From Desulfosudis oleivorans (GTDB lineage: Bacteria > Desulfobacterota > Desulfobacteria > Desulfobacterales > SURF-7), in NCBI GenBank assembly GCA_020723325.1, contig DYJD01000003.1:293822-357821 (forward strand): a stretch of 64,000 nt of DNA. The letters run 5' to 3'. Of the stretch, positions 1-64,000 are shown piece by piece. Positions within the stretch are counted from its first letter, which is position 1. Each line of letters opens with the position of its first letter. The translations under genes and the position numbers were made by a program. The notes below the pieces were generated by a model, which was not told the DNA's origin, searched no databases, and worked only from the letters and a program-made list of their open reading frames with translations.

Positions 1-504
1 GCTTAATACGTTGTTACGTTCGGCAATCCAAGCAACGGATTCCACATTAATGGGATGAATGGCAAAGAGTAGGGCAACCAAACCTGCCCGGTAAATAGTG
101 TTTGTCATACGTTTTATAACGGTGAAAAGCAGAAGCGTATTAAGAATATGAAGCAGCATATTGGTTACATGATAGCCGCCGAAATTCATTCCATAAATAG
201 TGCTGTCGAGTAGAAACGAGAGCCAAGTCAATGGCATCCAAGCATACAACGGTTTATCGGCCGGGGAAAAAGCCCATTGTATATTCTCGATTGTTAAGCC
301 CCGGTCAACATGACCGTTAAAGAGCCAGAGATGATCATCAAGTTGAATATTGTCAAATGTATTAGTTTGGCAGTATAATATTATAATGAAAAGGATTAAG
401 GAAAATGAGATTGCCTTATTCGGGCTTATTTGCTTATGAGCGTGATCTGAAAAAAACATACCTGTTTTATCTGTGCAATCTTTATCTTCAAAAAGATGAT
501 GCAT
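1..504 (-). CDS. TMTC/DUF1736-like membrane glycosyltransferase, N-terminal part (cut by window edge)
   Basis: Reading the minus strand from ATG at 504 gives 168 open codons that run off the left edge. The visible part has a hydrophobic segment at about residues 32-46, an Asp-Asp pair at 56-57 (IQLDDH) in the first outer loop, a GGYHVTNMLLHILN stretch, and a FAIHPINVESVAWIAERNN stretch. This layout (TM1, DD loop, HP..VESVAWI.ER) is typical of the TMTC/DUF1736 GT-C-like proteins that carry C-terminal TPRs. The downstream half, including any TPRs, lies outside the window. It is transcribed away from pilR. A relative of the same family lies at 3189-5303, so the pilin region has two such genes. 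Substrate unknown; glycosylation of exported protein is an inference. Confidence 0.75.
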   Translation of the reverse strand, partial: MHHLFEDKDCTDKTGMFFSDHAHKQISPNKAISFSLILFIIILYCQTNTFDNIQLDDHLWLFNGHVDRGLTIENIQWAFSPADKPLYAWMPLTWLSFLLDSTIYGMNFGGYHVTNMLLHILNTLLLFTVIKRMTNTIYRAGLVALLFAIHPINVESVAWIAERNNVLS

Positions 505-899
505 TTTGCCTCTCTTGATCTTCAATATCAGAAAAGTATCTGAATTTAATATCTGAATGCAATGCAAAGGTCAAGAAACGTTTGACGTTGGGCAATGCTG
601 ATAGTTTCGGATGTCACTCATACCAAACTGTAGCTATTGAGAGAAAATATAACGGATATAAATGGTTTTCGGCTTTGGGTATTGACAAACAGGCCGGATA
701 TTGGTAACTTTTCAACAACTGCCGAGAAAGAGACCCTGAATACTGAATTGGTTACCCTGGCTGGATGATTTGAATGCGCGAGTCAAGCAGTTGTCAGTTC
801 CATTTTTTCATTTCTATCAAAGCAATCGATAATACGTTTGACCCCCTGTATTTATTAACCAACTTCCTTCGCAGTGTGATGGAAAGGCATTGAGCATTC
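505..899. other. Intergenic region between divergent genes, no gene seen
   Basis: About 395 bases between the TMTC-like gene (minus) and the pilR-like gene (plus). I see no convincing ORF, RNA or GC-rich hairpin. It must carry both divergent promoters, but no clear sigma-70 or sigma-54 boxes stand out. No pilS-like kinase gene is present here, where one often precedes pilR. Confidence 0.6.
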
Positions 900-2309
900 A
901 TGCCCGTGGATAAACAAGCCCACATTCTAGTCGTGGATGACGAATTGAGCATGCGGGAATTGCTTGAGGTCATGCTGACTAGAAGCGGCTATCAGGTGAG
1001 CCTGGCCGGAAGCGGAAGGGACGCTATAGATTTATTAAAGTCATCATTTTTTGACCTGATCCTGCTGGATATTCGATTGGGAGACATGAGTGGTATCGAC
1101 GTGCTGCAGGAGGCGAAGAGACGACATACGGAAACGGTGGTCATCATGATTTCGGCTTTTTCCACCACCGAGGCGGCCGTGGCAGCCATGAACTATGGGG
1201 CCTATGATTATGTCCCCAAGCCCTTTGACAACCATGAATTGAGGCAAACCATCGCCCAGGCCTTGGACCGTAAAACCCTTGCCCATGAAAAACAAATGCT
1301 GGACAATGAGCTCCAACAGCAGATTCATTTTGGGCGGCTGGTGGGCAATAGTCCCGGCATGATCAAGATCTACAATCTCATCCGCCAGGTGGCCAAGACC
1401 AAGACCAATGTGCTGATAACCGGCGAGAGCGGCACAGGCAAGGAATTCATCGCCAGGGCCATTCATGAGCAGAGCGATCGCTGCCAGCATCATTTTGTGC
1501 CGGTCAACTGCGGCGGAATTCCCGAAAATCTCATGGAGAGCGAGCTTTTTGGGCATCAGCGCGGTGCCTTTACCGGCGCAACCCAGGACAAGCAAGGTCT
1601 GTTTGAAATCGCCCACAGAGGTACTATTTTTTTAGATGAGATTGGTGAGCTGAGTTTATCCTTGCAAGTCAAATTATTACGGGCGGTTCAGGAGCGTGCG
1701 TTTAAGCGCGTGGGGGGTACCAGGGATATCAGTGTGGATATCCGTATCATTTCCGCCACAAACAAAAAACTAGAGGAAGAAGTTATTGCCGGAAGGTTCC
1801 GGGAAGACCTTTTTTATCGTTTGAATGTGATTCAAATCAAGGTGCCGCCTTTGCGTGATCGCAAAAGCGACCTGAAAATCCTCGCCCAGTTTTTTCTGGA
1901 AAAATATGCAAAGGAAATGAGCAAGTCTGTGGCCAAGATTTCATCTTATGCCATTGATCTGTTGAAAAAATATGATTTCCCCGGCAATGTGCGGGAACTG
2001 GAAAATCTGATCGAGCGCAGCGTGGCCTTGTCCACCACCAATATCATCCTGCCTGAAAGCTTATCCATCGCGGTGCATAAGCGGCGCTGGATCGAGGGTG
2101 TCAAGAATAGGCGCTATAATGTTGATGACGTGGAACACGGCGTCAACCTGGATGAAATCCTGGCGGAAATCGAAGCCGCCTATATTAACAAAGCCATGGA
2201 ATGCGCCGGCGGCAATAAAAACCGGGCAGCCGAACTGCTGGGAATATCATTGCGCTCCATGCGTTACCGTTTTGATAAAATTGATGGGGAGGAAAAATCC
2301 GATGGATAA
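900..2309 (+). CDS. pilR: Sigma-54-dependent response regulator, PilR/NtrC type
   Basis: 469 residues, a full-length NtrC-family activator. Receiver domain at about 8-120 with the acidic pair VVDDE and phospho-acceptor Asp57 (LLLDIRLG). AAA+ domain at about 145-370 with Walker A GESGTGKE and the sigma-54 contact loop GAFTGA. C-terminal Fis-type helix-turn-helix (GNKNRAAELLGISLRSMRYR). Such proteins hydrolyse ATP to open sigma-54 promoters. The next gene is a type IV pilin with a sigma-54 promoter, so the PilR assignment is well supported by context. No partner kinase PilS lies in the window. Start is ATG at 900; the ribosome site is weak. Confidence 0.9.
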   Translation: MPVDKQAHILVVDDELSMRELLEVMLTRSGYQVSLAGSGRDAIDLLKSSFFDLILLDIRLGDMSGIDVLQEAKRRHTETVVIMISAFSTTEAAVAAMNYGAYDYVPKPFDNHELRQTIAQALDRKTLAHEKQMLDNELQQQIHFGRLVGNSPGMIKIYNLIRQVAKTKTNVLITGESGTGKEFIARAIHEQSDRCQHHFVPVNCGGIPENLMESELFGHQRGAFTGATQDKQGLFEIAHRGTIFLDEIGELSLSLQVKLLRAVQERAFKRVGGTRDISVDIRIISATNKKLEEEVIAGRFREDLFYRLNVIQIKVPPLRDRKSDLKILAQFFLEKYAKEMSKSVAKISSYAIDLLKKYDFPGNVRELENLIERSVALSTTNIILPESLSIAVHKRRWIEGVKNRRYNVDDVEHGVNLDEILAEIEAAYINKAMECAGGNKNRAAELLGISLRSMRYRFDKIDGEEKSDG

Positions 2310-2328
2310 TAATGGAAGAGCGTCTTTT

Positions 2329-2373
2329 GACAATTTTTGTCAGGATGCTTCCTAAAAGCGGACAATTTTTGTC
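2329..2373 (+). promoter_or_regulatory. Two identical 13-bp palindromes, candidate PilR enhancer sites
   Basis: The perfect palindrome GACAATTTTTGTC occurs at 2329-2341 and 2361-2373, 32 bp apart (about three helical turns). They lie 120-165 bp upstream of the sigma-54 promoter of the pilin gene, a normal distance for an NtrC-type enhancer. Each half-site ends in TGTC, which resembles the TGTC core reported for PilR sites in Pseudomonas aeruginosa. Sequence and spacing are observed; PilR binding is inferred. Confidence 0.6.
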
Positions 2374-2492
2374 AAAGAAAAACCGAAGAACTAAAGGACG
2401 CTTCACTTTAGAAGAGGTGTACAACGGTTAATGGTAGTAATAAAGCGTTTTGAATCAATTAATTATAATGTTTTGGGTGATAAGTCGGAAAG

Positions 2493-2508
2493 TGGCATTT
2501 TATTTGCT
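2493..2508 (+). promoter_or_regulatory. Sigma-54 (-24/-12) promoter of the pilin gene
   Basis: TGGCATTTTATTTGCT has GG at -24 and GC at -12 in exact 12-base register, with only one change in the TGGCA(C) box. The predicted start of transcription is near 2519, giving an untranslated leader of about 125 bases before the pilin start codon at 2644. Confidence 0.85.
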
Positions 2509-2643
2509 TAAGTATTAGGGCAAAACCGGCTGGCAGCTAAACGCAGATGGAAATTATTAAAATTAAAAATGAAGAAACCGGCAAATCCGGCAAAAATGGA
2601 AAGAGGAAAAAACAAACAACCATCACAACAAGGAGGTCTGCAA

Positions 2644-3060
2644 ATGATTCGCAAAATTAAAAACAATCAAGGCTTTACCCTCATCGAACTCATGATCGTC
2701 ATCGCCATCATCGGTATTTTGGCAGCCATCGCCATTCCCAATTTCATTGCTTACCGCAATAAATCCTTCTGCAGCCGGGCAGAGACGGACGTCAATTCTA
2801 TTGCCGCTGCCACTGCCGATTATTTTTCCATTGCTTCCCATGTTGCGACTCCGACCTTTGCTGAGTTGGGTATTACTTTATCCGGTACAGCTCCTACAAA
2901 TAACACAGGAGGTCTTACCGGTGTTGACCCCAATAACAATATCACCATCACCGTAGCTGATAGGTCGTCCCGTTGTCCGCTGGATTATCGAACTTCCTCT
3001 CCAGGTTGGGATACTAATGCTAATTTTGGGACTTATACAAAAACCCTGAGAATCAACTAG
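2644..3060 (+). CDS. pilA: Type IV major pilin-like prepilin
   Basis: 138 residues. The leader MIRKIKNNQG ends in Gly and is followed by the class III signal FTLIELMIVIAIIGILAAIA, with Glu5 of the mature chain; this is the prepilin peptidase site and N-terminal helix. The mature protein would be 128 residues, with a Cys pair at mature positions 33 and 101 that could form a disulfide. I chose ATG 2644 because AAGGAGG at 2630-2636 is ideally spaced and the leader then has normal length; an upstream in-frame start at 2569 would add 25 charged residues. Controlled by the sigma-54 promoter at 2493 and closed by a strong terminator. The Cys pair and Thr/Ser/Asn-rich C-terminal half fit with the Dsb-like and TMTC-like genes that follow. 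Confidence 0.9.
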   Translation: MIRKIKNNQGFTLIELMIVIAIIGILAAIAIPNFIAYRNKSFCSRAETDVNSIAAATADYFSIASHVATPTFAELGITLSGTAPTNNTGGLTGVDPNNNITITVADRSSRCPLDYRTSSPGWDTNANFGTYTKTLRIN

Positions 3061-3115
3061 AAAAAGACCAAATAGCAAAGTGCAATGAAATTGCTTGGGC
3101 TGCATTGAAAACGAG

Positions 3116-3155
3116 AAAACATATAAGGGGAGCTTCGGCTCCCCTTATATGTTTT
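3116..3155 (+). terminator. Strong hairpin after the pilin gene
   Basis: Perfect 18-bp inverted repeat (3116-3133 and 3138-3155) with a TTCG tetraloop; the right arm ends in GTTTT. It lies 56 bases after the pilin stop, so pilin mRNA probably ends here and the next gene needs its own promoter or read-through. Confidence 0.85.
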
Positions 3156-3188
3156 GCGTGAATATTTATTGAATAACATCCTGCTTGA

Positions 3189-5303
3189 ATGAAGAAAAGC
3201 CCTTCCACCGACCTTCTTCCTGCTAGTTTGGCGGCATTTTTGCTTTTGATCGGTCTTTTGCTGCCGATTTATTCCAGCAGTTTGACCAGCTCCTGGCAAA
3301 TGGATGACCGGCCCAATATCCTGAACAACAGCAGGCTGCATCTTAAAGATCTTATGCCGGAAAGTCTGTGGCAGACTTTTTTCACCAACCAGGGCCGGAT
3401 AGAAAAGAAGCTCTTCCGGCCATTACCCAGCCTGACGCTGGGACTTAACTGGTATTTCAACGGCAACAATCCCTTTGGCTATCATTTGGTAAATCTCGGG
3501 CTGCATATTCTTACCGCCTGGATCCTTTATCGATTATTTTTTTTGCTGCTCGTGCTTTTCAATCCCAAGGCAAGGGCTTGCTGCTTTTCCGAAAATCATG
3601 CCGCGGCCGTTCTGGCAGCCATTTTTTGGGCAATAAATCCAATTCAGATCCAGGCTGTTACATATATAGTCCAGCGCATGGCGGTTATGGCCGGCTTATC
3701 TTATGCCGCAGGGCTGCTGGCTTATGTGAAATTCCGGACGGCAAGCGGGCGAGGAAAACAATGGTACTGGGGAACGGCTTGTATCCTATGCTTCTTCTGC
3801 GGCTTGGGCTCCAAGGAAAACGCCGTGATGCTGCCGTTTTCCATGCTGCTGATGGAATGGATTTTTTTTCAAGGCGGCCGGATGGACTTTTTATACCGGC
3901 CGAAATTCTGGTTTTTCGCTGTTCCATTGAGCATCATGGGGCTGTGGCTTGTGTTGTCCTTGACAAACGGCTCGCCGCTTCAATACCTGCGCGGTTCATA
4001 TGGCTCCCGTCCTTTTACGTTGGAGGAGCGCCTTTTGACTCAGCCGCGGGTGCTGCTCGGTTATTTGTCTCAGATTTTTTATCCGTTGCCGAAGCGTTTT
4101 TCCATTGCCCATGATGTAACTGTTTCGGTTTCTTTATTCCATCCCTGGGCGACCCTGCCGTCGATTCTTGCCGTGTTCGGCATGATCGGTGGGGCCATAT
4201 TCCTCGCCCGACGTAGGTCTATAATTGCGTTTGCTGTATTGTTTTTTTTCTTGAACCACGCGGTTGAATCCACGGTTTTTCCGCTTGAGCTGGTGTTCGA
4301 ACATCGCAATTATTTGCCTTCTTTTTTTCTTTTTCTTCCCCTATCTGTTGGATTACAGCGGGTGTTGATTGAGTTGGGTCGCGCGCAGCGTCATTTTTTA
4401 CAGGTTGGAATTGCAACAGCAACAATATCGGTTGTAATTGCCATTGGTCTTGGCACATACACTCGTAATTTGGCCTGGGCAACGGATATAAGTCTATGGA
4501 GCGATGCGGTCTCGAAAGCACCCAACAACATCCGTCCATTGGCGACACTAGCCATCAAGCTTGCCTGGCAGGAACATCCGTCTCCAACCGATTACAGACG
4601 GGCATTGAATCTTTTTCAACGCACTCTTGATCTTACTCCGGCAAGTCGAATCATGGAGCGAGCAGAAACTCTCGGCAATATGGCTGCAATTCATTTCCTT
4701 CAAGGAGAAAACCAACGGGCCATAGCTATTTATCGCCAAGCAATGGAACTTGATCCCGATTTTCTTAAACATCGTTCCGATTTGGTAAAACCGCTTATCA
4801 TTACCGGGCAATTTGAAGAAGCACTTCACCATGCCGCATATTTGGTGGATAGGCAACCGGATAACCCGGATTATCTGAACTTACAGGGAATGATTTACCT
4901 GTGGCAGAATAGACCTGCCGAGGCGTTGCCCTGTTTCCAACACGCCCTTGCCAAAGACAAAATTTCACCTGCCATTTCTTTGAACATGGGTTTGGCCTTG
5001 ACAAGACTTGCCCATTTTAAAAACGGCCGTTGGTTTTGTCAAAGAGCAATCGGCCAAAGCCCCCATGACCTTGATCCCTGGCTGGCCCTGATCGAAAACC
5101 GCAGCCGGGCCGGCGATGAAAATAAAGCAGAATATTATGCCCAGAGATTGGTCGGCTTTTTTCCGGTTGCGATTATTGTCGCCCGTTTGAAGGACATGAA
5201 ATCGGATTACCGCAATGCACCGCTCTCTTTTGAACACATCGCCTCTTATGTGGAAAATGCTTTGCAAGCATCGGTAAACTCGATTCCCATTGCCGATAAA
5301 TAA
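3189..5303 (+). CDS. TMTC/DUF1736-like membrane protein with C-terminal TPRs, candidate pilin glycosyltransferase
   Basis: 704 residues. Many membrane segments cover about residues 10-450. The first outer loop carries an Asp pair at 39-40 (SWQMDDRPNILNN), the expected catalytic position in GT-C enzymes. GYHLVNLGLHILTAW and AAIFWAINPIQIQAVTYIVQR match the family's conserved blocks. The last 230 residues are soluble TPR-like helices (for example AIAIYRQAMELDPD and ALPCFQHALAKD). Family members are TMTC O-mannosyltransferase relatives or bacterial pilin-modifying enzymes. The position directly after the pilin makes pilin O-glycosylation the leading guess, but the substrate and sugar cannot be read from sequence. 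Start ATG 3189 follows the pilin terminator closely, so expression may be partly by read-through. Confidence 0.75.
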   Translation: MKKSPSTDLLPASLAAFLLLIGLLLPIYSSSLTSSWQMDDRPNILNNSRLHLKDLMPESLWQTFFTNQGRIEKKLFRPLPSLTLGLNWYFNGNNPFGYHLVNLGLHILTAWILYRLFFLLLVLFNPKARACCFSENHAAAVLAAIFWAINPIQIQAVTYIVQRMAVMAGLSYAAGLLAYVKFRTASGRGKQWYWGTACILCFFCGLGSKENAVMLPFSMLLMEWIFFQGGRMDFLYRPKFWFFAVPLSIMGLWLVLSLTNGSPLQYLRGSYGSRPFTLEERLLTQPRVLLGYLSQIFYPLPKRFSIAHDVTVSVSLFHPWATLPSILAVFGMIGGAIFLARRRSIIAFAVLFFFLNHAVESTVFPLELVFEHRNYLPSFFLFLPLSVGLQRVLIELGRAQRHFLQVGIATATISVVIAIGLGTYTRNLAWATDISLWSDAVSKAPNNIRPLATLAIKLAWQEHPSPTDYRRALNLFQRTLDLTPASRIMERAETLGNMAAIHFLQGENQRAIAIYRQAMELDPDFLKHRSDLVKPLIITGQFEEALHHAAYLVDRQPDNPDYLNLQGMIYLWQNRPAEALPCFQHALAKDKISPAISLNMGLALTRLAHFKNGRWFCQRAIGQSPHDLDPWLALIENRSRAGDENKAEYYAQRLVGFFPVAIIVARLKDMKSDYRNAPLSFEHIASYVENALQASVNSIPIADK

Positions 5304-5329
5304 TTTTTTGGATATCATTCACCTACTGC

Positions 5330-6496
5330 ATGCAAGAAAAAAAAAATATAAAACCATTGCCATTTCCAGTTTATGCGGCAACATTATCCGGTCTGACGCT
5401 GATAGGCCTTGCGGACGCAATTTATTTGATGCTTTCGCATTATTGGGTCTATACGGATATCGGTTATCAGAGTTTCTGCGCCTTATCCAAGGCTGTTAAT
5501 TGTGATACTGTAAGTCAAAGTGACTATTCGATTTTTATGGGTGTTCCGGTGGCCTTTTGGGGCCTGATCGGTTATGTCGGTTTTGGGCTGCTGTTATTGC
5601 AGGCATTCCGGAAGGATGCCGGCCGGCAACGGATATGGGGGCTGCTTATTATTGCAGCCGCTATTTTCAGTGCAGTTAGTTTTGTATTGGGATATATTTC
5701 CGGGCGCTATATTCATAGCTATTGCTTGATGTGCATTGTAAGCTTCGCAGTCAATTTCATTCTCTTGTTTTTTTCCTGGCTCACCCGTCGTCGTTTCGAC
5801 CATTCATCATTGCTGAAAGCTCTGTCTTTGGATATGGCTTATCTTGCATCCAAATGCCGCGCCATAGCTCTTTGGTTCATTCCATATATAATTATGATCA
5901 TAACAATCGTAATGTTTTTTCCGCCATACTGGACATTTGAAATGCCGGTATTATCGGCAGCGGTACATCAAGGCATTACAGATGATGGACATCCCTGGAT
6001 CGGAGCTGAAGACCCGGAACTGATCATCGAGGAGTTCAGCGATTATATGTGCTTTCAATGCAAGAAGACACATTATCTGCTAAGGCGCCTAGTGGACCTC
6101 CACCCTGACCGGATCAGATTGGTTCATCATCATTTTCCAATGGATCATACAATAAATCCTCTTGTTACGGAACCATACCATGTCGGCTCAGCAAAACTTG
6201 CACTCTTTGCCATCTATGCAACCAGCATCAATCGATTTTGGGAAATGAACGATCTGCTTTTTAAAATAGCGCGGGGGCGCAGCAACATAACGATTGCCGA
6301 AATGGCCACGCTCCACGGTTATGACGCCAATAAGATGGCTGCCGATAGTTATACACCCAAGATGGTTGAACAACTTTGGAATGATATACGGACAGGCATA
6401 CGTTTGGGTATAACCGCCACGCCTGGATTTGTGGTTGATGGAAAGGTTTATATCGGCGAAATCCCTGCTGAGGTGCTGAAGCCCATCATAGAATAG
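5330..6496 (+). CDS. VKOR-DsbA fusion, periplasmic disulfide-forming enzyme
   Basis: 388 residues. N-terminal vitamin K epoxide reductase domain (about 10-195) with several membrane segments, a loop Cys pair at 50 and 58 (spacing 8, as in bacterial and human VKOR) and the redox centre CLMC at 132-135. C-terminal thioredoxin-fold DsbA-like domain (about 215-388) with CFQC at 241-244 and a TPGFVVDG segment where the cis-Pro lies. VKOR passes electrons from the thioredoxin partner to quinone, so the fusion replaces DsbA plus DsbB. It starts 26 bases after the TMTC-like gene and is probably co-transcribed with it. Likely clients are exported proteins with Cys pairs such as the neighbouring pilin. 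Confidence 0.9.
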   Translation: MQEKKNIKPLPFPVYAATLSGLTLIGLADAIYLMLSHYWVYTDIGYQSFCALSKAVNCDTVSQSDYSIFMGVPVAFWGLIGYVGFGLLLLQAFRKDAGRQRIWGLLIIAAAIFSAVSFVLGYISGRYIHSYCLMCIVSFAVNFILLFFSWLTRRRFDHSSLLKALSLDMAYLASKCRAIALWFIPYIIMIITIVMFFPPYWTFEMPVLSAAVHQGITDDGHPWIGAEDPELIIEEFSDYMCFQCKKTHYLLRRLVDLHPDRIRLVHHHFPMDHTINPLVTEPYHVGSAKLALFAIYATSINRFWEMNDLLFKIARGRSNITIAEMATLHGYDANKMAADSYTPKMVEQLWNDIRTGIRLGITATPGFVVDGKVYIGEIPAEVLKPIIE

Positions 6497-6641
6497 TCAA
6501 GAATAGTCAAGAAAAGGATTGGAATGTTTAGACGGAATTAAAAAGCCATTGTAGGGTAATTAGTTATATGATACTTCTGCTATGGACATTTATTATTAAA
6601 AGTATTTCGGAATCAGGCTAATGAGGTGGAGATATTAGGAC

Positions 6642-7580
6642 TTGATAGTTGGATCAATGTTGAAGCAAAAGACAGCCTTAATCATACCAGCCTATAATGA
6701 AGCGCATACGATTGCCGGCTTGATTTATCAAATCAAACAGCTATATCCGGATTTTACAATTATAGTCATTAATGACGGTTCACAGGATGATACTGCGAAA
6801 TCCGCCCTTGATGCCGGCGCAGAGGTTTACAGCCATGCTTATAATATGGGTAACGGAGCGGCTGTGAAAAGCGGCATCCGCATAGCCAAGGCGGATATTT
6901 TGGTTTTCATGGATGCTGATGGCCAGCACAATCCCTCTGATATCGGGCTGTTGTTGGAACATATGCCGGAATATGATATGGTTGTAGGTGCGCGAACTTT
7001 CAAAGGGCAAGCAACCATAGCGCGAGCAATCGGCAACAGGGTTTACAATTGGCTGGCCTCCTATGTGGCAAGTTTTCAAATCAAGGACCTGACATCCGGC
7101 TTCAGGGCGGTTAAGGCGCAAGTGGCGAATGACTTCATATATTTGTTGCCTAACACATATTCGTATCCAACAACTCTGACTTTAGGGATTTTAAGAAGTG
7201 GTTGGAGTGTGAAATATGTTCCTATCAAAATAAATAAACGGGAAAAGGGTAAGAGCAATATCAGTATAGTAAAGGATGGTATCCGCTTTTTCATGATCAT
7301 CACTAAAATTTGTACACTGTTCTCTCCATTGCGCGTATTTTTACCAGTGAGTTTTGCCATGTTCTTGATCGGGCTGGTATATTATTTATTCACTTTCATA
7401 ACCCAAGGCCGGTTTACCAATATGAGCGCTCTCTTATTCACCAACTCTGTTGTCATTTTCATGATGGGATTGGTTTCTGAGCAGATCTGCCAGATGCGTT
7501 CGGAAAGGCGCTCGCGCAGTCGCATAGAGAAAGTAACCGGCAATGAATCTTACAGGCATGATAAAGGCGATTCTACTTGA
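6642..7580 (+). CDS. GT2 glycosyltransferase, dolichyl-phosphate-mannose-synthase type
   Basis: 312 residues. GT-A fold at about 8-230 with ALIIPAYNEAHTIAGL, the nucleotide-binding VINDGSQDDT, and the metal-binding MDADGQHNP (DxD-type). Two C-terminal membrane segments at about 235-290. This is the architecture of DPM1/GtrB-like enzymes that transfer a sugar to a polyprenyl phosphate at the membrane. The start is either TTG 6642, with GGTGGA 10 bases upstream, or ATG 6657, which begins at the conserved region with a poor ribosome site. First gene of the polysaccharide locus, possibly providing a lipid-linked sugar for GT-C enzymes such as those at 3189 and 28981. Confidence 0.85.
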   Translation: MIVGSMLKQKTALIIPAYNEAHTIAGLIYQIKQLYPDFTIIVINDGSQDDTAKSALDAGAEVYSHAYNMGNGAAVKSGIRIAKADILVFMDADGQHNPSDIGLLLEHMPEYDMVVGARTFKGQATIARAIGNRVYNWLASYVASFQIKDLTSGFRAVKAQVANDFIYLLPNTYSYPTTLTLGILRSGWSVKYVPIKINKREKGKSNISIVKDGIRFFMIITKICTLFSPLRVFLPVSFAMFLIGLVYYLFTFITQGRFTNMSALLFTNSVVIFMMGLVSEQICQMRSERRSRSRIEKVTGNESYRHDKGDST

Positions 7581-7628
7581 ATGGTTAAAGCATTAATCTG
7601 TTATTTAAAGATGTGAGGTCAGTAAATA

Positions 7629-9218
7629 ATGCCTAATAATAAAATCAAGATAAATATTGCCGTAATCGGCTCCGGATACTGGGGTAAAAACCTCATCCGC
7701 AATTACCACGAACTCGGCGTTCTTAAATTGGTTTGTGATAAGAATGAAACAGCGCTGAATCAATTTAAGTCTCAGTATTCGAGCATCGATATCTGTTTTT
7801 CTTTACAGGACGTACTGTTAAGAGAGGATATTCAGGGTGTTGTACTTGCCACACCGGCTGAGACCCATTTCACTTTAGCCAGAGAAGCGCTCCTTGCCGG
7901 TAAACATGTCTATGTTGAAAAGCCGTTGGTATTGGATGAAAGTGAGGCAGAAGAACTCATCGGCCTTTCCAAAGAAAAAGGGCGGACCCTGATGGTGGGT
8001 CATTTATTGCAGTATCACCCGGTGTTTGTAAAACTCCGGGAACTGACCGCTTCCGGCGAATTGGGACGCATCAACTATATTTATTCCCATCGATTAAATT
8101 TGGGGAAAATCCGCCGCGAGGAGAACATCCTGTGGTCATTTGCCCCCCATGACATTTCCATGATACTCACATTGGCCGGTGAGGAGCCGGAGAGTGTTTT
8201 AGCCACCGGCGGCAATTATTTGCATCATAAAATTGCCGATGTTACCACCACACATTTGGAATTTCCTTCGGGCTTGCGCGCACATATATTTGTTTCCTGG
8301 CTGCATCCTTTCAAAGTGCAGCGCATGGTGGTTGTCGGGGATCGCAAGATGGCGGTTTTTGATGATACTCAGAATTGGCCGGATAAATTGCTGCTATATC
8401 CGCATGAAATCAAATGGCGTGATAATGTGCCTGTCCCAGCCAAAGGCGAACCGGAACGGCTTGACATCACACAGGCAGAACCCCTGCGCCTCGAGTGCGA
8501 ACATTTTTTGGATTGTATTGCAAGCGGCCGCCGACCTGTCACGGATGGGGATGAAGGCCTGCGAGTGCTTAAAATACTGAATGCCAGCCAGCGTTCCCTT
8601 GATAATAAGGGCAGTGTCATTTCCCTGTCCGCTGCTAAGCAGTCCAAATCAGATTATTTCGCGCATTCAAGCGCTGTTATAGAGAAGGGATCTAAGATCG
8701 GCAGCGGAACAAAGATCTGGCATTTTTCTCATATCTTATCCGATTCAGTCATCGGTGAGAACTGTAACATCGGCCAGAATGTGGTGATCGGGCCATCCGT
8801 GAACATCGGACGGGGATGCAAGATACAGAATAATGTCTCCATATATCGAGGTGTAACCTTGGAGGATTATGTGTTTTGTGGGCCTAGTATGGTGTTTACC
8901 AATATAATTAATCCCCGCGCAGCGATATATAAAATGGATCAAGTGCGGCCGACACTGGTCCGCCGACATGCCACGTTAGGCGCCAATTGCACAATTGTAT
9001 GCGGAGTAAGCATTGGAGCTTTTGCTATGATCGGGGCAGGCAGTGTGGTTACAAAGAATGTATCGGACTTTGCCTTGGTAAGCGGAGTCCCCGCCCGACA
9101 GCATGGCTGGGTGAGCAAGGCAGGTAACAGATTATTTTTCAATGAGTCCAATGAAGCGCTTGACCCGGAAGATGGTTCAAAGTATCGGCTTGAAAACAAT
9201 CAGGTATCAATACTTTGA
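7629..9218 (+). CDS. Fused Gfo/Idh/MocA dehydrogenase and hexapeptide acetyltransferase (WbpB-WbpD type)
   Basis: 529 residues with two enzymes in one chain. Residues 8-335 form a Rossmann oxidoreductase with IAVIGSGYWGKN and the catalytic EKP at 97-99. Residues 345-520 form a left-handed beta-helix acyltransferase with repeated [I/V]G-type hexapeptides (SKIGSGTKIWHF, CNIGQNVVIG, AFAMIGAGSVV). In Pseudomonas and Bordetella these are separate proteins (WbpB/WlbA and WbpD/WlbB) that oxidise the 3-position of UDP-GlcNAcA and acetylate the 3-amino sugar made by an aminotransferase. The aminotransferase (WbpE) and the 6-dehydrogenase (WbpA) are not in this window. The 2-epimerase gene at 21382 fits the same pathway. 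Confidence 0.85.
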   Translation: MPNNKIKINIAVIGSGYWGKNLIRNYHELGVLKLVCDKNETALNQFKSQYSSIDICFSLQDVLLREDIQGVVLATPAETHFTLAREALLAGKHVYVEKPLVLDESEAEELIGLSKEKGRTLMVGHLLQYHPVFVKLRELTASGELGRINYIYSHRLNLGKIRREENILWSFAPHDISMILTLAGEEPESVLATGGNYLHHKIADVTTTHLEFPSGLRAHIFVSWLHPFKVQRMVVVGDRKMAVFDDTQNWPDKLLLYPHEIKWRDNVPVPAKGEPERLDITQAEPLRLECEHFLDCIASGRRPVTDGDEGLRVLKILNASQRSLDNKGSVISLSAAKQSKSDYFAHSSAVIEKGSKIGSGTKIWHFSHILSDSVIGENCNIGQNVVIGPSVNIGRGCKIQNNVSIYRGVTLEDYVFCGPSMVFTNIINPRAAIYKMDQVRPTLVRRHATLGANCTIVCGVSIGAFAMIGAGSVVTKNVSDFALVSGVPARQHGWVSKAGNRLFFNESNEALDPEDGSKYRLENNQVSIL

Positions 9219-9310
9219 AGAGCCATATTTTTAGCAGAATGTGACGTCCTTTTTTCAAAACCGGGCAAGAATATATGGCCCTGATGGATCAACGACTTTT
9301 CTAAACGATA

Positions 9311-10771
9311 ATGAAACAGCAAATCCTTCAGCTTGGAAAAGATTCTTTGATATATGGCGTCGGATCTATGGTTAGCCGTTTGATGGGATTTCTATTGCTG
9401 CCTGTTTTTACCGCCTACTTGACCCCAACTGATTATGGAATTTTATCGTTGCTTTCCTTTTTAGGCCAGTTGGTTCAGCCTTTATTCGGGCTTGGATTAG
9501 GTGCAGGTATGGGGCCTTGTTATTTCGATGGAGAGAATGAACAGCGCAAAGCAACGTCGGTTTGGGTTGCATTTATTTTGCTATCAATAAGCAACGCTGT
9601 ATTAATTTTTTGTGCATGTGTATTTTCTCGATCGCTAAGTTTGCTTGTCTTTCAGACAGATGATTATGCCATGTTGGTTAAGCTCTCCTTAAGCGCAATC
9701 GCCATAAATAATCTCGCAAATCCTTTTATGTACAGATTACAATTCGAAAAAAGAGCCAAGCCGTTTGTATTTTTAACATTATCATCAACACTGGTAACAA
9801 TTGCGTTATGCGTAATTATGGTTATTTTTTTGAGTAAAGGTGTGGAAGGCATGGTGTATGGTCAATTGGGGGGGTATGCTGCCGGAACGCTTTTTTTTAT
9901 TCTTTACACGCAGCGTTGGACCAGTTTCTACTTTCAGATTCAAGTAGCAAAAGAGTTGTTGCGTCTCAGCCTGCCATTAATTCCATCTTTTGCATTTTTA
10001 TTTATCATCACCCATAGTAATAAATATATTCTTCAAATGTTTGAAGGGTTGGATGCCGTAGGTATCTACTCAATCGGTTTTAATTTTGGAATGGCGATCA
10101 GTGTGCTGATCGGAGCGTTTCAGTCGGCTTGGTATCCTTATTTTATGTCGTTTATGGGGCGGCAGGAAGAGGCCAAAGTCTTGTTTGGAAGAATATTCAC
10201 TTATTATTTATTCGGCATAGGTGGCATTACCCTTTTCATTTTTGTAATCGCTAGGCCCGTTGTACACTTGATGACTCAACCAGCTTTTTATGAGGCATAT
10301 AAAGTCGTTGGTATGATTTCAAGTTCACAATTTTTTTTGGGTATGTTCCTGCTGCTGTTGCCGGGCATGTATTTTGTTAAGGAAGTTAAATATGTAAGCG
10401 TATTACAATGCGCAACGGCAGTTATTCTTATTGTAACGAGCTTTCTACTTATACCTCCGCTAAGCTATTTGGGGGCAGCTTTATCACAATCCTTAAGTCT
10501 GCTATGCTTGGTGGGGCTTACCGCTTTATGGAACAAGCAAAGAGAAAAATTATATATCCATATTCAATATGAATTTAAAAGAATTTTGTTGTTTGCTGTT
10601 TTTTTTATAGTATTTTCAGGTTTAATGTTTTTTCCATATGATTTTATTTGGTGGCAGCAAATTCTCATTATTTCGGCGGCAGGTATAGTAATTATACTAA
10701 CAATTTTCAATTTACTTCATGATACTGAAAAAAAGTTAATTCTCGGGATGCTTGAGAAAACGAATGCATAA
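9311..10771 (+). CDS. wzx: Wzx-like polysaccharide flippase (MVF/MATE-type fold)
   Basis: 486 residues, about 12-14 hydrophobic segments through the whole length and no soluble domain. The N-terminus (DSLIYGVGSMVSRLMGFLLLPVFTAYLTPTDYGILSL) is the typical opening of the polysaccharide-export flippase family, which moves undecaprenyl-linked repeat units across the inner membrane. Its presence implies a Wzy-dependent (or at least lipid-linked) glycan; no clear Wzy polymerase is seen in the window. Confidence 0.88.
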   Translation: MKQQILQLGKDSLIYGVGSMVSRLMGFLLLPVFTAYLTPTDYGILSLLSFLGQLVQPLFGLGLGAGMGPCYFDGENEQRKATSVWVAFILLSISNAVLIFCACVFSRSLSLLVFQTDDYAMLVKLSLSAIAINNLANPFMYRLQFEKRAKPFVFLTLSSTLVTIALCVIMVIFLSKGVEGMVYGQLGGYAAGTLFFILYTQRWTSFYFQIQVAKELLRLSLPLIPSFAFLFIITHSNKYILQMFEGLDAVGIYSIGFNFGMAISVLIGAFQSAWYPYFMSFMGRQEEAKVLFGRIFTYYLFGIGGITLFIFVIARPVVHLMTQPAFYEAYKVVGMISSSQFFLGMFLLLLPGMYFVKEVKYVSVLQCATAVILIVTSFLLIPPLSYLGAALSQSLSLLCLVGLTALWNKQREKLYIHIQYEFKRILLFAVFFIVFSGLMFFPYDFIWWQQILIISAAGIVIILTIFNLLHDTEKKLILGMLEKTNA

Positions 10772-10791
10772 TCGTAAAATGGTTTGTAAGA

Positions 10792-11613
10792 ATGAAAACA
10801 GTCTATAGTGCCGAGCCCATCTCAATTATTGACGGCATTCCCATTTACTCATTATCGGATAGATACATTGAGAACTATGAAAAAATTTCTTCCGATCATT
10901 TGCGTGTATATGAAAGGGAAAGGAGAAATCCTTTTATTGACGAAGTACACTGGATTGAATGCGAAGAATCCACTGCAGAATTGGTAAGAAAATACTCCAA
11001 AGATGATGACATGATTTTAGATGTCGGAGTAGGAATGGGGCGTCTATTAAGTAGGTATCCGAATTTAAAACGGTATGGCATGGATATCAGTTTGGGTTAT
11101 TTAAAACACGCCAAGGCCATCGGTATTGATGTCTGCTACTCAAAAATAGAAGACATGCCATATTTCAATGATCTTTTCGATATGGTCACTTGCACTGATG
11201 TATTGGAGCATGTTTTTGATTTATATTTGTGTTTTTCGAAAATTATTTCGATTATCAAGCCCGGCGGAATATTGATAATTCGCGTACCATATCGAGAGGC
11301 ATTGGATGTATATTTAAATCAGAATTGCCCTTATGAATTTATCCATTTGAGAAATTTTGATGAATTCGGCCTGATGCTGTTTATTGAAAAAATATTTTCT
11401 TTAATTATTATAGAATATTCATTTATTGGATATCGGTCTGGAAAAATTCGGTTTGGAGCTTCGATTCCTAAGTTCAGCAGTGCAATCAGAAAGACCTTAA
11501 ATTATATTGAGCAAAAAAACGTTGTTTTCCGGGGTATTATTTCTATTATGAGAAAAAAGATATTTTTCCCGGTTGAAATGAATATGGTCGTAAAAAAACC
11601 CATAAAATATTAA
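10792..11613 (+). CDS. Class I SAM-dependent methyltransferase
   Basis: 273 residues. SAM-binding motif I at about 66-73 (ILDVGVGMGRLL), motif II-like acidic strand end (YGMDISLGYL), and motif IV region (MVTCTDVLEHVFD), followed by KPGGILIIRVP. These features fit the small-molecule/sugar methyltransferases found in O-antigen loci. The N-terminal 50 residues are not typical and look like a zinc-ribbon-free start of unknown role. Substrate not predictable; a glycan or sugar nucleotide is likely from context. Confidence 0.75.
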   Translation: MKTVYSAEPISIIDGIPIYSLSDRYIENYEKISSDHLRVYERERRNPFIDEVHWIECEESTAELVRKYSKDDDMILDVGVGMGRLLSRYPNLKRYGMDISLGYLKHAKAIGIDVCYSKIEDMPYFNDLFDMVTCTDVLEHVFDLYLCFSKIISIIKPGGILIIRVPYREALDVYLNQNCPYEFIHLRNFDEFGLMLFIEKIFSLIIIEYSFIGYRSGKIRFGASIPKFSSAIRKTLNYIEQKNVVFRGIISIMRKKIFFPVEMNMVVKKPIKY

Positions 11614-11636
11614 TAAATAAAAAATGCGAATAATAT

Positions 11637-13565
11637 ATGTGTGGGATAGCAGGCATTTATCATCTAGTTAAACAACCGAAACTATGCCTTGGATTTCAGC
11701 TTCAGGTTATGAACCGTCTGATGATTCACCGTGGCCCGGATGGCAATGGCATTTGGGTTCATCCTTTACAACAGGTTGGGATGGCGCACCGGCGGCTAAG
11801 TATAATCGACCTTTCTGAAAATGCATCGCAGCCGATGACGGATAGAAATGGGAATTGGATTGTTTTTAATGGAGAGATTTATAATTATAAGGAATTACGC
11901 AAGGAGATCGGTGAAGAAAATTTTATTACGCATTCCGATACCGAGGTAATATTATTTGCCTATCGTAAATGGGGTGTCGATTGTGTTAAGCATTTACGAG
12001 GAATGTTTGCTTTTGCTTTATGGGATGAAGCGAATCAATTTCTGTTTTGCGGTCGTGACCGCTTCGGGATTAAACCTTTCTATTACACAATAGTCGGCGA
12101 CACATACTATTTTGCATCCGAAACCAAAGCCTTATTGCCATTTCTTCCTGAGATTTCTACCAATATGAAAGCCTTGGCTGAATATCTTACATTTCAATTT
12201 ACGATCGGTGAGAGTACGCTGTTTGAGAACATAAAACAATTACTGCCCGGCCATATTTTATTGGTAAAAAATGGAAATGTTCATATAAGCCGATATTGGG
12301 ATGTGCATTACGACATTGATTTCGATCATACGCCCGGCTACTTCAGCCGCCGGCTGCGAGAATTGGTGGAGGATTCGATTTGTTTTCATCTTAGAAGTGA
12401 TGTGCCGGTAGGCAGTTATGTTTCCGGCGGGATTGATTCTAGCTTAATGTATATTTTGTCGCAGAAGCACAATCCCGATAATCATCAGGCTTTTCATGGG
12501 CGCTTTACAGAATATCCAGGTTATGATGAAAGCGGTTATGCCCAATCGATTGTATCACGTTGCGGTGGCGCACTACAACTTATTGATATTAAAGCAGAAG
12601 ATTTTCGATCCTATATCCATGATGTAATGTATTATTTGGATTATCCGGTGGCCGGCCCCGGCTCGTTTCCACAATATATGGTTTCCAAGTTGGCATCCGA
12701 GCATCGAAAAGTATTATTAGGAGGGCAGGGCGGTGATGAAATTTTTGGAGGCTATGCTCGCTATGTGCTTGCCTATTTTGAGCAATGTATTCATGCGGCA
12801 ATAAATGGTACATATAAGAATGGTAACTATGTTGTAACAATTGAATCCATAGTGCCCAATCTTGGTCTTTTGCAGGAATACAAACCTCTGATGAAGGAAT
12901 TCTGGCGCGAGGGATTATTTGATACTTTGGATAGACGCTATTTTCGATTGGTGGATCGCTCCTCTGACATTCAAGACGAAATTGAATGGGAGGCATTGGA
13001 TAGAAATCGTGTTTTTGAAGACTTTCTAATCATTTTTAACAGTACCTCCAATGTACGGAAAGAAGCTTATTTCGATAAGATGACTCACTTTGATTTCAAG
13101 TGCTTTTTACCGGCCCTATTGCAAGTGGAGGACCGCATGAGCATGGCCCATGGAATAGAAAGTCGTGTTCCTTTGCTTGATCATCCGCTTGTCGAGTTTG
13201 CGGCAACCATTCCTGCTGATGTCAAATTCAAGGACGGCAATATGAAACATCTATTAAAGACCGTGTACTCCGGGGATTTGCCTTCTGAAATTCTTCAAAG
13301 AAGGGATAAAATGGGTTTCCCAGTCCCTTTAAAGGAATGGTTCAGCAACGAATTGCGCGAGTTTGTGATGGATATTTTCAGTGGTATGAAGACCAACCCG
13401 CGTCCATTTATCAATGCCAGAGCGGTTTTGCGCAATTTTGGAAAAGAAGCTCGCTTTTCAAGAAAAGTGTGGGGTCTATTAAGTCTTGAATTATGGCATC
13501 AAACATTTCATGATCGGGCAAATGATTTTCGATCCATGTTGAATAATTCCGGGGTTAATGATTAG
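11637..13565 (+). CDS. asnB: Asparagine-synthase-like amidotransferase, probable sugar-uronamide synthase (WbmE-type context)
   Basis: 642 residues. Start ATG 11637 places the nucleophile Cys at position 2 (MCGIAGIYH), as the class II glutamine amidotransferase domain (1-210) requires. The synthetase domain follows, with the pyrophosphate loop SGGIDSS at 263-269 and LGGQGGDEIFGGYARY. Housekeeping AsnB makes asparagine, but homologues inside O-antigen loci (WbmE in Bordetella, WbpS in Pseudomonas) amidate the carboxylate of uronic acids. The three next genes are relatives of Bordetella WbmH, WbmG and WbmF, which supports the uronamide role. A second copy lies at 17887. Its stop overlaps the ribosome site of the next gene. 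Confidence 0.85.
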   Translation: MCGIAGIYHLVKQPKLCLGFQLQVMNRLMIHRGPDGNGIWVHPLQQVGMAHRRLSIIDLSENASQPMTDRNGNWIVFNGEIYNYKELRKEIGEENFITHSDTEVILFAYRKWGVDCVKHLRGMFAFALWDEANQFLFCGRDRFGIKPFYYTIVGDTYYFASETKALLPFLPEISTNMKALAEYLTFQFTIGESTLFENIKQLLPGHILLVKNGNVHISRYWDVHYDIDFDHTPGYFSRRLRELVEDSICFHLRSDVPVGSYVSGGIDSSLMYILSQKHNPDNHQAFHGRFTEYPGYDESGYAQSIVSRCGGALQLIDIKAEDFRSYIHDVMYYLDYPVAGPGSFPQYMVSKLASEHRKVLLGGQGGDEIFGGYARYVLAYFEQCIHAAINGTYKNGNYVVTIESIVPNLGLLQEYKPLMKEFWREGLFDTLDRRYFRLVDRSSDIQDEIEWEALDRNRVFEDFLIIFNSTSNVRKEAYFDKMTHFDFKCFLPALLQVEDRMSMAHGIESRVPLLDHPLVEFAATIPADVKFKDGNMKHLLKTVYSGDLPSEILQRRDKMGFPVPLKEWFSNELREFVMDIFSGMKTNPRPFINARAVLRNFGKEARFSRKVWGLLSLELWHQTFHDRANDFRSMLNNSGVND

Positions 13566-13574
13566 GAGGACGTG

Positions 13575-14513
13575 ATGAAGGCTTTTGTTACCGGTGGATG
13601 CGGTCAGATCGGTTCCCATGTGATTGAAATGCTTTTAGAGCGTGGAGATGAAGTGCTGACTATTGATAATCTGGCAACCGGACGGCGTGAACATCTTGAG
13701 GACCATAACAACTTGCGTGTGGTTATTGGGACTGTTGTCGATAAAAAGCTAATTGATGAACTGGTCTCTGATTTCCGTCCGGATGTGCTCATTCATACGG
13801 CAGCATCATACAAAGATCCTGAAGATTGGTACAATGACACAATGACCAATTGTGTGGGCGGCGCCAATGTCATTACCGCAGCTAAAGCTTTTGGCGTCGG
13901 ACGCTTTATTTATTTCCAGACATCATTATGCTATGGATTAAAACCACTACATCAACCCATTCGATTGGATCATCCCAAACTACCTGCCACCAGCAGTTAC
14001 GCGATTTCCAAGACAACCAACGAGGATTACCTTCAGATTTCCGGACTTGATCATGTTATTTTTCGTTTGGCCAATGTGGTGGGCCCACGCAATGTGGCTG
14101 GTCCGCTTCCGATTTTCTATCAGAGGTTGCGTGATCATAAACCTTGCTTTATAACTAGATCAAGACGGGACTTTGTGTTTGTCAAGGATCTTGCCCATAT
14201 TGTTCTGAAAGCTTGCGATGGCATGGGTTATGGTGCATATCACTTTTCCTCTGGAAAAGATATCGCCATAAAAGATCTCTATGACGCAGTCGTAAAAGCA
14301 ATGAAACTTGAAGAATATCCAGAACCGGAAATTCGGGATATAGGGCCGGATGATACTTTTTCAATATTGCTCGACCCTTCACGAACCTTTGCGGATTTCG
14401 GTGAAATAAAGTTTACATCGATTGAGGAAACCGTATCTTCGGCGATCGCTTATTATGAGAAGCATGGTACCATGGGCGAATATACCCATTTGCGCTTTGA
14501 AAAAAAGAAGTAG
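13575..14513 (+). CDS. wbmH: NAD-dependent nucleotide-sugar epimerase/dehydratase, WbmH-like
   Basis: 312 residues. Extended SDR: NAD motif TGGCGQIG at 6-13 and catalytic YxxxK as SSYAISK. The stretches AASYKDPEDWYNDT, TNCVGGANV, RLANVVGPRN and ILLDPSRT..DFG match what I remember of Bordetella bronchiseptica WbmH. AGGAGGA at 13564-13570 favours ATG 13575 over GTG 13572, which would be too close. The gene begins 9 bases after asnB and forms a tight unit with the next two epimerase genes. Substrate is probably a UDP-linked amino-uronic acid or amide; this is inferred from the Bordetella locus. Confidence 0.8.
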   Translation: MKAFVTGGCGQIGSHVIEMLLERGDEVLTIDNLATGRREHLEDHNNLRVVIGTVVDKKLIDELVSDFRPDVLIHTAASYKDPEDWYNDTMTNCVGGANVITAAKAFGVGRFIYFQTSLCYGLKPLHQPIRLDHPKLPATSSYAISKTTNEDYLQISGLDHVIFRLANVVGPRNVAGPLPIFYQRLRDHKPCFITRSRRDFVFVKDLAHIVLKACDGMGYGAYHFSSGKDIAIKDLYDAVVKAMKLEEYPEPEIRDIGPDDTFSILLDPSRTFADFGEIKFTSIEETVSSAIAYYEKHGTMGEYTHLRFEKKK

Positions 14514-14521
14514 GGAACAAG

Positions 14522-15454
14522 ATGCGTATAGTAATCACAGGCGGCGCTGGATGCCTCGGATCCAACCTGATTGACCATTACCTCCCTCATGACCATGAAA
14601 TCTGTATCATCGATAACTTTGTCACAGGGAAAAAGGAATTTCTGCCGAACAATCCACGTTTATCCATTATTGAAGCCTCAATAATCAATAAGGAATTAGT
14701 AGAAGAAATTTTTTCAGGATTCAGGCCGACGCATGTGATTCATGCTGCGGCTTCTTATAAAGATCCCTTGGATTGGATCCAGGATATTGAAACCAATTTA
14801 TTGGGTACTATTAATGTGGCCAATGCCGCTATGAGAAATGGTGTATATCGCTTTATCAACTTGCAGACAGCACTTTGCTATGGACGCACAAAACAATGCC
14901 CTATCCCAATTGATCATCCCCTTGCGCCTTTTACGAGTTACGGGATTTCCAAGACCGCCGGTGAGCAGTATTTATTAATGTCCGGATTACCCGTAATATC
15001 ACTTCGTCTCGCCAACATTTGCGGACCACGTTTGGCAATCGGGCCGATTCCAATTTATTATAAACGTTTAAAAGAAGGGTTGAATTGTTATTGCAGCGAT
15101 ACGGTCCGTGATTTTATGGATATATCCGATTTTTTTTCACTAATGGATCTTGCACTCTCACCTCACGCATCTACAGGTGTATTCAATGTTTCCACGGGGA
15201 AAGGCCATTCCATTTTAGAAGTATTTCAAACTGTAGCTGAATATTTGAGTTTGACCCGACCGGAAGTTCCAATTGTACCTCCCAGTGATGATGATGTTCC
15301 AGTTGTAGTACTTGATCCTAGCAAGACCGAAGAAGTCTTTAGTTGGCACGCCAGCGTGGATTTTAAAGAGACTATTCAGCGTCAATTGGCATGGTATGAC
15401 GATCATGGAGTGAATGATATTTATAGCCATCTTTTAAGTGTAAAAAAGCCTTAA
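14522..15454 (+). CDS. wbmG: NAD-dependent nucleotide-sugar epimerase/dehydratase, WbmG-like
   Basis: 310 residues. Extended SDR: ITGGAGCLGSN near the N-terminus and FTSYGISK as the YxxxK site. The stretches AASYKDPLDW, LQTALCYGR, RLAIGPIPIYYKR and GVFNVSTGKGHSI recall Bordetella WbmG closely. It is also a clear paralogue of the gene just upstream (shared AASYKDP.DW, LCYG, YxISKT, LDPS.T), so the pair arose by an old duplication. Starts 8 bases after the previous stop and is followed after 13 bases by the WbmF-like gene. Confidence 0.8.
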   Translation: MRIVITGGAGCLGSNLIDHYLPHDHEICIIDNFVTGKKEFLPNNPRLSIIEASIINKELVEEIFSGFRPTHVIHAAASYKDPLDWIQDIETNLLGTINVANAAMRNGVYRFINLQTALCYGRTKQCPIPIDHPLAPFTSYGISKTAGEQYLLMSGLPVISLRLANICGPRLAIGPIPIYYKRLKEGLNCYCSDTVRDFMDISDFFSLMDLALSPHASTGVFNVSTGKGHSILEVFQTVAEYLSLTRPEVPIVPPSDDDVPVVVLDPSKTEEVFSWHASVDFKETIQRQLAWYDDHGVNDIYSHLLSVKKP

Positions 15455-15467
15455 GCAGAAAAACGAT

Positions 15468-16544
15468 ATGAATGATCTAACTTTTTTCAACAGTAAAATT
15501 TTACTTGTCGGTGGAGCCGGTTTTATTGGAAGCAATTTGGTAGTAAAATTATTGGACCATAAACCTTTGCAAATTATTGTCATTGATAATCTGCTGTCTT
15601 CCGATATCAGTAATATACCCGATGATCAAAGAGTTGATTTCCTTTTTGGTTCAATAACGGATGAGGCCATTTTAAGCAAACTACCCCAGGATCTAGATTT
15701 CATTTTTCATCTGGCTTGTTTTCATGGCAATCAATCATCAATTGCCGATCCCTTGGCAGATCATAAAAATAACGCTTTTACCAGTCTTAAACTTTTTAAT
15801 GCGGTAAAAAATTTCAAGAAGATAAAAAAGGTAGTATATGCAGCGGCGGGTTGTGCAGTAGCAGAGAAGACTTTCGGCGAAGCCTTGCCAACGACTGAAG
15901 ATGCAGCGGTATCTTTATTTCATGATAGCCCTTATTCAATATCTAAGCTGATCGGTGAGCTTTACGGCAATTTCTTTTTTGAGAGACATGGATTGCCTGT
16001 GGTAAGAGCACGATTTCAAAATGTTTATGGACCTCGCGAAATTCTGGGTGCAGGGCGATGGAGAGGCACCATCCATACTGTTTGGCGAAATGTCACACCT
16101 ACATTCATATGGCTTGCATTGCTCCAAGAAGCTCTGCCGTTGGATAATGGAGGTATCGCTAGTCGTGATTTTATTTTTGTTGAAGATATCGTTGCAGGTT
16201 TAATTGCCTGCGCTTTAAAGGGAGAGCCAGGCGAAGTCTATAACTTGGCATCTGGAGTTGAGACGACGATAATCGATTTGGCCTACATGATAAATCATTT
16301 GACCAATAATCCCACGCCGGCCGATCTGCGCCCCGCACGCGAGTGGGATCGTTCGGGCAAGCGTTTCGGATACACGGAAAAAGCTCAAATAAAATTGGGT
16401 TTTAAGGCAATTGTTCCTTTGGCGGAAGGGCTTCGTAAAACCATTGACTGGACCCAGGCAAACCAGCAAACAATTCGTCGTTGCATGCAACAACACGATT
16501 ATTTTATGCAGAAATCTTTATCAAATCGGCCTTCATCAAAGTAA
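15468..16544 (+). CDS. wbmF: NAD-dependent nucleotide-sugar epimerase/dehydratase, WbmF-like
   Basis: 358 residues. Extended SDR with ILLVGGAGFIGSN and catalytic SPYSISK. The blocks LACFHGNQSSI.DPLADH, AAAGCAVAEKTF, GPREILGAGRWRGT, WRNVTPTFI and SGKRFG..EKA match remembered Bordetella WbmF. Three WbmF/G/H-like enzymes in a row after an AsnB-like protein strongly suggest the same sugar chemistry (diacetamido-uronic acid and uronamide). The exact reaction of each enzyme is not certain even in Bordetella. Confidence 0.82.
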   Translation: MNDLTFFNSKILLVGGAGFIGSNLVVKLLDHKPLQIIVIDNLLSSDISNIPDDQRVDFLFGSITDEAILSKLPQDLDFIFHLACFHGNQSSIADPLADHKNNAFTSLKLFNAVKNFKKIKKVVYAAAGCAVAEKTFGEALPTTEDAAVSLFHDSPYSISKLIGELYGNFFFERHGLPVVRARFQNVYGPREILGAGRWRGTIHTVWRNVTPTFIWLALLQEALPLDNGGIASRDFIFVEDIVAGLIACALKGEPGEVYNLASGVETTIIDLAYMINHLTNNPTPADLRPAREWDRSGKRFGYTEKAQIKLGFKAIVPLAEGLRKTIDWTQANQQTIRRCMQQHDYFMQKSLSNRPSSK

Positions 16545-16559
16545 TTACCAATAGAGCAA

Positions 16560-17816
16560 ATGAATATTCTTATTCTTCATCAGATGGGCGATCCAGGTTT
16601 TCATCGAAAAGCTGTTTATGATCTGGAATTTTGCCTTCCTCATTATGCTCCTGAGCATAATTATATTGTTCATGATGGGCTGATTCCTTTACCTGATTTT
16701 GTTAGGGATATAGAATTTGATGGAATCATTTTAGGAACAACGTTTTTAGGTAATCGGTATTCACTAAAACGTTTAAAAAAGGTATTAAAGCATTATGATT
16801 TCGTGCGACAATCATCGGCCATAAAAATAGCACTCCCTCAAGATGACTACGACTGCTGCTTCATTTTAGATAAATGGATGGTCGATTGGAATGTGGATAT
16901 TCTATATCCTGTCTGTTCGGAAAATTGGGATATTCTTTATCCATTATTTTCTAAAAAAGGAATATTAAAGCTGGGTTATACCGGTTTCATTAGTGAAGAG
17001 ATGATAAATCGCTGGTGTTATCCGAAATCCATTGAACAACGCAAAATTGATGTGAGTTACAGGGTCAGCAATTGGGGGCGCAATTTCGGATTCATTGGCA
17101 ATATTAAAACGGTCATAGGAGATCTTTTTTTTGATAAGGTTAAGGATTTAGGTTTTCATCTAGATTTATCGTCTCATGCCAAAGATATGATCCCTGGACA
17201 TGCTTGGCATGATTTTTTAGAGGATTCCCGTTTTGTGTTAGGGGCAAATTCAGGAAGTAGTTTGTTGGATCCGAAAGGAGAAATAAAGAAAAAAGTCAAT
17301 CGATATTTAACAGAAAATCCAAATGCATCGTTTGCAGAAACCGAAGCGGCTTGTTACCCTGGGGAAGATGGTCGCTTTGTATTTACCGCCTTGTCTCCAA
17401 GAAATATTGAATCGGCAATTATAAAATCCGTTCAAATACTTACGCCTGGCCGATACAGTGATATTTTGCAGCCGCACAAACATTACTTGCCTCTTGAACC
17501 TGATCTATCGAACATTAATGATATTATCAAATTTATTCGTGATCTGGAATCCGCAAAGGCTATAGCAAATGCATGCAAAGAGGCAATTCTTTCGGTTGAT
17601 GCGCTTCGTTTTACGCATCATGTATCGGAGCTGATCAAAGAAATTGAAAATGGTATCAGTCGAAAAAAGCATTCAGCTAAGGATATGAACAACCAAAAAG
17701 CCTTATTCCAAAAGCATGAAAAATATATTGAAGTTATTGCCAAACCGTGGTGGATCTTGCAGCGGTTATTGGCTAATATAAATAAAACCATTGTTTTGTT
17801 AGGAATAAAAAAATAA
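16560..17816 (+). CDS. Unrecognised protein of the polysaccharide locus, possible glycosyltransferase
   Basis: 418 residues, no membrane segment. I do not recognise a family. The start MNILILHQMGDPGFHRKAV and the pattern of alternating strands (DGIILGTTFLGNRY, IALPQDDYD, FGFIGNIKTVIGDLF) resemble a GT-B fold, and the middle holds FVLGANSGSSLLDPKGE, where such enzymes bind the donor. The Gly-Asp of the N-terminus is unusual. It follows wbmF by 15 bases and precedes the second amidotransferase, so it is surely part of the same operon. A role as glycosyltransferase or sugar-modifying enzyme is inference only. Confidence 0.6.
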   Translation: MNILILHQMGDPGFHRKAVYDLEFCLPHYAPEHNYIVHDGLIPLPDFVRDIEFDGIILGTTFLGNRYSLKRLKKVLKHYDFVRQSSAIKIALPQDDYDCCFILDKWMVDWNVDILYPVCSENWDILYPLFSKKGILKLGYTGFISEEMINRWCYPKSIEQRKIDVSYRVSNWGRNFGFIGNIKTVIGDLFFDKVKDLGFHLDLSSHAKDMIPGHAWHDFLEDSRFVLGANSGSSLLDPKGEIKKKVNRYLTENPNASFAETEAACYPGEDGRFVFTALSPRNIESAIIKSVQILTPGRYSDILQPHKHYLPLEPDLSNINDIIKFIRDLESAKAIANACKEAILSVDALRFTHHVSELIKEIENGISRKKHSAKDMNNQKALFQKHEKYIEVIAKPWWILQRLLANINKTIVLLGIKK

Positions 17817-17886
17817 CTGATGTACATGTGTGCGAATAGATCGACTCAACGGAAGAATAAACAATGTATTTGGGGTATCTTTTGAT

Positions 17887-19794
17887 ATGTGCGGCATAGC
17901 TGCCGGATGGTGGAGAAATGAACCTTCACGGTTGGAAGATCGATTATCTTTGGTTCTTTGCACCCTATCGCATCGTGGACCTGATGATAATGGGCTTGAA
18001 ATACATCGCCGCCAAGAAGGCACGGTGGCGCTTGGACACACCCGCTTGTCAATCATTGACTTATCATCTGGCGGGCATCAACCCATGCATTCACAGGGTG
18101 GACGCTATTCCATTGTTTTCAACGGTGAAATTTACAATTATCAAGAGCTGCGGCAAGAGTTGAAAGAACTTGGGCAAAATTTTTTATCGGAATCAGATAC
18201 GGAGGTTTTGCTAGCTGCATGGCATACATGGGGGGTGACTTGTCTAAAGCGATTGGTTGGTATGTTCGCTTTTGTCATTTATGATCGGCAAGCGAATACT
18301 CTGACCGCAGTTCGTGATGCTTTTGGCATCAAACCGCTTTTTTACACCATCAACAAAGAGCAATTTCTTTTTGCATCCGAGATTCAAGCTCTGCAAAAAC
18401 TGATCAATAGGAAATTACAACTGGATTGGCAGCGAAGCTACGATTATTTAATGTTTGGTGATTATGATAGCTGTGAGCAAACCTTTTTTCAGGATATACG
18501 GCATTTGTTACCGGGACATTTCTTACGGTTCAACATTGCCAGCCGTGAATTTTCAACGCCGCAGGCTTGGTGGCAACCGAACATTGAGCAGAGGTCTTTT
18601 CAAAATTTCCCAGATGCAGCCGATGAACTGCGCCAGCTTTTTTTAAACAGTATCCGATTGCACCTGCGCAGTGACGTGCCGTTGGGCGCAGCATTATCGG
18701 GTGGTATTGATTCATCAGCGGTAGTCTGTGCCATTCGTCACTTGGAACCTGACTTGCCTGTTCATACATTCAGTTATGTAGCCCGTAACAGCAGGGTGAG
18801 CGAAGAGCATTGGGTGGACAAGATCAATTCCCATGTTGGAGCCAAGGCCCATAAAGTATTTGTCTCCCCAGCGGAAATTGCAGCAGATTTGGACGATATC
18901 ATCCAAATTCAGGGTGAGCCCTTTGGTGATACGAGCATTTATGCCCAATACCGGGTATTGCGCCTTGCGCGCGAAAGCGGCATGATTGTAACTCTGGATG
19001 GACAGGGGGCGGATGAAATGTTGGCTGGTTACCATGGATACCCGGCATATCGCATGCGAAGTTTGTTAGAACAAGGCAGGATTCCGGAACTTATCAAATT
19101 TGTCCACAACTGGAAGAAATGGCCGGGTCGAACCGGGCAGTATCCATGGAAAGTACTAGTAGGTCAGCTTTTGCCAGACCATTTGTTTGAAAACATATCA
19201 CGGCTCATAGGAATCAATCGAATGCCAGCCTGGCTTGACGGCAATATACTGAAAGAGGCCGGAATCGCAACGGGTCTAAAAAAAAATATTACGAATAAAA
19301 TAGGAGCAGGTCGGCGAGTTATTGAAGTATTGGCCAAATCTCTTACAATTAAGGGATTGCCCAGTATGTTGAGACACCTCGACCGCAATGCAATGCGTTT
19401 TTCCATAGAAAGCAGGGTGCCGTTTCTAACCATCCCCATGGCTGAGTTTTTGCTCGCCTTACCCGAAGAATATCTTATTTCACATCAAGGGGAAACAAAA
19501 TCAATTTTTAGAAAAGCCATGAGGGGGATTGTGCCTGATGAAATATTGCGTAGAAAAGATAAGATCGGGTTTGCAACTCCTGAAAAGAGCTGGCTTCGTT
19601 TTTTATCTGATACAATAATGAGTTCCTTACGTGTAACGAACAGCGTACCTTTTTTAAAAATGGATGTCCTATTATATGAGTATAAAAAAACGATCACCGG
19701 TCATAAATATTTTACAACCGAGGCATGGCGTTGGATAAACTTTTGTCGATGGTTTCAGGTATATCAGGAGCAGATCAAGGTGAATGGAACCTGA
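17887..19794 (+). CDS. Second asparagine-synthase-like amidotransferase
   Basis: 635 residues. I chose ATG 17887, not the in-frame GTG 17830, because only this start exposes the catalytic Cys2 (MCGIAAGWWRN). Glutaminase domain 1-215, then the ATP-PPi loop SGGIDSS at 271-277 and LDGQGADEMLAGYHGY. It differs clearly from the copy at 11637 (GGQGGDE versus DGQGADE), so it is not a recent duplicate. Two amidotransferases in one glycan locus suggest two different carboxylates are amidated, or that one makes another amide or amino sugar. Confidence 0.85.
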   Translation: MCGIAAGWWRNEPSRLEDRLSLVLCTLSHRGPDDNGLEIHRRQEGTVALGHTRLSIIDLSSGGHQPMHSQGGRYSIVFNGEIYNYQELRQELKELGQNFLSESDTEVLLAAWHTWGVTCLKRLVGMFAFVIYDRQANTLTAVRDAFGIKPLFYTINKEQFLFASEIQALQKLINRKLQLDWQRSYDYLMFGDYDSCEQTFFQDIRHLLPGHFLRFNIASREFSTPQAWWQPNIEQRSFQNFPDAADELRQLFLNSIRLHLRSDVPLGAALSGGIDSSAVVCAIRHLEPDLPVHTFSYVARNSRVSEEHWVDKINSHVGAKAHKVFVSPAEIAADLDDIIQIQGEPFGDTSIYAQYRVLRLARESGMIVTLDGQGADEMLAGYHGYPAYRMRSLLEQGRIPELIKFVHNWKKWPGRTGQYPWKVLVGQLLPDHLFENISRLIGINRMPAWLDGNILKEAGIATGLKKNITNKIGAGRRVIEVLAKSLTIKGLPSMLRHLDRNAMRFSIESRVPFLTIPMAEFLLALPEEYLISHQGETKSIFRKAMRGIVPDEILRRKDKIGFATPEKSWLRFLSDTIMSSLRVTNSVPFLKMDVLLYEYKKTITGHKYFTTEAWRWINFCRWFQVYQEQIKVNGT

Positions 19795-19825
19795 TTTGTT
19801 CCTTCCGGTGTGGTTAACTTCCTAG

Positions 19826-19863
19826 TAATTTGGACTCATGGTATTAGAAGTCCGAATTACTGA
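19826..19863 (+). promoter_or_regulatory. 13-bp stem-loop between amidotransferase and radical SAM genes
   Basis: Arms 19826-19838 (AGTAATTTGGACT) and 19851-19863 pair over 13 bp with one G-T wobble and a 12-base loop. No T-run follows, so it is not a classical terminator. It lies 28 bases before the radical SAM start codon and may be an attenuator, an mRNA processing site or an operator. Confidence 0.45.
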
Positions 19864-19890
19864 TGCATTGAAGAAGGACGATAATATATT

Positions 19891-21360
19891 ATGAATTCAT
19901 TGAAATCTGTTCTTCTGATAGATCCACCTGCAAGAGAACCTAGTCAACTCAATACAGGGCTTGCATGGTTGGCTGCTAATATTCTTGATGTTACAAAGAC
20001 CGTAAAGGTCCTGGGGCTGGCGAATATTGTCTGTACGCTTGAAAGAGGGGAGCAGTTAGTCCGGAAGCATGTGGAAATCATGAATCCCGATATTGTCGGT
20101 TTTAATATCCACTGCACGACTTATCAAACAGCACTCCAAATGATTAGAAGCCTCCGAAATTATTTCAAAGGTATTATTGTGATCGGTGGCCCGCATACGG
20201 TCTATGCAAATCTTTCAATAATGGATGATTCTCCGGAAACTGATTTAGTGGTTTTAGGTGAAGCCGAATATTCCATGGCACAAATTTGTCAGCGCCCAAC
20301 TGGACAATATTTTGATATCCCCGGTGTGATTTTTCGTCATAACTCCCAGATAATTCATAATCCCATCAATCCTAGGCGGTTTGACTTTAAGGGGCTAAAA
20401 CATCCGGATTTTCGACAATTCGGTATTAAGAAAATACATCTTCCATATCCTATTTCCACAAGTCGAGGCTGCCCTTTTCATTGTTGTTTTTGTAATCCAT
20501 TTATGGGTGGAAAATGGCGACCACGCCCGTTAGAAGAAGTTTTTGACGAGTTGGAATTCGCTATAAATACTTTTGAAATTAAAAGTTTTAGATTGGTTGA
20601 ACCTGTTTTTAATTTGCGGGCAGAAAGAGTAATTGAATTTTGCTCAGACCTCAGGAAAAGAAAAATAAATTTGCCATGGGAGAGTGGAAGCGGTTTGCGC
20701 GCGGACTTTATCACGAAAGAAGTAGTTGAAGCAATGAAGACCGCGGGCTGTACGCATATTAAAATTGGCATTGAAAGTCTCGTGCCAGAGATATTTAAGC
20801 ATATCAATAAAGGTGAATCGATAGATGATATAAAAAGGGCAATCCAGATAATTAAAAAAGCCAGTATGCCGGTTTGGGGTTCTTTTATAATAGGTCTTCC
20901 CCATGATACTTACCAGACAGCAATGGAAAATTATCGCCTGTCCAAAGAGCTTGGTATTGATTTCTCTGAGTGGTCCCTTCTCTTCCCATATCCCGGAACA
21001 GCCGCCTATGAATGGATGGAAAAGCATGGGACTATTTACCATACCATCGAGACGGCTCACCAAAGCGCCCTGGATTCAGCGAACCAGGAATTGGTAAATG
21101 TTGCCTGTGATACTCCTGAATTTCCTAAGGAAGAAAGAATTAAAGCCTATTTTGAAATTAATTGGAAATCAGGGAATTATATTTATTCAGCTTCTGCAAA
21201 AGACTGGAAAAAAGCTTTCTCCATAATGCAGGGTATTTTTCAATATGATCCATTTAGACTTATTTTCCACATGATGAGGTTGATCAAACTTTTAAAACGC
21301 AGAAAGCGTCGTATGAGTCAGCAAGGAGAATATTATGAGTACAATGAAAATGCCTATTAA
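19891..21360 (+). CDS. B12-binding-domain radical SAM protein
   Basis: 489 residues. The N-terminal region (about 5-140) has a cobalamin-binding-like Rossmann fold (VGFNIHCTTYQTAL, VIGGPHTVYAN, DLVVLGEAE) without the classical DxHxxG His. The radical SAM domain carries C194xxxC198xxC201 in SRGCPFHCCFCNP; the C-terminal 120 residues form an extra helical domain. Such enzymes methylate or rearrange unreactive carbons, usually with B12 and SAM. In a glycan locus it could C-methylate or otherwise modify a sugar or lipid carrier; there is no direct evidence for the substrate. Start ATG 19891, after AAGAAGGA. Confidence 0.85.
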   Translation: MNSLKSVLLIDPPAREPSQLNTGLAWLAANILDVTKTVKVLGLANIVCTLERGEQLVRKHVEIMNPDIVGFNIHCTTYQTALQMIRSLRNYFKGIIVIGGPHTVYANLSIMDDSPETDLVVLGEAEYSMAQICQRPTGQYFDIPGVIFRHNSQIIHNPINPRRFDFKGLKHPDFRQFGIKKIHLPYPISTSRGCPFHCCFCNPFMGGKWRPRPLEEVFDELEFAINTFEIKSFRLVEPVFNLRAERVIEFCSDLRKRKINLPWESGSGLRADFITKEVVEAMKTAGCTHIKIGIESLVPEIFKHINKGESIDDIKRAIQIIKKASMPVWGSFIIGLPHDTYQTAMENYRLSKELGIDFSEWSLLFPYPGTAAYEWMEKHGTIYHTIETAHQSALDSANQELVNVACDTPEFPKEERIKAYFEINWKSGNYIYSASAKDWKKAFSIMQGIFQYDPFRLIFHMMRLIKLLKRRKRRMSQQGEYYEYNENAY

Positions 21361-21381
21361 ACCATTATAAAAAGGATATGA

Positions 21382-22452
21382 ATGAAAATAGTTACAGTTG
21401 TGGGTGCCCGACCGCAATTCATTAAAGCCGCCCCGGTCAGCAAAGCCTTGAATAGTGCCGGCCATACTGAATATTTGGTGCATACTGGTCAACATTACGA
21501 TTATGGTATGTCTCAAATTTTTTTTGACGAGTTGGCCATCCCTCAACCGGATATCAATCTGTGTGTGGGATCGAGCAATCATGGCCGGCAGACAGGACAA
21601 ATGCTGATCCGTTTGGAGGAAGTAATTCTTGAACAGCAGCCGGATTGGGTGCTGGTTTACGGTGATACCAACTCGACCTTAGCCGGAGCACTTGCGGCTG
21701 CCAAGCTGAATGTACCATTGGCCCATGTTGAAGCTGGTTTACGTTCTTTTAACCGGATAATGCCGGAGGAACACAATCGCGTTTTAACTGATCATTGTGC
21801 GGATCTGTTATTTTGTCCGACAGAGACGGCCGTGCAAAATTTAGCAAAAGAAGGGATCAAAAAAGGAGTATATCGCGTTGGGGATTGCATGTATGATGCT
21901 GTCCTTGATTTTGCAAAACGTGCCGGGCAACAATCGAAGATTTTGGAGACATTGGCTATAGAACCCAAAAAATATTTGCTTGCAACACTGCATCGCCCCT
22001 ATAATACGGATAATAAAGAGATCCTCAGTAGCATATTGTCCGCGTTTGCTGATCTGAAAGAGACAATCGTTTTTCCGGTTCATCCGCGCACCCGAAAAAA
22101 AATTACTGCTTTCGGTATTTCGCATCTCATTGAGAACGGATCAGTTCAAATGATCGATCCGATCGGCTATTTTGATATGCTGGTCTTGGAAAAAAACGCT
22201 CAAATGATTTTAACTGATTCTGGCGGAATCCAGAAAGAAGCTTATTTTTTTGCTGTGCCATGTGTGACTTTAAGATCGGAAACAGAATGGCTGGAGACAG
22301 TGCAGACTGGCTGGAATGTATTAACAGGAGCCGATCATGATAAAATCGTCTCTACTGTGAAATCATTTGTGAGGCCACACGAGCATTCCCCATTGTACGG
22401 TGATGGAAATACAGCTATTCATATTCGAGATATCCTGACCGATTCTGCTTGA
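21382..22452 (+). CDS. wecB: UDP-N-acetyl-sugar 2-epimerase, WecB/WbpI type
   Basis: 356 residues, normal family length. Starts with VTVVGARPQFIKAAPV and has VLVYGDTNSTLAGAL, HVEAGLRSFNRIMPEEHNR and LTDSGGIQKEA, all hallmarks of non-hydrolysing UDP-GlcNAc 2-epimerases. The VGDCMYDAVLDF stretch is nearer WbpI-type enzymes that act on UDP-2,3-diacetamido-glucuronate than on plain UDP-GlcNAc. With the WbpB-WbpD fusion at 7629 this suggests a ManNAc3NAcA-type sugar. The substrate choice is inference. Confidence 0.87.
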   Translation: MKIVTVVGARPQFIKAAPVSKALNSAGHTEYLVHTGQHYDYGMSQIFFDELAIPQPDINLCVGSSNHGRQTGQMLIRLEEVILEQQPDWVLVYGDTNSTLAGALAAAKLNVPLAHVEAGLRSFNRIMPEEHNRVLTDHCADLLFCPTETAVQNLAKEGIKKGVYRVGDCMYDAVLDFAKRAGQQSKILETLAIEPKKYLLATLHRPYNTDNKEILSSILSAFADLKETIVFPVHPRTRKKITAFGISHLIENGSVQMIDPIGYFDMLVLEKNAQMILTDSGGIQKEAYFFAVPCVTLRSETEWLETVQTGWNVLTGADHDKIVSTVKSFVRPHEHSPLYGDGNTAIHIRDILTDSA

Positions 22453-22510
22453 GCTATGTGAATTGTGTGACATAATCGTTTTTGGTTTGATTTACCAGGA
22501 CAATTGAGAA

Positions 22511-23794
22511 ATGAAAAAATTATTGTTGATCACATATATGTTTCCACCCATTGCCGGTGGAGGCATCCAAAGAACGCTAAAATTTATCAAGTATTTACCG
22601 CATTACAACCTTGCACCTGTTGTTTTTTGTCCCCAAAAAGCCTTTTGGAAGGCAATGGACTATATGAATTTAGAACTTCCATATGTTAAAGAAACGAAAG
22701 TATATCGATACGGCATCAATAGATTAAAAAAATATTTTGATTTACGCTATAATAAAAATTTTTCAAAACATCCATACTTTTACTTGCTGGGAATCAAATA
22801 TTTATGGTTTATGGACTTTTTCAGCAGTTGGTACTTTGAATGCCGTGATAATGCTTTGAAAATTGCTGAGAAAGAAAATGTTGACTATATCTTGACAAGC
22901 TCTCCACCACACAGCGTTCATTTATTCGGCAATTATCTTAAAGAAAAGCTTCGTATTCCCTGGCTAATGGATCTTAGAGATGCCATGTTTAATGAGCCCA
23001 ATATTGATTTCTCAAGGATGAGTGGATGGATACAGGCACATATAGAAGGATATTATGAAAAGAAATTCTATCGAAATGCCGACGCAATTATATCTGTTTC
23101 ACAGCCGATATTAGATTCTATTTGCAATAGGCATCCCCTATTAGATTGTGAAAGAAAAACTAATTTAGTAATGAATGGTTTTGATGACGAGGATTTTATT
23201 GAAATTGAGAATAGAAATAAAAGAGATAAATTAATAATAACTTATACCGGCTCTTTTTTAGGCAGAAGGACGCCAGAACATTTCCTTAAAGCGTTAACGA
23301 AACTTAGCATTAGTAAGGAAATCGATGCACGGGACATTTTAATTCGGTTCATAGGCCATTTTGAGAGCAATGTGCTGTCAATTATTAATAATTATATAAA
23401 TTTATTAGATATTGATGTTATTGGTTATCAGCCATATGATAAGGCTCTCGCATACCAGACTGACTCGGATATGCTTTTGTTGATTAATAGTGTAGAAAAA
23501 GAACAAAGAGGAAATCAAATTTTAACAGGTAAGGTTTTCGAATATCTTGGAGCACAGAGACCAATTTTTGCACTGACACCGGATGGCCCGTTAAAAGAGA
23601 TTATTACCAAAGGACGATTTGGATCAGTTGTCTCGCCTACTGATATAAATTCGATTGCTGATAAGTTCAAAGAGCAATATCTAAATTGGAAAACGAGAGG
23701 AGCTTTGTGTTTTAAACCGGATATCAGCTATAGAGATACATTTACTCGAAAAAAATTAGCTGAAAAGCTTGCGTCTATAATCCTTAGCTTTTAA
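22511..23794 (+). CDS. GT4-like glycosyltransferase
   Basis: 427 residues. GT-B pattern: N-terminal ITYMFPPIAGGGIQRTLKFIKYLP, which is the glycine-rich acceptor loop of GT4 enzymes, and a C-terminal half with ITYTGSFLGRRTPEHFLKAL and GKVFEYLGAQRPIFALTP, the donor-binding EX7E-like region (here F-E-Y-L-G). Last plus-strand gene of the locus; its TAA overlaps the stop codon of the opposite gene by 4 bp. Confidence 0.82.
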   Translation: MKKLLLITYMFPPIAGGGIQRTLKFIKYLPHYNLAPVVFCPQKAFWKAMDYMNLELPYVKETKVYRYGINRLKKYFDLRYNKNFSKHPYFYLLGIKYLWFMDFFSSWYFECRDNALKIAEKENVDYILTSSPPHSVHLFGNYLKEKLRIPWLMDLRDAMFNEPNIDFSRMSGWIQAHIEGYYEKKFYRNADAIISVSQPILDSICNRHPLLDCERKTNLVMNGFDDEDFIEIENRNKRDKLIITYTGSFLGRRTPEHFLKALTKLSISKEIDARDILIRFIGHFESNVLSIINNYINLLDIDVIGYQPYDKALAYQTDSDMLLLINSVEKEQRGNQILTGKVFEYLGAQRPIFALTPDGPLKEIITKGRFGSVVSPTDINSIADKFKEQYLNWKTRGALCFKPDISYRDTFTRKKLAEKLASIILSF

Positions 23795-24885
23795 TTGATT
23801 GAAGGCATGACCTTTTTCAGAATATGTTCAAGCCTACTGGCAAGGTCATCCCAGGTTGTGGGGGGATCGTATCCCGTCTTCCGATCCTTTAAGCGGTATT
23901 CTATTCTATCTGCCAGTTGAGCAACGTTGTCGGGTTCATACAACCACTCGGGGTGATCTTTTAGCAGGTCTTTCAAGCTTCCTGCTGCTGCTACAAGAAG
24001 GGGAATATTGCAGGCCATGAATTCTCTGGTTTTCTGTGGAAAACAATAACGGCCGAAGGCATCGTTCGGATAGCAAATTACTCCAATGTCGAGAGCATTC
24101 AAGAATATTGGCACTGCTTCATAGGGTAGTACACCGCAGTCATGAATATTAGGATTGGCTGGGAATACGGCGTCACGGGGGCCGGCCAAGGCGAGATGAA
24201 GGCCTGGATATCGATGCTGTAGTTTTGTAAACGCTTCGATTAATACAAAGATATTTCTATTCTTATAAAGTGCGCCGCAAGCACCTATAATAGTCGCATT
24301 TGCAGGTAGTCCCAGTTGTTCTCGACAGTGAAGACGGTCCATCGGCCGGAACAGATCGGAACGTACTCCAAACTCAATCGGGTAAATATGGGACTGCTTT
24401 GGGAAGTTCGCAGACAGATATTCAGCAAAGGCAGTGCTTAGGCAAGTGATGGCATTGCAACGCCGAATCGCCCAGTGATACAATTGGCGAAAAAGCGGTA
24501 GCCGGCCGATCAAGAATTCCCCAAAATTGTCATATATATCGAATACCACCGGTCGACGATAGTGGCGTCCTAAAAAGCAGCCGATTACGCCATAGAATGA
24601 GTCTGAGCAAGCCCAGATTACATCTGCTTGTACTGATAGGCGTCGAGCTTCCATGATAAATTGAAGCAGCCCGAAAAGCTTTATCGGGCCGGAGTTGATG
24701 CTTTTCCAGCGCACCGGCCCGTCTAAGATCCAGCCTTCGGTCCGGGGACGGTAGCTGAGACAAATTCCGGTGACGTTGTGGCCCCGTTGGGCCAAGGATA
24801 GGGGGATCTCGCGAAAGCGTCCAAAGCGATCGTCAAGCAGGTCCTTATTCATGTATTGGCGTTTGGTGAGAATAAGTATTTTCAT
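23791..24885 (-). CDS. GT4-like glycosyltransferase
   Basis: 364 residues from ATG 24885 (MKILILTKRQYMNKD). That start overlaps the galE stop as ATGA, a translational-coupling junction; a longer reading from 24966 would add 27 residues inside galE. GT-B fold with VIWACSDSFYG, IIGACGALYKNRNIFVLIEAF and FPQKTREFMACNIPLLVAA for the nucleotide-sugar end. No membrane segment. Converges with the plus-strand GT4 gene; the two stop codons overlap. Confidence 0.82.
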   Translation of the reverse strand: MKILILTKRQYMNKDLLDDRFGRFREIPLSLAQRGHNVTGICLSYRPRTEGWILDGPVRWKSINSGPIKLFGLLQFIMEARRLSVQADVIWACSDSFYGVIGCFLGRHYRRPVVFDIYDNFGEFLIGRLPLFRQLYHWAIRRCNAITCLSTAFAEYLSANFPKQSHIYPIEFGVRSDLFRPMDRLHCREQLGLPANATIIGACGALYKNRNIFVLIEAFTKLQHRYPGLHLALAGPRDAVFPANPNIHDCGVLPYEAVPIFLNALDIGVICYPNDAFGRYCFPQKTREFMACNIPLLVAAAGSLKDLLKDHPEWLYEPDNVAQLADRIEYRLKDRKTGYDPPTTWDDLASRLEHILKKVMPSIN

Positions 24886-25865
24886 AGGTCTGAGGTTCGG
24901 ATGTGCTGATGCCAATTCCATGCGGTTTGAATGATCTCTTTCAGTGTTGTGAATCGCGCTTGCCAACCAAGCATGCGCTGAGCCTTGGCATTATCAGCCA
25001 CCAGCACCGGCGGATCACCATATCGCCGGGCACAAGGAATATAAGGTATCTTGCGGCCGGTAACGGCACTTGCGGTGTTGATGATATGCATGATCGAATA
25101 TCCCTTTCCAGTTCCGATGTTTATACAGTCGCTTGGTTCACCGGCTCGTAACCGTTCAAGTGCCAGCACATGAGCGGCGGCAAGATCCGTCACGTGTATG
25201 TAGTCCCGAACGCAAGTGCCGTCTTCGGTAGGATAGTTGGTACCGAACACGCTGATTGCCTCTGATTTCCCTTGGGCCACATCCAGAATGCGTGGAATGA
25301 GATGTGTTTCCGGATTATGATTTTCTCCTAGTTCACCTTCCGGGTCGGCGCCTGCAGCATTAAAATATCTTAAACTAGTGTAGCGCATGGGAGTGGCCCG
25401 GGCGCAATCTTCTAAAATGGTCTCAACCATTACTTTAGTCCGACCGTATGGATTGATGGGCCTCAAAGGAAGGGCCTCAGTAATCGGCAGGATGTCCGGT
25501 ATGCCGTATGTGGCACAAGACGAAGAGAATATAAAGATGCCAATATTGTTCTCCGCCGAAAATCGCAGCAAATCCATCGTTTTTTGAACATTGTTAACGT
25601 AGTATTTTAGTGGGACGGCAACGGATTCGCCGACATATGCATAGGCTGCAAAATGCATAATAGCCTCTATCTCGAACTCAGCAAAAATTCGTCTCAATAC
25701 AGCTTCGTCGGCCACGTCGCCTTCAAAAAACGGCCCCCATCTGACCGCTTCCCTGTGACCATGAACTAGATTGTCCAGGGTTATTGGGGTATGCCCCACT
25801 TTTGATAATTCTTTGCAACAGTGTGATCCGATATATCCGGCGCCACCGGTGACTAGTATATTCAT
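24882..25865 (-). CDS. galE: UDP-glucose 4-epimerase
   Basis: 327 residues. NAD motif TGGAGYIGSH at 6-15, SSSCATYG, catalytic Tyr140/Lys144 in NPYGRTK, and the AAGADPEGELGENHNPETHLIPRIL segment specific for GalE. Interconverts UDP-Glc and UDP-Gal (or the N-acetyl forms). Its last 4 bases overlap the next GT4 gene. The gene head is 85 bases from the methyltransferase stop upstream. Confidence 0.95.
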   Translation of the reverse strand: MNILVTGGAGYIGSHCCKELSKVGHTPITLDNLVHGHREAVRWGPFFEGDVADEAVLRRIFAEFEIEAIMHFAAYAYVGESVAVPLKYYVNNVQKTMDLLRFSAENNIGIFIFSSSCATYGIPDILPITEALPLRPINPYGRTKVMVETILEDCARATPMRYTSLRYFNAAGADPEGELGENHNPETHLIPRILDVAQGKSEAISVFGTNYPTEDGTCVRDYIHVTDLAAAHVLALERLRAGEPSDCINIGTGKGYSIMHIINTASAVTGRKIPYIPCARRYGDPPVLVADNAKAQRMLGWQARFTTLKEIIQTAWNWHQHIRTSDL

Positions 25866-25949
25866 GTAGCTAACCTTTTCAGAATTTACTAGTCAGTTTT
25901 ACGGAAATTTTTTCCGTTTTGGGAACATCCCAATTAAAGGAAATCGTTT

Positions 25950-26903
25950 CTACGCAATTTTTCTTAGCCATAAACTTTTCCCTGAATCTTTAAAATATCC
26001 AGGCATATTATCAATTATAAATTTTTTTTGGCGGCTCTCTAAAAAAGAGGAAAAAAATATAATCTCGAAAGAACTGTTGTATTGGAGAAATGCTCTGGTG
26101 AAATATATTTCATTGTATGCACGTCCTTCTTTTATCATGCTCTTGGGGTATTCCCATGGATACCAGATATCGTGAATATGGATGATGACACCCTTTTTTA
26201 AGGATGGCAGTACTGAAAAAAAAAGCGTTGAAAGGTCACTGCCTATTTTTACTACATGAGAAGTATCAATAAACAGAATATCGTTGGCTTCTAATATTGT
26301 ATATGTTTCTAAATTAATTCGTTGTACTTCTTTCCGCAACAGCTTATATTCTCCCACGGGGTTACGATTAATTACATCCATTATGGTTTTAGAGTATGGA
26401 TCAATGAAAGTAAACTGTGTGTTTAATAACAGTTCTGCTGCGGTGTCTAACATGAGAGCTGATGAATAGCCGGATCCAACCTCAATTATTTGATTAGGTT
26501 TAAAATGCCTTAACATGCAATATAAAATAAATGCATCATTAAAGCCATACAAGGTATTGTTGTAATGATATAATTTTCCATTTGTTAGGTTCATGGAAGG
26601 TGAAAAGTCTTTGTAATAATCGGCAAATACTTGTAATAGCAACTGCTGGTTCCCCTCGTTAAGTTGAATTCCGTCATTGCCGATGGAAAGCACCCCATAA
26701 ATATTATTGTTGTTTTTTTCCACCTGTTTAATACTTGGAATAGTTGAGCCGTGGTATCCAGGGTAATACCTATAGAATAACGCACTTCTTTCCGCTATTG
26801 CGTAATACATGAATCGCAAGAAATAAAATGGTATGAGCAAAAAAACGCATAGCAATCTATTATTCTTAATGGCAGAAAAAACCGTTTTTAATACATAGTC
26901 CAT
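25950..26903 (-). CDS. Class I SAM methyltransferase-like protein with N-terminal membrane segment
   Basis: 317 residues. A hydrophobic stretch at about 17-37 (LLCVFLLIPFYFLRFMYYAI) anchors the N-terminus. A Rossmann domain follows with IIEVGSGYSSALMLDTA as SAM motif I, QFTFIDPYSKTIM, and NDILFIDTSHVVKIGSD as the later strand. This resembles the Methyltransf_24 group. The domain order fits a membrane-bound glycan or lipid methyltransferase, but the substrate is unknown. Separate from galE by 84 bases with a short AT-rich palindrome. Confidence 0.68.
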   Translation of the reverse strand: MDYVLKTVFSAIKNNRLLCVFLLIPFYFLRFMYYAIAERSALFYRYYPGYHGSTIPSIKQVEKNNNNIYGVLSIGNDGIQLNEGNQQLLLQVFADYYKDFSPSMNLTNGKLYHYNNTLYGFNDAFILYCMLRHFKPNQIIEVGSGYSSALMLDTAAELLLNTQFTFIDPYSKTIMDVINRNPVGEYKLLRKEVQRINLETYTILEANDILFIDTSHVVKIGSDLSTLFFSVLPSLKKGVIIHIHDIWYPWEYPKSMIKEGRAYNEIYFTRAFLQYNSSFEIIFFSSFLESRQKKFIIDNMPGYFKDSGKSLWLRKIA

Positions 26904-26998
26904 ACTTTTTCCCCAGAATTGAGCAAATTTGATAGTGCTCTATAAGATTCAATCCTGTCAGTTTAGATAAAATAATCGTTGGAGATTTCTATTATTTA

Positions 26999-28216
26999 TT
27001 ATCGGATTGATTTGCCGATAGAAACCAATGAACGAATATGACCCAAATAAGATCGGCCGACCACGTTCCAATCAAATCGCTGTAAAACATGATTTCTGCC
27101 TGCTCCGCTCAACTTTATCGCCATTTCCTTGTTCTCTAGAATCATTAGAATCTTTTCAGCCAAGTCAACCGAATTTCCTGGTTCGGCCAACAATCCGGTT
27201 TTATTGTGTTCAATCAAATCTCTGATTGCCGGCAGATCCGATGCGACAATCGGGCAACCACATCCCATGGCTTCTACGGCTGACAGCCCCAATCCCTCCT
27301 GATCACCATTTGAAGCAACTATCGAAGGCATTACCGAAATTGCGGCTTTTTGTAACATTGGTGGAATATGATCATTGGGTAGACCGCCATGGAAAACAGT
27401 ATTTGGGATGAGTCCAAGATATTCAACTTCTTTCTGTAATATGGGTTTCAGCGGGCCATCGCCGACGATATTTAAGCGTATTTGTGGATATTTTTTAGCA
27501 ATAATATCCAATGCACGTATCATGAACTGAACGCCTTTCTTTTCAACCAATCGTCCTACAAAAATTAAATCATTTCGTTCGGTTTGAGATGGTATGGGAG
27601 GAATAAAGGCAGTCAGCAAATCTACTCCCATCGGAGCCACAGAAACTTTATTCGCTGGTTGATTCAAGACCGAGATGCAGTATTCTCGCATGGCATGACT
27701 CACTACCGTGGTAAAATCCGCACGATCTAAAATCCATTTTTTTAGTTTTTTTAGTATAGAACCTTTGAGGGCAAATAAATCACCACCATGTGAAGTCACA
27801 AGAATCGATATCGGCTTTCGTGATATCCATTGAGCCAATACGGCTATTAGACCTTGCGGAATAATCCAGTGCGCATGAATAGCATCATAGCGATTTCTCT
27901 TTATCAGCTTCAATACAGCGATTAGCTGACCTGCTAGAAAAAAAGGAACTAGTAAATATAAAAATGGACAACATTTTAGGTTTTCAAGAATACCACCGCC
28001 ATAAGTTAGTTTTTCCAACCTGCGAAAAAAATAACGAAAATGTATGATTTTATATGAATCAGTTTCTTTTTTAGAGCCGCAGACATCTGGGCTGTTGGGG
28101 GCCAGTATATCAATTTCAATAGATTTTGAGAGCTGCAAGCAAAGGTATTGAACAAAGCGAGGCTGGCTATCTGTTTTTGATTTAGGGAAAGTAGTTGTGG
28201 TTACAAGGACTTTCAT
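26999..28216 (-). CDS. GT4 glycosyltransferase
   Basis: 405 residues. GT-B with TTTFPKSKTDSQPRFVQYLC at the start, HAHWIIPQGLIAVL, LVTSHGGDLFALKG, and the donor domain FVGRLVEKKGVQFMIRAL then EGLGLSAVEAMGCGCPIVAS, which holds the EX7E motif (EGLGLSAVE). This is a confident GT4 assignment; the sugar is not readable. Starts 10 bases after the methyltransferase gene stop. Confidence 0.9.
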   Translation of the reverse strand: MKVLVTTTTFPKSKTDSQPRFVQYLCLQLSKSIEIDILAPNSPDVCGSKKETDSYKIIHFRYFFRRLEKLTYGGGILENLKCCPFLYLLVPFFLAGQLIAVLKLIKRNRYDAIHAHWIIPQGLIAVLAQWISRKPISILVTSHGGDLFALKGSILKKLKKWILDRADFTTVVSHAMREYCISVLNQPANKVSVAPMGVDLLTAFIPPIPSQTERNDLIFVGRLVEKKGVQFMIRALDIIAKKYPQIRLNIVGDGPLKPILQKEVEYLGLIPNTVFHGGLPNDHIPPMLQKAAISVMPSIVASNGDQEGLGLSAVEAMGCGCPIVASDLPAIRDLIEHNKTGLLAEPGNSVDLAEKILMILENKEMAIKLSGAGRNHVLQRFDWNVVGRSYLGHIRSLVSIGKSIR

Positions 28217-28225
28217 TATTTAACT

Positions 28226-28954
28226 CTAATTTTTCCCATCTTTTGTTCTGCGTTGAACAAAAAAAATAAACTGACCGCAGAACATCAATTTTACCATATT
28301 TATCTCATTAATATTTTTTTTTGTTGCAATACCAATATATTCAATTAATTTATTTATCGGAGTTTCTTTGGTAAAATATCTGTTTAAAAGTTTTGGCAGG
28401 CCTAATGCCTTCCTAATTAATAATGTAAAAGCATCAATACCTGGTCGAATTTCAATAATAGTTAGACCAACTTCACTAATTAATTCTGAAAAACCATATG
28501 GTGTATAATTCCAATAACTATAAGAATGGTAAGGTTCCAAATGCGAAGTCGATCCTATGAAAAAACCTCCCGGTTTTAATACTCGCTTTATTTCATAGAG
28601 CAACTCTCTTGGATTTTTAACATGTTCCAATACCTGATGACAGTAGATTAAATCCAGCTCCTGGTCCTTAAATGAAAGGTGAGCGCCATCAAATGTGATA
28701 AATTCAGCATCCGATCTTTTTCGGACGTTCACTTCAGGAGATGATTCAATATCGGCTCCGAACCACCTGATATCAGGTTTTTTTTGTTTAAAATAATCCA
28801 CGGAATTCCCCTCACCGCAACCTAAATCGAGAACCGTATTGATATTTTTGGAATTTATCACTTTATCAATGTAATAAGTGTCTGATATCTGTTGGCAGGT
28901 ATCATTGGGAACAATCTTTTTAAAAAAGGCATATGTGCCTTTAAACAGCGTCAT
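28226..28954 (-). CDS. Class I SAM-dependent methyltransferase
   Basis: 242 residues. SAM motif I VLDLGCGEGNSVDYF, acidic GADIE, LIYCHQVLEHVKNPRELLYEIKRVLKPGGFF, a classic Methyltransf_11 layout. The preceding helix (QISDTYYIDKVI) is the usual cap. Between a GT-C gene upstream and a GT4 gene downstream, so a glycan or lipid-linked intermediate is the likely substrate. Confidence 0.82.
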   Translation of the reverse strand: MTLFKGTYAFFKKIVPNDTCQQISDTYYIDKVINSKNINTVLDLGCGEGNSVDYFKQKKPDIRWFGADIESSPEVNVRKRSDAEFITFDGAHLSFKDQELDLIYCHQVLEHVKNPRELLYEIKRVLKPGGFFIGSTSHLEPYHSYSYWNYTPYGFSELISEVGLTIIEIRPGIDAFTLLIRKALGLPKLLNRYFTKETPINKLIEYIGIATKKNINEINMVKLMFCGQFIFFVQRRTKDGKN

Positions 28955-28980
28955 TGAACTATTTGCTTTATCAATACATT

Positions 28981-30705
28981 TTAATCAGTTTGGAGGCTAT
29001 TTTCTTTTGGGCAATCGATAAGTGCGAATAACCCGAAACCATCTTTAACATATATTGGCTTCAGATGCATATCCCAAAACAAAGACAAAATTTTTTTTTC
29101 TTTATCAGAAAGAACCTTTTCCGCCCATTGCTGAAAAAGATCGAATCTAATAATTATTACTGAGAATGCCTCTTCTCTCAGTTTTTTATAAAGAAAGTTT
29201 TCGCTATCGGCTACTTTGAGATATTGAAAAAACATATTGAAGTTACAATTCATATGATGATTGCTATAGTAGATGCGATTCCCCAAGAACAAAGCAAGAA
29301 TGGTGGAGTCTTTTGGCAAGTTTTGATTTGCATAATCGATAACTGAATATTCCGGGCGATGTTTTCGAATGTAGTCTGGCCGAGAGATTTTTCCGCTGAT
29401 GTATTCCCATGGCCGCACAGTTTCAAACTGAAGCCGAAGATAATTTAAATTTATTCCTATTGCCAAAATTATTACTAAAGACAAAATACTATATTGAATG
29501 AAGGTCACCGCGTTTTTCTTTTGGGCGATGATTATTGTAAGATTGTAAATACCAGTGACTGATAAAATTACCAATGGCGGAATAATCGGAGAAATCCAGC
29601 GGATGCGCATATCGATTTGCACATAAACAAAAAGCAAATATAAAATGGCAAAGATTGCCAGAAAGCGTTTTTCCATTTTATGATTATTAGATGACGATGG
29701 CGGGCTGGGCCAAAAAGCAAAAAAAGGAAAAATTATTAGAAAAGGATTCAGCCTTCCATCAAAAAATTTGGGATCGTCATCCCTACCTTCAAAAAAGATG
29801 CGTATTGGAATTGTTAGGGTTTCTATCCACGATTCTTGATAGATAATTCTCCTAACCCGAAAATGGCTCCAAGATTGCGACTCATCAGATAGTGACTGAG
29901 AATCATCATCATTTTTAGATGTCGAAGGGATTATATTCAATTGATTCGGTTTCGGATTGAACCAGTGGTCATATAATGGATATACAGGATTATGGGTCCA
30001 GATATAGTTTCTTATCATCCATGGTGAAAAAATTATCAGGGCAACCAAGCAAAAAAAACATCCAAACCCAACCGCTTGCATTTGTTGAGAGATATTTGAG
30101 ATATTTCCAGCCTTGGAGCGAATGTACACAATCGGGACGAACAGAGTCAGGAAAAATAAAACAATCAAACCATTGTATTTTGTGCCTAGAGCTAACCCGC
30201 AGAAAATGGCTGAGTAGAGAAGAAACTTTACATTAAAATCAGATTCGGCCCAGCGAAGCATATATAAGATCGCCGCTGTTGAAAAAAAAATTAGGCCAAG
30301 ATCAACATAAGCGGTAGTGGAAAGCTTGATAATGATCGGCGTGGTGAGGAAAAACAAAGCACCGATTAGTGCATGGAGAGCACCCATTCTCTTCTTTATA
30401 TAATTAAATATCAGCCATGCAGTCAGCAGGGCAAACCCGAAATGGATATAGTTAGGCAAAATATCGTTGCCGAAATACAGAGGTAAAAGATATAGCAAGT
30501 CAAGGTTCATCGGATAGTAGGAAAAAACCACCGAAGGGATTTCATAAATTCCGCCATGCTGCAGATATAATTTGGGAACTGCAAGGTGATGAGTTAAGGC
30601 GTCGCGGCTGACCGGAGGAACAGTTGCCAGTAGACCAATCAGAATAATAGATAAAAAGATTAGTAGTATAAATAATTTTTGAAAAATTGTTCTCCAGCGT
30701 TGCAT
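28981..30705 (-). CDS. GT-C membrane glycosyltransferase-like protein (PMT/ArnT superfamily)
   Basis: 574 residues, about 10-12 membrane segments to residue 430 and a soluble C-terminal tail. The first outer loop VPPVSRDALTHHLAVPKLYLQHGG places Asp35 in the position of the GT-C catalytic acid (D...HH). These enzymes use polyprenyl-phosphate sugars at the periplasmic face. It is the promoter-proximal gene of the minus-strand set, so transcription probably starts in 30706-30880. A Wzy-like or protein-glycosylating role is also possible. Confidence 0.75.
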   Translation of the reverse strand: MQRWRTIFQKLFILLIFLSIILIGLLATVPPVSRDALTHHLAVPKLYLQHGGIYEIPSVVFSYYPMNLDLLYLLPLYFGNDILPNYIHFGFALLTAWLIFNYIKKRMGALHALIGALFFLTTPIIIKLSTTAYVDLGLIFFSTAAILYMLRWAESDFNVKFLLYSAIFCGLALGTKYNGLIVLFFLTLFVPIVYIRSKAGNISNISQQMQAVGFGCFFCLVALIIFSPWMIRNYIWTHNPVYPLYDHWFNPKPNQLNIIPSTSKNDDDSQSLSDESQSWSHFRVRRIIYQESWIETLTIPIRIFFEGRDDDPKFFDGRLNPFLIIFPFFAFWPSPPSSSNNHKMEKRFLAIFAILYLLFVYVQIDMRIRWISPIIPPLVILSVTGIYNLTIIIAQKKNAVTFIQYSILSLVIILAIGINLNYLRLQFETVRPWEYISGKISRPDYIRKHRPEYSVIDYANQNLPKDSTILALFLGNRIYYSNHHMNCNFNMFFQYLKVADSENFLYKKLREEAFSVIIIRFDLFQQWAEKVLSDKEKKILSLFWDMHLKPIYVKDGFGLFALIDCPKENSLQTD

Positions 30706-30880
30706 TACATATTATTATTCGCTTTTATTAGAATCTTCAAGTCTTATAGGAGCGATTCATTTAAAATTGGATAATGCATTGTTGGACGAAGTCGCTATGC
30801 GGCGGAAAAAACCTCATAATCGTGTATAACTCCCAACGTTGCCCAATTCCGGGCATCACTAAAACAAAGGGAGGTATACC

Positions 30881-30940
30881 ATGAAGAAAGCTGAAACGAA
30901 CCGATTTAATGAACTTTATCAGCGTTACCTTGGATACTAA
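30881..30940 (+). pseudogene. 19-codon ORF, possible remnant of a tyrosine recombinase start
   Basis: [19 protein letters not shown] then a stop. GGGAGG sits 9 bases upstream, a good ribosome site. The N-terminus resembles, from memory, the start of phage-type integrases that continue after YQRYL. Reading on in any frame gives no integrase core. It faces the 3' end of tRNA-Lys 117 bases away, the classical place of an integrase. I call it a remnant with low confidence. Confidence 0.35.
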
Positions 30941-30952
30941 AATGGATCCGAT

Positions 30953-30974
30953 TTTGGGCAAAATTTGGGCAAAA
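30953..30974 (+). repeat. Tandem 11-bp direct repeat near the tRNA 3' end
   Basis: TTTGGGCAAAA occurs twice back to back (30953-30963, 30964-30974), directly after the integrase-like remnant. It may be part of an old attachment or excision site. Confidence 0.5.
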
Positions 30975-31056
30975 ACTGGCCTTCCAAATAAAAAAAGCCT
31001 TTCGATTTACACCTCGGAAGACTTTATAACAAGCTGTTTGCAGAGTATTTATTTTG

Positions 31057-31133
31057 TGGTGGGCCGTCCGGGAATCGAACCCAGAACCATCTGATTAAGA
31101 GTCAGGTGCTCTGCCTAGTTGAGCTAACGGCCC
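31057..31133 (-). tRNA. tRNA-Lys (anticodon CTT)
   Basis: Minus strand begins GGGCCGT and ends ACGGCCC-ACCA, a perfect 7-bp acceptor stem with encoded CCA. D arm GCTC...GAGC, anticodon loop CTCTTAA gives anticodon CTT (codon AAG), T loop TTCGATT with a CTGGG/CCCGG stem. 77 bases including CCA. Confidence 0.95.
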
Positions 31134-32078
31134 AGAGAGATATACAACAAAGATTGCCTTTCTATCAATTTATCAGAGCTGTGTCAAATTATTTTTATGC
31201 GGAAAAGGCTTTTGAAATAATTAGTTTTTGAATTTGCAATGGCGTCAATCGGGTCAATATTTTTGTTTATCTCGGCGGATTCGATTTTTATCCCTTTTCC
31301 ATGTTCCGATCATGCCTTTGTTCCGTTCCTTTTTAGCAACCGGATTTTGCGGCAGATTTAAAATAAAACTGCCGGGTGTTTTCTGTTTTTCTGATTCTTC
31401 ATTGGGTTAAGATCAGGGCTGTATGGAGGCAAAAAGTCCGCCTTCCATGCCCGGCTGTGACCCGTCGGCCGATTCGCTCTTGAATAACATCGCGCGGTAA
31501 GGGAAATTGAACGCGGCTCTGGGGAGTATCAATAAGCGTGGGTATTGAGTCCTTCGGGTCCGGCCCCCGAATTTTTTCTTGTTTTTTGCTAAGGTAAATG
31601 GCTTTAAAATAAGAACGGTTGTTTTCGTTCCAACCCCGGCATTGCTTGGCATGCCATAATCGTTGACATTCCGGATGACCGCAGGTTTTTATCGCTCCCC
31701 TTGGCGAACATCCGGCAGGTACCACCGCCTGCATATTTTGCAGGGCCTTTTTCTGGGTTTTGCTCTGGACATTGTATTCTCGCAGGAAGTAGATTAGAAA
31801 ACATCAATGCCCAATTATAACTCAAACGGGATGGGGCAACTTTTTGAAAGGGGGGATTTGAGAACTGGAATTCCGGTCAGGTGGGTCAGATTACCGGCGG
31901 AAGCTGGGCCACTCTTTAACCGGCGGTGACAAAACAGCTTGAGGAACGACACTGCAAGCGTCAGGCAGCGATAGAGTCACATACGCGCAACAGCAAGTAA
32001 AATAACGGGCCACGAACAGGGGATAATTGACATTACAAAGTCAAATTAAGCCTTGATTGAATTGTTGGAGCAGCCTTG
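31134..32078. other. Gene-poor region, probably decayed sequence
   Basis: About 945 bases without a recognisable gene. Minus-strand open stretches at 31399-31825 switch frame and have Cys/Pro/Arg-rich, atypical compositions; they may be remnants but I recognise no transposase or other domain. Around 31878-31932 there are spaced CCGGCGG repeats (in AGATTACCGGCGG and TTTAACCGGCGG), of the kind seen at ends of some insertion sequences. The promoter of the next phosphatase gene should be at the right end. Confidence 0.5.
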
Positions 32079-33557
32079 ATGTTCACAGTTTTACCTAAGA
32101 ATGACAAACGTCAGACATTGCAAATCATACGTCTTTTTTTATCCGTATGCGGTTATGGTATCCTGTTCGTCGCTTATACCGCAGGTCTTATCGCCGGAAA
32201 AGTGGATTTATCCATTCGGGAATTCATGGCATTCATGAGCGTCTGCATTCTGATCAATGTCTTTTTCTACGGCTTGATAAGAAGCGGGTTCAATCTGCGG
32301 TTCAAGGACCCCAGCCTCACCATGCTGCAACTATGTGTCGCCCTCACGGTTTCTTCCTATTTCATGATCTATTGCTATCCGGTCCGCAGTTCCATGATGA
32401 CCGGTTATTTTATGATGAATCTTTACGGGATGTTTGCCTTAAGCAACAAAGAATACCTTTTTGTCACGATTCTACCCTTGCTGCAATATGGTGGTATTAT
32501 TTTGTGGGATACCCGGCATCCCCCGGAAAATTTCAGCCTTCAACAGGATATTTTTCAATGGCTGATCCTGGCCGTATTGCTGACCTGGCAATTTATCGTA
32601 AGGTCCTATGTCAAAAATATGCGAGATAAGCTGAGGGACAGTACTGCCTTGTTGCAGGAGATCAATGAAAAAATTTCCAAACAACGTGATGAAGTGCAAG
32701 TATCCCGCAATCTACAGGAAGCCTCGTTACTGGAGCTTAAAAACAACCATGATCAGATACAGAAAGCCAATCAGGAACTTTTGGAAAGTCTGCACTATGC
32801 GGAATTGATCCAGCGTTCCCTGTTGCCGGGAATGGACAGGTTGAAAACCGGCATCCCCAACAGCTTTTTTATCTGGATGCCCAGGGATATCGTGGGAGGT
32901 GACATTTATTTTACGTATTTTGATCAAAACGGCTTTATCATCGCCTTAATGGATTGCACTGGCCATGGGATTCCCGGTGCATTCATGACCGTCATCGCCT
33001 ATTCGCAGATTCGAAAGATCGTTTTGGATGAAGCCTGTCGTGACCCGGCAGAAATTTTACAGCGCTTGAACCGCAGTGTGAAAACCGTCTTAAAAAAAGA
33101 CAGCGCCCATTCCCTTGCAGACGATGGACTGGACGCGGCTATCTGTAAAATGAATATAGCAGATAAAACCCTTATTTTTGCCGGTGCCCGGATAAATCTA
33201 TTTCAAGTTCATGAAGGCGCTCTGCATACCTTGAGAGGTGATAAGCAAAGCCTAGGTTACCAGGATTCGGATGTTAATTATTATTTTAAGAATCATACGG
33301 TTCCGGTTACAGATACTGACCAGTTTTATATGACCAGCGACGGATTCATCGATCAACTTGGAGGCGAAATGCGACGCAGGCTGGGAACAAAAGCCTTTGG
33401 CAATCTTCTGAAGGAAAATGCCGGAAAATCCTTTGAAACCCAGCGCGAAAGATTTTTTCACGCTTTTTTCCACTACAAGGGCGATCATGAACAGCAGGAC
33501 GATGTAACGGTGATCGGTTTCGGCATGAGCAATCCGGCTGCTTCAAAACCTTTATAA
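32079..33557 (+). CDS. Membrane PP2C-type serine phosphatase, SiaA/RsbU-like (copy 1)
   Basis: 492 residues from ATG 32079 (GGAG at 32067). Six membrane segments over about 15-185, then a coiled coil (about 185-245; KISKQRDEVQVSRNLQ), then a PPM/SpoIIE-type phosphatase. Catalytic metal residues are present: GGDIYF, DCTGHGIPGAF, SDG in MTSDGF, and the C-terminal QDDVTVIGFG. The IW.PRDIVGGD and TGHG.PGAFM blocks are closest to SiaA-like phosphatases. In Pseudomonas SiaA dephosphorylates a STAS-type antagonist and controls biofilm. No SiaB/C/D partner is in the window. Followed after 12 bases by a paralogue. Confidence 0.85.
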   Translation: MFTVLPKNDKRQTLQIIRLFLSVCGYGILFVAYTAGLIAGKVDLSIREFMAFMSVCILINVFFYGLIRSGFNLRFKDPSLTMLQLCVALTVSSYFMIYCYPVRSSMMTGYFMMNLYGMFALSNKEYLFVTILPLLQYGGIILWDTRHPPENFSLQQDIFQWLILAVLLTWQFIVRSYVKNMRDKLRDSTALLQEINEKISKQRDEVQVSRNLQEASLLELKNNHDQIQKANQELLESLHYAELIQRSLLPGMDRLKTGIPNSFFIWMPRDIVGGDIYFTYFDQNGFIIALMDCTGHGIPGAFMTVIAYSQIRKIVLDEACRDPAEILQRLNRSVKTVLKKDSAHSLADDGLDAAICKMNIADKTLIFAGARINLFQVHEGALHTLRGDKQSLGYQDSDVNYYFKNHTVPVTDTDQFYMTSDGFIDQLGGEMRRRLGTKAFGNLLKENAGKSFETQRERFFHAFFHYKGDHEQQDDVTVIGFGMSNPAASKPL

Positions 33558-33569
33558 GGAATCAGGATC

Positions 33570-35021
33570 ATGTCCACTTGGATTGCCCTGCAGGACCGTA
33601 ATCAAACCCTGCGCATCAAACGTTCATTGATGGGATTGGTTTGTTACGCCATCATGATGTTCTATTTGATCATGGCCCGCAATGCCGGATATTTCAATAT
33701 ATCCGTGCCGCACATCTTGATTTTGCTTCTTTTTTCCCTATGCATTCATTTGGTTTATCTATCCGTTATAAACAGTGGATGGAATCTTCGCTTCAAAGAT
33801 CCCAGCATGACCATGATCCAGATGGTGATTGCGAACACCTGTGTCTCCTATCTCATGCTGTTTACCGATACCGCCAGGGGGCCCACCATGATTTTCTATA
33901 TCGGGACAAATTTGTTCGGTATTTTTCAATTGAATTTGAAAGAATTTCTAGTGGTAACATTTCTTCCGCTTTTGCAGTACGGGGGAATGATCCTGTGGTT
34001 TATTGGGTTTTCAAAGGGCAGTTATGACCCGCGGCAGGATGCGGTGCAATGGGTGGTGCTGGTGTGCTGTCTCACCTGGCTTTGTTATATGGGCACCACC
34101 ATTAAAAATATACGACGCAAAGTAAAGCAAACCGAGGAAAAGCTGTTACAAAGCAATGAAGAAATCTCCCGGCAAACCGATGAACTCCAAAAGTCCCGGG
34201 ATGAACTGGAAAAAACCCACAAGGAAATCGAGCAGACCCAACAGCAGATGAAGTATTTCAATCGCAGAATAATGGAAAGCATTGACTATGCAAAAATTAT
34301 TCAGCAATCCCTACTGCCGGCTATTGATATGTTGAAAACCAACATTCCCAAGAGCTTTTTCATCTGGAAGCCGAAAAATATTTTAGGCGGTGATATATTT
34401 TTTACCCATAACCATCCGAGCGGTTTTACCATTGCCCTCATGGACTGCACCGGTGAAGGCGTGCCGGGTGCGTTTATGACCATGATCGCCTATACGGAAG
34501 CGCGAAAAATTATTGTGGACGAAGCCTGCCAAGATCCGGCTGAAATCTTGAAGCGGCTGAATCATTCCGTGCAAGCCATACTGAAAAAGGATTTCAACGA
34601 TTCCATGTCGGACCAAGGAATGGATGCCGCTGTGTGCCGAGTGGACTCAATCGGGAAAACCGTAACCTTTGCCGGCGCGAACATGCCCTTGTTTTATAAC
34701 CAGGAAGGCGCATTGCATTTACTGAAAGGGGACGATCAAAGCCTGGGCTTTATTCATTCAGACAAACATTTTTGTTTTACAAACCATACAATACCTGTTC
34801 ATGAAAGAAGCAGTTTTTATTTGACAAGCGACGGCTACCTGAATCAAGTGGGTGGCGCTGAAAAAAGATCCATAGGCTTAGACGGTTTTGAGCATTTGTT
34901 AATGGAATGTTCCAATAAGCCTTTTGATGAGCAGCGCAAAGAGATTCTTCAGGCCATTCTCTCCCATCAGGGAGAACATGAACAGACGGATGATGTTACG
35001 GTTATCGGGTTTGGTATATAA
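33570..35021 (+). CDS. Membrane PP2C-type serine phosphatase, SiaA/RsbU-like (copy 2)
   Basis: 483 residues with the same order: six membrane segments, a coiled coil (KVKQTEEKLLQSNEEISRQ), phosphatase with GGDIFF, DCTGEGVPGAF, TSDGYL and TDDVTVIGFG. It aligns with copy 1 end to end (NLRFKDPS, LPLLQYGG, QSLLPA.DMLKTNIP.SFFIW), so the pair is a tandem duplication that has diverged. The TGHG to TGEG change near the active site may alter metal binding or substrate choice. The long coiled coil suggests dimers, perhaps mixed. It converges with the secreted giant protein gene 21 bases on. Confidence 0.85.
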   Translation: MSTWIALQDRNQTLRIKRSLMGLVCYAIMMFYLIMARNAGYFNISVPHILILLLFSLCIHLVYLSVINSGWNLRFKDPSMTMIQMVIANTCVSYLMLFTDTARGPTMIFYIGTNLFGIFQLNLKEFLVVTFLPLLQYGGMILWFIGFSKGSYDPRQDAVQWVVLVCCLTWLCYMGTTIKNIRRKVKQTEEKLLQSNEEISRQTDELQKSRDELEKTHKEIEQTQQQMKYFNRRIMESIDYAKIIQQSLLPAIDMLKTNIPKSFFIWKPKNILGGDIFFTHNHPSGFTIALMDCTGEGVPGAFMTMIAYTEARKIIVDEACQDPAEILKRLNHSVQAILKKDFNDSMSDQGMDAAVCRVDSIGKTVTFAGANMPLFYNQEGALHLLKGDDQSLGFIHSDKHFCFTNHTIPVHERSSFYLTSDGYLNQVGGAEKRSIGLDGFEHLLMECSNKPFDEQRKEILQAILSHQGEHEQTDDVTVIGFGI

Positions 35022-35042
35022 ACCGTATGATTGTCCGCAATA

Positions 35043-38000
35043 TTACGGATCAATGATTCCATTATAATCCGCATCCGGCCCGGTAATTTTTATCCCGCAG
35101 ATGACCGCGTCACGCTCCACCGGCGTGAAGGTGATATTCAAATTATTGTTGGTCACCAAAACGGCAATGGTTTCATCATAGGCGGCATTGCGCCCGGCTT
35201 CGGCAAAGATATCTAAATTCGTTATGACCCGGGAGCCCTGGAAGCTTACATTGAAAATTTGTTGGTTTGCACCGGTATAATAAATTTCGGCCATATGGAG
35301 CTCCACATTGTAAGCACGGTTGGGCAGTGAAATATTATAAGCAAATGGCGCATTGCCGTATCTTTGAGTCTGATACAACGCATCATCCTGTGTGCTGCTG
35401 ATGGGGGCCGTTGATTTCCAAGGCTCGCCGCCGCTGAAGGAGCTATCCGCCGTATATACCGTTCCATCGATGGCAGTATAGCCCGGTCCGCCGCAATCGA
35501 TGGCCTTAACCACCACTACCGGTTCCTGCACCCGCACGTCCACGCTGCGGGTTACGGTGCCGCCGTTACCGATAACACTGAGGGTATATCGAGTAGAAGT
35601 CGTTGGGCTGACGGTTCTAGATCCATTCAAAGCCACCGAACCGATACCGGAATCGATACTGGCGCTGTTCCCATTTGTAGAGGTCCATGTGAGGGTCGCC
35701 GACTGACCCGCCCGGATAATTGCCGGACTGACGCTGATGTTGACCGTCGGTAAGGTTTCAGTCACAGTCAGGTTGAAAGCCGGCAGGGAGGCTGATACAT
35801 TGCCGTCACTGACGGAAATGACAATGTTATAAGTAGTACCGATATCCGTTTGCTGGGGCGTACCGCTCAAAGCGCCGGTGGTGGTATTAAAAGCCGCCCA
35901 GGCCGGCCGGTTCACAATGGCAAAAGTCAACGGATCACCGTTGGGGTCCCAAGCCGCGGGAGTAAAACTGTAAGCCGTACTCCGCGCTGTTAATTTTACA
36001 GGAATTCCGGTGATCACCGGCGGCCGGTTGGCAGCAGTGGTCACGGCGAGATTGAAGGCCGGCAGGGAGGCCGAAACCTGGCCGTCGGACACCGTGATCA
36101 CAATACCGTTGATCACGCCCACATTGCCCGCGGCCGGCGTGCCGGTTAAGGCGCCAGTGGAGGTATTGAAACTGGCCCAGGTCGGTCGGTTGACAATGGA
36201 GAAGGTCAAAGGATTGCCGTCCGGATCCGAGGCTGTGGGGGTAAAGCTATAGGCCTTGCCTACCGTTGCTGCGCTGGCCGGGATGCCGCTGATTACCGGC
36301 GGCCGGTTGGCAGCAGCGCTCACGGTTAAATTGAAGGCCGCCAAGGAGGCCGAGGCCTGACCGTCGGACACCGTGATCACAATACCGCTGGTCACGCCCA
36401 CGTTGCCCGCGGCCGGCGTGCCGGTCAAGGCGCCGGTGGAGGTATTGAAACTGGCCCAGGTGGGCCGATTGACAATAGAGAAGGTCAAGGGATTGTTGTC
36501 CGGATCCGAGGCTGTGGGGGTAAAGCTATACGCCGTGCCCACGGTGGCCGAGGTTGCCGGCGTGCCACTGATCACCGGCGGCTGGTTGCCGGCACTCACA
36601 GTTAAATTAAAGGACGGCAGGGAAGCCGAGGCCTGACCGTCCGAGACCGTGATCACAATCCCGCTGGTCACGCCCACATTGCCCGCGGCCGGTGTGCCGG
36701 TCAAGGCGCCGGTGGAGGTATTGAAACTCGCCCAGGTCGGACGGTTGACAATGGAGAAAGTAAGTGGATTGCCGTCCGGATCCGAGGCCGTGGGGGTGAA
36801 GCTATAGGCTGTGCCGACCGTCGCCGTGGTGGCCGGCGTGCCGCTGATCACCGGCGGCCGGTTGGCAGCAGCGGTCACGGTCAGGCTAAAGGCCGGCAGG
36901 GAAGCCGAGGCTTGGCCATCGCTGACGGAAATGACGATATTGGAGGTCGTGCCGGTAGTAGTCGGTGTTCCGGAAAGGTTGCCGGTGGTAGCATTAAAAG
37001 TGGCCCAGGTGGGTCGATTGGTGATGCTGAAGGTCAAGGGATTATTGTCCGGATCACTGGCGCTGGGGGTGAAGGAATAGGCCGCGCCCGCCCGGACGCT
37101 CGTCCCTGGACTGCCGTTGATCACCGGCGGGTTGTTGGGTACAGTGACCGTGACATTATCAAAGACGCCTGTACACAACTGGCCGGTGTTGTTGGATGTC
37201 ACTGCCAGGCCGATATACAATGTGCCGGTCATGGTGATGGTTTGATTGGTGCCGATCTGGGTCCAGGTGCTGCCATTGGCTGACCGATAAGCTGCAAAGG
37301 TGTTGTTGGTTTTGGTAATTCTCACCCAGTAGGGCGCCACATTCCCAGCCTGGCCAGCATTGCGCGTGGTGGTGCCGCCGGCGGTGGTCCTTCTTTGAAA
37401 GGCCGTGCCGTTACCTCGCGAAAGCAGCGTAAAGGCATTGATACTATTGGCATTTAGGTTCTGACGGATCATCACCCCGGCTTTGGCCCAGGCACTGGTA
37501 TTTTCTATGCTGGCGACCCGTGCGGTGATGGACCCGTTGCCGCTGAAAGTCCGATAGATAAAGCGGAACTGATCCGAAGTTCCCCCGATATCAGTACCGG
37601 CGCCTTCTGCAGTAAATGTGCCGTTGTTATAATTCACCGTTCCGGCCAATGCCGGAGCACCGACATCGGCCGTCTGCCAGGGGATGGGCAAAGCCGCAGC
37701 CGTGACACTAACTGTCGCATTGGCGGTGGTGGACCCGCCTGGACCTACTGCTGTTATGGTATAAATGGTGGTAGTGGTTGGGTATACATTCATGGAGCCG
37801 CTTGCGGCAACATTGCCGATGCCTTGGATACTGATGGTATCGGCGTTGGAAGTACTCCAAGTCAAAGTAGAATAAGCACCTGCCGTAATGCTGGTGGGAC
37901 TGGCACTGATGGTGGCCGTGGGTGTGGGATTGGGTGCCACGGTAAGATTGAAAGCCGGCAGGGACCGGGAATTTGTGCCGTCGGAAACGGAGATGACGAT

Positions 38001-39389
38001 TCCACTGGTGGTGCCGATATCGGAATTAGTGGGAATACCGCTCAAATTGCCGTTAGCAGAATTGAAACTGGCCCAAATCGGTCGATTGACGATACTAAAG
38101 GTCAAGGCATCCCCATCGCCGTCGCTGGCGGTGGGTGTGAAATTATAAACCTGGCCAAGGGTGACGCTGGTAGCCGGCGTGCCGCTGATGACCGGAGCCT
38201 GATTAATGTTGACCACGGTCAGGTTGAAGGCCGGCAGGGATCGGCTGTATTGGCCATCACTGACGGAAATGACAATGCCGCTGGTGGTGCCGACATCGGC
38301 ATTGCCGGGAGTACTGGTAAGGGCTCCGGTGGTGGTGTTGAAACTGGCCCAGCTCGGCCGGTTGACAATGGAAAAAGTAAAGGAAGTATTGTCCGGATCA
38401 GTCACCATGGGTGTAAAGGAATAGGCGGAGGCTTCGTTGACGCTGGTGGCCGGCGTCCCGCTGATCACCGGCGGATCATTTACCCGCGTGACCGTCACTG
38501 TAAATGTTTGGTTGGCAGTACCGCCGTTGCCGTCATTGACGGTAAGGGTGACGGCGCCGGAAGTTATTACGCCCTCGGCCGGGGTCCAAGCAATGGCACC
38601 GGTGCCGGCATTGATGGTCATTCCGGCAGGGGCATTGCTGAGGGACCAGGTCAGGGTATTGGCATCCGCATCTGTAGCCGTCGGATTGTAGGTGTATTGA
38701 ACATCTTCCGTGGCACTAGTCGGCGCGCTGGAAGTGATCACCGGCGGGTTGTTGGGAATAGTGACTGTTAGATTGTCAAAAACGCCGGTACATAGTTGTC
38801 CGGTGTTGTTAGATGTCACCGCCAGGCCGATATACAATGTGCCGGTCATGGTGATGGTTTGATTAGTGCCGATTTGTGTCCAAGTGCTGCCGTTGGCCGA
38901 TCGATAGGCCGCAAAGGTGTTGTTGGTTTTGGTAATTCTCACCCAGTAAGGCGCCCTGTTACCTGCCTGGCCGGCATTGCGCGTGGTGGTCCCTCCGGCT
39001 GTAGTCCGCCTTTGAAAGGCCGTCCCGCTGCTGCCTGAGATCAATGAAAACGCATTCACACTATTCGCCGCAAGGCTCTGACGGATCATCACCCCGGCTT
39101 TGGCCCAGGCGCTTGTGTTTTCAATGCTTGAGACCCGAGCGGTAATGGTTCCATTGCCTCTGAAAGTTCTATAGATGAAACGGAATTGATCCGAAGTTCC
39201 GAAAATATCAGCACCACCACCCTCCACGGTAAAAATCCCGGCATTGTGGTTGTCTGTTCCAGAAAGCGCCGGCGCACCGATGTCGGCGCTTTGCCAGGGT
39301 AAAGGCACTGCCCCAAAAGTCTGGGACGCCAGGACTGTCATCCATAAAAGAAGCGCGATGGAAAATAAATTCCGTTTACTGATTTTCAT
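35043..39389 (-). CDS. Large secreted multidomain protein: two LamG/DUF1349-like, eight Ig-like (He_PIG), malectin domain
   Basis: 1448 residues, signal peptide about 1-26 (ALLLWMTVLASQTFGA). Order: concanavalin-like domain A (about 30-210), three Ig/cadherin-like repeats with PPVISGTPATS..SFTP.., an Ig-like domain (495-560), concanavalin-like domain B (566-745), five nearly identical Ig-like repeats (750-1180), another Ig-like domain, then a malectin domain (1296-1443; IDCGGPGYTAIDGTVY, AEIYYTGANQQIFNV). Ends DYNGIIDP. Such proteins bind carbohydrate and are surface or matrix proteins. There is no LPXTG or PEP-CTERM anchor. An 18-bp sequence shared with the PEP-CTERM region lies 181-204 bases upstream, so regulation may be common. 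Confidence 0.85.
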   Translation of the reverse strand: MKISKRNLFSIALLLWMTVLASQTFGAVPLPWQSADIGAPALSGTDNHNAGIFTVEGGGADIFGTSDQFRFIYRTFRGNGTITARVSSIENTSAWAKAGVMIRQSLAANSVNAFSLISGSSGTAFQRRTTAGGTTTRNAGQAGNRAPYWVRITKTNNTFAAYRSANGSTWTQIGTNQTITMTGTLYIGLAVTSNNTGQLCTGVFDNLTVTIPNNPPVITSSAPTSATEDVQYTYNPTATDADANTLTWSLSNAPAGMTINAGTGAIAWTPAEGVITSGAVTLTVNDGNGGTANQTFTVTVTRVNDPPVISGTPATSVNEASAYSFTPMVTDPDNTSFTFSIVNRPSWASFNTTTGALTSTPGNADVGTTSGIVISVSDGQYSRSLPAFNLTVVNINQAPVISGTPATSVTLGQVYNFTPTASDGDGDALTFSIVNRPIWASFNSANGNLSGIPTNSDIGTTSGIVISVSDGTNSRSLPAFNLTVAPNPTPTATISASPTSITAGAYSTLTWSTSNADTISIQGIGNVAASGSMNVYPTTTTIYTITAVGPGGSTTANATVSVTAAALPIPWQTADVGAPALAGTVNYNNGTFTAEGAGTDIGGTSDQFRFIYRTFSGNGSITARVASIENTSAWAKAGVMIRQNLNANSINAFTLLSRGNGTAFQRRTTAGGTTTRNAGQAGNVAPYWVRITKTNNTFAAYRSANGSTWTQIGTNQTITMTGTLYIGLAVTSNNTGQLCTGVFDNVTVTVPNNPPVINGSPGTSVRAGAAYSFTPSASDPDNNPLTFSITNRPTWATFNATTGNLSGTPTTTGTTSNIVISVSDGQASASLPAFSLTVTAAANRPPVISGTPATTATVGTAYSFTPTASDPDGNPLTFSIVNRPTWASFNTSTGALTGTPAAGNVGVTSGIVITVSDGQASASLPSFNLTVSAGNQPPVISGTPATSATVGTAYSFTPTASDPDNNPLTFSIVNRPTWASFNTSTGALTGTPAAGNVGVTSGIVITVSDGQASASLAAFNLTVSAAANRPPVISGIPASAATVGKAYSFTPTASDPDGNPLTFSIVNRPTWASFNTSTGALTGTPAAGNVGVINGIVITVSDGQVSASLPAFNLAVTTAANRPPVITGIPVKLTARSTAYSFTPAAWDPNGDPLTFAIVNRPAWAAFNTTTGALSGTPQQTDIGTTYNIVISVSDGNVSASLPAFNLTVTETLPTVNISVSPAIIRAGQSATLTWTSTNGNSASIDSGIGSVALNGSRTVSPTTSTRYTLSVIGNGGTVTRSVDVRVQEPVVVVKAIDCGGPGYTAIDGTVYTADSSFSGGEPWKSTAPISSTQDDALYQTQRYGNAPFAYNISLPNRAYNVELHMAEIYYTGANQQIFNVSFQGSRVITNLDIFAEAGRNAAYDETIAVLVTNNNLNITFTPVERDAVICGIKITGPDADYNGIIDP
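37140..39310 (-). repeat. Long internal DNA repeats of the secreted protein gene
   Basis: Two about 550-bp copies of the concanavalin-like domain lie at roughly 37140-37700 and 38760-39310, with long identical stretches. In the same gene the five Ig-like repeats of about 280-290 bases lie at about 35750-37130. Such repeats can change in number by recombination. Confidence 0.75.
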
Positions 39390-39563
39390 TTGCCCCCCAT
39401 CTCGATAGCCAGTAAATGCAATTTCTAACTAGCAATTTGTATAAACTTTACTACTGTATCAATTACATTAGCAGTAGAACCATCATTCAATCGAATAAAC
39501 ATCGTTATCATTTTCGGCCAAAGTTACCAGTTCGCTTTCTGTTGATCAATGACCAAAGATTAT

Positions 39564-39592
39564 GGATAAAATATGGATAACGTCTCCATATT
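39564..39592. promoter_or_regulatory. Shared operator-like site 1
   Basis: GGATAAAATATGGATAAC (39564-39581) is identical to 46887-46904. It overlaps an inverted repeat AATATGGA/TCCATATT (39570-39577 and 39585-39592). It lies upstream of the secreted giant protein gene (minus) and of a short plus-strand ORF at 39725. Probably a binding site for a common regulator. Confidence 0.6.
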
Positions 39593-39724
39593 ATCCTAAA
39601 GTTGAGTAATTCCAGAAAACAGCAACATTTATCTGAAAGGGTAGGAGCAGTGAAGGCGCGTGAAAATGCCGGCAAAAAAAGTTATGGAACTACTATAAAT
39701 CATACAAGGCAGGAGGAGGAATCC

Positions 39725-39832
39725 ATGAAACTTTATAGGCCGTCACCCGGAAGTAATAATGCCGGGCGACGGCCGTTATTTCAATTGTATTCTAATTCAA
39801 TTTCCCATGCCCATTTTACCGCAAGGCCCTGA
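39725..39832 (+). other. 35-codon ORF with strong ribosome site, containing a terminator
   Basis: AGGAGGAGGA (39711-39720) is well placed before ATG 39725. After only five codons a GC-rich hairpin begins. The protein (35 residues, Arg/Pro/Ser-rich) is not recognisable. Best explanation: a deletion fused a gene start directly to its terminator. A leader peptide is the alternative. Confidence 0.35.
39738..39774. terminator. GC-rich terminator-like hairpin
   Basis: Arms 39738-39750 (GGCCGTCACCCGG) and 39762-39774 pair over 13 bp with one mismatch, loop of 11. The plus strand continues GTTATTTC, so a terminator for plus-strand transcripts is likely; it also lies 65 bases beyond the esterase stop on the minus strand. 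Confidence 0.6.
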
Positions 39833-39838
39833 TTGCTG

Positions 39839-41258
39839 TTACTGACACTGCCCTGTCATGCCGTTGGCTGGAAAAGGTGAATACACGGCATTGTTGTTGT
39901 CGTTACAATCCAACAAGGCTGTAAAAATCGCATTGTAAATCGGTTTCCCATCAGGACTCAGGCCGGGTCCGGCGACATACCCGTCACCGTCCTTATCACG
40001 ATAGGGATCATTGGCCCAAACGGTCTCCAAATCAACTTGGGCTGCATTGCCGATGATACCAGTGCTATTAATGGCTTTAATGAATTCATTGGCAATCATG
40101 GCATAGCCCGTGTTGGAAGGATGGAAACCGTCCAGGGAGAATAACCCCGCGCTATAACCACGATCGATGGTATCACCGTCAATGGCAATTTGGCCGTTCA
40201 AGATCTGGTCGAACATGGATACGACATCTACCAAATGCAAATTGCTGTGTTGACTTACCAGCTCGTTGATATGGGAACTGATGGCCGCTGCCCGATTGGA
40301 TATGAGGGCGACTTCCTCGGCGGTGAGATAATACCCGTCGACCGACATGAGCTGCTGAATAGCTCCGTTCAAATAAGTGTTGTTCATGGTTAAGACGGCT
40401 GGAGCCTGCGTGGGTGCCAAGCCTTGCAACACCGGGCCGAAACCCAAATAGTGGCCGGAGCCTAGGGCAGTGACAGTGGGCTCATCGAAAATGGCCAAAC
40501 GTTGAATGTCTTCTGCATTGAACAACCCGGCAATCCCCGTTACCGAGGGGATATTGGCGATGAAGATGTGACTGTTGGGAATTTTGGTCAGACGTTCGAC
40601 AATCGTGTTCAGATTAGATTTGATTGAATTCAAATCATGCCCCTTAGTCGTATCCTCCAGAAAGGCATTGATGGCATCGGCAGTCAATTGGGTTCCATTG
40701 CCGGCGATCACAGTTCCCATAATGTCATTGCCGCCGATTAACAGCGTGATGATTTTCAGATCATCGGCTGAATAAAGGCCGGCCACATATTCGGCGGCTT
40801 CCAGTTGCGTAATGGCTTTGCCGCTATTCGTGGGGATGGGTTGCAACAACTCCGCCATGTAGGACGACTCACCCGTTGTTTGCTGTAAGAGGCTTTGAAT
40901 AGTGGCGCCGTCCACCGCGACATTATAAGGGATGATGGTGGCGTCCAGACGCTTTTTCGACATATCTAGAAGTGGATTGTTCCATTGTAAACTGGCAACT
41001 TTTCGAATTTGGTCGGCTAATAATTGGGGATAACTGTTGACCTGGGTGTATTGGTTCACGTTGCCGCTGCCGCTTTGAACGCCATTGCCGTAACTATCCC
41101 CCCAGGTTGATCATAACGATTTTTCTTGGCGTCGGCGACTCAGAACTTCTATCACTACTGCACGCTGAACACATCATCACGAAAACGAGCATGAACATAA
41201 TGCTTGGCAAGCATATCCGGCTGGAAATTTTTTCGTAACCCGTATGTGTCAATAACAT
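39839..41258 (-). CDS. GDSL/SGNH esterase, split by +1 in a G6 tract
   Basis: Catalytic block III (IGGNDIMGT) and block V (DGFHPSNTGYAMIANEF) are in one frame from about 41100 down to 39839. The block I Ser motif GDSYGNG is encoded just upstream in the same frame at 41098, but the signal peptide and start lie in another frame: ATG 41258 gives a lipoprotein-like leader (MFMLVFVMMCSACSSD) running to RKIVMINLG. The frames meet at a run of six G (41098-41103); with five G the reading becomes INLGDSYGNG, the normal GDSL block. So the gene is frameshifted by one base, by sequencing error, slippage (phase variation) or mutation. GAGAGGAAA precedes ATG 41258. Role: esterase/lipase at the envelope. 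Confidence 0.75.
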
Positions 41259-41271
41259 TTTAATTTCCTCT

Positions 41272-41550
41272 CTATCGGTTTTTCAGTATCTCTTCAATCT
41301 CCTTAATGCTCTTGTTCAAGTACTTTATCTCTCTGACCAGGATTTCCAGTTCCATGTGTTCCAATTCAGAAACCGGCGCCTCAAGAACCTCATTCAGATC
41401 CTCGTCGCTGGATAGGCTTTCCTTTTTTGCCAATATCCCGCGAGCGGCCAAAAGAATTTTGATCTTGTTCTCCACTATCGCTTTATAACTCTCAAATTTG
41501 TCCCTGGTCAGTACCGGATGTACCGACTGCGCACAGGATTTCTCTTTCAT
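41272..41550 (-). CDS. Small helical protein of unknown function
   Basis: 92 residues from ATG 41550 with GGAGG 5 bases upstream; reading from 41583 would add 11 residues. Almost wholly helical and charged, with a likely coiled coil at the C-terminus (VREIKYLNKSIKEIEEILKNR). No signal or membrane segment, and I know no family. It ends 13 bases before the esterase leader ATG, so the two are probably one transcript. Possibly an intracellular partner; pure guess. Confidence 0.6.
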   Translation of the reverse strand: MKEKSCAQSVHPVLTRDKFESYKAIVENKIKILLAARGILAKKESLSSDEDLNEVLEAPVSELEHMELEILVREIKYLNKSIKEIEEILKNR

Positions 41551-41741
41551 CCGAGCCTCCGATAACCTCCTGCATGTTATCATTCTGTCAACAACCTCGC
41601 TTCATGCGCATATTTTTTTCTAACTGTTAATTTCGGACCATGCAGCGCTCCTTGCACTGCACTTTCTCCTAGGTTTGCAAATGACCGGTTTTCATCCCCT
41701 TGGCAACCATAGGCTTACCTTTGGGTACGACCCGGCTTAAA

Positions 41742-41777
41742 ATCCAGGCCCGACCCCATAACGGGGCGGGCCTGGAT
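41742..41777 (-). terminator. Terminator after the SdrD-repeat gene
   Basis: Inverted repeat ATCCAGGCCCG (41742-41752) with 41767-41777, inner CCCC/GGGG pair and a bulged A. On the minus strand the hairpin is followed by TTTTAAG. It lies 18 bases after the stop of the 41795 gene. Confidence 0.8.
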
Positions 41778-41794
41778 GGGTGAACATGGATGGC

Positions 41795-44700
41795 TTACGG
41801 TGTACAATCAAAGCCGGCGGTGCTGCCGGCCATGCCCTTGAGCACCCACTGGTTGATGTATCCGGTTTTCCCTTTGCTATCCCCTTCCAATTTCCCGCAA
41901 TCCTCAGGACCGTTCATGTCCTCGTCCGAGCAGGACAGATGGAAAAGGGATTCACCGATTTTAGTGCTGGTGCCGGCTTTGTAAATTTCCCAGATAACGT
42001 CATTGGGGGCTCCGGCGTAGCCGCTCACGGTCACTTCCTCACCGATGTCAATATTATCGATGTCAGCCAAGAGCGTACTGCCCACCGCGCCTTTATAGGC
42101 CTTGATACGGATGGATTGTGTACCGGCCCACATCATTGCCAGTTCATCGATGGGTTTGACAGATTTGCAATCCCAACCTGTTGAACCAGGATTGTATTTC
42201 ACGGAACAACCCTCAAGGAAGTTGATCATGATGGAATACTGGTTGGCGCCGGTTTTGGACTTTTTCTCAAACTTAAATTTGAGCTTAGCCTTTTTTCCGG
42301 CTTCGATCTGACGTTTGTCGATACCCGCTTTCCAGGCCGTAATGACAGCCGAAGGCGGTGTCGGACCAGCAGCCGGCTCGAAGATCGTATCCTTTTCAAT
42401 TGATATTTTCTTCAGCTTGCCATGTTGCGTCGGCCAGCCCAAGGTCAAGGTCTCGATGGTAATCGGGTCTTTACCGCTGTTGTAGATTTCCCATTCGATC
42501 TCGTCCGAACCCTTTTTGTCTACTTTGATTGTCGATTTTCCAGTAGCAACACATTCAGGCTGGGCAAAGCTGACCGTAACGGTGGAAGAATCAATGGCGC
42601 TGCAGGTGCCGCCATAAACAGTCTGGCCGCTGACCGTCACAAAATTCGTGGTGGTCTTGTCAATCATAGCCTTAGCGGTAAGCATGGCCTCCTTGCCCGG
42701 GGCCAAAGATGCAATGGGGCTGCCCGGGATCGGACCCAACAGGTTGTCATTGACCGTGATGTTTTGCACTGTCATCGGCCCTACATTTTTGACCACATAG
42801 GTGTATTCCACTTCAGTACCGTAGCCGAGATGGCTGCCGTCCACCAAATCCATGGAAACGATCTGAACACTTCCGAAACGATCTCCCACGGCTATTGGTT
42901 GTGAACAGGAGGTATGGATTGCAAGAGATTGAAGGACAACGCCGTTCTGAACAATGTCAAAATATGTATTGGCTTCGAGTTTATCGCCGGCTGATATGGT
43001 GAAGTGGTCGCCGATGTTGATGGATTGCGTACTCGGGGAGACCTTTACGATGTCCGCGTCCTTTTTGATCACGATTCCGATCGGTTCATTCAAGGCCGCA
43101 TCTCCACCGCAGGTCACCTTGCCGTTCTGCCAGTTGGTGGTTTTGCTGCAGTTGCCGCCCACGTATTTCAAGACCACGGATTTCAACTTGCCGTCGCCGC
43201 AATCCAGTCGGGAAGGTACGGTTATCTCACAGTTCTGGGTGCCTGGATTGGGATTGATGGCGTAGCAATTGAAGCTGCCATTGCTGTCGGTCATCCCGCC
43301 AAGCAACCATTTGTTGATATAACCGGTTTTCCCTTTGCCGTCTCCTTCCACTTTGCCGCAGTCCTCGGCACCATCCATGTCGTCATCCGAGCAGGACAGG
43401 TGGAAGGTGGACTCACCGATTTTGATGGTGGTGCCGGCTTTGAAAAGCTCCCAAATCACATCATTGGGGGAGCCGGCGTACCCATTGACGGTCACAGCCT
43501 GGCCGGGAACAATACCATCGATTTCCGCCAGCAGGGTGGACCCCGCCAAGCCCTTCCAGGCCTTAATTTTGACCGGCTCGATGCCGTTCCAAATCAGGGT
43601 GATGGAATCAATGGGCTTGGCGCATGTAAAATTGCCGGCAGGAGTTGTGGGCACCCAGCAGGATTTTGCGACGCTGAGATTACACGGCTCAAGGATAAGT
43701 CCGGCATCCCAGGTACGATCATTTTCACCGGATTGCAGGGTCGTGCAAATGGTTATGCCGGTCCCTGCTTCCGCATCACTGTCCAGGCCGTCATTTGCCC
43801 CCTCATCCATGGGGCTGAATACATAGCCGGCCGGTGCGATGAATGTAACGAAGTAGTTGCCCGGAATCAGGTGGTCAAACAGATAATTACCTGCGGCGTC
43901 CGTGGTGGTCTGGGCAACCAGGGCAGCGTTGCAGTCAAAGAGCTTGACCACGACGCCGGCAATGCCGGGCTCGCCTGCATCTTGGATGCCGTCAAAATTC
44001 AAATCCGCCCACACCAAGTCACCCAAGGAAGCTGGTTTGAAAAAGCCTGCGTCCCAGGTCCGGTCGCTCTCTTCAAAAGCCAAGGTTGTGCAGGCGGTCA
44101 TACCGGTGTTCAAGTCCGCATCGCTGTCCTGCCCGTCGTTTGTCCCTGTATGCTGCGGGCTGGCAAGATAGCCGGCCGGTTTGCCGAAGACAACATAGTA
44201 GTTGCCGGCCAGCAGGTCTTCAAAAAGGTAGAAGCCGTTTTGGTCGGTTACAGTTTCCGCCACAAGATTGCCAAGGCAATCGTATAAGGAAACGGTGACG
44301 TTCTCAATGCCCTGTTCACCGGCATCCTGGATGCCGTCCCCATTCAGATCTTCCCACACAAAATCGCCGATTTCAGCGGTTGCGATGATGACCAGTCCGG
44401 CATCCCAGGTCAGGTCCATTGTGCCGGACAATAGGGATATTTGATCCGTATATCCGGAAGGAGACACGTCGCTGTCCACATCATCCATCCCCATGTCTTT
44501 GAAGCTGAACTCATAACCATTGGGTTTGACAAATTCAACGACATAACAACCCGGCTTGAGGTTATCAAACAGGTAGTATCCGCCGGCGTTGGTCAGTTTG
44601 GTGTCCACGGGTGTTGTCACATCCCCGCAGGCATAGAGTCTCACGGTCACGCCTTGGATGCCTGCTTCGCCAGCATCCTGGATGCCGTTCTTGTTGCCAT

Positions 44701-45982
44701 CCAACCACACAAAATCGCCTATAGCTGCCGGCTGATAAACACCGGCATCCCAGGTCAGGTCATTCTCACCGGGAGTAAGTTCGGTGCAGGCTGTTTTTCC
44801 GGTTACGGGGTCCGCATCACTGTCCTTTCCCATATCCCCCCCCTGTCCTATAGGACTGAAAAGGGAACCGGAAGGCAGGACAAATTCCACATAGTACTGT
44901 CCCGGAGTCAGATTGCTGAAGAGATAGAGGCCGTTTAAGTCCGTGGTTGTTGCGCCGACAAAATTGTTGCTACAGTCATGGAGATTGACCGTGACGCCGG
45001 GCATGCCGAGTTCGCCTGCATCCTGGATGCCGTTGGCGTTTAAATCTTTCCACACAAAATCGCCCAGCGCGGCCGGCTCGTAGATGCCTGCATCCCAGGT
45101 CAAATCCGTCTCACCCGAGCTGAGGGTGGTGCAGATAGTGCGACCGGTTGTCGGATCTGCATCACTATCCGTGGCCTCAACACCGCCTTGGTCCATAGGG
45201 CTGAATACAGCGCCCAACGGCAGCACAAATTTGATAAAATAGTCGCCGGGCGCCAGGTTTTCAAAATGGTAGAAGCCGCTTCCATCCGTTATGGTGCTTG
45301 CCTTGGGCGTTACGACATCGGCACAAGTGTACAGTTCCACGGTAACGCCGCCGAAACCGGGTTCGCCCTGGTCTTGAACACCATCCCCGTTCAGGTCACT
45401 CCATACAAAATCGCCTATGGCCGCGGGTTTTGTTATAGCAAATACATTGCCCTTGGCGCCGCCTGAAAAATCCACCGTAAAATCACCGCTAAAAGTGGAG
45501 TTTTCACTCACCGTGACGACTCCGATATCATAGCCGCTATAGAGTGAGGCCAGTGCGCCGCCGGCCAAACTGATTCGGAAATCAAATTTATCCGTGGAAG
45601 TTGAGGAATTGTAAAAACCGAATTCCTTGACTTCGCCGGACAGCAACACCCCGGTTATCAAACCGGAGCCCGGATCCACAGTGCCTTCCAGGGTAAAATA
45701 ACCGCCGTCCACCAGGGCCCCGGTATCATTCACCCCTATGTTGATTTGCAAAGAGCCACCGGGTTGAAACAGGATCGGTGCCCCGCCTTGCACCAGTGTA
45801 ATGGCAATGGGCGTGGCCTGGATTGCCAGCCTGTCGTTGGCGGCATCATATTGGGTTGTGCCGTTGCTGTCATATGCGATCATTGGAAATTTTGGACTGT
45901 TGTTGAGCAACGCCGCGGATGATATGCCGGCCAAACAAAGCATGACCATCAGCACTGTGATAAGTGAAAATATTTTTTTCAT
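41795..45982 (-). CDS. Large secreted SdrD-B-repeat protein, with N-terminal domain shared with neighbouring PEP-CTERM protein
   Basis: 1395 residues from ATG 45982 (AAGGA 8 bases upstream), signal peptide MKKIFSLITVLMVMLCLAGISSA. N-terminal domain (about 25-195) resembles the PEP-CTERM protein 46100-46750 (NNSPK, DRLAIQATP.., GGYFTLEG, GDFTVDFSG). Then five SdrD-type B repeats with the calcium-binding DxNxDGxQDxGE (IGDFVWxDLNGDGIQDAGE). The next part has two copies of an unknown domain ending SCSDDDMDGAEDCGK.EGDGKGKTGYIN.W, separated by a DUF11-like/CARDB-like segment, one copy at the very C-terminus. No anchor signal. Probably a surface or matrix protein; it is likely co-transcribed with the PEP-CTERM gene 118 bases upstream. 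Confidence 0.85.
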   Translation of the reverse strand: MKKIFSLITVLMVMLCLAGISSAALLNNSPKFPMIAYDSNGTTQYDAANDRLAIQATPIAITLVQGGAPILFQPGGSLQINIGVNDTGALVDGGYFTLEGTVDPGSGLITGVLLSGEVKEFGFYNSSTSTDKFDFRISLAGGALASLYSGYDIGVVTVSENSTFSGDFTVDFSGGAKGNVFAITKPAAIGDFVWSDLNGDGVQDQGEPGFGGVTVELYTCADVVTPKASTITDGSGFYHFENLAPGDYFIKFVLPLGAVFSPMDQGGVEATDSDADPTTGRTICTTLSSGETDLTWDAGIYEPAALGDFVWKDLNANGIQDAGELGMPGVTVNLHDCSNNFVGATTTDLNGLYLFSNLTPGQYYVEFVLPSGSLFSPIGQGGDMGKDSDADPVTGKTACTELTPGENDLTWDAGVYQPAAIGDFVWLDGNKNGIQDAGEAGIQGVTVRLYACGDVTTPVDTKLTNAGGYYLFDNLKPGCYVVEFVKPNGYEFSFKDMGMDDVDSDVSPSGYTDQISLLSGTMDLTWDAGLVIIATAEIGDFVWEDLNGDGIQDAGEQGIENVTVSLYDCLGNLVAETVTDQNGFYLFEDLLAGNYYVVFGKPAGYLASPQHTGTNDGQDSDADLNTGMTACTTLAFEESDRTWDAGFFKPASLGDLVWADLNFDGIQDAGEPGIAGVVVKLFDCNAALVAQTTTDAAGNYLFDHLIPGNYFVTFIAPAGYVFSPMDEGANDGLDSDAEAGTGITICTTLQSGENDRTWDAGLILEPCNLSVAKSCWVPTTPAGNFTCAKPIDSITLIWNGIEPVKIKAWKGLAGSTLLAEIDGIVPGQAVTVNGYAGSPNDVIWELFKAGTTIKIGESTFHLSCSDDDMDGAEDCGKVEGDGKGKTGYINKWLLGGMTDSNGSFNCYAINPNPGTQNCEITVPSRLDCGDGKLKSVVLKYVGGNCSKTTNWQNGKVTCGGDAALNEPIGIVIKKDADIVKVSPSTQSINIGDHFTISAGDKLEANTYFDIVQNGVVLQSLAIHTSCSQPIAVGDRFGSVQIVSMDLVDGSHLGYGTEVEYTYVVKNVGPMTVQNITVNDNLLGPIPGSPIASLAPGKEAMLTAKAMIDKTTTNFVTVSGQTVYGGTCSAIDSSTVTVSFAQPECVATGKSTIKVDKKGSDEIEWEIYNSGKDPITIETLTLGWPTQHGKLKKISIEKDTIFEPAAGPTPPSAVITAWKAGIDKRQIEAGKKAKLKFKFEKKSKTGANQYSIMINFLEGCSVKYNPGSTGWDCKSVKPIDELAMMWAGTQSIRIKAYKGAVGSTLLADIDNIDIGEEVTVSGYAGAPNDVIWEIYKAGTSTKIGESLFHLSCSDEDMNGPEDCGKLEGDSKGKTGYINQWVLKGMAGSTAGFDCTP

Positions 45983-46046
45983 TAGAGGCATCCTTAGATT
46001 TAAGACGATATTATGGGCCTTGGTCTTTGTTTCGGCCTTTCTCATG

Positions 46047-46080
46047 TGTGGGAGCGGCTTCTATCCGCAATTCGGCCGAA
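46047..46080 (+). repeat. REP-like dispersed repeat, copy 1
   Basis: TGTGGGAGCGGCTTCTATCC and following GCAATTCGGCCGAA match copies at 52062-52098 (inverted) and 62959-63010. The copies have a GCGGCT/AGCCGC hairpin in the better preserved members. It sits between the PEP-CTERM gene and the SdrD-repeat gene. Confidence 0.7.
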
Positions 46081-46099
46081 TGAAAGATGATCAAGCCCG

Positions 46100-46750
46100 C
46101 TATTTCTTCATTTTCCGACGCAAGCCGGTTAACCCGATTAAACCGATGCCGAGAAGAGTCATGGTGGCAGGTTCCGGCACGGGTGCGGCTTTTACATCGG
46201 CAACGCCGTATTGCCCCTGCCAATCCATGGAAAAGTTGCCTTGGAAAGGAGAAGCATCAGGATCAAAATATAATTCGCTTAGAATCAAGCCGCCGGTGGC
46301 GCCATTGCCGCCATATAAATTTGCAGCATCACCGCCGGTTATTGTAAAAAGGAATTCAAAAGGATCATCAGCCGTATTAAATCCGAAGGCCGAGAGATTT
46401 CCGGTCAGCAAAGCCCCACTCGTATGGAAGCTTGACGTTGTGCCGCCGATGGCCAGGGTTCCACCCGAAAGAGCCCCTGAATCGTTTATAGTTGCGCTCA
46501 GGCTGAAAATTCCGCCGGTGATGAGTTCTGTTATTGCAGAACCATAGGTCAGTGTTAAAGCATAGCCGCTTGCTGAAAATGTGTCGGCGACGGAATTATA
46601 GGTAACCCCTATATTATTTAAAAAAATATCCGGGATCGGATCAAGTGTGAGATTGAGTGATGTGGCGCCGGCAGGTGCCGCCCCCAGGGTGGTCAGCACA
46701 AGTGCTGTAAGCATGATTACAAGCTTCAATATTGTTGTTCGTTTTTTCAT
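46100..46750 (-). CDS. PEP-CTERM sorting-signal protein
   Basis: 216 residues. Signal peptide MKKRTTILKLVIMLTALVLTTLGAAPAGA, a beta-rich middle with two long Gly/Ser-rich strands, and the C-terminal sorting signal VPEPATMTLLGIGLIGLTGLRRKMKK (PEP, hydrophobic helix, basic tail). An exosortase would cut at PEP and move the protein outward; none lies in the window. The middle is similar to the N-terminus of the SdrD-repeat protein next to it. Exosortase systems are usually tied to exopolysaccharide, in line with the 6.6-30.7 kb locus. Site 2 lies 137-166 bases upstream. Confidence 0.92.
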   Translation of the reverse strand: MKKRTTILKLVIMLTALVLTTLGAAPAGATSLNLTLDPIPDIFLNNIGVTYNSVADTFSASGYALTLTYGSAITELITGGIFSLSATINDSGALSGGTLAIGGTTSSFHTSGALLTGNLSAFGFNTADDPFEFLFTITGGDAANLYGGNGATGGLILSELYFDPDASPFQGNFSMDWQGQYGVADVKAAPVPEPATMTLLGIGLIGLTGLRRKMKK

Positions 46751-46886
46751 TTTCTTGCCCCCTTGATAGATTTGAGATTAATTTAAACCGGGCATACAAA
46801 TAAAAGCCCTCATGTGTGAACATTGTTATCGATAGTGATCAGCAAGTTAACATTTGCGCTCGACTATAACAATAATGGAAAATTTA

Positions 46887-46916
46887 GGATAAAATATGGA
46901 TAACCAATCCATATTT
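46887..46916. promoter_or_regulatory. Shared operator-like site 2
   Basis: GGATAAAATATGGATAAC at 46887-46904 (identical to site 1) with a perfect 10-bp inverted repeat AAATATGGAT (46892-46901) / ATCCATATTT (46907-46916). It lies between the PEP-CTERM gene (minus) and the PAS-LuxR regulator gene (plus), about 140 and 129 bases from their starts. Confidence 0.65.
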
Positions 46917-47026
46917 CTTGTTTTCTGGATGGATAACAGGCATCTTTGATTGGATTTTTTTCTTAATCGTTGACTCTTTAATGATTTTTATAGTAATTTT
47001 AACTTGATCCATAAATTTTATTATTC

Positions 47027-47044
47027 AATTGGTTGTAACCAATT
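47027..47044 (+). promoter_or_regulatory. 18-bp perfect palindrome abutting the PAS-LuxR start codon
   Basis: AATTGGTTGTAACCAATT (47027-47044) ends one base before ATG 47045 and replaces the ribosome site; no Shine-Dalgarno is visible. It may be an operator for autorepression or an mRNA hairpin that limits translation. Alternatively the true start lies downstream. Confidence 0.55.
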
Positions 47045-49960
47045 ATGGAAATTACAAAACACGAATCCAACCGAAACCAAATTCTTGATCAGGGGTACGG
47101 GCCTATCATCAACGAGCTGTACAATCATATCCGTGAAATGATTTTTCTGCATGATTTGGATGGATTTTTTATCCTTACAAATCATTGTTTTGTGGAAACC
47201 GTCGGATATTCATCTCAAGAGCTTGTCGATAAAAAGATAAGCGATTTGATGCTGGGAGAAGGTGAATTTGAATTGGAGGCGTATCTCAAGCAACTGAGCT
47301 CTGTTGGATATAACCGAGGCGTGGCCCGACTCGTGACAAAGTCAGGGACTGTCATGGTTGTAGAATATAAAAGCGTTGTTTTTGAGAGACGGCAAAATTC
47401 GAAGTGTGTCAGTGTTATTTGCCGGGATATTTCCGAACAAATCAAAATTCAGCAGGCTTTTGCGGAAAACGAAGCAGAGCTCAAGGAGAGCGAACAAAGA
47501 TTCCGCGATATTTTCGAAAACATCAATGAAGGTATTTATCTTCATGACTTAGAAGGAAATTTTATCGAAGTAAATACCTATTTCATCCAAAATATGGGCT
47601 ACTCCAAAAGCGAGTTGCTGGCCAAAAATGTCCGGGATTTGATACCTGAACAATATAAACCTGAGTTTGATAATTATTTAAGACGTATAAAAACAGATGG
47701 GTATGAAAAGGGGCTGTTTAAAATTGAGACCAAGTATGGCACCCTCCATACCGTTGAGTATACCAATTCCCTTGTCCAAGGACCGGACGGCCCGATGGCG
47801 GTAAGGGGCGTGGCCCGGGATGTCACCGAGCAACTGGCGCTGCAAAAAGCCCTGAAGAACAGCCAGAAAGAGCTGACGGAAAATGAACAGAAATACCGCG
47901 ATCTATTTGAAAATATCAACGCCTATATTTTTATCCATGATTTGGACGGCAATTACATTGAAACCAATGCCCATTTTTTTAAAAATATGGGCTACTCCAA
48001 AAGCGAAATGCTGACCAAAAATATCCGTGATCTGGTACCACCGGAACATGAAGCCGGTTATAGGGAATATCTCAAACGAATCAGGGCCAATGGCACTGAT
48101 GAGGGGGTGCTGACGGTGGTTTCCAAGGACGGCAGCCTCCGGGTGGCGGAATACACTAATTCCCTGATCTATGGACAAGACGGGCCTATTGCCATCAGAG
48201 GTTTGGCCCGGGACATCACCGAAGAGATCAAGGCCCGCAAGGCCTTAAAGCAAAGTGAGAACAAACTGAAGGAGAGCGAAAAAAAATATCGTGATATTTT
48301 TGAAAATATCAACGCAATCATTTATATCCATGAGTTGGACGGCAGATGCATCGAGGCCAATACTCATTTCATCAAGATGATGGGGTATTCCATCCAGGAA
48401 ATTCAAACCAAGACCATAGGGGACTTGATTCCGGAAGATCACAAGCCTGGTTATGAGGAATATCTCAAACGCATACGAACCAATGGGCATGATGAGGGCA
48501 TATTAACGTTAGTAACCAAAAATTGTGAAAAACGGATCGTTGAATATACCAATTCCCTGATTCATGGGAAAAACGGCCCGGTGGCCATCCGGGGTTTGGC
48601 CCGGGACATCACGGAAGAATTCAAGGCCCGAAAAGCCTTAAAGCAAAGTGAAAACAAGCTGAGGGAAAACGAAAAAAAATACCGTGATATTTTTGAAAAT
48701 ATCAACGCCTATATTTATATCCATGATCTGGACGGCAAATGCATCGAGGCCAATACCCATTTCATCAAGATGATAGGGTATTCCATCCAAGAACTTCAAG
48801 CTAAAACCATAGGGGACTTGACCCAGGAAAAACATAGGCCCAATTACGAAGAGTATCTCAAACGTATAAAAGCCAATGGGCATGATGAAGGCGCATTTAC
48901 TTTAGTAACCAAAAACGGCGAGAAACGGATCGTCGAATTTATCAGTTCCCTGATCCAGGGGGAAGACGGCCCAGTGGCCATCCGGGGCTTGGCCCGGGAT
49001 ATCACCGAAGAGTTCAAGGCCCGGAAGGCCTTAAAGGCAAGCGAAAACAAGCTGAAGGAAAACGAAAAAAAATTCCGCGATATTTTTGAAAATATCAATG
49101 AGTATATTTATCTCACGGATTTGGAGGGCAAGCTGCTCGACATGAACCCCCATTTTATTAAAAACATGGGATATTCCAAGAGCGAACTCCAAACCAAAAG
49201 TATCAAGGATTTGATGCCGGAAGAATATCGGTCTGAATTCGATAATTATCTTAAACGCATTAAAGCCCACGGCTTTGACAAGGGCTTGTTGAATGTCATC
49301 ACCAAGGGCGGCAGCACAAGAGTTGTGCATTATACGAATTCCCTGGTTCAGGGTGAAAACGGCCCCATCGCCATCAGAGGGGTGGCCCGGGATATCACCG
49401 AAGAGTTCAAGGCGCGGAATGCCCTTCAAAAAAGCGAAGAAGAACTTCGCATCGCCCGGGACAATCTGGAGCGGCGGGTGCAAGAAAGAACCAAAGAATT
49501 ACAAAGATCTAACCAACAGTTGGAAGAAAAAACCAAAAGTCTTGAAGAGGCCAATATTGCCTTGCGCGTTTTGTTGAACAAAAAAAATGAGGCTCAGCAA
49601 GAAACAGAGGAAAAGATAGTGTCCGGTATCAAAGATTTGATACTGCCGGTTTTGCGAAAGGTGAAATTGGGTGAATTAACTCCTTCTCAAAAGGGTTATA
49701 TCGATCTGATTGAATCCAATCTGACCCAGGCCTTTACGCCTTTCGCAGTTGATATCAATTCAAAATTCTATAAGCTGACACCGGCTGAAATTCAGGTTGC
49801 CAATCTGATCAGGGAAGGAAAAGCGACCAAAGAAATTGCGCGACTCTTAAGCCTTGCCGCAAGCACCATTCATACCCATCGAGACAACATCCGCATTAAA
49901 TTGGGAATTAAAAATCGAAAAGTGAATCTTAGAACCCATCTCATTGCCATTCAAAAATAG
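47045..49960 (+). CDS. Six-PAS-domain LuxR-type transcriptional regulator
   Basis: 971 residues, no membrane segment. PAS1 at about 30-140, then five very similar PAS+PAC units (about 148-270, 279-400, 410-530, 541-660, 672-800) with RDIFENIN.YIYIHDL.G..IE.N and PVAIRGLARDITEE. A coiled coil at about 810-860 and a conserved segment before a LuxR/GerE helix-turn-helix at 905-965 (LTPAEIQVANLIREGKATKEIARLL). No histidine kinase or receiver domain. PAS domains may sense small ligands or redox state; repeated nearly identical PAS imply additive or polymeric sensing. It probably regulates itself and neighbouring surface-protein genes through sites 1 and 2 (inferred). Confidence 0.85.
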   Translation: MEITKHESNRNQILDQGYGPIINELYNHIREMIFLHDLDGFFILTNHCFVETVGYSSQELVDKKISDLMLGEGEFELEAYLKQLSSVGYNRGVARLVTKSGTVMVVEYKSVVFERRQNSKCVSVICRDISEQIKIQQAFAENEAELKESEQRFRDIFENINEGIYLHDLEGNFIEVNTYFIQNMGYSKSELLAKNVRDLIPEQYKPEFDNYLRRIKTDGYEKGLFKIETKYGTLHTVEYTNSLVQGPDGPMAVRGVARDVTEQLALQKALKNSQKELTENEQKYRDLFENINAYIFIHDLDGNYIETNAHFFKNMGYSKSEMLTKNIRDLVPPEHEAGYREYLKRIRANGTDEGVLTVVSKDGSLRVAEYTNSLIYGQDGPIAIRGLARDITEEIKARKALKQSENKLKESEKKYRDIFENINAIIYIHELDGRCIEANTHFIKMMGYSIQEIQTKTIGDLIPEDHKPGYEEYLKRIRTNGHDEGILTLVTKNCEKRIVEYTNSLIHGKNGPVAIRGLARDITEEFKARKALKQSENKLRENEKKYRDIFENINAYIYIHDLDGKCIEANTHFIKMIGYSIQELQAKTIGDLTQEKHRPNYEEYLKRIKANGHDEGAFTLVTKNGEKRIVEFISSLIQGEDGPVAIRGLARDITEEFKARKALKASENKLKENEKKFRDIFENINEYIYLTDLEGKLLDMNPHFIKNMGYSKSELQTKSIKDLMPEEYRSEFDNYLKRIKAHGFDKGLLNVITKGGSTRVVHYTNSLVQGENGPIAIRGVARDITEEFKARNALQKSEEELRIARDNLERRVQERTKELQRSNQQLEEKTKSLEEANIALRVLLNKKNEAQQETEEKIVSGIKDLILPVLRKVKLGELTPSQKGYIDLIESNLTQAFTPFAVDINSKFYKLTPAEIQVANLIREGKATKEIARLLSLAASTIHTHRDNIRIKLGIKNRKVNLRTHLIAIQK
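47486..49450 (+). repeat. Five 393-bp tandem repeats inside the PAS-LuxR gene
   Basis: The DNA for PAS2 to PAS6 repeats with a period of about 131 codons and shared 15-20-base blocks (for example the ATTTTTGAAAATATCAA region). Copies 4 and 5 (near 48270-49040) are most alike, which implies recent expansion. Confidence 0.7.
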
Positions 49961-50497
49961 CCCAGCCTTTTTAGAGGGGCTATCGGGACCGGAGGGAAGG
50001 TTGCGTTTTCGGTCGACCGCGGCCTTCTCTCCAGGGTTCCCCTTGAACATTAAATATGGAGACGACTCAACGCAATTGTTGTTTTTTCATGACGAGCCTA
50101 CTCATAACAAAAAGGCCAAACAACTTATTGTTACGTTCATCCGGTATCCTGCAAGCGATTAAACGGATGCGGTTGCCCACCATTCCTTATCCAGATTGCC
50201 CGACTCCGTTTCACTGGACACTTTGATGCTTGCTAAGAAAGATCAGCAGGAGGCCCATATTGTCCCCCCCGAAGTCTTAACTCCCAGGTCGCAATCCGGA
50301 CTCTCCTGCTGAGGATTTATTCGACATTGAATGGCAGCGTTTCGTGTGCCTCTATTTTTCCCTTGTAGATTTGTTCACGGACCTCGTTGCCAAGCTGGGG
50401 CTTGGCGCTTCAACAAGAGAATTGATATTGAAAAATATTTCGTATCAATGCTATTTCAGGTGTGAACCGATTCAAGATACAAAAAATGAGGGAATAC
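49961..50497. other. Intergenic region, no gene recognised
   Basis: About 537 bases. A weak inverted repeat ATAGCCC/GGGCTAT (49957-49983) may end the PAS-LuxR transcript. A 9-bp inverted pair CAGCAGGAG/CTCCTGCTG lies around 50240-50310. An open stretch at 50344-50544 has no recognisable protein. Confidence 0.45.
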
Positions 50498-51343
50498 ATG
50501 GATGCAGCATCAATCAAGAAAATGATAAAAGACTCCGGCATTGACCTTGTCGGAATCGCCTCTGCGGAAAGTCTGATTCTGGCCAACCCGCCAAAACCGG
50601 CCACCGCCCTGATGCCTTCTGTAAAAAGCATCATCGTGATGGCCGTGGCCCAATCCCTTGGTGCAGTATACGCGCCGGATATCATGTTGTGGACCCGGAA
50701 TAAAATGCAGACATCCAGGCTTCTTGACGAAACCGCCGAAAAAGTGGCGCGTCGCCTGGAACGTGAAGGCTTTTTATCATTGCCGGTGTCATCGGATAAA
50801 CCGGTGGAAATTTTCAAAGTGAACCCCGAAACAGGAAAGCGCTTCCGTCAGACCCGGACCGTGGGCTTCCTCTCCCACAAGCATGCCGCCGTAAGCTGCG
50901 GAATGGGCCAGATCGGCATGAACAACCTGCTTCTGACACCGGAATTCGGTCCTCACCAGCGCCTATGTGCCATCGTAACTGCCGCTCCTCTTGAACCTGA
51001 TCCAAAGCAGGAACTAAGCCTTTGTAAAAATTGCCGGAAATGCATAAAGGCATGCCCGGCAGGAGCATTGACCGATTCAGGCTACAATGTGGACCCCTGT
51101 TTTGTGTATTGGACATATGGGTTCAAACAACTGACACCGTCAAGACTGCGGGACTGGCCCGGCTATTTCCGAATGCTCGCTCATCACCTGAAAAAACGCG
51201 ATCTGCTGATAGAAAGCGGACAGACTTATATCACTGATGTGGACAACTGCATCGAATGCATGCGCGCCTGCCCTGTGGGAGAAAACTGGAAACCTATCCG
51301 GCCCCAACATTTACCGCAGCAAAAATCCGGCGGAACCGTTTAG
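50498..51343 (+). CDS. Cytosolic 2x[4Fe-4S] oxidoreductase, epoxyqueuosine-reductase-like
   Basis: 281 residues from ATG 50498, with GAGGGA 4 bases upstream; the first in-frame start (GTG 50462) lacks a site. The N-terminal half has an SxxxxxSILVMA-like region. Two ferredoxin clusters follow: CKNCRKCIKACPAGAL and CIECMRACP. This is the fold of QueG and of the corrinoid reductive-dehalogenase-like family, but the catalytic QueG pattern is incomplete and there is no Tat leader. Function uncertain: an electron-transfer or B12-dependent reductase. Stands alone between genes of the regulator region and pseudo-vapC. Confidence 0.7.
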   Translation: MDAASIKKMIKDSGIDLVGIASAESLILANPPKPATALMPSVKSIIVMAVAQSLGAVYAPDIMLWTRNKMQTSRLLDETAEKVARRLEREGFLSLPVSSDKPVEIFKVNPETGKRFRQTRTVGFLSHKHAAVSCGMGQIGMNNLLLTPEFGPHQRLCAIVTAAPLEPDPKQELSLCKNCRKCIKACPAGALTDSGYNVDPCFVYWTYGFKQLTPSRLRDWPGYFRMLAHHLKKRDLLIESGQTYITDVDNCIECMRACPVGENWKPIRPQHLPQQKSGGTV

Positions 51344-51579
51344 TTAAGTAATAGTTGAGAGAAATCGGAATCATCGACTTCGATTTGCTCCACACATCAA
51401 GAACATTTTATTGAGTTTCATCCGGCTTGGTATCTACTGCCTCTGGCAGATCTTCGTCTGGCTTTTTTTTACAGCATCGATTGGCTTTTTAGGCCTCTTG
51501 ATACATGGTTATATCTTTAAAACAATCAGATGATGTCCATGCTATTTGATTCATAGTTGTTTTCCTATTATCGTTAGGC

Positions 51580-51980
51580 CTAAATCCAATTCTCCACCCG
51601 CAAGGCCTCAACTCTTTCAAATTCACGCGCGTTATTGGTGACCAGGATAAGCCCTTCGCTGCGGGCATGAGCGGCGATATGCAAATCATTTACACCGATG
51701 GGCATTCCCTGCTTTTCAAGGCTTGCCCGAATTGCACCATAATGCGCAGCCGCTTTCATGCCGTATTCAAGAACATATCCAAACGAGAAGCAAAATCTTC
51801 TACCTGCCGCAGATTATGCTCCGGTTTCACGCTTTTTTCAGCACCATGAAATAACTCCGCAAGGGTGATCGATGATATTGACATCTGCCCGGCATGTAGA
51901 TTGAATGTCTCTAAAAGTTCCAATGGCTTTCGCTTAATAACGTAAATTACAATATTGGTATCCAGCATATATTTCAACAT
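51580..51980 (-). pseudogene. vapC: VapC-family PIN-domain toxin, frameshifted by a 2-bp duplication
   Basis: From ATG 51980 the N-terminal half is a typical VapC (MLKYMLDTNIVIYVIKRKP, then ISSITLAELFHGAE). At 51775-51778 the sequence ATAT replaces AT; skipping one AT joins ASRLD to LEYGMKAAAHYG and on to NDLHIAAHARSEGLILVTNN and a stop at 51580. The PIN acids (D7, E42-like, D in NDLHIAA) are all visible across the two frames. No vapB antitoxin gene lies upstream; only a terminator does. So this is an orphan, decayed toxin. Confidence 0.85.
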
Positions 51981-52005
51981 CAGAGATCTTCTCTTATAAT
52001 CAAAC

Positions 52006-52035
52006 AAAAAAGCCGCTCTTGCGAGCGGCTTTTTT
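52006..52035. terminator. Strong bidirectional terminator after the acs operon
   Basis: AAAAAAGCCGCTC (52006-52018), loop TTGC, GAGCGGCTTTTTT (52023-52035): a perfect 13-bp stem with T-tracts on both strands. It lies 122 bases after acsE on the minus strand and just before pseudo-vapC. Confidence 0.9.
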
Positions 52036-52061
52036 ATTTGGGGAACCTAGTCTTGCTTCAT

Positions 52062-52130
52062 CGTTTCGGCCGAATCGCGGCTGGAAGCCGCTCCCACAGG
52101 ACTGGGCCGGCCGAAACGCGATGATCAAGA
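52062..52130 (-). repeat. REP-like dispersed repeat, copy 2
   Basis: The minus strand reads TGTGGGAGCGGCTTCCAGCC, then GCGATTCGGCCGAAACG (52062-52098), with a partner GGCCGAAACGCGATGATCAA (52108-52127). Same repeat as 46047 and 62959. Confidence 0.7.
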
Positions 52131-52156
52131 CCGAGGACTGCTGCTGTCAGTGTTTA

Positions 52157-53047
52157 TCACACTTCCAACCAGGAGTCGGAATACAGGCTCTTGCCCACGA
52201 TGACGTCGTAGGTTTTCTTGTATTCCTGCATTTCCTTGGTCAGGGAGGCCATATCCGGCTCGTTGCCGTCCATGAGACCGTAGATCAGATCCACGATGTC
52301 CTGGCGCTGGCCCTTGGCGATCTCGGTCAACTTGGTGTCCAGGGGATCGGAGATCACGGAATACATGCCGCATTTTTCCAGCATGATCATGTAGGTCTGA
52401 TTCAGGATCGGCCGCAGATGGGAGGGCGGACCATTGGAGATGTTGGACAGACCGCAGGTGCTCTTGGCGCCCGGGGCAATGTCCTGGAGCATCTTCTGGA
52501 ATTCCATCAGGCACATGAGCTGGGGTTGCTGGATGTTCACCGGTGTGACGATGCCGTCCACCCAGATGCGCTCATTGGGAATGCCGGCTTCATTGGCCGC
52601 ATACAGCAGTTCCACGCACAGGGCCGCGCGTTCGTTCTCATCCCGGGGCAGGCCGTCCGGACCCCACATGAGGGCGATGAAATCCGCATTGTGCTCGGCT
52701 GCCAGGGGGATCATTTTTTCATAGCGCTCGGGCCGGGCCATGATGGAGTTGATCAGGTGGGGTTTTGCCACCGGCTTGATCACCTTCAGGGCCGCCTCGA
52801 TGGCGTTGATATTGGATGTGTCCAGGGCCAGGGGCAGATCCGGCACCACTTCCTGCACCACCTGCACCACCCAGGGCATCAATTCATGGCCGTCTTTTTT
52901 GGCCGGACCCAGGTTGATGTCGATATAATCCATGCCTTTGTGCTTTTGATCAAGGGCCTCCTCCTGAATCGGCTTGGGATCGCGCTCCTTGAAGGCCGTG
53001 CCGATCTTTTTGGAGATGACGTTCAAGCTTTCACCAATCAGAAACAT
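52157..53047 (-). CDS. acsE: Methyltetrahydrofolate:corrinoid iron-sulfur protein methyltransferase
   Basis: 296 residues, pterin-binding TIM barrel. Moves the methyl group from CH3-H4folate to the cobalt of the corrinoid protein AcsCD in the Wood-Ljungdahl pathway. The N-terminal GESLNVI, DYIDINLGPA, ALDTSN, LINSI and STCGLSNISNG match the AcsE/MetH methyltransferase family, including the Asn/Asp residues that bind the pterin. AAGGAGG lies 6 bases before ATG 53047. It follows a terminator-like hairpin (53067-53090) after acsC, so its level may be lower than upstream genes. Could serve in both directions, acetate/CO2 reduction or acetyl-CoA oxidation. Confidence 0.93.
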   Translation of the reverse strand: MFLIGESLNVISKKIGTAFKERDPKPIQEEALDQKHKGMDYIDINLGPAKKDGHELMPWVVQVVQEVVPDLPLALDTSNINAIEAALKVIKPVAKPHLINSIMARPERYEKMIPLAAEHNADFIALMWGPDGLPRDENERAALCVELLYAANEAGIPNERIWVDGIVTPVNIQQPQLMCLMEFQKMLQDIAPGAKSTCGLSNISNGPPSHLRPILNQTYMIMLEKCGMYSVISDPLDTKLTEIAKGQRQDIVDLIYGLMDGNEPDMASLTKEMQEYKKTYDVIVGKSLYSDSWLEV

Positions 53048-53066
53048 ATTACCTCCTTCTAAAAAG

Positions 53067-53090
53067 GGGACGGCCGCTTACGGCCGTCCC
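53067..53090 (-). terminator. Terminator-like hairpin between acsC and acsE
   Basis: GGGACGGCCG (53067-53076), loop CTTA, CGGCCGTCCC (53081-53090). On the minus strand it is followed by CTTTTT (61-66), then the ribosome site of acsE. A leaky terminator or RNA-processing element is likely. Confidence 0.7.
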
Positions 53091-53109
53091 AACTGGTTTA
53101 ACTACAGAT

Positions 53110-54453
53110 TTATTTGCGCGCCTTCAAGAAGGCGGGAATGTGCGCGGCCTCACGCGGCCCGACAGTAATGGTCCAGCCGGGCAATTCCTCTTCCATGTCG
53201 CCGGCGATGGCGGCGGCGTAGCCGGGAATGATCACTTCGGTGTGTTTGACTTTGCCGGTGATGCCGGATTTCTTGATGAAGGCGCCCACGTCGTCACCGG
53301 CGAATTTGCCGGCGGCCCAGGCCGTGAGTACGGACAAGCCTTCCGAGTTTTTCACCAGCAGCCAGGAGGGCACGCGGCTGCCTTCGATTTCGCCGGAAAC
53401 GATGAAGTAGGTCAGGGCGAAGTTGGTGGTGACCAGCACCGGTGAATTCTCATTGGGATTGCCGATTTCGTAAATGCCTTCGGTCACGGTCATGGGACGT
53501 TGCGGATCGGTGTAGATGTTCAGCCGTTCCAGCAACAGCGGGAAAATGCTCTCACCGGTGAAATCGGACAGCACCACGATGCCGCCGTATTTGGCGATCA
53601 TCATGCCGGCGATGAGGGCTTCCATGTCCAGATTGGCGGCCATTTCACAGGGGAAGGTGATGGTGGGGAAGCCCAGGGAACGGTTGCCGGCCTTCAGGGC
53701 CGCCCGCCGGATGGCGACTTCGTCTTCCAGGGCTTTTTTGATCTCGCGGCTCCCCGGATCCAGCACCAGGTCTTTCAGACCCATACCGGTGAGCTTGTCG
53801 GATAGGGCGATCAAGCCGTCCACGGAATCAGCCTTGATGGCCAAGGGCAGATCGTTTTCTTTGGCCAGGGCGCCGAAGTCGGCGGCATTGGCGGCGGTGG
53901 CGGCGTAAATCAGGGGCCGTTTAAAGGCGCAGGCAGCCACGCCGGCTTTCATGACATCGATTTTATCGGACATGAGAATCAAATTGAATTCCGAAGCCTC
54001 AGCGATCTTCTTGGCCAATTTGCCGAAGGCGTCCTTGTCGCCGTTCACATCTTTGAGGGCCACCAGCTCCGGGCGGAGATTCAGGCCCACGCGCTCATAC
54101 TGCAGAGCGTTCCACTGTTTTAGTTTGGCGGTGACGGTTTTGTCCGCCGTATCGGAAGTGATCACGGCCGCCAGCAGGGTGGGGTTGTAAAAGGTTTTTT
54201 CATGTCGGTGCATGACGGTTTCGCCGCCGGTCTTGGCGGCGCGAACGCCTTTACCGACTGCCACCGGCCGGATGGGGGGCGCGGAGGCTTCGGCCAACTG
54301 TTCCTTGGCTTCGTCCGAAACGTACGGACAACTGTCCAGTTCAGCCTTGCCGGACGCCAGGTTCATGGCAAAGGCCAGACAGGTCGGCACGCCGCATTCC
54401 TTGCAGTTGGTTTTCGGCAGGAGTTTGAAGATCTGAATACCGGTTAATGCCAT
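53110..54453 (-). CDS. acsC: CODH/ACS corrinoid iron-sulfur protein, large (gamma) subunit
   Basis: 447 residues. N-terminal [4Fe-4S] domain with Cys17, 20, 25 and 42 (NCKECGVPTCLAF, DSCPY). The central TIM barrel and the C-terminal corrinoid-binding domain (TGKVKHTEVIIPGYAA) follow. With AcsD it carries the methyl-cobamide between AcsE and acetyl-CoA synthase AcsB. AGGAGACGACA precedes ATG 54453. A full terminator-like hairpin lies between acsB and this gene, so it may have its own expression level. Confidence 0.95.
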   Translation of the reverse strand: MALTGIQIFKLLPKTNCKECGVPTCLAFAMNLASGKAELDSCPYVSDEAKEQLAEASAPPIRPVAVGKGVRAAKTGGETVMHRHEKTFYNPTLLAAVITSDTADKTVTAKLKQWNALQYERVGLNLRPELVALKDVNGDKDAFGKLAKKIAEASEFNLILMSDKIDVMKAGVAACAFKRPLIYAATAANAADFGALAKENDLPLAIKADSVDGLIALSDKLTGMGLKDLVLDPGSREIKKALEDEVAIRRAALKAGNRSLGFPTITFPCEMAANLDMEALIAGMMIAKYGGIVVLSDFTGESIFPLLLERLNIYTDPQRPMTVTEGIYEIGNPNENSPVLVTTNFALTYFIVSGEIEGSRVPSWLLVKNSEGLSVLTAWAAGKFAGDDVGAFIKKSGITGKVKHTEVIIPGYAAAIAGDMEEELPGWTITVGPREAAHIPAFLKARK

Positions 54454-54556
54454 TGTCGTCTCCTTCTATATGGTTTCAACACCGTAACGATGGTTGATTC
54501 GTTGAATAACATGCTCGCCGGCGCTTGCCACAGGGCGTTTGAACATGTTCTAAAAA

Positions 54557-54587
54557 ATCCGGAGGCGGATCAGCTCCGCCTCCGGAT
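54557..54587 (-). terminator. Terminator-like hairpin between acsB and acsC
   Basis: ATCCGGAGGCGGA (54557-54569), loop of 5, TCCGCCTCCGGAT (54575-54587), followed on the minus strand by TTTTT (54552-54556). The stem is 13 bp and GC-rich, a strong intrinsic-terminator form inside the acs operon. Confidence 0.8.
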
Positions 54588-54594
54588 ATCGTCA

Positions 54595-56808
54595 TTAGCC
54601 TACAATGGGTTCCATGGAAAGGGCCGGATGGCCTTTTTCCTGGAGCCAGGGTAGAATTTCCTCCTCGGTGATGCCCACGGTTTCATCGGCGATCTTGTCA
54701 TACAGATCCGGAACGCCCATTTCCGCGCCGCGTTTCATGATGCGATCCTTCAACTCTTCCTTCAGGATCTTGGGCATCCAAACCATGCGCAGCAGGCCGC
54801 CGTCACCGATGATGAATTTTCCCTGGGTGATGTTATATTTGGAATGGCCCACAAAGCCCGGGGAGGAAGCGCCGCCGCCCATGACACCGGCCAGGGTGGT
54901 GAACTTCATGCCCGAAGGCGTGTCGCCGGTGTAATCGCGGTTGACGGTCATGACGCCGTTACAGGCCGGCAGCATGGCGGCGATGCATTCGCAGCAGCCG
55001 CAGGTGGTCATGGGATCATGCACCATGGAGTAGAAGTTGTAGTGCGTGACCGCGCCGCGGGAGGCCTTGAAGATGAAATCATTGACACCCTTCCATTGGC
55101 CCAGTTTCGGATTCAGGCATTCGCCCTTTTGAATGGGCTGGTTGGGACCGGTGGGGTTGATTTCAAAGGAGGCCTTGCAATCCATCCAGTTGTAGGCGCC
55201 GCACAAACCGGTCCGTTCCGGGCTGACCGAACAGACATGGCTGGGGGCAAAGGACTGGCACAGGGTGCAGGAATAATAGGTTTCCACATCCTCGTCGGTC
55301 ATCTTGTCCACGCGCTCGTCACGCATCCTGTATTCGGCCCGGGCACGTTTGGTCAACTCATCCACGTCCTTTTTATTGGTGTAGAGGGTGACCTGGACTT
55401 TGTCCACGATCTTCTTGAAATCCTGGTGGAATTTGGCATGCAGGACCACGCCGATATGCTTCAGGGTAAAGCCTTTTTCCACGGCCTGCTTGCTGATGCG
55501 CACCCAGGAAATATCCCGTTGCCCGATGTGCATGATGCCCTGGATGTAGTTGATCAGGTGGTGGATCTGGCGCTCCATGATGGGCTCGAAGTCGGTTTGG
55601 AACTCACGGCCGGCGATCTGGACATAGATGCCCAGGGGCAGGGCCTCGCCTTCCTTGAGCTCGCCCACATCCTTGCCCACCACGATGACCTTGCCGTCTT
55701 CGATCTCGTTCATCTGGGCCTGCTTGACCAGCTCGGTGCACTGGGTTTTGCCGCCGCCCATCTGGCAGAAAAGATCGGAGCCGCGCACACGCTCGCCCTC
55801 AAAGGCCGGACCAAAGGAGAGCGGGATGTCGATCTGGGTCACGTTGACCTTCAGGCCGCGCACTTCAACGGAGCGCTGGCACATGTCATTGTGAGGCACA
55901 TTGGCCACCACATGCTCGTAAGTACAGATACCGGTGGGCAGGATTTCGGGAATGTCCGTATCCGCCAGGGTGGGGAAGCCCCAGTTGACGCAACCGGCGG
56001 CGGCCACACCCCATTCCGTGCCGATGTCGCCCAGGGCGTTGACAAAGGCGAAAACCCGGTCTTTGTTGTAATGCAGGATCTTTTTAAAGTCGCCGGGCTT
56101 GACGCCACCGAAGGCCATGGCCGCGCGGTTGGCAAAACCCAGGGCAAAGACGGCGGAGGAGATGTCCGGACCAAAGGGCACGATCCGGGTGTTCCAGCCC
56201 ACCTGCACACCGGCTTTGATGAGCTGCTCGATGACCGAGGTGCCGTTGTGGTTGGCGGCGCAGAAGATGTACAGGTTTTTCTTCTGATAATCTTCAACGA
56301 TCATCTTGGCGATTTCCGGCGTGGGGGCCGCGCCCACCATGGCCGCAAATCCGGGGGCGGAACCATCCACGAATTCCACGCCGCGTTTGCGCAGGATGAT
56401 GTCGTCGGCCGGACCCACCCAGAGTTTGCCGGCATCCAGATCCGGATCTTCCTGCAGAATGTAGAAGTCCGGTTCATACAGCATGCGGATGGCTTCGATG
56501 ATCTCATAGGAGAAGATGGCGGCCATGCCGGCATCCAGCAGGGGCCCCAGGTAGGGCAGATGGTTCTTGCCTTTGATGTGGGGGGGCAGCAGCTTGCGGG
56601 CAAAGGCCATGGGTTTCTGCAAATCTTCCAGGGTCTCCACCTTCATGCCCGTAAGGGAGTAAATCACCGGCAGATAGTAGGCGGTGTTGCCGAAGCCCAC
56701 CTTGGTGTCGGCATTATAGGTCTCAAGGGCCTTGCGGAGTTTTCCTTCGGCCTGGGAAACAACTTTATAGCCGCCCTGAATGGCAGCAAATGCAACTAAC
56801 TTAGACAT
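54595..56808 (-). CDS. acsB: Acetyl-CoA synthase (CODH/ACS A-cluster subunit)
   Basis: 737 residues, bacterial-type length. Condenses CO, the methyl of the corrinoid protein and CoA. A-cluster residues are complete: Cys514, 517, 526 and 536 for the 4Fe-4S cube (CTLCQSF..HVCS..GLCG) and Cys603-Gly-Cys605 for the distal Ni (TTCGCCECIA); each is offset +8 from the Moorella numbering I remember. The N-terminal CO-tunnel domain is present, unlike in archaeal CdhC. GAAGGAGG precedes ATG 56808. Confidence 0.97.
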   Translation of the reverse strand: MSKLVAFAAIQGGYKVVSQAEGKLRKALETYNADTKVGFGNTAYYLPVIYSLTGMKVETLEDLQKPMAFARKLLPPHIKGKNHLPYLGPLLDAGMAAIFSYEIIEAIRMLYEPDFYILQEDPDLDAGKLWVGPADDIILRKRGVEFVDGSAPGFAAMVGAAPTPEIAKMIVEDYQKKNLYIFCAANHNGTSVIEQLIKAGVQVGWNTRIVPFGPDISSAVFALGFANRAAMAFGGVKPGDFKKILHYNKDRVFAFVNALGDIGTEWGVAAAGCVNWGFPTLADTDIPEILPTGICTYEHVVANVPHNDMCQRSVEVRGLKVNVTQIDIPLSFGPAFEGERVRGSDLFCQMGGGKTQCTELVKQAQMNEIEDGKVIVVGKDVGELKEGEALPLGIYVQIAGREFQTDFEPIMERQIHHLINYIQGIMHIGQRDISWVRISKQAVEKGFTLKHIGVVLHAKFHQDFKKIVDKVQVTLYTNKKDVDELTKRARAEYRMRDERVDKMTDEDVETYYSCTLCQSFAPSHVCSVSPERTGLCGAYNWMDCKASFEINPTGPNQPIQKGECLNPKLGQWKGVNDFIFKASRGAVTHYNFYSMVHDPMTTCGCCECIAAMLPACNGVMTVNRDYTGDTPSGMKFTTLAGVMGGGASSPGFVGHSKYNITQGKFIIGDGGLLRMVWMPKILKEELKDRIMKRGAEMGVPDLYDKIADETVGITEEEILPWLQEKGHPALSMEPIVG

Positions 56809-56845
56809 ATTCTTTCCTCCTTCGTTGAGGATTTATCGTTAATGC

Positions 56846-58882
56846 TTAGGCCTCCAATGCCTGACGATCGGCCATATCCATCAATACGCGCTCTCTTGCC
56901 TTGTCGATGCCCAGCTCTTTACGCTTCTTGTCGATGTGGGCGATCATTTTATGCGCATGTTTGATGGGATCCGGTTCGCAATCCCATTTGCCGCCGTAGA
57001 TCTTCTCCAGCTCGTTGAACAGGTAGTTCTTGAACTGCGGCGCGCCATCCAAAGGCATGCCCACGCCGAAGAGGGTATATACGCCGGAGGCGACAAAATA
57101 CTGACCGATGGCGATGGCTTTTTCGCTCATCCATTCCGGAGCGCTGCCCGCGGCCGGGATGTCCTGGAGATCCTTGCCCAATCCGCCGGCCTTGATGACT
57201 TCCGTGGCCGCCAGCAGGATGCGGGTGTTGTCCACGCAGGAACCCAAGTGGAGCACCGGCGGGATACCGACGGTTTCGCAAATTTCAGCGAGACCCGGTC
57301 CGCAGTAAACCGCGGCGGTTTCCGGGGTCAGCAGGCCGTGGCCGCCGGCGGCCAGGGCGCTGCAACCGGTGGTGAGCACCAGCACGTCGTTTTTGATCAA
57401 TTCCTTGATCAAAGTGATGTGGGCTTCATTGTGTTTGGTACGGGCGTTGTTGCAGCCCACCACGCCGGCCAGACCGCGGATGCGACCGTTGATGATGTTG
57501 TCGTTCAGGGTGTAGTAGGAACCGCGGAAGGTGCCGCCCAGGTGATATTCAATGGATTCCACGCCGAAACCGGCGATCTGGGTGTGCTTCACATTGGGAA
57601 TCATGACTTCGGCGCGACGGTTGGTGAAATTGTCGATGGCCATCTTCACGATGCGTTTGGCGTCTTCCATGGCATGGTGTTCGTTGAATTCAATGTGAAT
57701 CACATTGTCCTGCTCCATCTTGGCCATGGGATGGGTGGTGATCAGCTTGGTGTGGAAGCACTTGGCCACGTTGGCCAGGTTCTGGAACACGCACTGAACG
57801 TCGACGACCATGGCTTCGCAGGCACCGGTGACAATGGCCAGTTCCTGTTGCAGGAAGGTGCCGGCCGGCGGAATGCCGTGACGTTGCAAGATTTCATTGG
57901 CTGTGCAGCAGATGCCGCCCAGTTGAATGCCTTTGGCGCCCTTGGTTTTGGCGTAATCCAGCATTTCCTGGGACTGGCAAGCGGCCACGATCATTTCCGA
58001 CAGAATCGGCTCATGGCCGTGGACGATGATGTTCACATGGTCTTCCTTCATGATGCCCATGTTGGCTTCGGATTGCAGGGGCGAAGGCGTGCCGAACATG
58101 ACATCCTGCAGGTCCGTGGCCATCATGGCGCCGCCCCAGCCGTCGGCCAAAGCAGTACGGGTGCATTGTTTGACGATGTTTTTGTAATCCTGATCCACGC
58201 CCATGGTGGAACGATGCATGATGTCCACCACTTCCCGGTCGATGTTGCGGGGCAGCACGCCCAGTTTCTTCCAGCGTTCATACAGGGGTTGGGGCGCCCG
58301 TTTCAGATAGAGCAGTTCGCCTTCGGGCTTGCCCCATTCGGCCATGGCTTTTTCCGCCACTTCCAGGGCGATTTCATCAATGTCGCGATCCAGGGTCTTG
58401 CCGTCCACTTCAACGGTGGTGGCCACTTCAAACCAGGGCGCGATCTGCAGCAGTTTTTGCGGGTCCTTGATTTTGTAATCGTGGGTCTCCTTGCGGGCCA
58501 CGGACAGGAAAACTTCCGCCACGCTGCGGCCGTGGTCGGAATGGGCTGCGGTGCCGGCGGCCACCATGCGGGCGAAGTTACGGGCTGCAATGGTATTGGC
58601 GGTGGCGCCGCACAGGCCTTTGCGTTCATCTTTTCCCTGCTCATAATCTTTGGGCAGGGGCAGGCGGCAGGGGCCCATGTTGCAGATCTTGCAGCAGGTG
58701 CCCTGGGCGCCGATGTTGCAGGGTTTCATGGAAACAGCCCGGTCAAAAACGGTTTCAATGCCCAGTTGTTGGGCCCGGGCGATCATCTGCTGGGTGGCGA
58801 TATCAATGGAAGCTTCAATCGGATCAGCCTTTTTGGCTTCTTTTTCCACCTTGGCTGCCGTTACTTTTTTTTCTTCTGACAT
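56846..58882 (-). CDS. acsA: Ni-dependent CO dehydrogenase catalytic subunit
   Basis: 678 residues from ATG 58882 (GGAGGAACCTCTA before it; reading from 58954 lacks a site). CooS/AcsA: oxidises CO or reduces CO2 and feeds CO to AcsB. Cluster D/B cysteines at 55, 63, 64, 67 and 72 (KPCNIGAQGTCCKICNMGPCR) and C-cluster motifs such as LGSCVDNTR, GCNNARTKHN and TTGCSALAAGGHG. No cooC nickel-insertion gene is nearby. N-terminal 25 residues are Lys/Glu/Ala-rich and probably flexible. Confidence 0.95.
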   Translation of the reverse strand: MSEEKKVTAAKVEKEAKKADPIEASIDIATQQMIARAQQLGIETVFDRAVSMKPCNIGAQGTCCKICNMGPCRLPLPKDYEQGKDERKGLCGATANTIAARNFARMVAAGTAAHSDHGRSVAEVFLSVARKETHDYKIKDPQKLLQIAPWFEVATTVEVDGKTLDRDIDEIALEVAEKAMAEWGKPEGELLYLKRAPQPLYERWKKLGVLPRNIDREVVDIMHRSTMGVDQDYKNIVKQCTRTALADGWGGAMMATDLQDVMFGTPSPLQSEANMGIMKEDHVNIIVHGHEPILSEMIVAACQSQEMLDYAKTKGAKGIQLGGICCTANEILQRHGIPPAGTFLQQELAIVTGACEAMVVDVQCVFQNLANVAKCFHTKLITTHPMAKMEQDNVIHIEFNEHHAMEDAKRIVKMAIDNFTNRRAEVMIPNVKHTQIAGFGVESIEYHLGGTFRGSYYTLNDNIINGRIRGLAGVVGCNNARTKHNEAHITLIKELIKNDVLVLTTGCSALAAGGHGLLTPETAAVYCGPGLAEICETVGIPPVLHLGSCVDNTRILLAATEVIKAGGLGKDLQDIPAAGSAPEWMSEKAIAIGQYFVASGVYTLFGVGMPLDGAPQFKNYLFNELEKIYGGKWDCEPDPIKHAHKMIAHIDKKRKELGIDKARERVLMDMADRQALEA

Positions 58883-58996
58883 TAGAGGTTCCTCCTCATA
58901 TTGGTGTATGTCTTCCGCCCGTTGCATTCGTTCGGTCAAGGGGCGGCGGGACAAGCAATTTCATCCGCGATTTTGCAGGCATCCTGCAAAAATCGA

Positions 58997-60565
58997 TTAG
59001 GCCACGCGTTTGTGAATGCGGTTCAAGCGCTCCACGATCTTTTCCATTTCATTTTTCTGGATCGCGGCGGCGGTCATGCTGACCTTGCCTTGGGCAGTGG
59101 CGGCGGCCCGTCTGGCCATGAGCTCTTCCCGTTCCTTGGCGCGTTTCTGGCGCAGGGCCTCTTCCTCGGCTTCCACTTTGGCTTTGGCGTCGGCAGCGGC
59201 CTTGGCTTGAGCATCGGCTTCCGCCTTGGCAGCGGCTGCTGCAGCGGCCTTGGCTTTGGCTTCTGCATCGGCTTTGGCCTTGGCATCGGCATCAGCCTTG
59301 GCCTTGGCATCGGCTTCTGCTTTGGCTTTGACGTCGGCTTCCGCTTTGGCTTTGGCGGCGGCTTCGGCCTGGGCATCCACTTTGGCTTCGGCCTTCACTT
59401 CAGCTTTGGGCGCTTCCTTGGCTTCCGCCTTGGGCGCAGCCGGTTTGGCGGCCGGTTTGGCCGCAGCTTTGGGAGCTTCTTTCTTGGCAGCTGGTGCGGC
59501 CGCGGCTTTTTCCTTTTTCTCCTCTTCAATGGTCAGGTTGGGAGCAGGTGAAATAGCCGCGTAATCGATTTTGGCATCTGCCAGTTTTTTGGCAATGGGC
59601 GCCACTTTTGCGGCCGAACCGCCGGCGCTGATCAGTTCAATAAAAGAACGGGCCAGACGGATGGCTTCGGGATGACGCATGATCAGAATGTCGGAACCGG
59701 CCATCAAATAGGTCACGGCGCCCACGGCTTCCATGAGGATGCCGCGTTTTTCCGGATCACCCAGGGCCGGGGCATCGGCAGCCGTCAATTTAGCTTCCTT
59801 GCATTTCCAGACTTCGTTGCCCAGGTTGTTGATGATGGGGAACTGCAGCTTGTCGTCGCCCTGGGCCATGGCGGCCATGCGCAATCTTTCCATGACCGAA
59901 TAGGAATATTCCAGACCGTAGCCGAGGCCGCCGGTGGTGGGATCCACAATCACGCGATCCATGGGCATGCCCAGGTTTTCCAAGAGAATATTCACCTGTT
60001 TGGCCAGGTTGACGTCAATGGGTGAGGAGGAAATCACGGTGTGGCCGAAACCCATGGCCGAGGCGCCGATGCCTTTGTGATTTTTGTCTTCCACCGGACC
60101 CAACACCAGTTTTTCGCCTTCACATTCTTCGGAAATCTTCTTTAATACTTCCTCATCCTTTTGGGGATTGCCGCAACCCCAAACGATCAAGGGCACATCA
60201 ATGGCTTTCAAAACTTTTTTTACCGTGGCCACGGCTTCTTTCGCACCGGCGTTGGCGCCGTTGGGATCCGTGCTTTTCAGTTGCAGCACAATGGCTTCCG
60301 CCCCGAATTCCTTCACGCATTTCTTGGCCCAGGCAGCCGCATCGCCGACCACATCCTTGAAATGAACCAGGGCCGCCTCGGCCCAATCTTCCGGCGCCAT
60401 ATCCCAGATTTCCATCGCGATTTTCGGTTTGTTGGGCATCTTGCCTTCAAACTGATAAAAGGGATAGCAAGTCTCGCCCCCGACGGTTAAGGCCTTGGCG
60501 CCTTTCCCGATGGTGATCTGCTTGATGCTGCCGGCATAGGATTCTTTTGCAATTTCAAAGCCCAA
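58997..60565 (-). CDS. acsD: CODH/ACS corrinoid iron-sulfur protein, small (delta) subunit, with long Ala/Lys tail
   Basis: 522 residues. AAGGAGG lies 5 bases before TTG 60565, giving MGFEIAKESYAG, which matches the normal AcsD start; the earlier TTG 60589 lacks a site. Residues 1-345 are the AcsD TIM barrel (VDPTTGGLGYGLEYSYSVMER, DILIMRHPEA). Residues about 350-500 are a low-complexity tail of Ala, Lys, Glu and Asp with AEADAKAKADA-type repeats like the TolA coiled helix, and the last 40 residues (QGKVSMTAAAIQKNEMEKIVERLNRIHKRVA) form a final helix. Moorella AcsD is about 323 residues, so the tail is extra. It could tether the complex. Confidence 0.93.
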   Translation of the reverse strand: MGFEIAKESYAGSIKQITIGKGAKALTVGGETCYPFYQFEGKMPNKPKIAMEIWDMAPEDWAEAALVHFKDVVGDAAAWAKKCVKEFGAEAIVLQLKSTDPNGANAGAKEAVATVKKVLKAIDVPLIVWGCGNPQKDEEVLKKISEECEGEKLVLGPVEDKNHKGIGASAMGFGHTVISSSPIDVNLAKQVNILLENLGMPMDRVIVDPTTGGLGYGLEYSYSVMERLRMAAMAQGDDKLQFPIINNLGNEVWKCKEAKLTAADAPALGDPEKRGILMEAVGAVTYLMAGSDILIMRHPEAIRLARSFIELISAGGSAAKVAPIAKKLADAKIDYAAISPAPNLTIEEEKKEKAAAAPAAKKEAPKAAAKPAAKPAAPKAEAKEAPKAEVKAEAKVDAQAEAAAKAKAEADVKAKAEADAKAKADADAKAKADAEAKAKAAAAAAAKAEADAQAKAAADAKAKVEAEEEALRQKRAKEREELMARRAAATAQGKVSMTAAAIQKNEMEKIVERLNRIHKRVA

Positions 60566-60816
60566 TTTTGCCTCCTTATCGTTTTCCAAAACGATATTTC
60601 TGTTGAGAAACTTGTTGTAAGAACGCTACCTATCGCGCCACTCGATAGGGTCTCTATCCATTGCTTACTGTAAAATTGTCCCCCTTTCCTTAAAATTCTA
60701 TATGCTTTCACCCACCTTGGCGGATGGTTGTTCAGGATGTTGCCTGTCTGGTAATACGGACGAGGCTGCCGCGCATGTTGCAAAAACATACCCCTGGTAA
60801 AAAATACCAAACTATC

Positions 60817-60845
60817 CCTTTACATGCTGGAATTTTATTTGTCAA
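60817..60845 (-). promoter_or_regulatory. Candidate sigma-70 promoter of the acsD-cooS-acsB unit
   Basis: On the minus strand, TTGACA (60840-60845) is followed after 17 bases by TAAAGG (60817-60822) with a TG-like extension. The -35 is perfect, the -10 weak. A small hairpin CCTATCG/CGATAGG (60629-60649) lies in the resulting leader. Confidence 0.4.
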
Positions 60846-60928
60846 TAGAAGAGACGCGGCCGGCGGCCTGTCTGTATCCAGCGGAATATATTGAATTTTC
60901 AATAAAAAACTAATTCACAACAACTCCT

Positions 60929-62878
60929 CTATGCACGCGGCGACAAGGCCTTGCGCGCTGCCATGCGGGCCTTCAGTTTTGGAAAGCTGTCCAGATCCGT
61001 ATGGGGTAAAAATAAAGATGCCACATATTTGTCCATGTAGGAGGGGGTTTCCGACAATTCAAAATTGGTCATTTTTTTGGTTACTTCTCCCACATCCCGC
61101 CGGATGCGGTTGGTCAGGGAGCTCATTTTGCAGCCCATGAGGGAGCCGTTGCCCACAAAAATGACTTTTTGCGGATCCACCTCCGGCAACAGGCCGATGA
61201 CCATGGCCTTTTCCAGATCCACATAACTGCCGAACCCGCCGGCCAGGATGATGCGGTCCAGGCCATGCACGCTCAGCCCCACCTCTTCCAGCAGGGTTTG
61301 ATACCCGCTATAAATGGCGCCCTTGGCCCGGATCAGGTTTTCAATGTCGATTTCCGTGAGGACCACGTCCCGGTCGATCTGGGTTTCGTCCTTCCAGGCC
61401 AGGACATATTCATAAACTCCGTCGGCTTCCCGGATGCGCGGGGTTTTCAGATCCCGGTCGAATTTTCCCAGATTGTTGATGATCCCCATTTCGAACATGG
61501 TGGCCACCATGATAATCAGGCCTGAGCCGCAGATGCCCTTGGGCCGGGCATTGCCGATGGTGATGTTCATGGGCTCAAGGGTCAGGGGATCAATGGAAAA
61601 ATCCTCAATGGCGCCCTTGGCCGCGCGCATGCCCAGTTTGATGCCGCCGCCCTCAAAGGCCGGGCCGGCCGAGCAGGCGGCACAGGCCAGCCAGTCCTTG
61701 TTGCCCACCACGATTTCCGCATTGGTGCCGATGTCGATATAGAGGGTCAACTCTTCGGTGCGGTACATGCCGGAGCCCATTACGCCGGCCACGATATCCC
61801 CGCCCACATAACTGGAAACCGCGGGATAAACCAGGGCCGTGACATGGGCCCCCAGGTCCATGCCCAGGTCCCGGGCCCGGATGGGCGGATACAGGGTGGC
61901 GGCGGGCACATAGGGCGAGAGCCGGATATATTTGGGATTGATGTTCAACAACAGTTGGGTCATGGTGGTGTTGCCGGCCAGGGTGATGGTGGAGATGCCG
62001 TCCGGGTCGATGCCGGCCTTGGTAATTATTTTGTGCAGCACTTTGTTGATGGTTTCCACCACCACTTCCTGCAATTTCTCCCGGCCGCCGGGCTTTTCCG
62101 CAAAAATGATGCGGCTGATCACGTCCTCCCCGTAGCTGATCTGGCCGTTGAAATCGCCGTATTCGCTCAGGACCTCACCGGTTTTCAGGTTGAGCAGTTG
62201 GCCGAAGATGGTGGTGGTGCCTATGTCCATGGCTACGGCATAATTCTGGTCGGTGGTGTCGCCGGCCTGGATATTGGAAATACGGGTCTTGCTGCCTTCC
62301 CGCACCGGCCGCTCCAAGGTGGCGGTGACTTTGAAATCCTGTTCCCGCAGCACATCCGGAATCTTGCGGATCACCGGCAGGGTCAACTGCAGTTGATGCT
62401 CGCCGTGGTTCAGGGTCAGATGCCCCACAAGTCTGGAAACATCCGGCAGATTTTCCTGGTGGGTGGGCCGCGGCAGTTCCAGATATTTCTTTTCCACCGG
62501 CGGCACGAAGAGCCCTGCTTCCTTTAAAGTTTCAAAATCCATTTGCTGGATATGGGCGGTCCTGCGGGGCGTGCTCTGGGTGTTCAGCACACTGGCGTCC
62601 ACCGTGGATTCCACCGGGATACGCACAATGAGATCACTTCTGACCTTGGACAGGCAGGCCAGCCGGTAATTCTTGTTAAGATCCTCGGCACTGAGTTTTT
62701 CCGTAATGCCTTCGTCCACAACGCCCTTTTCGATCATCACCCGGCACTTGCCGCAAACGCCTTCACCACCGCAGGAGGCATTCACGTGCACGCCGGCCGC
62801 CATGGCCGCCCGGATAATGCTTTCGCCGTCCGGTATGGAGATCTGCTTGTTATGTGGCAGGAACGTTATTTTATGCAT
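60929..62878 (-). CDS. acsV: Corrinoid activation/regeneration protein (reductive activator of CFeSP)
   Basis: 649 residues. N-terminal [2Fe-2S] ferredoxin domain with Cys36, 42, 45 and 75 (NASCGGEGVCGKCR, LACLSKV). The rest is a RACE/ASKHA ATPase-like fold: AVAMDIGTTTIFGQ, LTLYIDIGTNAEIV, GGIKLGMRAAKG, GICGSGLI. Reactivates Co(II) to Co(I) in AcsC. A 363-base gap to acsD suggests it may be a separate transcript or the first gene of the operon. Confidence 0.93.
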   Translation of the reverse strand: MHKITFLPHNKQISIPDGESIIRAAMAAGVHVNASCGGEGVCGKCRVMIEKGVVDEGITEKLSAEDLNKNYRLACLSKVRSDLIVRIPVESTVDASVLNTQSTPRRTAHIQQMDFETLKEAGLFVPPVEKKYLELPRPTHQENLPDVSRLVGHLTLNHGEHQLQLTLPVIRKIPDVLREQDFKVTATLERPVREGSKTRISNIQAGDTTDQNYAVAMDIGTTTIFGQLLNLKTGEVLSEYGDFNGQISYGEDVISRIIFAEKPGGREKLQEVVVETINKVLHKIITKAGIDPDGISTITLAGNTTMTQLLLNINPKYIRLSPYVPAATLYPPIRARDLGMDLGAHVTALVYPAVSSYVGGDIVAGVMGSGMYRTEELTLYIDIGTNAEIVVGNKDWLACAACSAGPAFEGGGIKLGMRAAKGAIEDFSIDPLTLEPMNITIGNARPKGICGSGLIIMVATMFEMGIINNLGKFDRDLKTPRIREADGVYEYVLAWKDETQIDRDVVLTEIDIENLIRAKGAIYSGYQTLLEEVGLSVHGLDRIILAGGFGSYVDLEKAMVIGLLPEVDPQKVIFVGNGSLMGCKMSSLTNRIRRDVGEVTKKMTNFELSETPSYMDKYVASLFLPHTDLDSFPKLKARMAARKALSPRA

Positions 62879-62958
62879 ACCTGTTATCCTTATATTTTAA
62901 TGTTGCCTCTTGATCATCCTAGCGGCCGTCCCTGTGGGAAGGCCTTCGATAGCGGCTC

Positions 62959-63010
62959 TGTGGGAGCGGCTTCCAGCCGCGATAAGGCCGAAACGCTGAT
63001 CAAGGCCGAA
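62959..63010 (+). repeat. REP-like dispersed repeat, copy 3
   Basis: TGTGGGAGCGGCTTCCAGCC then GCGATAAGGCCGAAACG and GATCAAGGCCGAA. Core GCGGCT-TCC-AGCCGC forms a 6-bp hairpin. Best preserved of the three copies. Confidence 0.75.
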
Positions 63011-63092
63011 TTTCACTTGCGCAACACCTAATCACAAAAATTGGTAATTAACTGATTAGCCGTTTATTATCAAGCAGAACCTGTGCCTCAGT

Positions 63093-63491
63093 CAGGGGAA
63101 TCGTATGTAAACTTGGCGCGGAATGTGCCTCTAATAATTACCAGCTTTTTATCCAGCGAATACCATTGCCCGCCAAGACAAAGCGATTCGTGGGTGCTTG
63201 GGTTTTGTCTCTGCCATCCAACCTCTCGGGGTCGGGGTCGGTATCGGAATCGGTATCGAGTTTTTTCCATTTTTTCAACTAGCAAAGACTATTCGCCAAC
63301 ACGACAGAGTGTTTTGGCGATGTGTAGTGGCGGTTCGCGAACCGCCGCTACGGCAAGGCCATTGTGTTGGGTCTTGGGGTCAGCAGGGGAAACGGCCCTG
63401 GTTTTTCAAAGCCAGGGGAGCTCAAATTATTTTTTCGATCCCGATGCCGATAGCGACCCCGACCCCGAAAAACTACATGCGATTCCCCCTG
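63093..63491. mobile_element. MITE-like nested inverted-repeat element, about 400 bp
   Basis: Outer inverted repeats: CAGGGGAATCGTATGTA (63093-63109) and its near-complement (63474-63491). Inner inverted repeats of 34 bp with 31 matches at 63226-63259 and 63435-63468, built from hexamers of the GATACC/GACCCC type. In the middle a 28-bp near-perfect palindrome (63324-63351). No gene inside. This nested layout suggests a non-autonomous mobile element or a large hairpin RNA. Confidence 0.55.
63324..63351. repeat. 28-bp palindrome at the element centre
   Basis: Reads GTAGTGGCGGTTCG then CGAACCGCCGCTAC, a 14-bp self-complementary pair with one T-G. It looks like common REP/PU-type elements in Proteobacteria. 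Confidence 0.7.
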
Positions 63492-63599
63492 CTTCATTCC
63501 AAATTCAGGCTTGATCTTCCCAAGAATCGGATGTATACAGACATGCTGAACAATGCGATCTAATTCGCTTGTAGATCATCAGTAAGGAGAAACAAAGTC

Positions 63600-63779
63600 A
63601 TGCCGGTTTATGAATTTGAATGCCCCAAAGGAACCATCACGGAAAAACTGGTGAGCATGGGCACGGAAGAAATTGAATGCCCCGAATGCCGCCAGCGAGC
63701 AAAAAAAATCATTTCCCAGTGCACCTTCACCTTGAAAGGCGGCGGCTGGTATGCCGATGGTTACGCAGCCAAAAAATAA
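63600..63779 (+). CDS. FmdB-like zinc-ribbon protein with a degenerate first knuckle
   Basis: 59 residues. The start MPVYEFECPKG and end TLKGGGWYADGYAAKK are typical of the FmdB/CxxC-CxxC regulatory family. Here the first CxxC is CPKG (one Cys left) while ECPEC is kept, so a normal four-Cys zinc site is not complete; Cys41 could replace the missing one. AAGGAGAAAC lies 8 bases before ATG 63600. Role unknown; FmdB members are often near folate/C1 genes. Confidence 0.78.
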   Translation: MPVYEFECPKGTITEKLVSMGTEEIECPECRQRAKKIISQCTFTLKGGGWYADGYAAKK

Positions 63780-63812
63780 GTGGGGTCCAACTTAAACAAT
63801 TTGCTTGCTTTC

Positions 63813-63837
63813 GGCCCATAATCGTTTATTATGGGCC
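63813..63837 (+). terminator. Hairpin after the FmdB-like gene
   Basis: Perfect 10-bp stem GGCCCATAAT (63813-63822) with ATTATGGGCC (63828-63837), loop CGTTT. It is followed by AATTCAA, so the T-tract is poor; termination or mRNA protection is possible. Confidence 0.55.
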
Positions 63838-63965
63838 AATTCAACCCGCCTTTGAAATTCACCAAGGGAGATGGGGCGATTTTTTACTGAAGGAACCAAT
63901 CTGTCAGACCATGATGCATCCTCCAGTTAAAATCTCGAACAATATTATGAAAGGAGGAGATCATC

Positions 63966-64000
63966 ATGGCCAACGGCATCGTAAAATGGTTCAACGACCA
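63966..64000 (+). CDS. Cold-shock protein, N-terminal fragment (cut by window edge)
   Basis: ATG 63966 after AAAGGAGGAGATCATC gives MANGIVKWFND, the conserved start of CspA-type RNA-binding proteins (VKWFN). Only 11 codons are in the window. About 130 bases of leader separate it from the hairpin. Confidence 0.88.
   Translation, partial: MANGIVKWFND

What the first reader, a model, noticed from the sequence alone, without database searches (positions are those of the whole stretch)
39564..46916. Same 18-bp sequence and palindrome at two surface-protein promoters
GGATAAAATATGGATAAC occurs at 39564 and 46887, each time overlapping an AATATGGA/TCCATATT inverted repeat, 7.3 kb apart, next to the giant secreted protein gene and between the PEP-CTERM and PAS-LuxR genes. 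Chance identity in a 64-kb window is very unlikely. It suggests a small regulon of surface proteins, perhaps run by the six-PAS regulator.
Basis: partly seen in the sequence, partly recalled or inferred. Interest (0 to 1): 0.7.

Follow-up and report, generated by a model that had tools for sequence, protein, structure and literature searches.

The report
Sensor-regulator's switch sites before surface-protein genes
The repeated DNA word is very probably the docking site of the neighbouring sensor-regulator, which seems to switch on secreted surface proteins; many relatives of this regulator in other bacteria carry a matching site at the end of their own gene, so regulator and site can be read together.

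Summary
In detail: GGATAAAATATGGATAAC is exact at 39564 and 46887. Both copies are part of a larger promoter module reading leftwards into the giant secreted protein gene and the PEP-CTERM gene: palindrome AATATGGA-N7-TCCATATT, a third half-site 11 bp further, and TTG starting 43 bases after the palindrome start. At 0-1 mismatches the right arm, third half-site and TTG occur three times in the 7.2-Mb genome: these two and one before a secreted esterase-like protein. Homologues of the six-PAS LuxR protein (P0001) found by protein alone (79 loci) often carry such a palindrome at their own stop codon (at most 1 mismatch of 9 pairs: 20 of 78 luxR stops, 0 of 502 control stops), with the same third half-site and TTG. 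The base after GG is A with recognition helix STx[DH]T and G with STx[DH]F: 35 of 35 scored rows agree, one odd row left out, only three independent switches. Many luxR genes lack a recognisable site. P0001 is the likely activator; binding and activation are inferred, not shown. My paper searches listed no account of these operators; I read passages of four papers only.

The parts
39570..39592 (-). Site 1: operator palindrome AATATGGAGACGTTATCCATATT (gene orientation)
39559..39567 (-). Site 1: third half-site ATCCATAAT, direct repeat of the right arm at 11 bp
39544..39549 (-). Site 1: putative -35, TTGATC
   Evidence: weak, not listed by the consensus scan
39521..39526 (-). Site 1: putative -10, TAACTT, 17 bp after the -35
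   Evidence: weak, not listed
35043..39389 (-). Target 1: giant secreted protein (1448 aa; He_PIG, DUF1349, malectin)
   Evidence: palindrome ends 180 bp before the ATG
46893..46915 (-). Site 2: operator palindrome AATATGGATTGGTTATCCATATT (gene orientation)
46882..46890 (-). Site 2: third half-site ATCCTAAAT, 11 bp from the right arm
46867..46872 (-). Site 2: putative -35, TTGTTA
   Evidence: sequence; weak, not listed
46844..46849 (-). Site 2: putative -10, TAACTT, 17 bp after the -35
   Evidence: read from the sequence; weak, not listed
46100..46750 (-). Target 2: PEP-CTERM protein (216 aa)
   Evidence: palindrome ends 142 bp before the ATG
41795..46045 (-). SdrD_B-repeat protein (1416 aa), 54 bp behind the PEP-CTERM gene on the same strand, possibly the same operon
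   Evidence: operon inferred
39839..41059 (-). GDSL-type lipase/acylhydrolase-like protein, same strand, between the two modules; operon membership not tested
47045..49960 (+). P0001: six-PAS LuxR-type regulator (971 aa), proposed activator; helix STIHTHR

Best explanation
The two sites are operators of P0001, the six-PAS LuxR-type protein encoded beside site 2. Its HTH domains bind the palindrome and probably the third half-site 11 bp further. This places the protein just upstream of a weak -35 element and switches on the leftward promoters of the PEP-CTERM gene (perhaps with the genes behind it) and of the giant secreted protein; a third target, a secreted esterase-like gene, lies on another contig. 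Shown from sequence: the module, its spacing and orientation, its association with this regulator family in other genomes, and the agreement of helix residue and operator base. Inferred: binding, activation rather than repression, use of the promoter, and the signal, which is unknown.
For: Module at 0, 0 and 1 mismatch only before three secreted-protein genes. Palindromes at the stop codon of luxR homologues found by protein alone: 20 of 78 luxR stops against 0 of 502 control stops at no more than 1 mismatch of 9 pairs. AATATGG-type sites near the 3' end in 20 of 33 loci with an S-T-x-x-[FT] helix, 2 of 46 with other helices, 3 of 854 background windows. Helix T with base A and F with base G in 35 of 35 scored rows. 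Third half-site agrees with the right arm at the variable base in 37 of 39 modules; T at position 43 in 39 of 39, TTG at 43 in 30 and at 42 in 6, against 0.021 per position further downstream in the same strings. P0001 is the only one of 7 full-length family members in the genome with this helix.
Against: No experiment. The -35/-10 hexamers at the window sites are weak and were not listed by the consensus scans. 13 of 33 S-T-x-x-[FT] loci show no AATATGG-type site 3' of the gene (one of them, L178, has one on its 5' side), and L036 (STIDFHR) shows none nearby. Of 10 loci with T at that position but another first residue only L216 has the site. L218 (T helix) has the A type in its right arm only. 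Helix and base change together only 3 times on the tree; the sign test gives p 0.25 and cannot reach 0.05. P0001 has no such module at its own 3' end; the window arrangement (divergent, plus a distant site) differs from most relatives. Exact site C47 could not be tied to a gene. The module search also gave 14 places at 3 mismatches against 2 in the control, so weaker targets are not excluded.
Confidence: 0.78

Rival explanations
1. The sites are real operators, but of another regulator (another family member or an unrelated factor).
For: The genome has 6 other full-length family members and 4 weaker HTH matches; one (C78) also has T at the switching position, KTVETHR.
Against: None of the other six has an AATATGG site at its own 3' end, and their helices differ; loci with R or K as first helix residue lack AATATGG-type sites.
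Confidence: 0.12
2. P0001 binds the sites but represses these genes, or also regulates its own gene from site 2.
For: Site 2 lies in the divergent region before P0001.
Against: The array ends just upstream of -35 and does not cover -35 to +1, which suits activation; read towards P0001, no TTG stands at position 43 (sequence).
Confidence: 0.08
3. The PEP-CTERM gene is controlled by the sigma-54/PrsK-PrsR system known for proteobacterial PEP-CTERM genes, and the palindrome is secondary.
For: That is the described mode for many proteobacterial PEP-CTERM genes (PMC1569441, abstract and passages). The genome has exosortases (3 over the cut-off) and many sigma-54 activator-like proteins.
Against: No -24/-12 motif in the regions before either window gene. 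No protein passes the PrsR cut-off, though the best comes near (489.4 against 502.6 bits).
Confidence: 0.04
4. The palindromes are terminator hairpins, RNA elements or dispersed repeats without a protein.
For: A palindrome at a gene's 3' end is where a terminator would be expected; C47 and C21 lie downstream of genes.
Against: No terminator-like site in either window region, no Rfam match. A third half-site and TTG at fixed spacing and the agreement with the protein helix are not explained.
Confidence: 0.03

Closest known systems
VqmA of Vibrio cholerae and of vibriophage VP882 (PMC8284805, passages seen; its PAS plus LuxR-type HTH build is recalled)
   Same: Acts through palindromes with GG and CC ends; phage VqmA is reported to need GG-N9-CC, the same GG-to-CC distance as here.
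   Different: V. cholerae VqmA uses GG-N6-CC. No operator at the regulator's own stop codon and no third half-site was seen in the passages read.
Streptomyces PAS-LuxR regulators (PimM and relatives; PMC9774167, passages seen)
   Same: PAS domain plus LuxR-type HTH; a palindrome with GG and CC arms in the promoter region.
   Different: Site CTVGGGAWWTCCCBAG, arms close together, at the -35 region; here GG-N9-CC lies upstream of -35 with a third half-site.
PrsK/PrsR sigma-54 PEP-CTERM regulon (PMC1569441, abstract and passages seen)
   Same: A shared DNA element upstream of PEP-CTERM genes; the paper says further regulators and motifs remain to be found.
   Different: Sigma-54 promoter and an NtrC-like activator there; no -24/-12 motif here.

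Membership tests
PAS-LuxR transcriptional regulators (P0001) | PAS domain(s) followed by a C-terminal LuxR/GerE HTH | tested here: met
   six PAS stretches and GerE 911-959 over the Pfam cut-offs
PAS-LuxR transcriptional regulators (P0001) | Binds a palindrome at target promoters | not testable with these tools
   only sequence association
Streptomyces PimM-type operator | CTVGGGAWWTCCCBAG at the -35 region | tested here: not met
   window palindromes are AATATGGA-N7-TCCATATT, 20 bp upstream of the putative -35; consensus from PMC9774167
Phage VqmA-type operator | GG-N9-CC palindrome | tested here: met
   AATATGG-N9-CCATATT at both sites; definition from PMC8284805 passages. Orthology of P0001 to VqmA was not tested.
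Sigma-54/PrsR PEP-CTERM promoter | -24(GG)/-12(GC) element upstream of the gene | tested here: not met
   no match in 39390-39760 or 46751-47044, gene orientation
Sigma-54/PrsR PEP-CTERM promoter | PrsR encoded in the genome | tested here: inconclusive
   116 matches, none over the TIGR02915 cut-off; best 489.4 against 502.6 bits
Intrinsic terminator | G+C-rich stem followed by a run of T | tested here: not met
   0 found in 39350-39850 and in 46700-47100

The most novel reading that the evidence does not exclude
A large family of PAS-LuxR regulators, mostly in Desulfobacterota, carries its operator and promoter at its own 3' end, often with the operator overlapping the stop codon, so that each regulator is labelled with its cognate site. 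The operator changes with the recognition helix: STx[DH]T with AATATGGA, STx[DH]F with AATATGGG, NT[IV][LM]F with AATAGTGG, GT[IV]DF with AATATAGG. This would be a readable protein-DNA code for orphan LuxR proteins and would predict their targets (secreted proteins, glycogen-binding-type proteins, a NiFe hydrogenase, branched-chain-type transport with an AMP-binding enzyme).
Probability: 0.6. Interest if true: 0.75.

Novelty: new variant of a known kind. Interest (0 to 1): 0.62.

Why it matters
Operators of most PAS-LuxR regulators are, to my knowledge (not searched for), unknown. If the site stands next to the regulator gene, then regulator, site and target can be read from sequence alone, and the rule can be tested by exchanging one helix residue. 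For this genome it names a likely switch for a set of secreted and PEP-CTERM proteins. Haft et al. (PMC1569441, passage seen) wrote that further regulators and motifs for PEP-CTERM genes were still to be found.

Tried and rejected
Recent duplication of one promoter region: the two regions are not alike beyond the module. Terminator or RNA element. Sigma-54/PrsR. My first expectation, that relatives carry the site upstream of luxR as in the window, held for few; in most it is 3' of the gene. C47, an exact palindrome, could not be tied to a gene and is not counted as a target. C21 fits only in its + direction (T at 43, before an acyltransferase gene) and is called possible; it is among the 39 modules, not among the 38. 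The other 18-mer matches (3 mismatches) were looked at in sequence only, save C80. The 14 exact sites that are not beside luxR: site 1 and C47 of this genome, and 12 in other genomes; a profile search of the fetched 5-8 kb round those 12 found no family luxR (an earlier regex had been too strict and missed three true ones). Regex scripts failed (nothing printed; one false match) and were replaced; searches missed loci through strict regexes, so one search took luxR stops from the tblastn coordinates. For four loci (L164, L166, L217, L234) the operator was taken at 32-160 bases after the stop. Rows set aside: L218 (odd left arm), L222 (helix misread by the regex), L162 and L199 (neither T nor F) from the 35 of 35; L180 (contig end). 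The tree kept the helix columns. The 38-39 modules were chosen because a palindrome had been seen, so their column counts describe modules, not all luxR genes; many are related, so the Fisher value overstates independence. A reading of L167's downstream gene as a methyltransferase was wrong: Pfam gives Hydantoinase_B.

Full report
OBSERVATION. The 18-mer is exact at 39564 and 46887. In the own genome (G000, 7.22 Mb) the palindrome AATATGGA-N7-TCCATATT has 3 exact and 2 one-mismatch copies; at up to 1 mismatch the reversed control has 0. Both window copies point the same way towards a leftward secreted-protein gene; the palindromes end 180 and 142 bp before the ATG.

THIRD TARGET. The one-mismatch site on contig C80 lies before a gene for a 668-aa protein with a signal-peptide-like start (L066:5483-7489, minus), a putative serine esterase by Pfam (DUF676, 26.0 bits, cut-off 20.3). 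It aligns with the window sites beyond the palindrome. A search for right arm, third half-site and TTG at fixed spacing gave the two window sites with 0 mismatches, C80 with 1, and 14 others with 3; reversed control 2 in all.

LINK TO THE REGULATOR FAMILY. In 96 relatives at up to 1 mismatch, sites in G004, G009 and G001 stood directly 3' of homologues of P0001. In 242 genomes of the order there were 26 exact AATATGG-N9-CCATATT sites (reversed control 6); 12, counting window site 2, stand beside a luxR gene of this family, 14 do not. A scan of GTDB genomes with an alignment of 11 luxR C-termini (A1), by protein alone, gave 222 relatives, of which the best 80 were kept (79 loci). Seven of the 79 are loci of the discovery set (L157, L158, L166, L173, L188, L208, L234; judged from contig lengths, positions and sequences).

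STOP-CODON PALINDROME. A 23-bp palindrome starting within -6 to +12 of the luxR stop, with at most 1 mismatch of 9 pairs, is present in 20 of 78 loci scored (15 of 71 without the seven) and in 0 of 502 stops of other ORFs of at least 150 aa in the same loci; with at most 2 mismatches 31 of 78 against 24 of 502. In 13 of the 20 it begins at the second base of the stop codon (12 TAA, 1 TAG). AATATGG-type sites (up to 2 mismatches) within -60 to +400 of the stop: 20 of 33 loci with an S-T-x-x-[FT] helix (13 of 26 without the seven), 2 of 46 with other helices (L215, L216), 3 of 854 background windows. So 13 of 33 lack one there; one of these, L178, has one on its 5' side.

MODULE. Thirty-eight modules (35 luxR loci, the two window sites, C80), aligned on the palindrome, show a third half-site at 25-33, a direct repeat of the right arm at 11 bp, and TTG at 43-45. 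With C21 added: T at 43 in 39 of 39, TTG at 43 in 30 and at 42 in 6; bases 15 and 26 agree in 37 of 39 (TT 12, CC 24, AA 1, TC 1, CT 1); identity of the right arm to the stretch 11 bp on is 0.69, against 0.58 with other loci's. At the window sites TTGATC and TTGTTA are each followed after 17 bp by TAACTT. These hexamers are weak and the consensus scans did not list them, as an activator-dependent promoter might look (inference).

CODE. Helix residue T goes with base A and F with base G in 35 of 35 scored rows (9 T). The tree of 39 C-termini needs 3 changes of each, and 3 of 3 independent pairs agree, too few for the sign test. L218 (T helix) has the A type in its right arm only and was left out. 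T alone does not suffice: of 10 loci with T but another first helix residue only L216 has the site. Other helices have other stop palindromes: NT[IV][LM]F with AATAGTGG or relatives of it (L177, L187, L194, L222, L223, L227), GT[IV]DF with AATATAGG or AGTATAGG (L192, L196, L203). RhlR aligns here as STVNFH, so the switching residue lies in what is, in LuxR-type proteins, the recognition helix; that the equivalent NarL residue touches bases is recalled, and the passages of PMC4549865 that I saw do not say so.

TARGETS ELSEWHERE. Same-strand genes downstream include small secreted proteins with an NDSL motif (L157, L158; L157 has no Pfam match), AMPK1_CBM/CBM_48 proteins (L159, L164, L166, L208), a NiFe hydrogenase small subunit (L216), a branched-chain-type ABC ATPase (L187, L222, L223, L227) followed by an AMP-binding enzyme (L187 and L223 tested), a protein with weak TPR matches below the cut-offs (L188) and a hydantoinase B-like protein (L167). 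In others the next gene is unclear or on the other strand. So the module is not tied to surface proteins; in the window it serves them.

OWN GENOME. Seven full-length family members; only P0001 has STIHTHR. Its nearest row in the tree is L163 (record titled Desulfobacterales bacterium CG23), whose operator starts 5 bases after the start of its stop codon. In the window the arrangement differs: an operator in the divergent region and another 7.3 kb away. From the titles of related records the host is probably of Desulfobacterales or near; G000 itself is unnamed.

LITERATURE. Searches listed no paper that by title or abstract describes these operators or operators at the stop codon of PAS-LuxR genes in this group; some lists were cut (one search showed 12 of 48, one search showed 15 of 56). 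I read passages of PMC1569441, PMC9774167, PMC8284805 and PMC4549865, and listings only of all others. The library lacks most subscription journals.

Noticed in passing
window 50053-50064: 93 bases after the stop of P0001 stands AATATGGAGACG, the same 12 bases as the left arm of site 1 in gene orientation, without a matching right arm; perhaps a decayed operator or chance.
   Followed up: no
L177, L187, L194, L222, L223, L227 (3' ends of luxR): luxR genes with an NT[IV][LM]FHR helix carry AATAGTGG-like palindromes at the stop codon; in L187, L222, L223 and L227 a branched-chain-type ABC ATPase gene follows, in L187 and L223 then an AMP-binding enzyme.
   Followed up: partly
L216 from 4482: A GTIDTHR-type luxR with an exact A-type operator at its stop codon stands before a NiFe hydrogenase small subunit gene.
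   Followed up: partly
L241 (own genome C97) and L242 (own genome C110): Two other luxR genes of this genome have other palindromes nearby: AAATACGGG..., 102 bases after the stop (C97), and TAATGCATA...TATGCATTA before the gene (C110).
   Followed up: no
own genome C47:19473-19495 (L064:7474): Exact palindrome with a similar right flank but no evident target gene, between the 3' ends of a sulfatase-like and a LysR-like gene (names by likeness).
   Followed up: partly
L118:5246-5524: A luxR fragment in which the frame runs on through the operator, so that the palindrome is read as codons at its C-terminus.
   Followed up: no
L213 and L217: G-type modules also occur in records titled Kiloniellaceae and Gammaproteobacteria, outside Desulfobacterota; metagenome binning errors are not excluded.
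   Followed up: no
L140, L145, L139, L208: Behind several G-type modules a CBM_48-type gene is followed by small genes that look like STAS- and PilZ-type proteins (by likeness); the one tested STAS-like protein (L159:1882-2205) had no Pfam match.
   Followed up: partly
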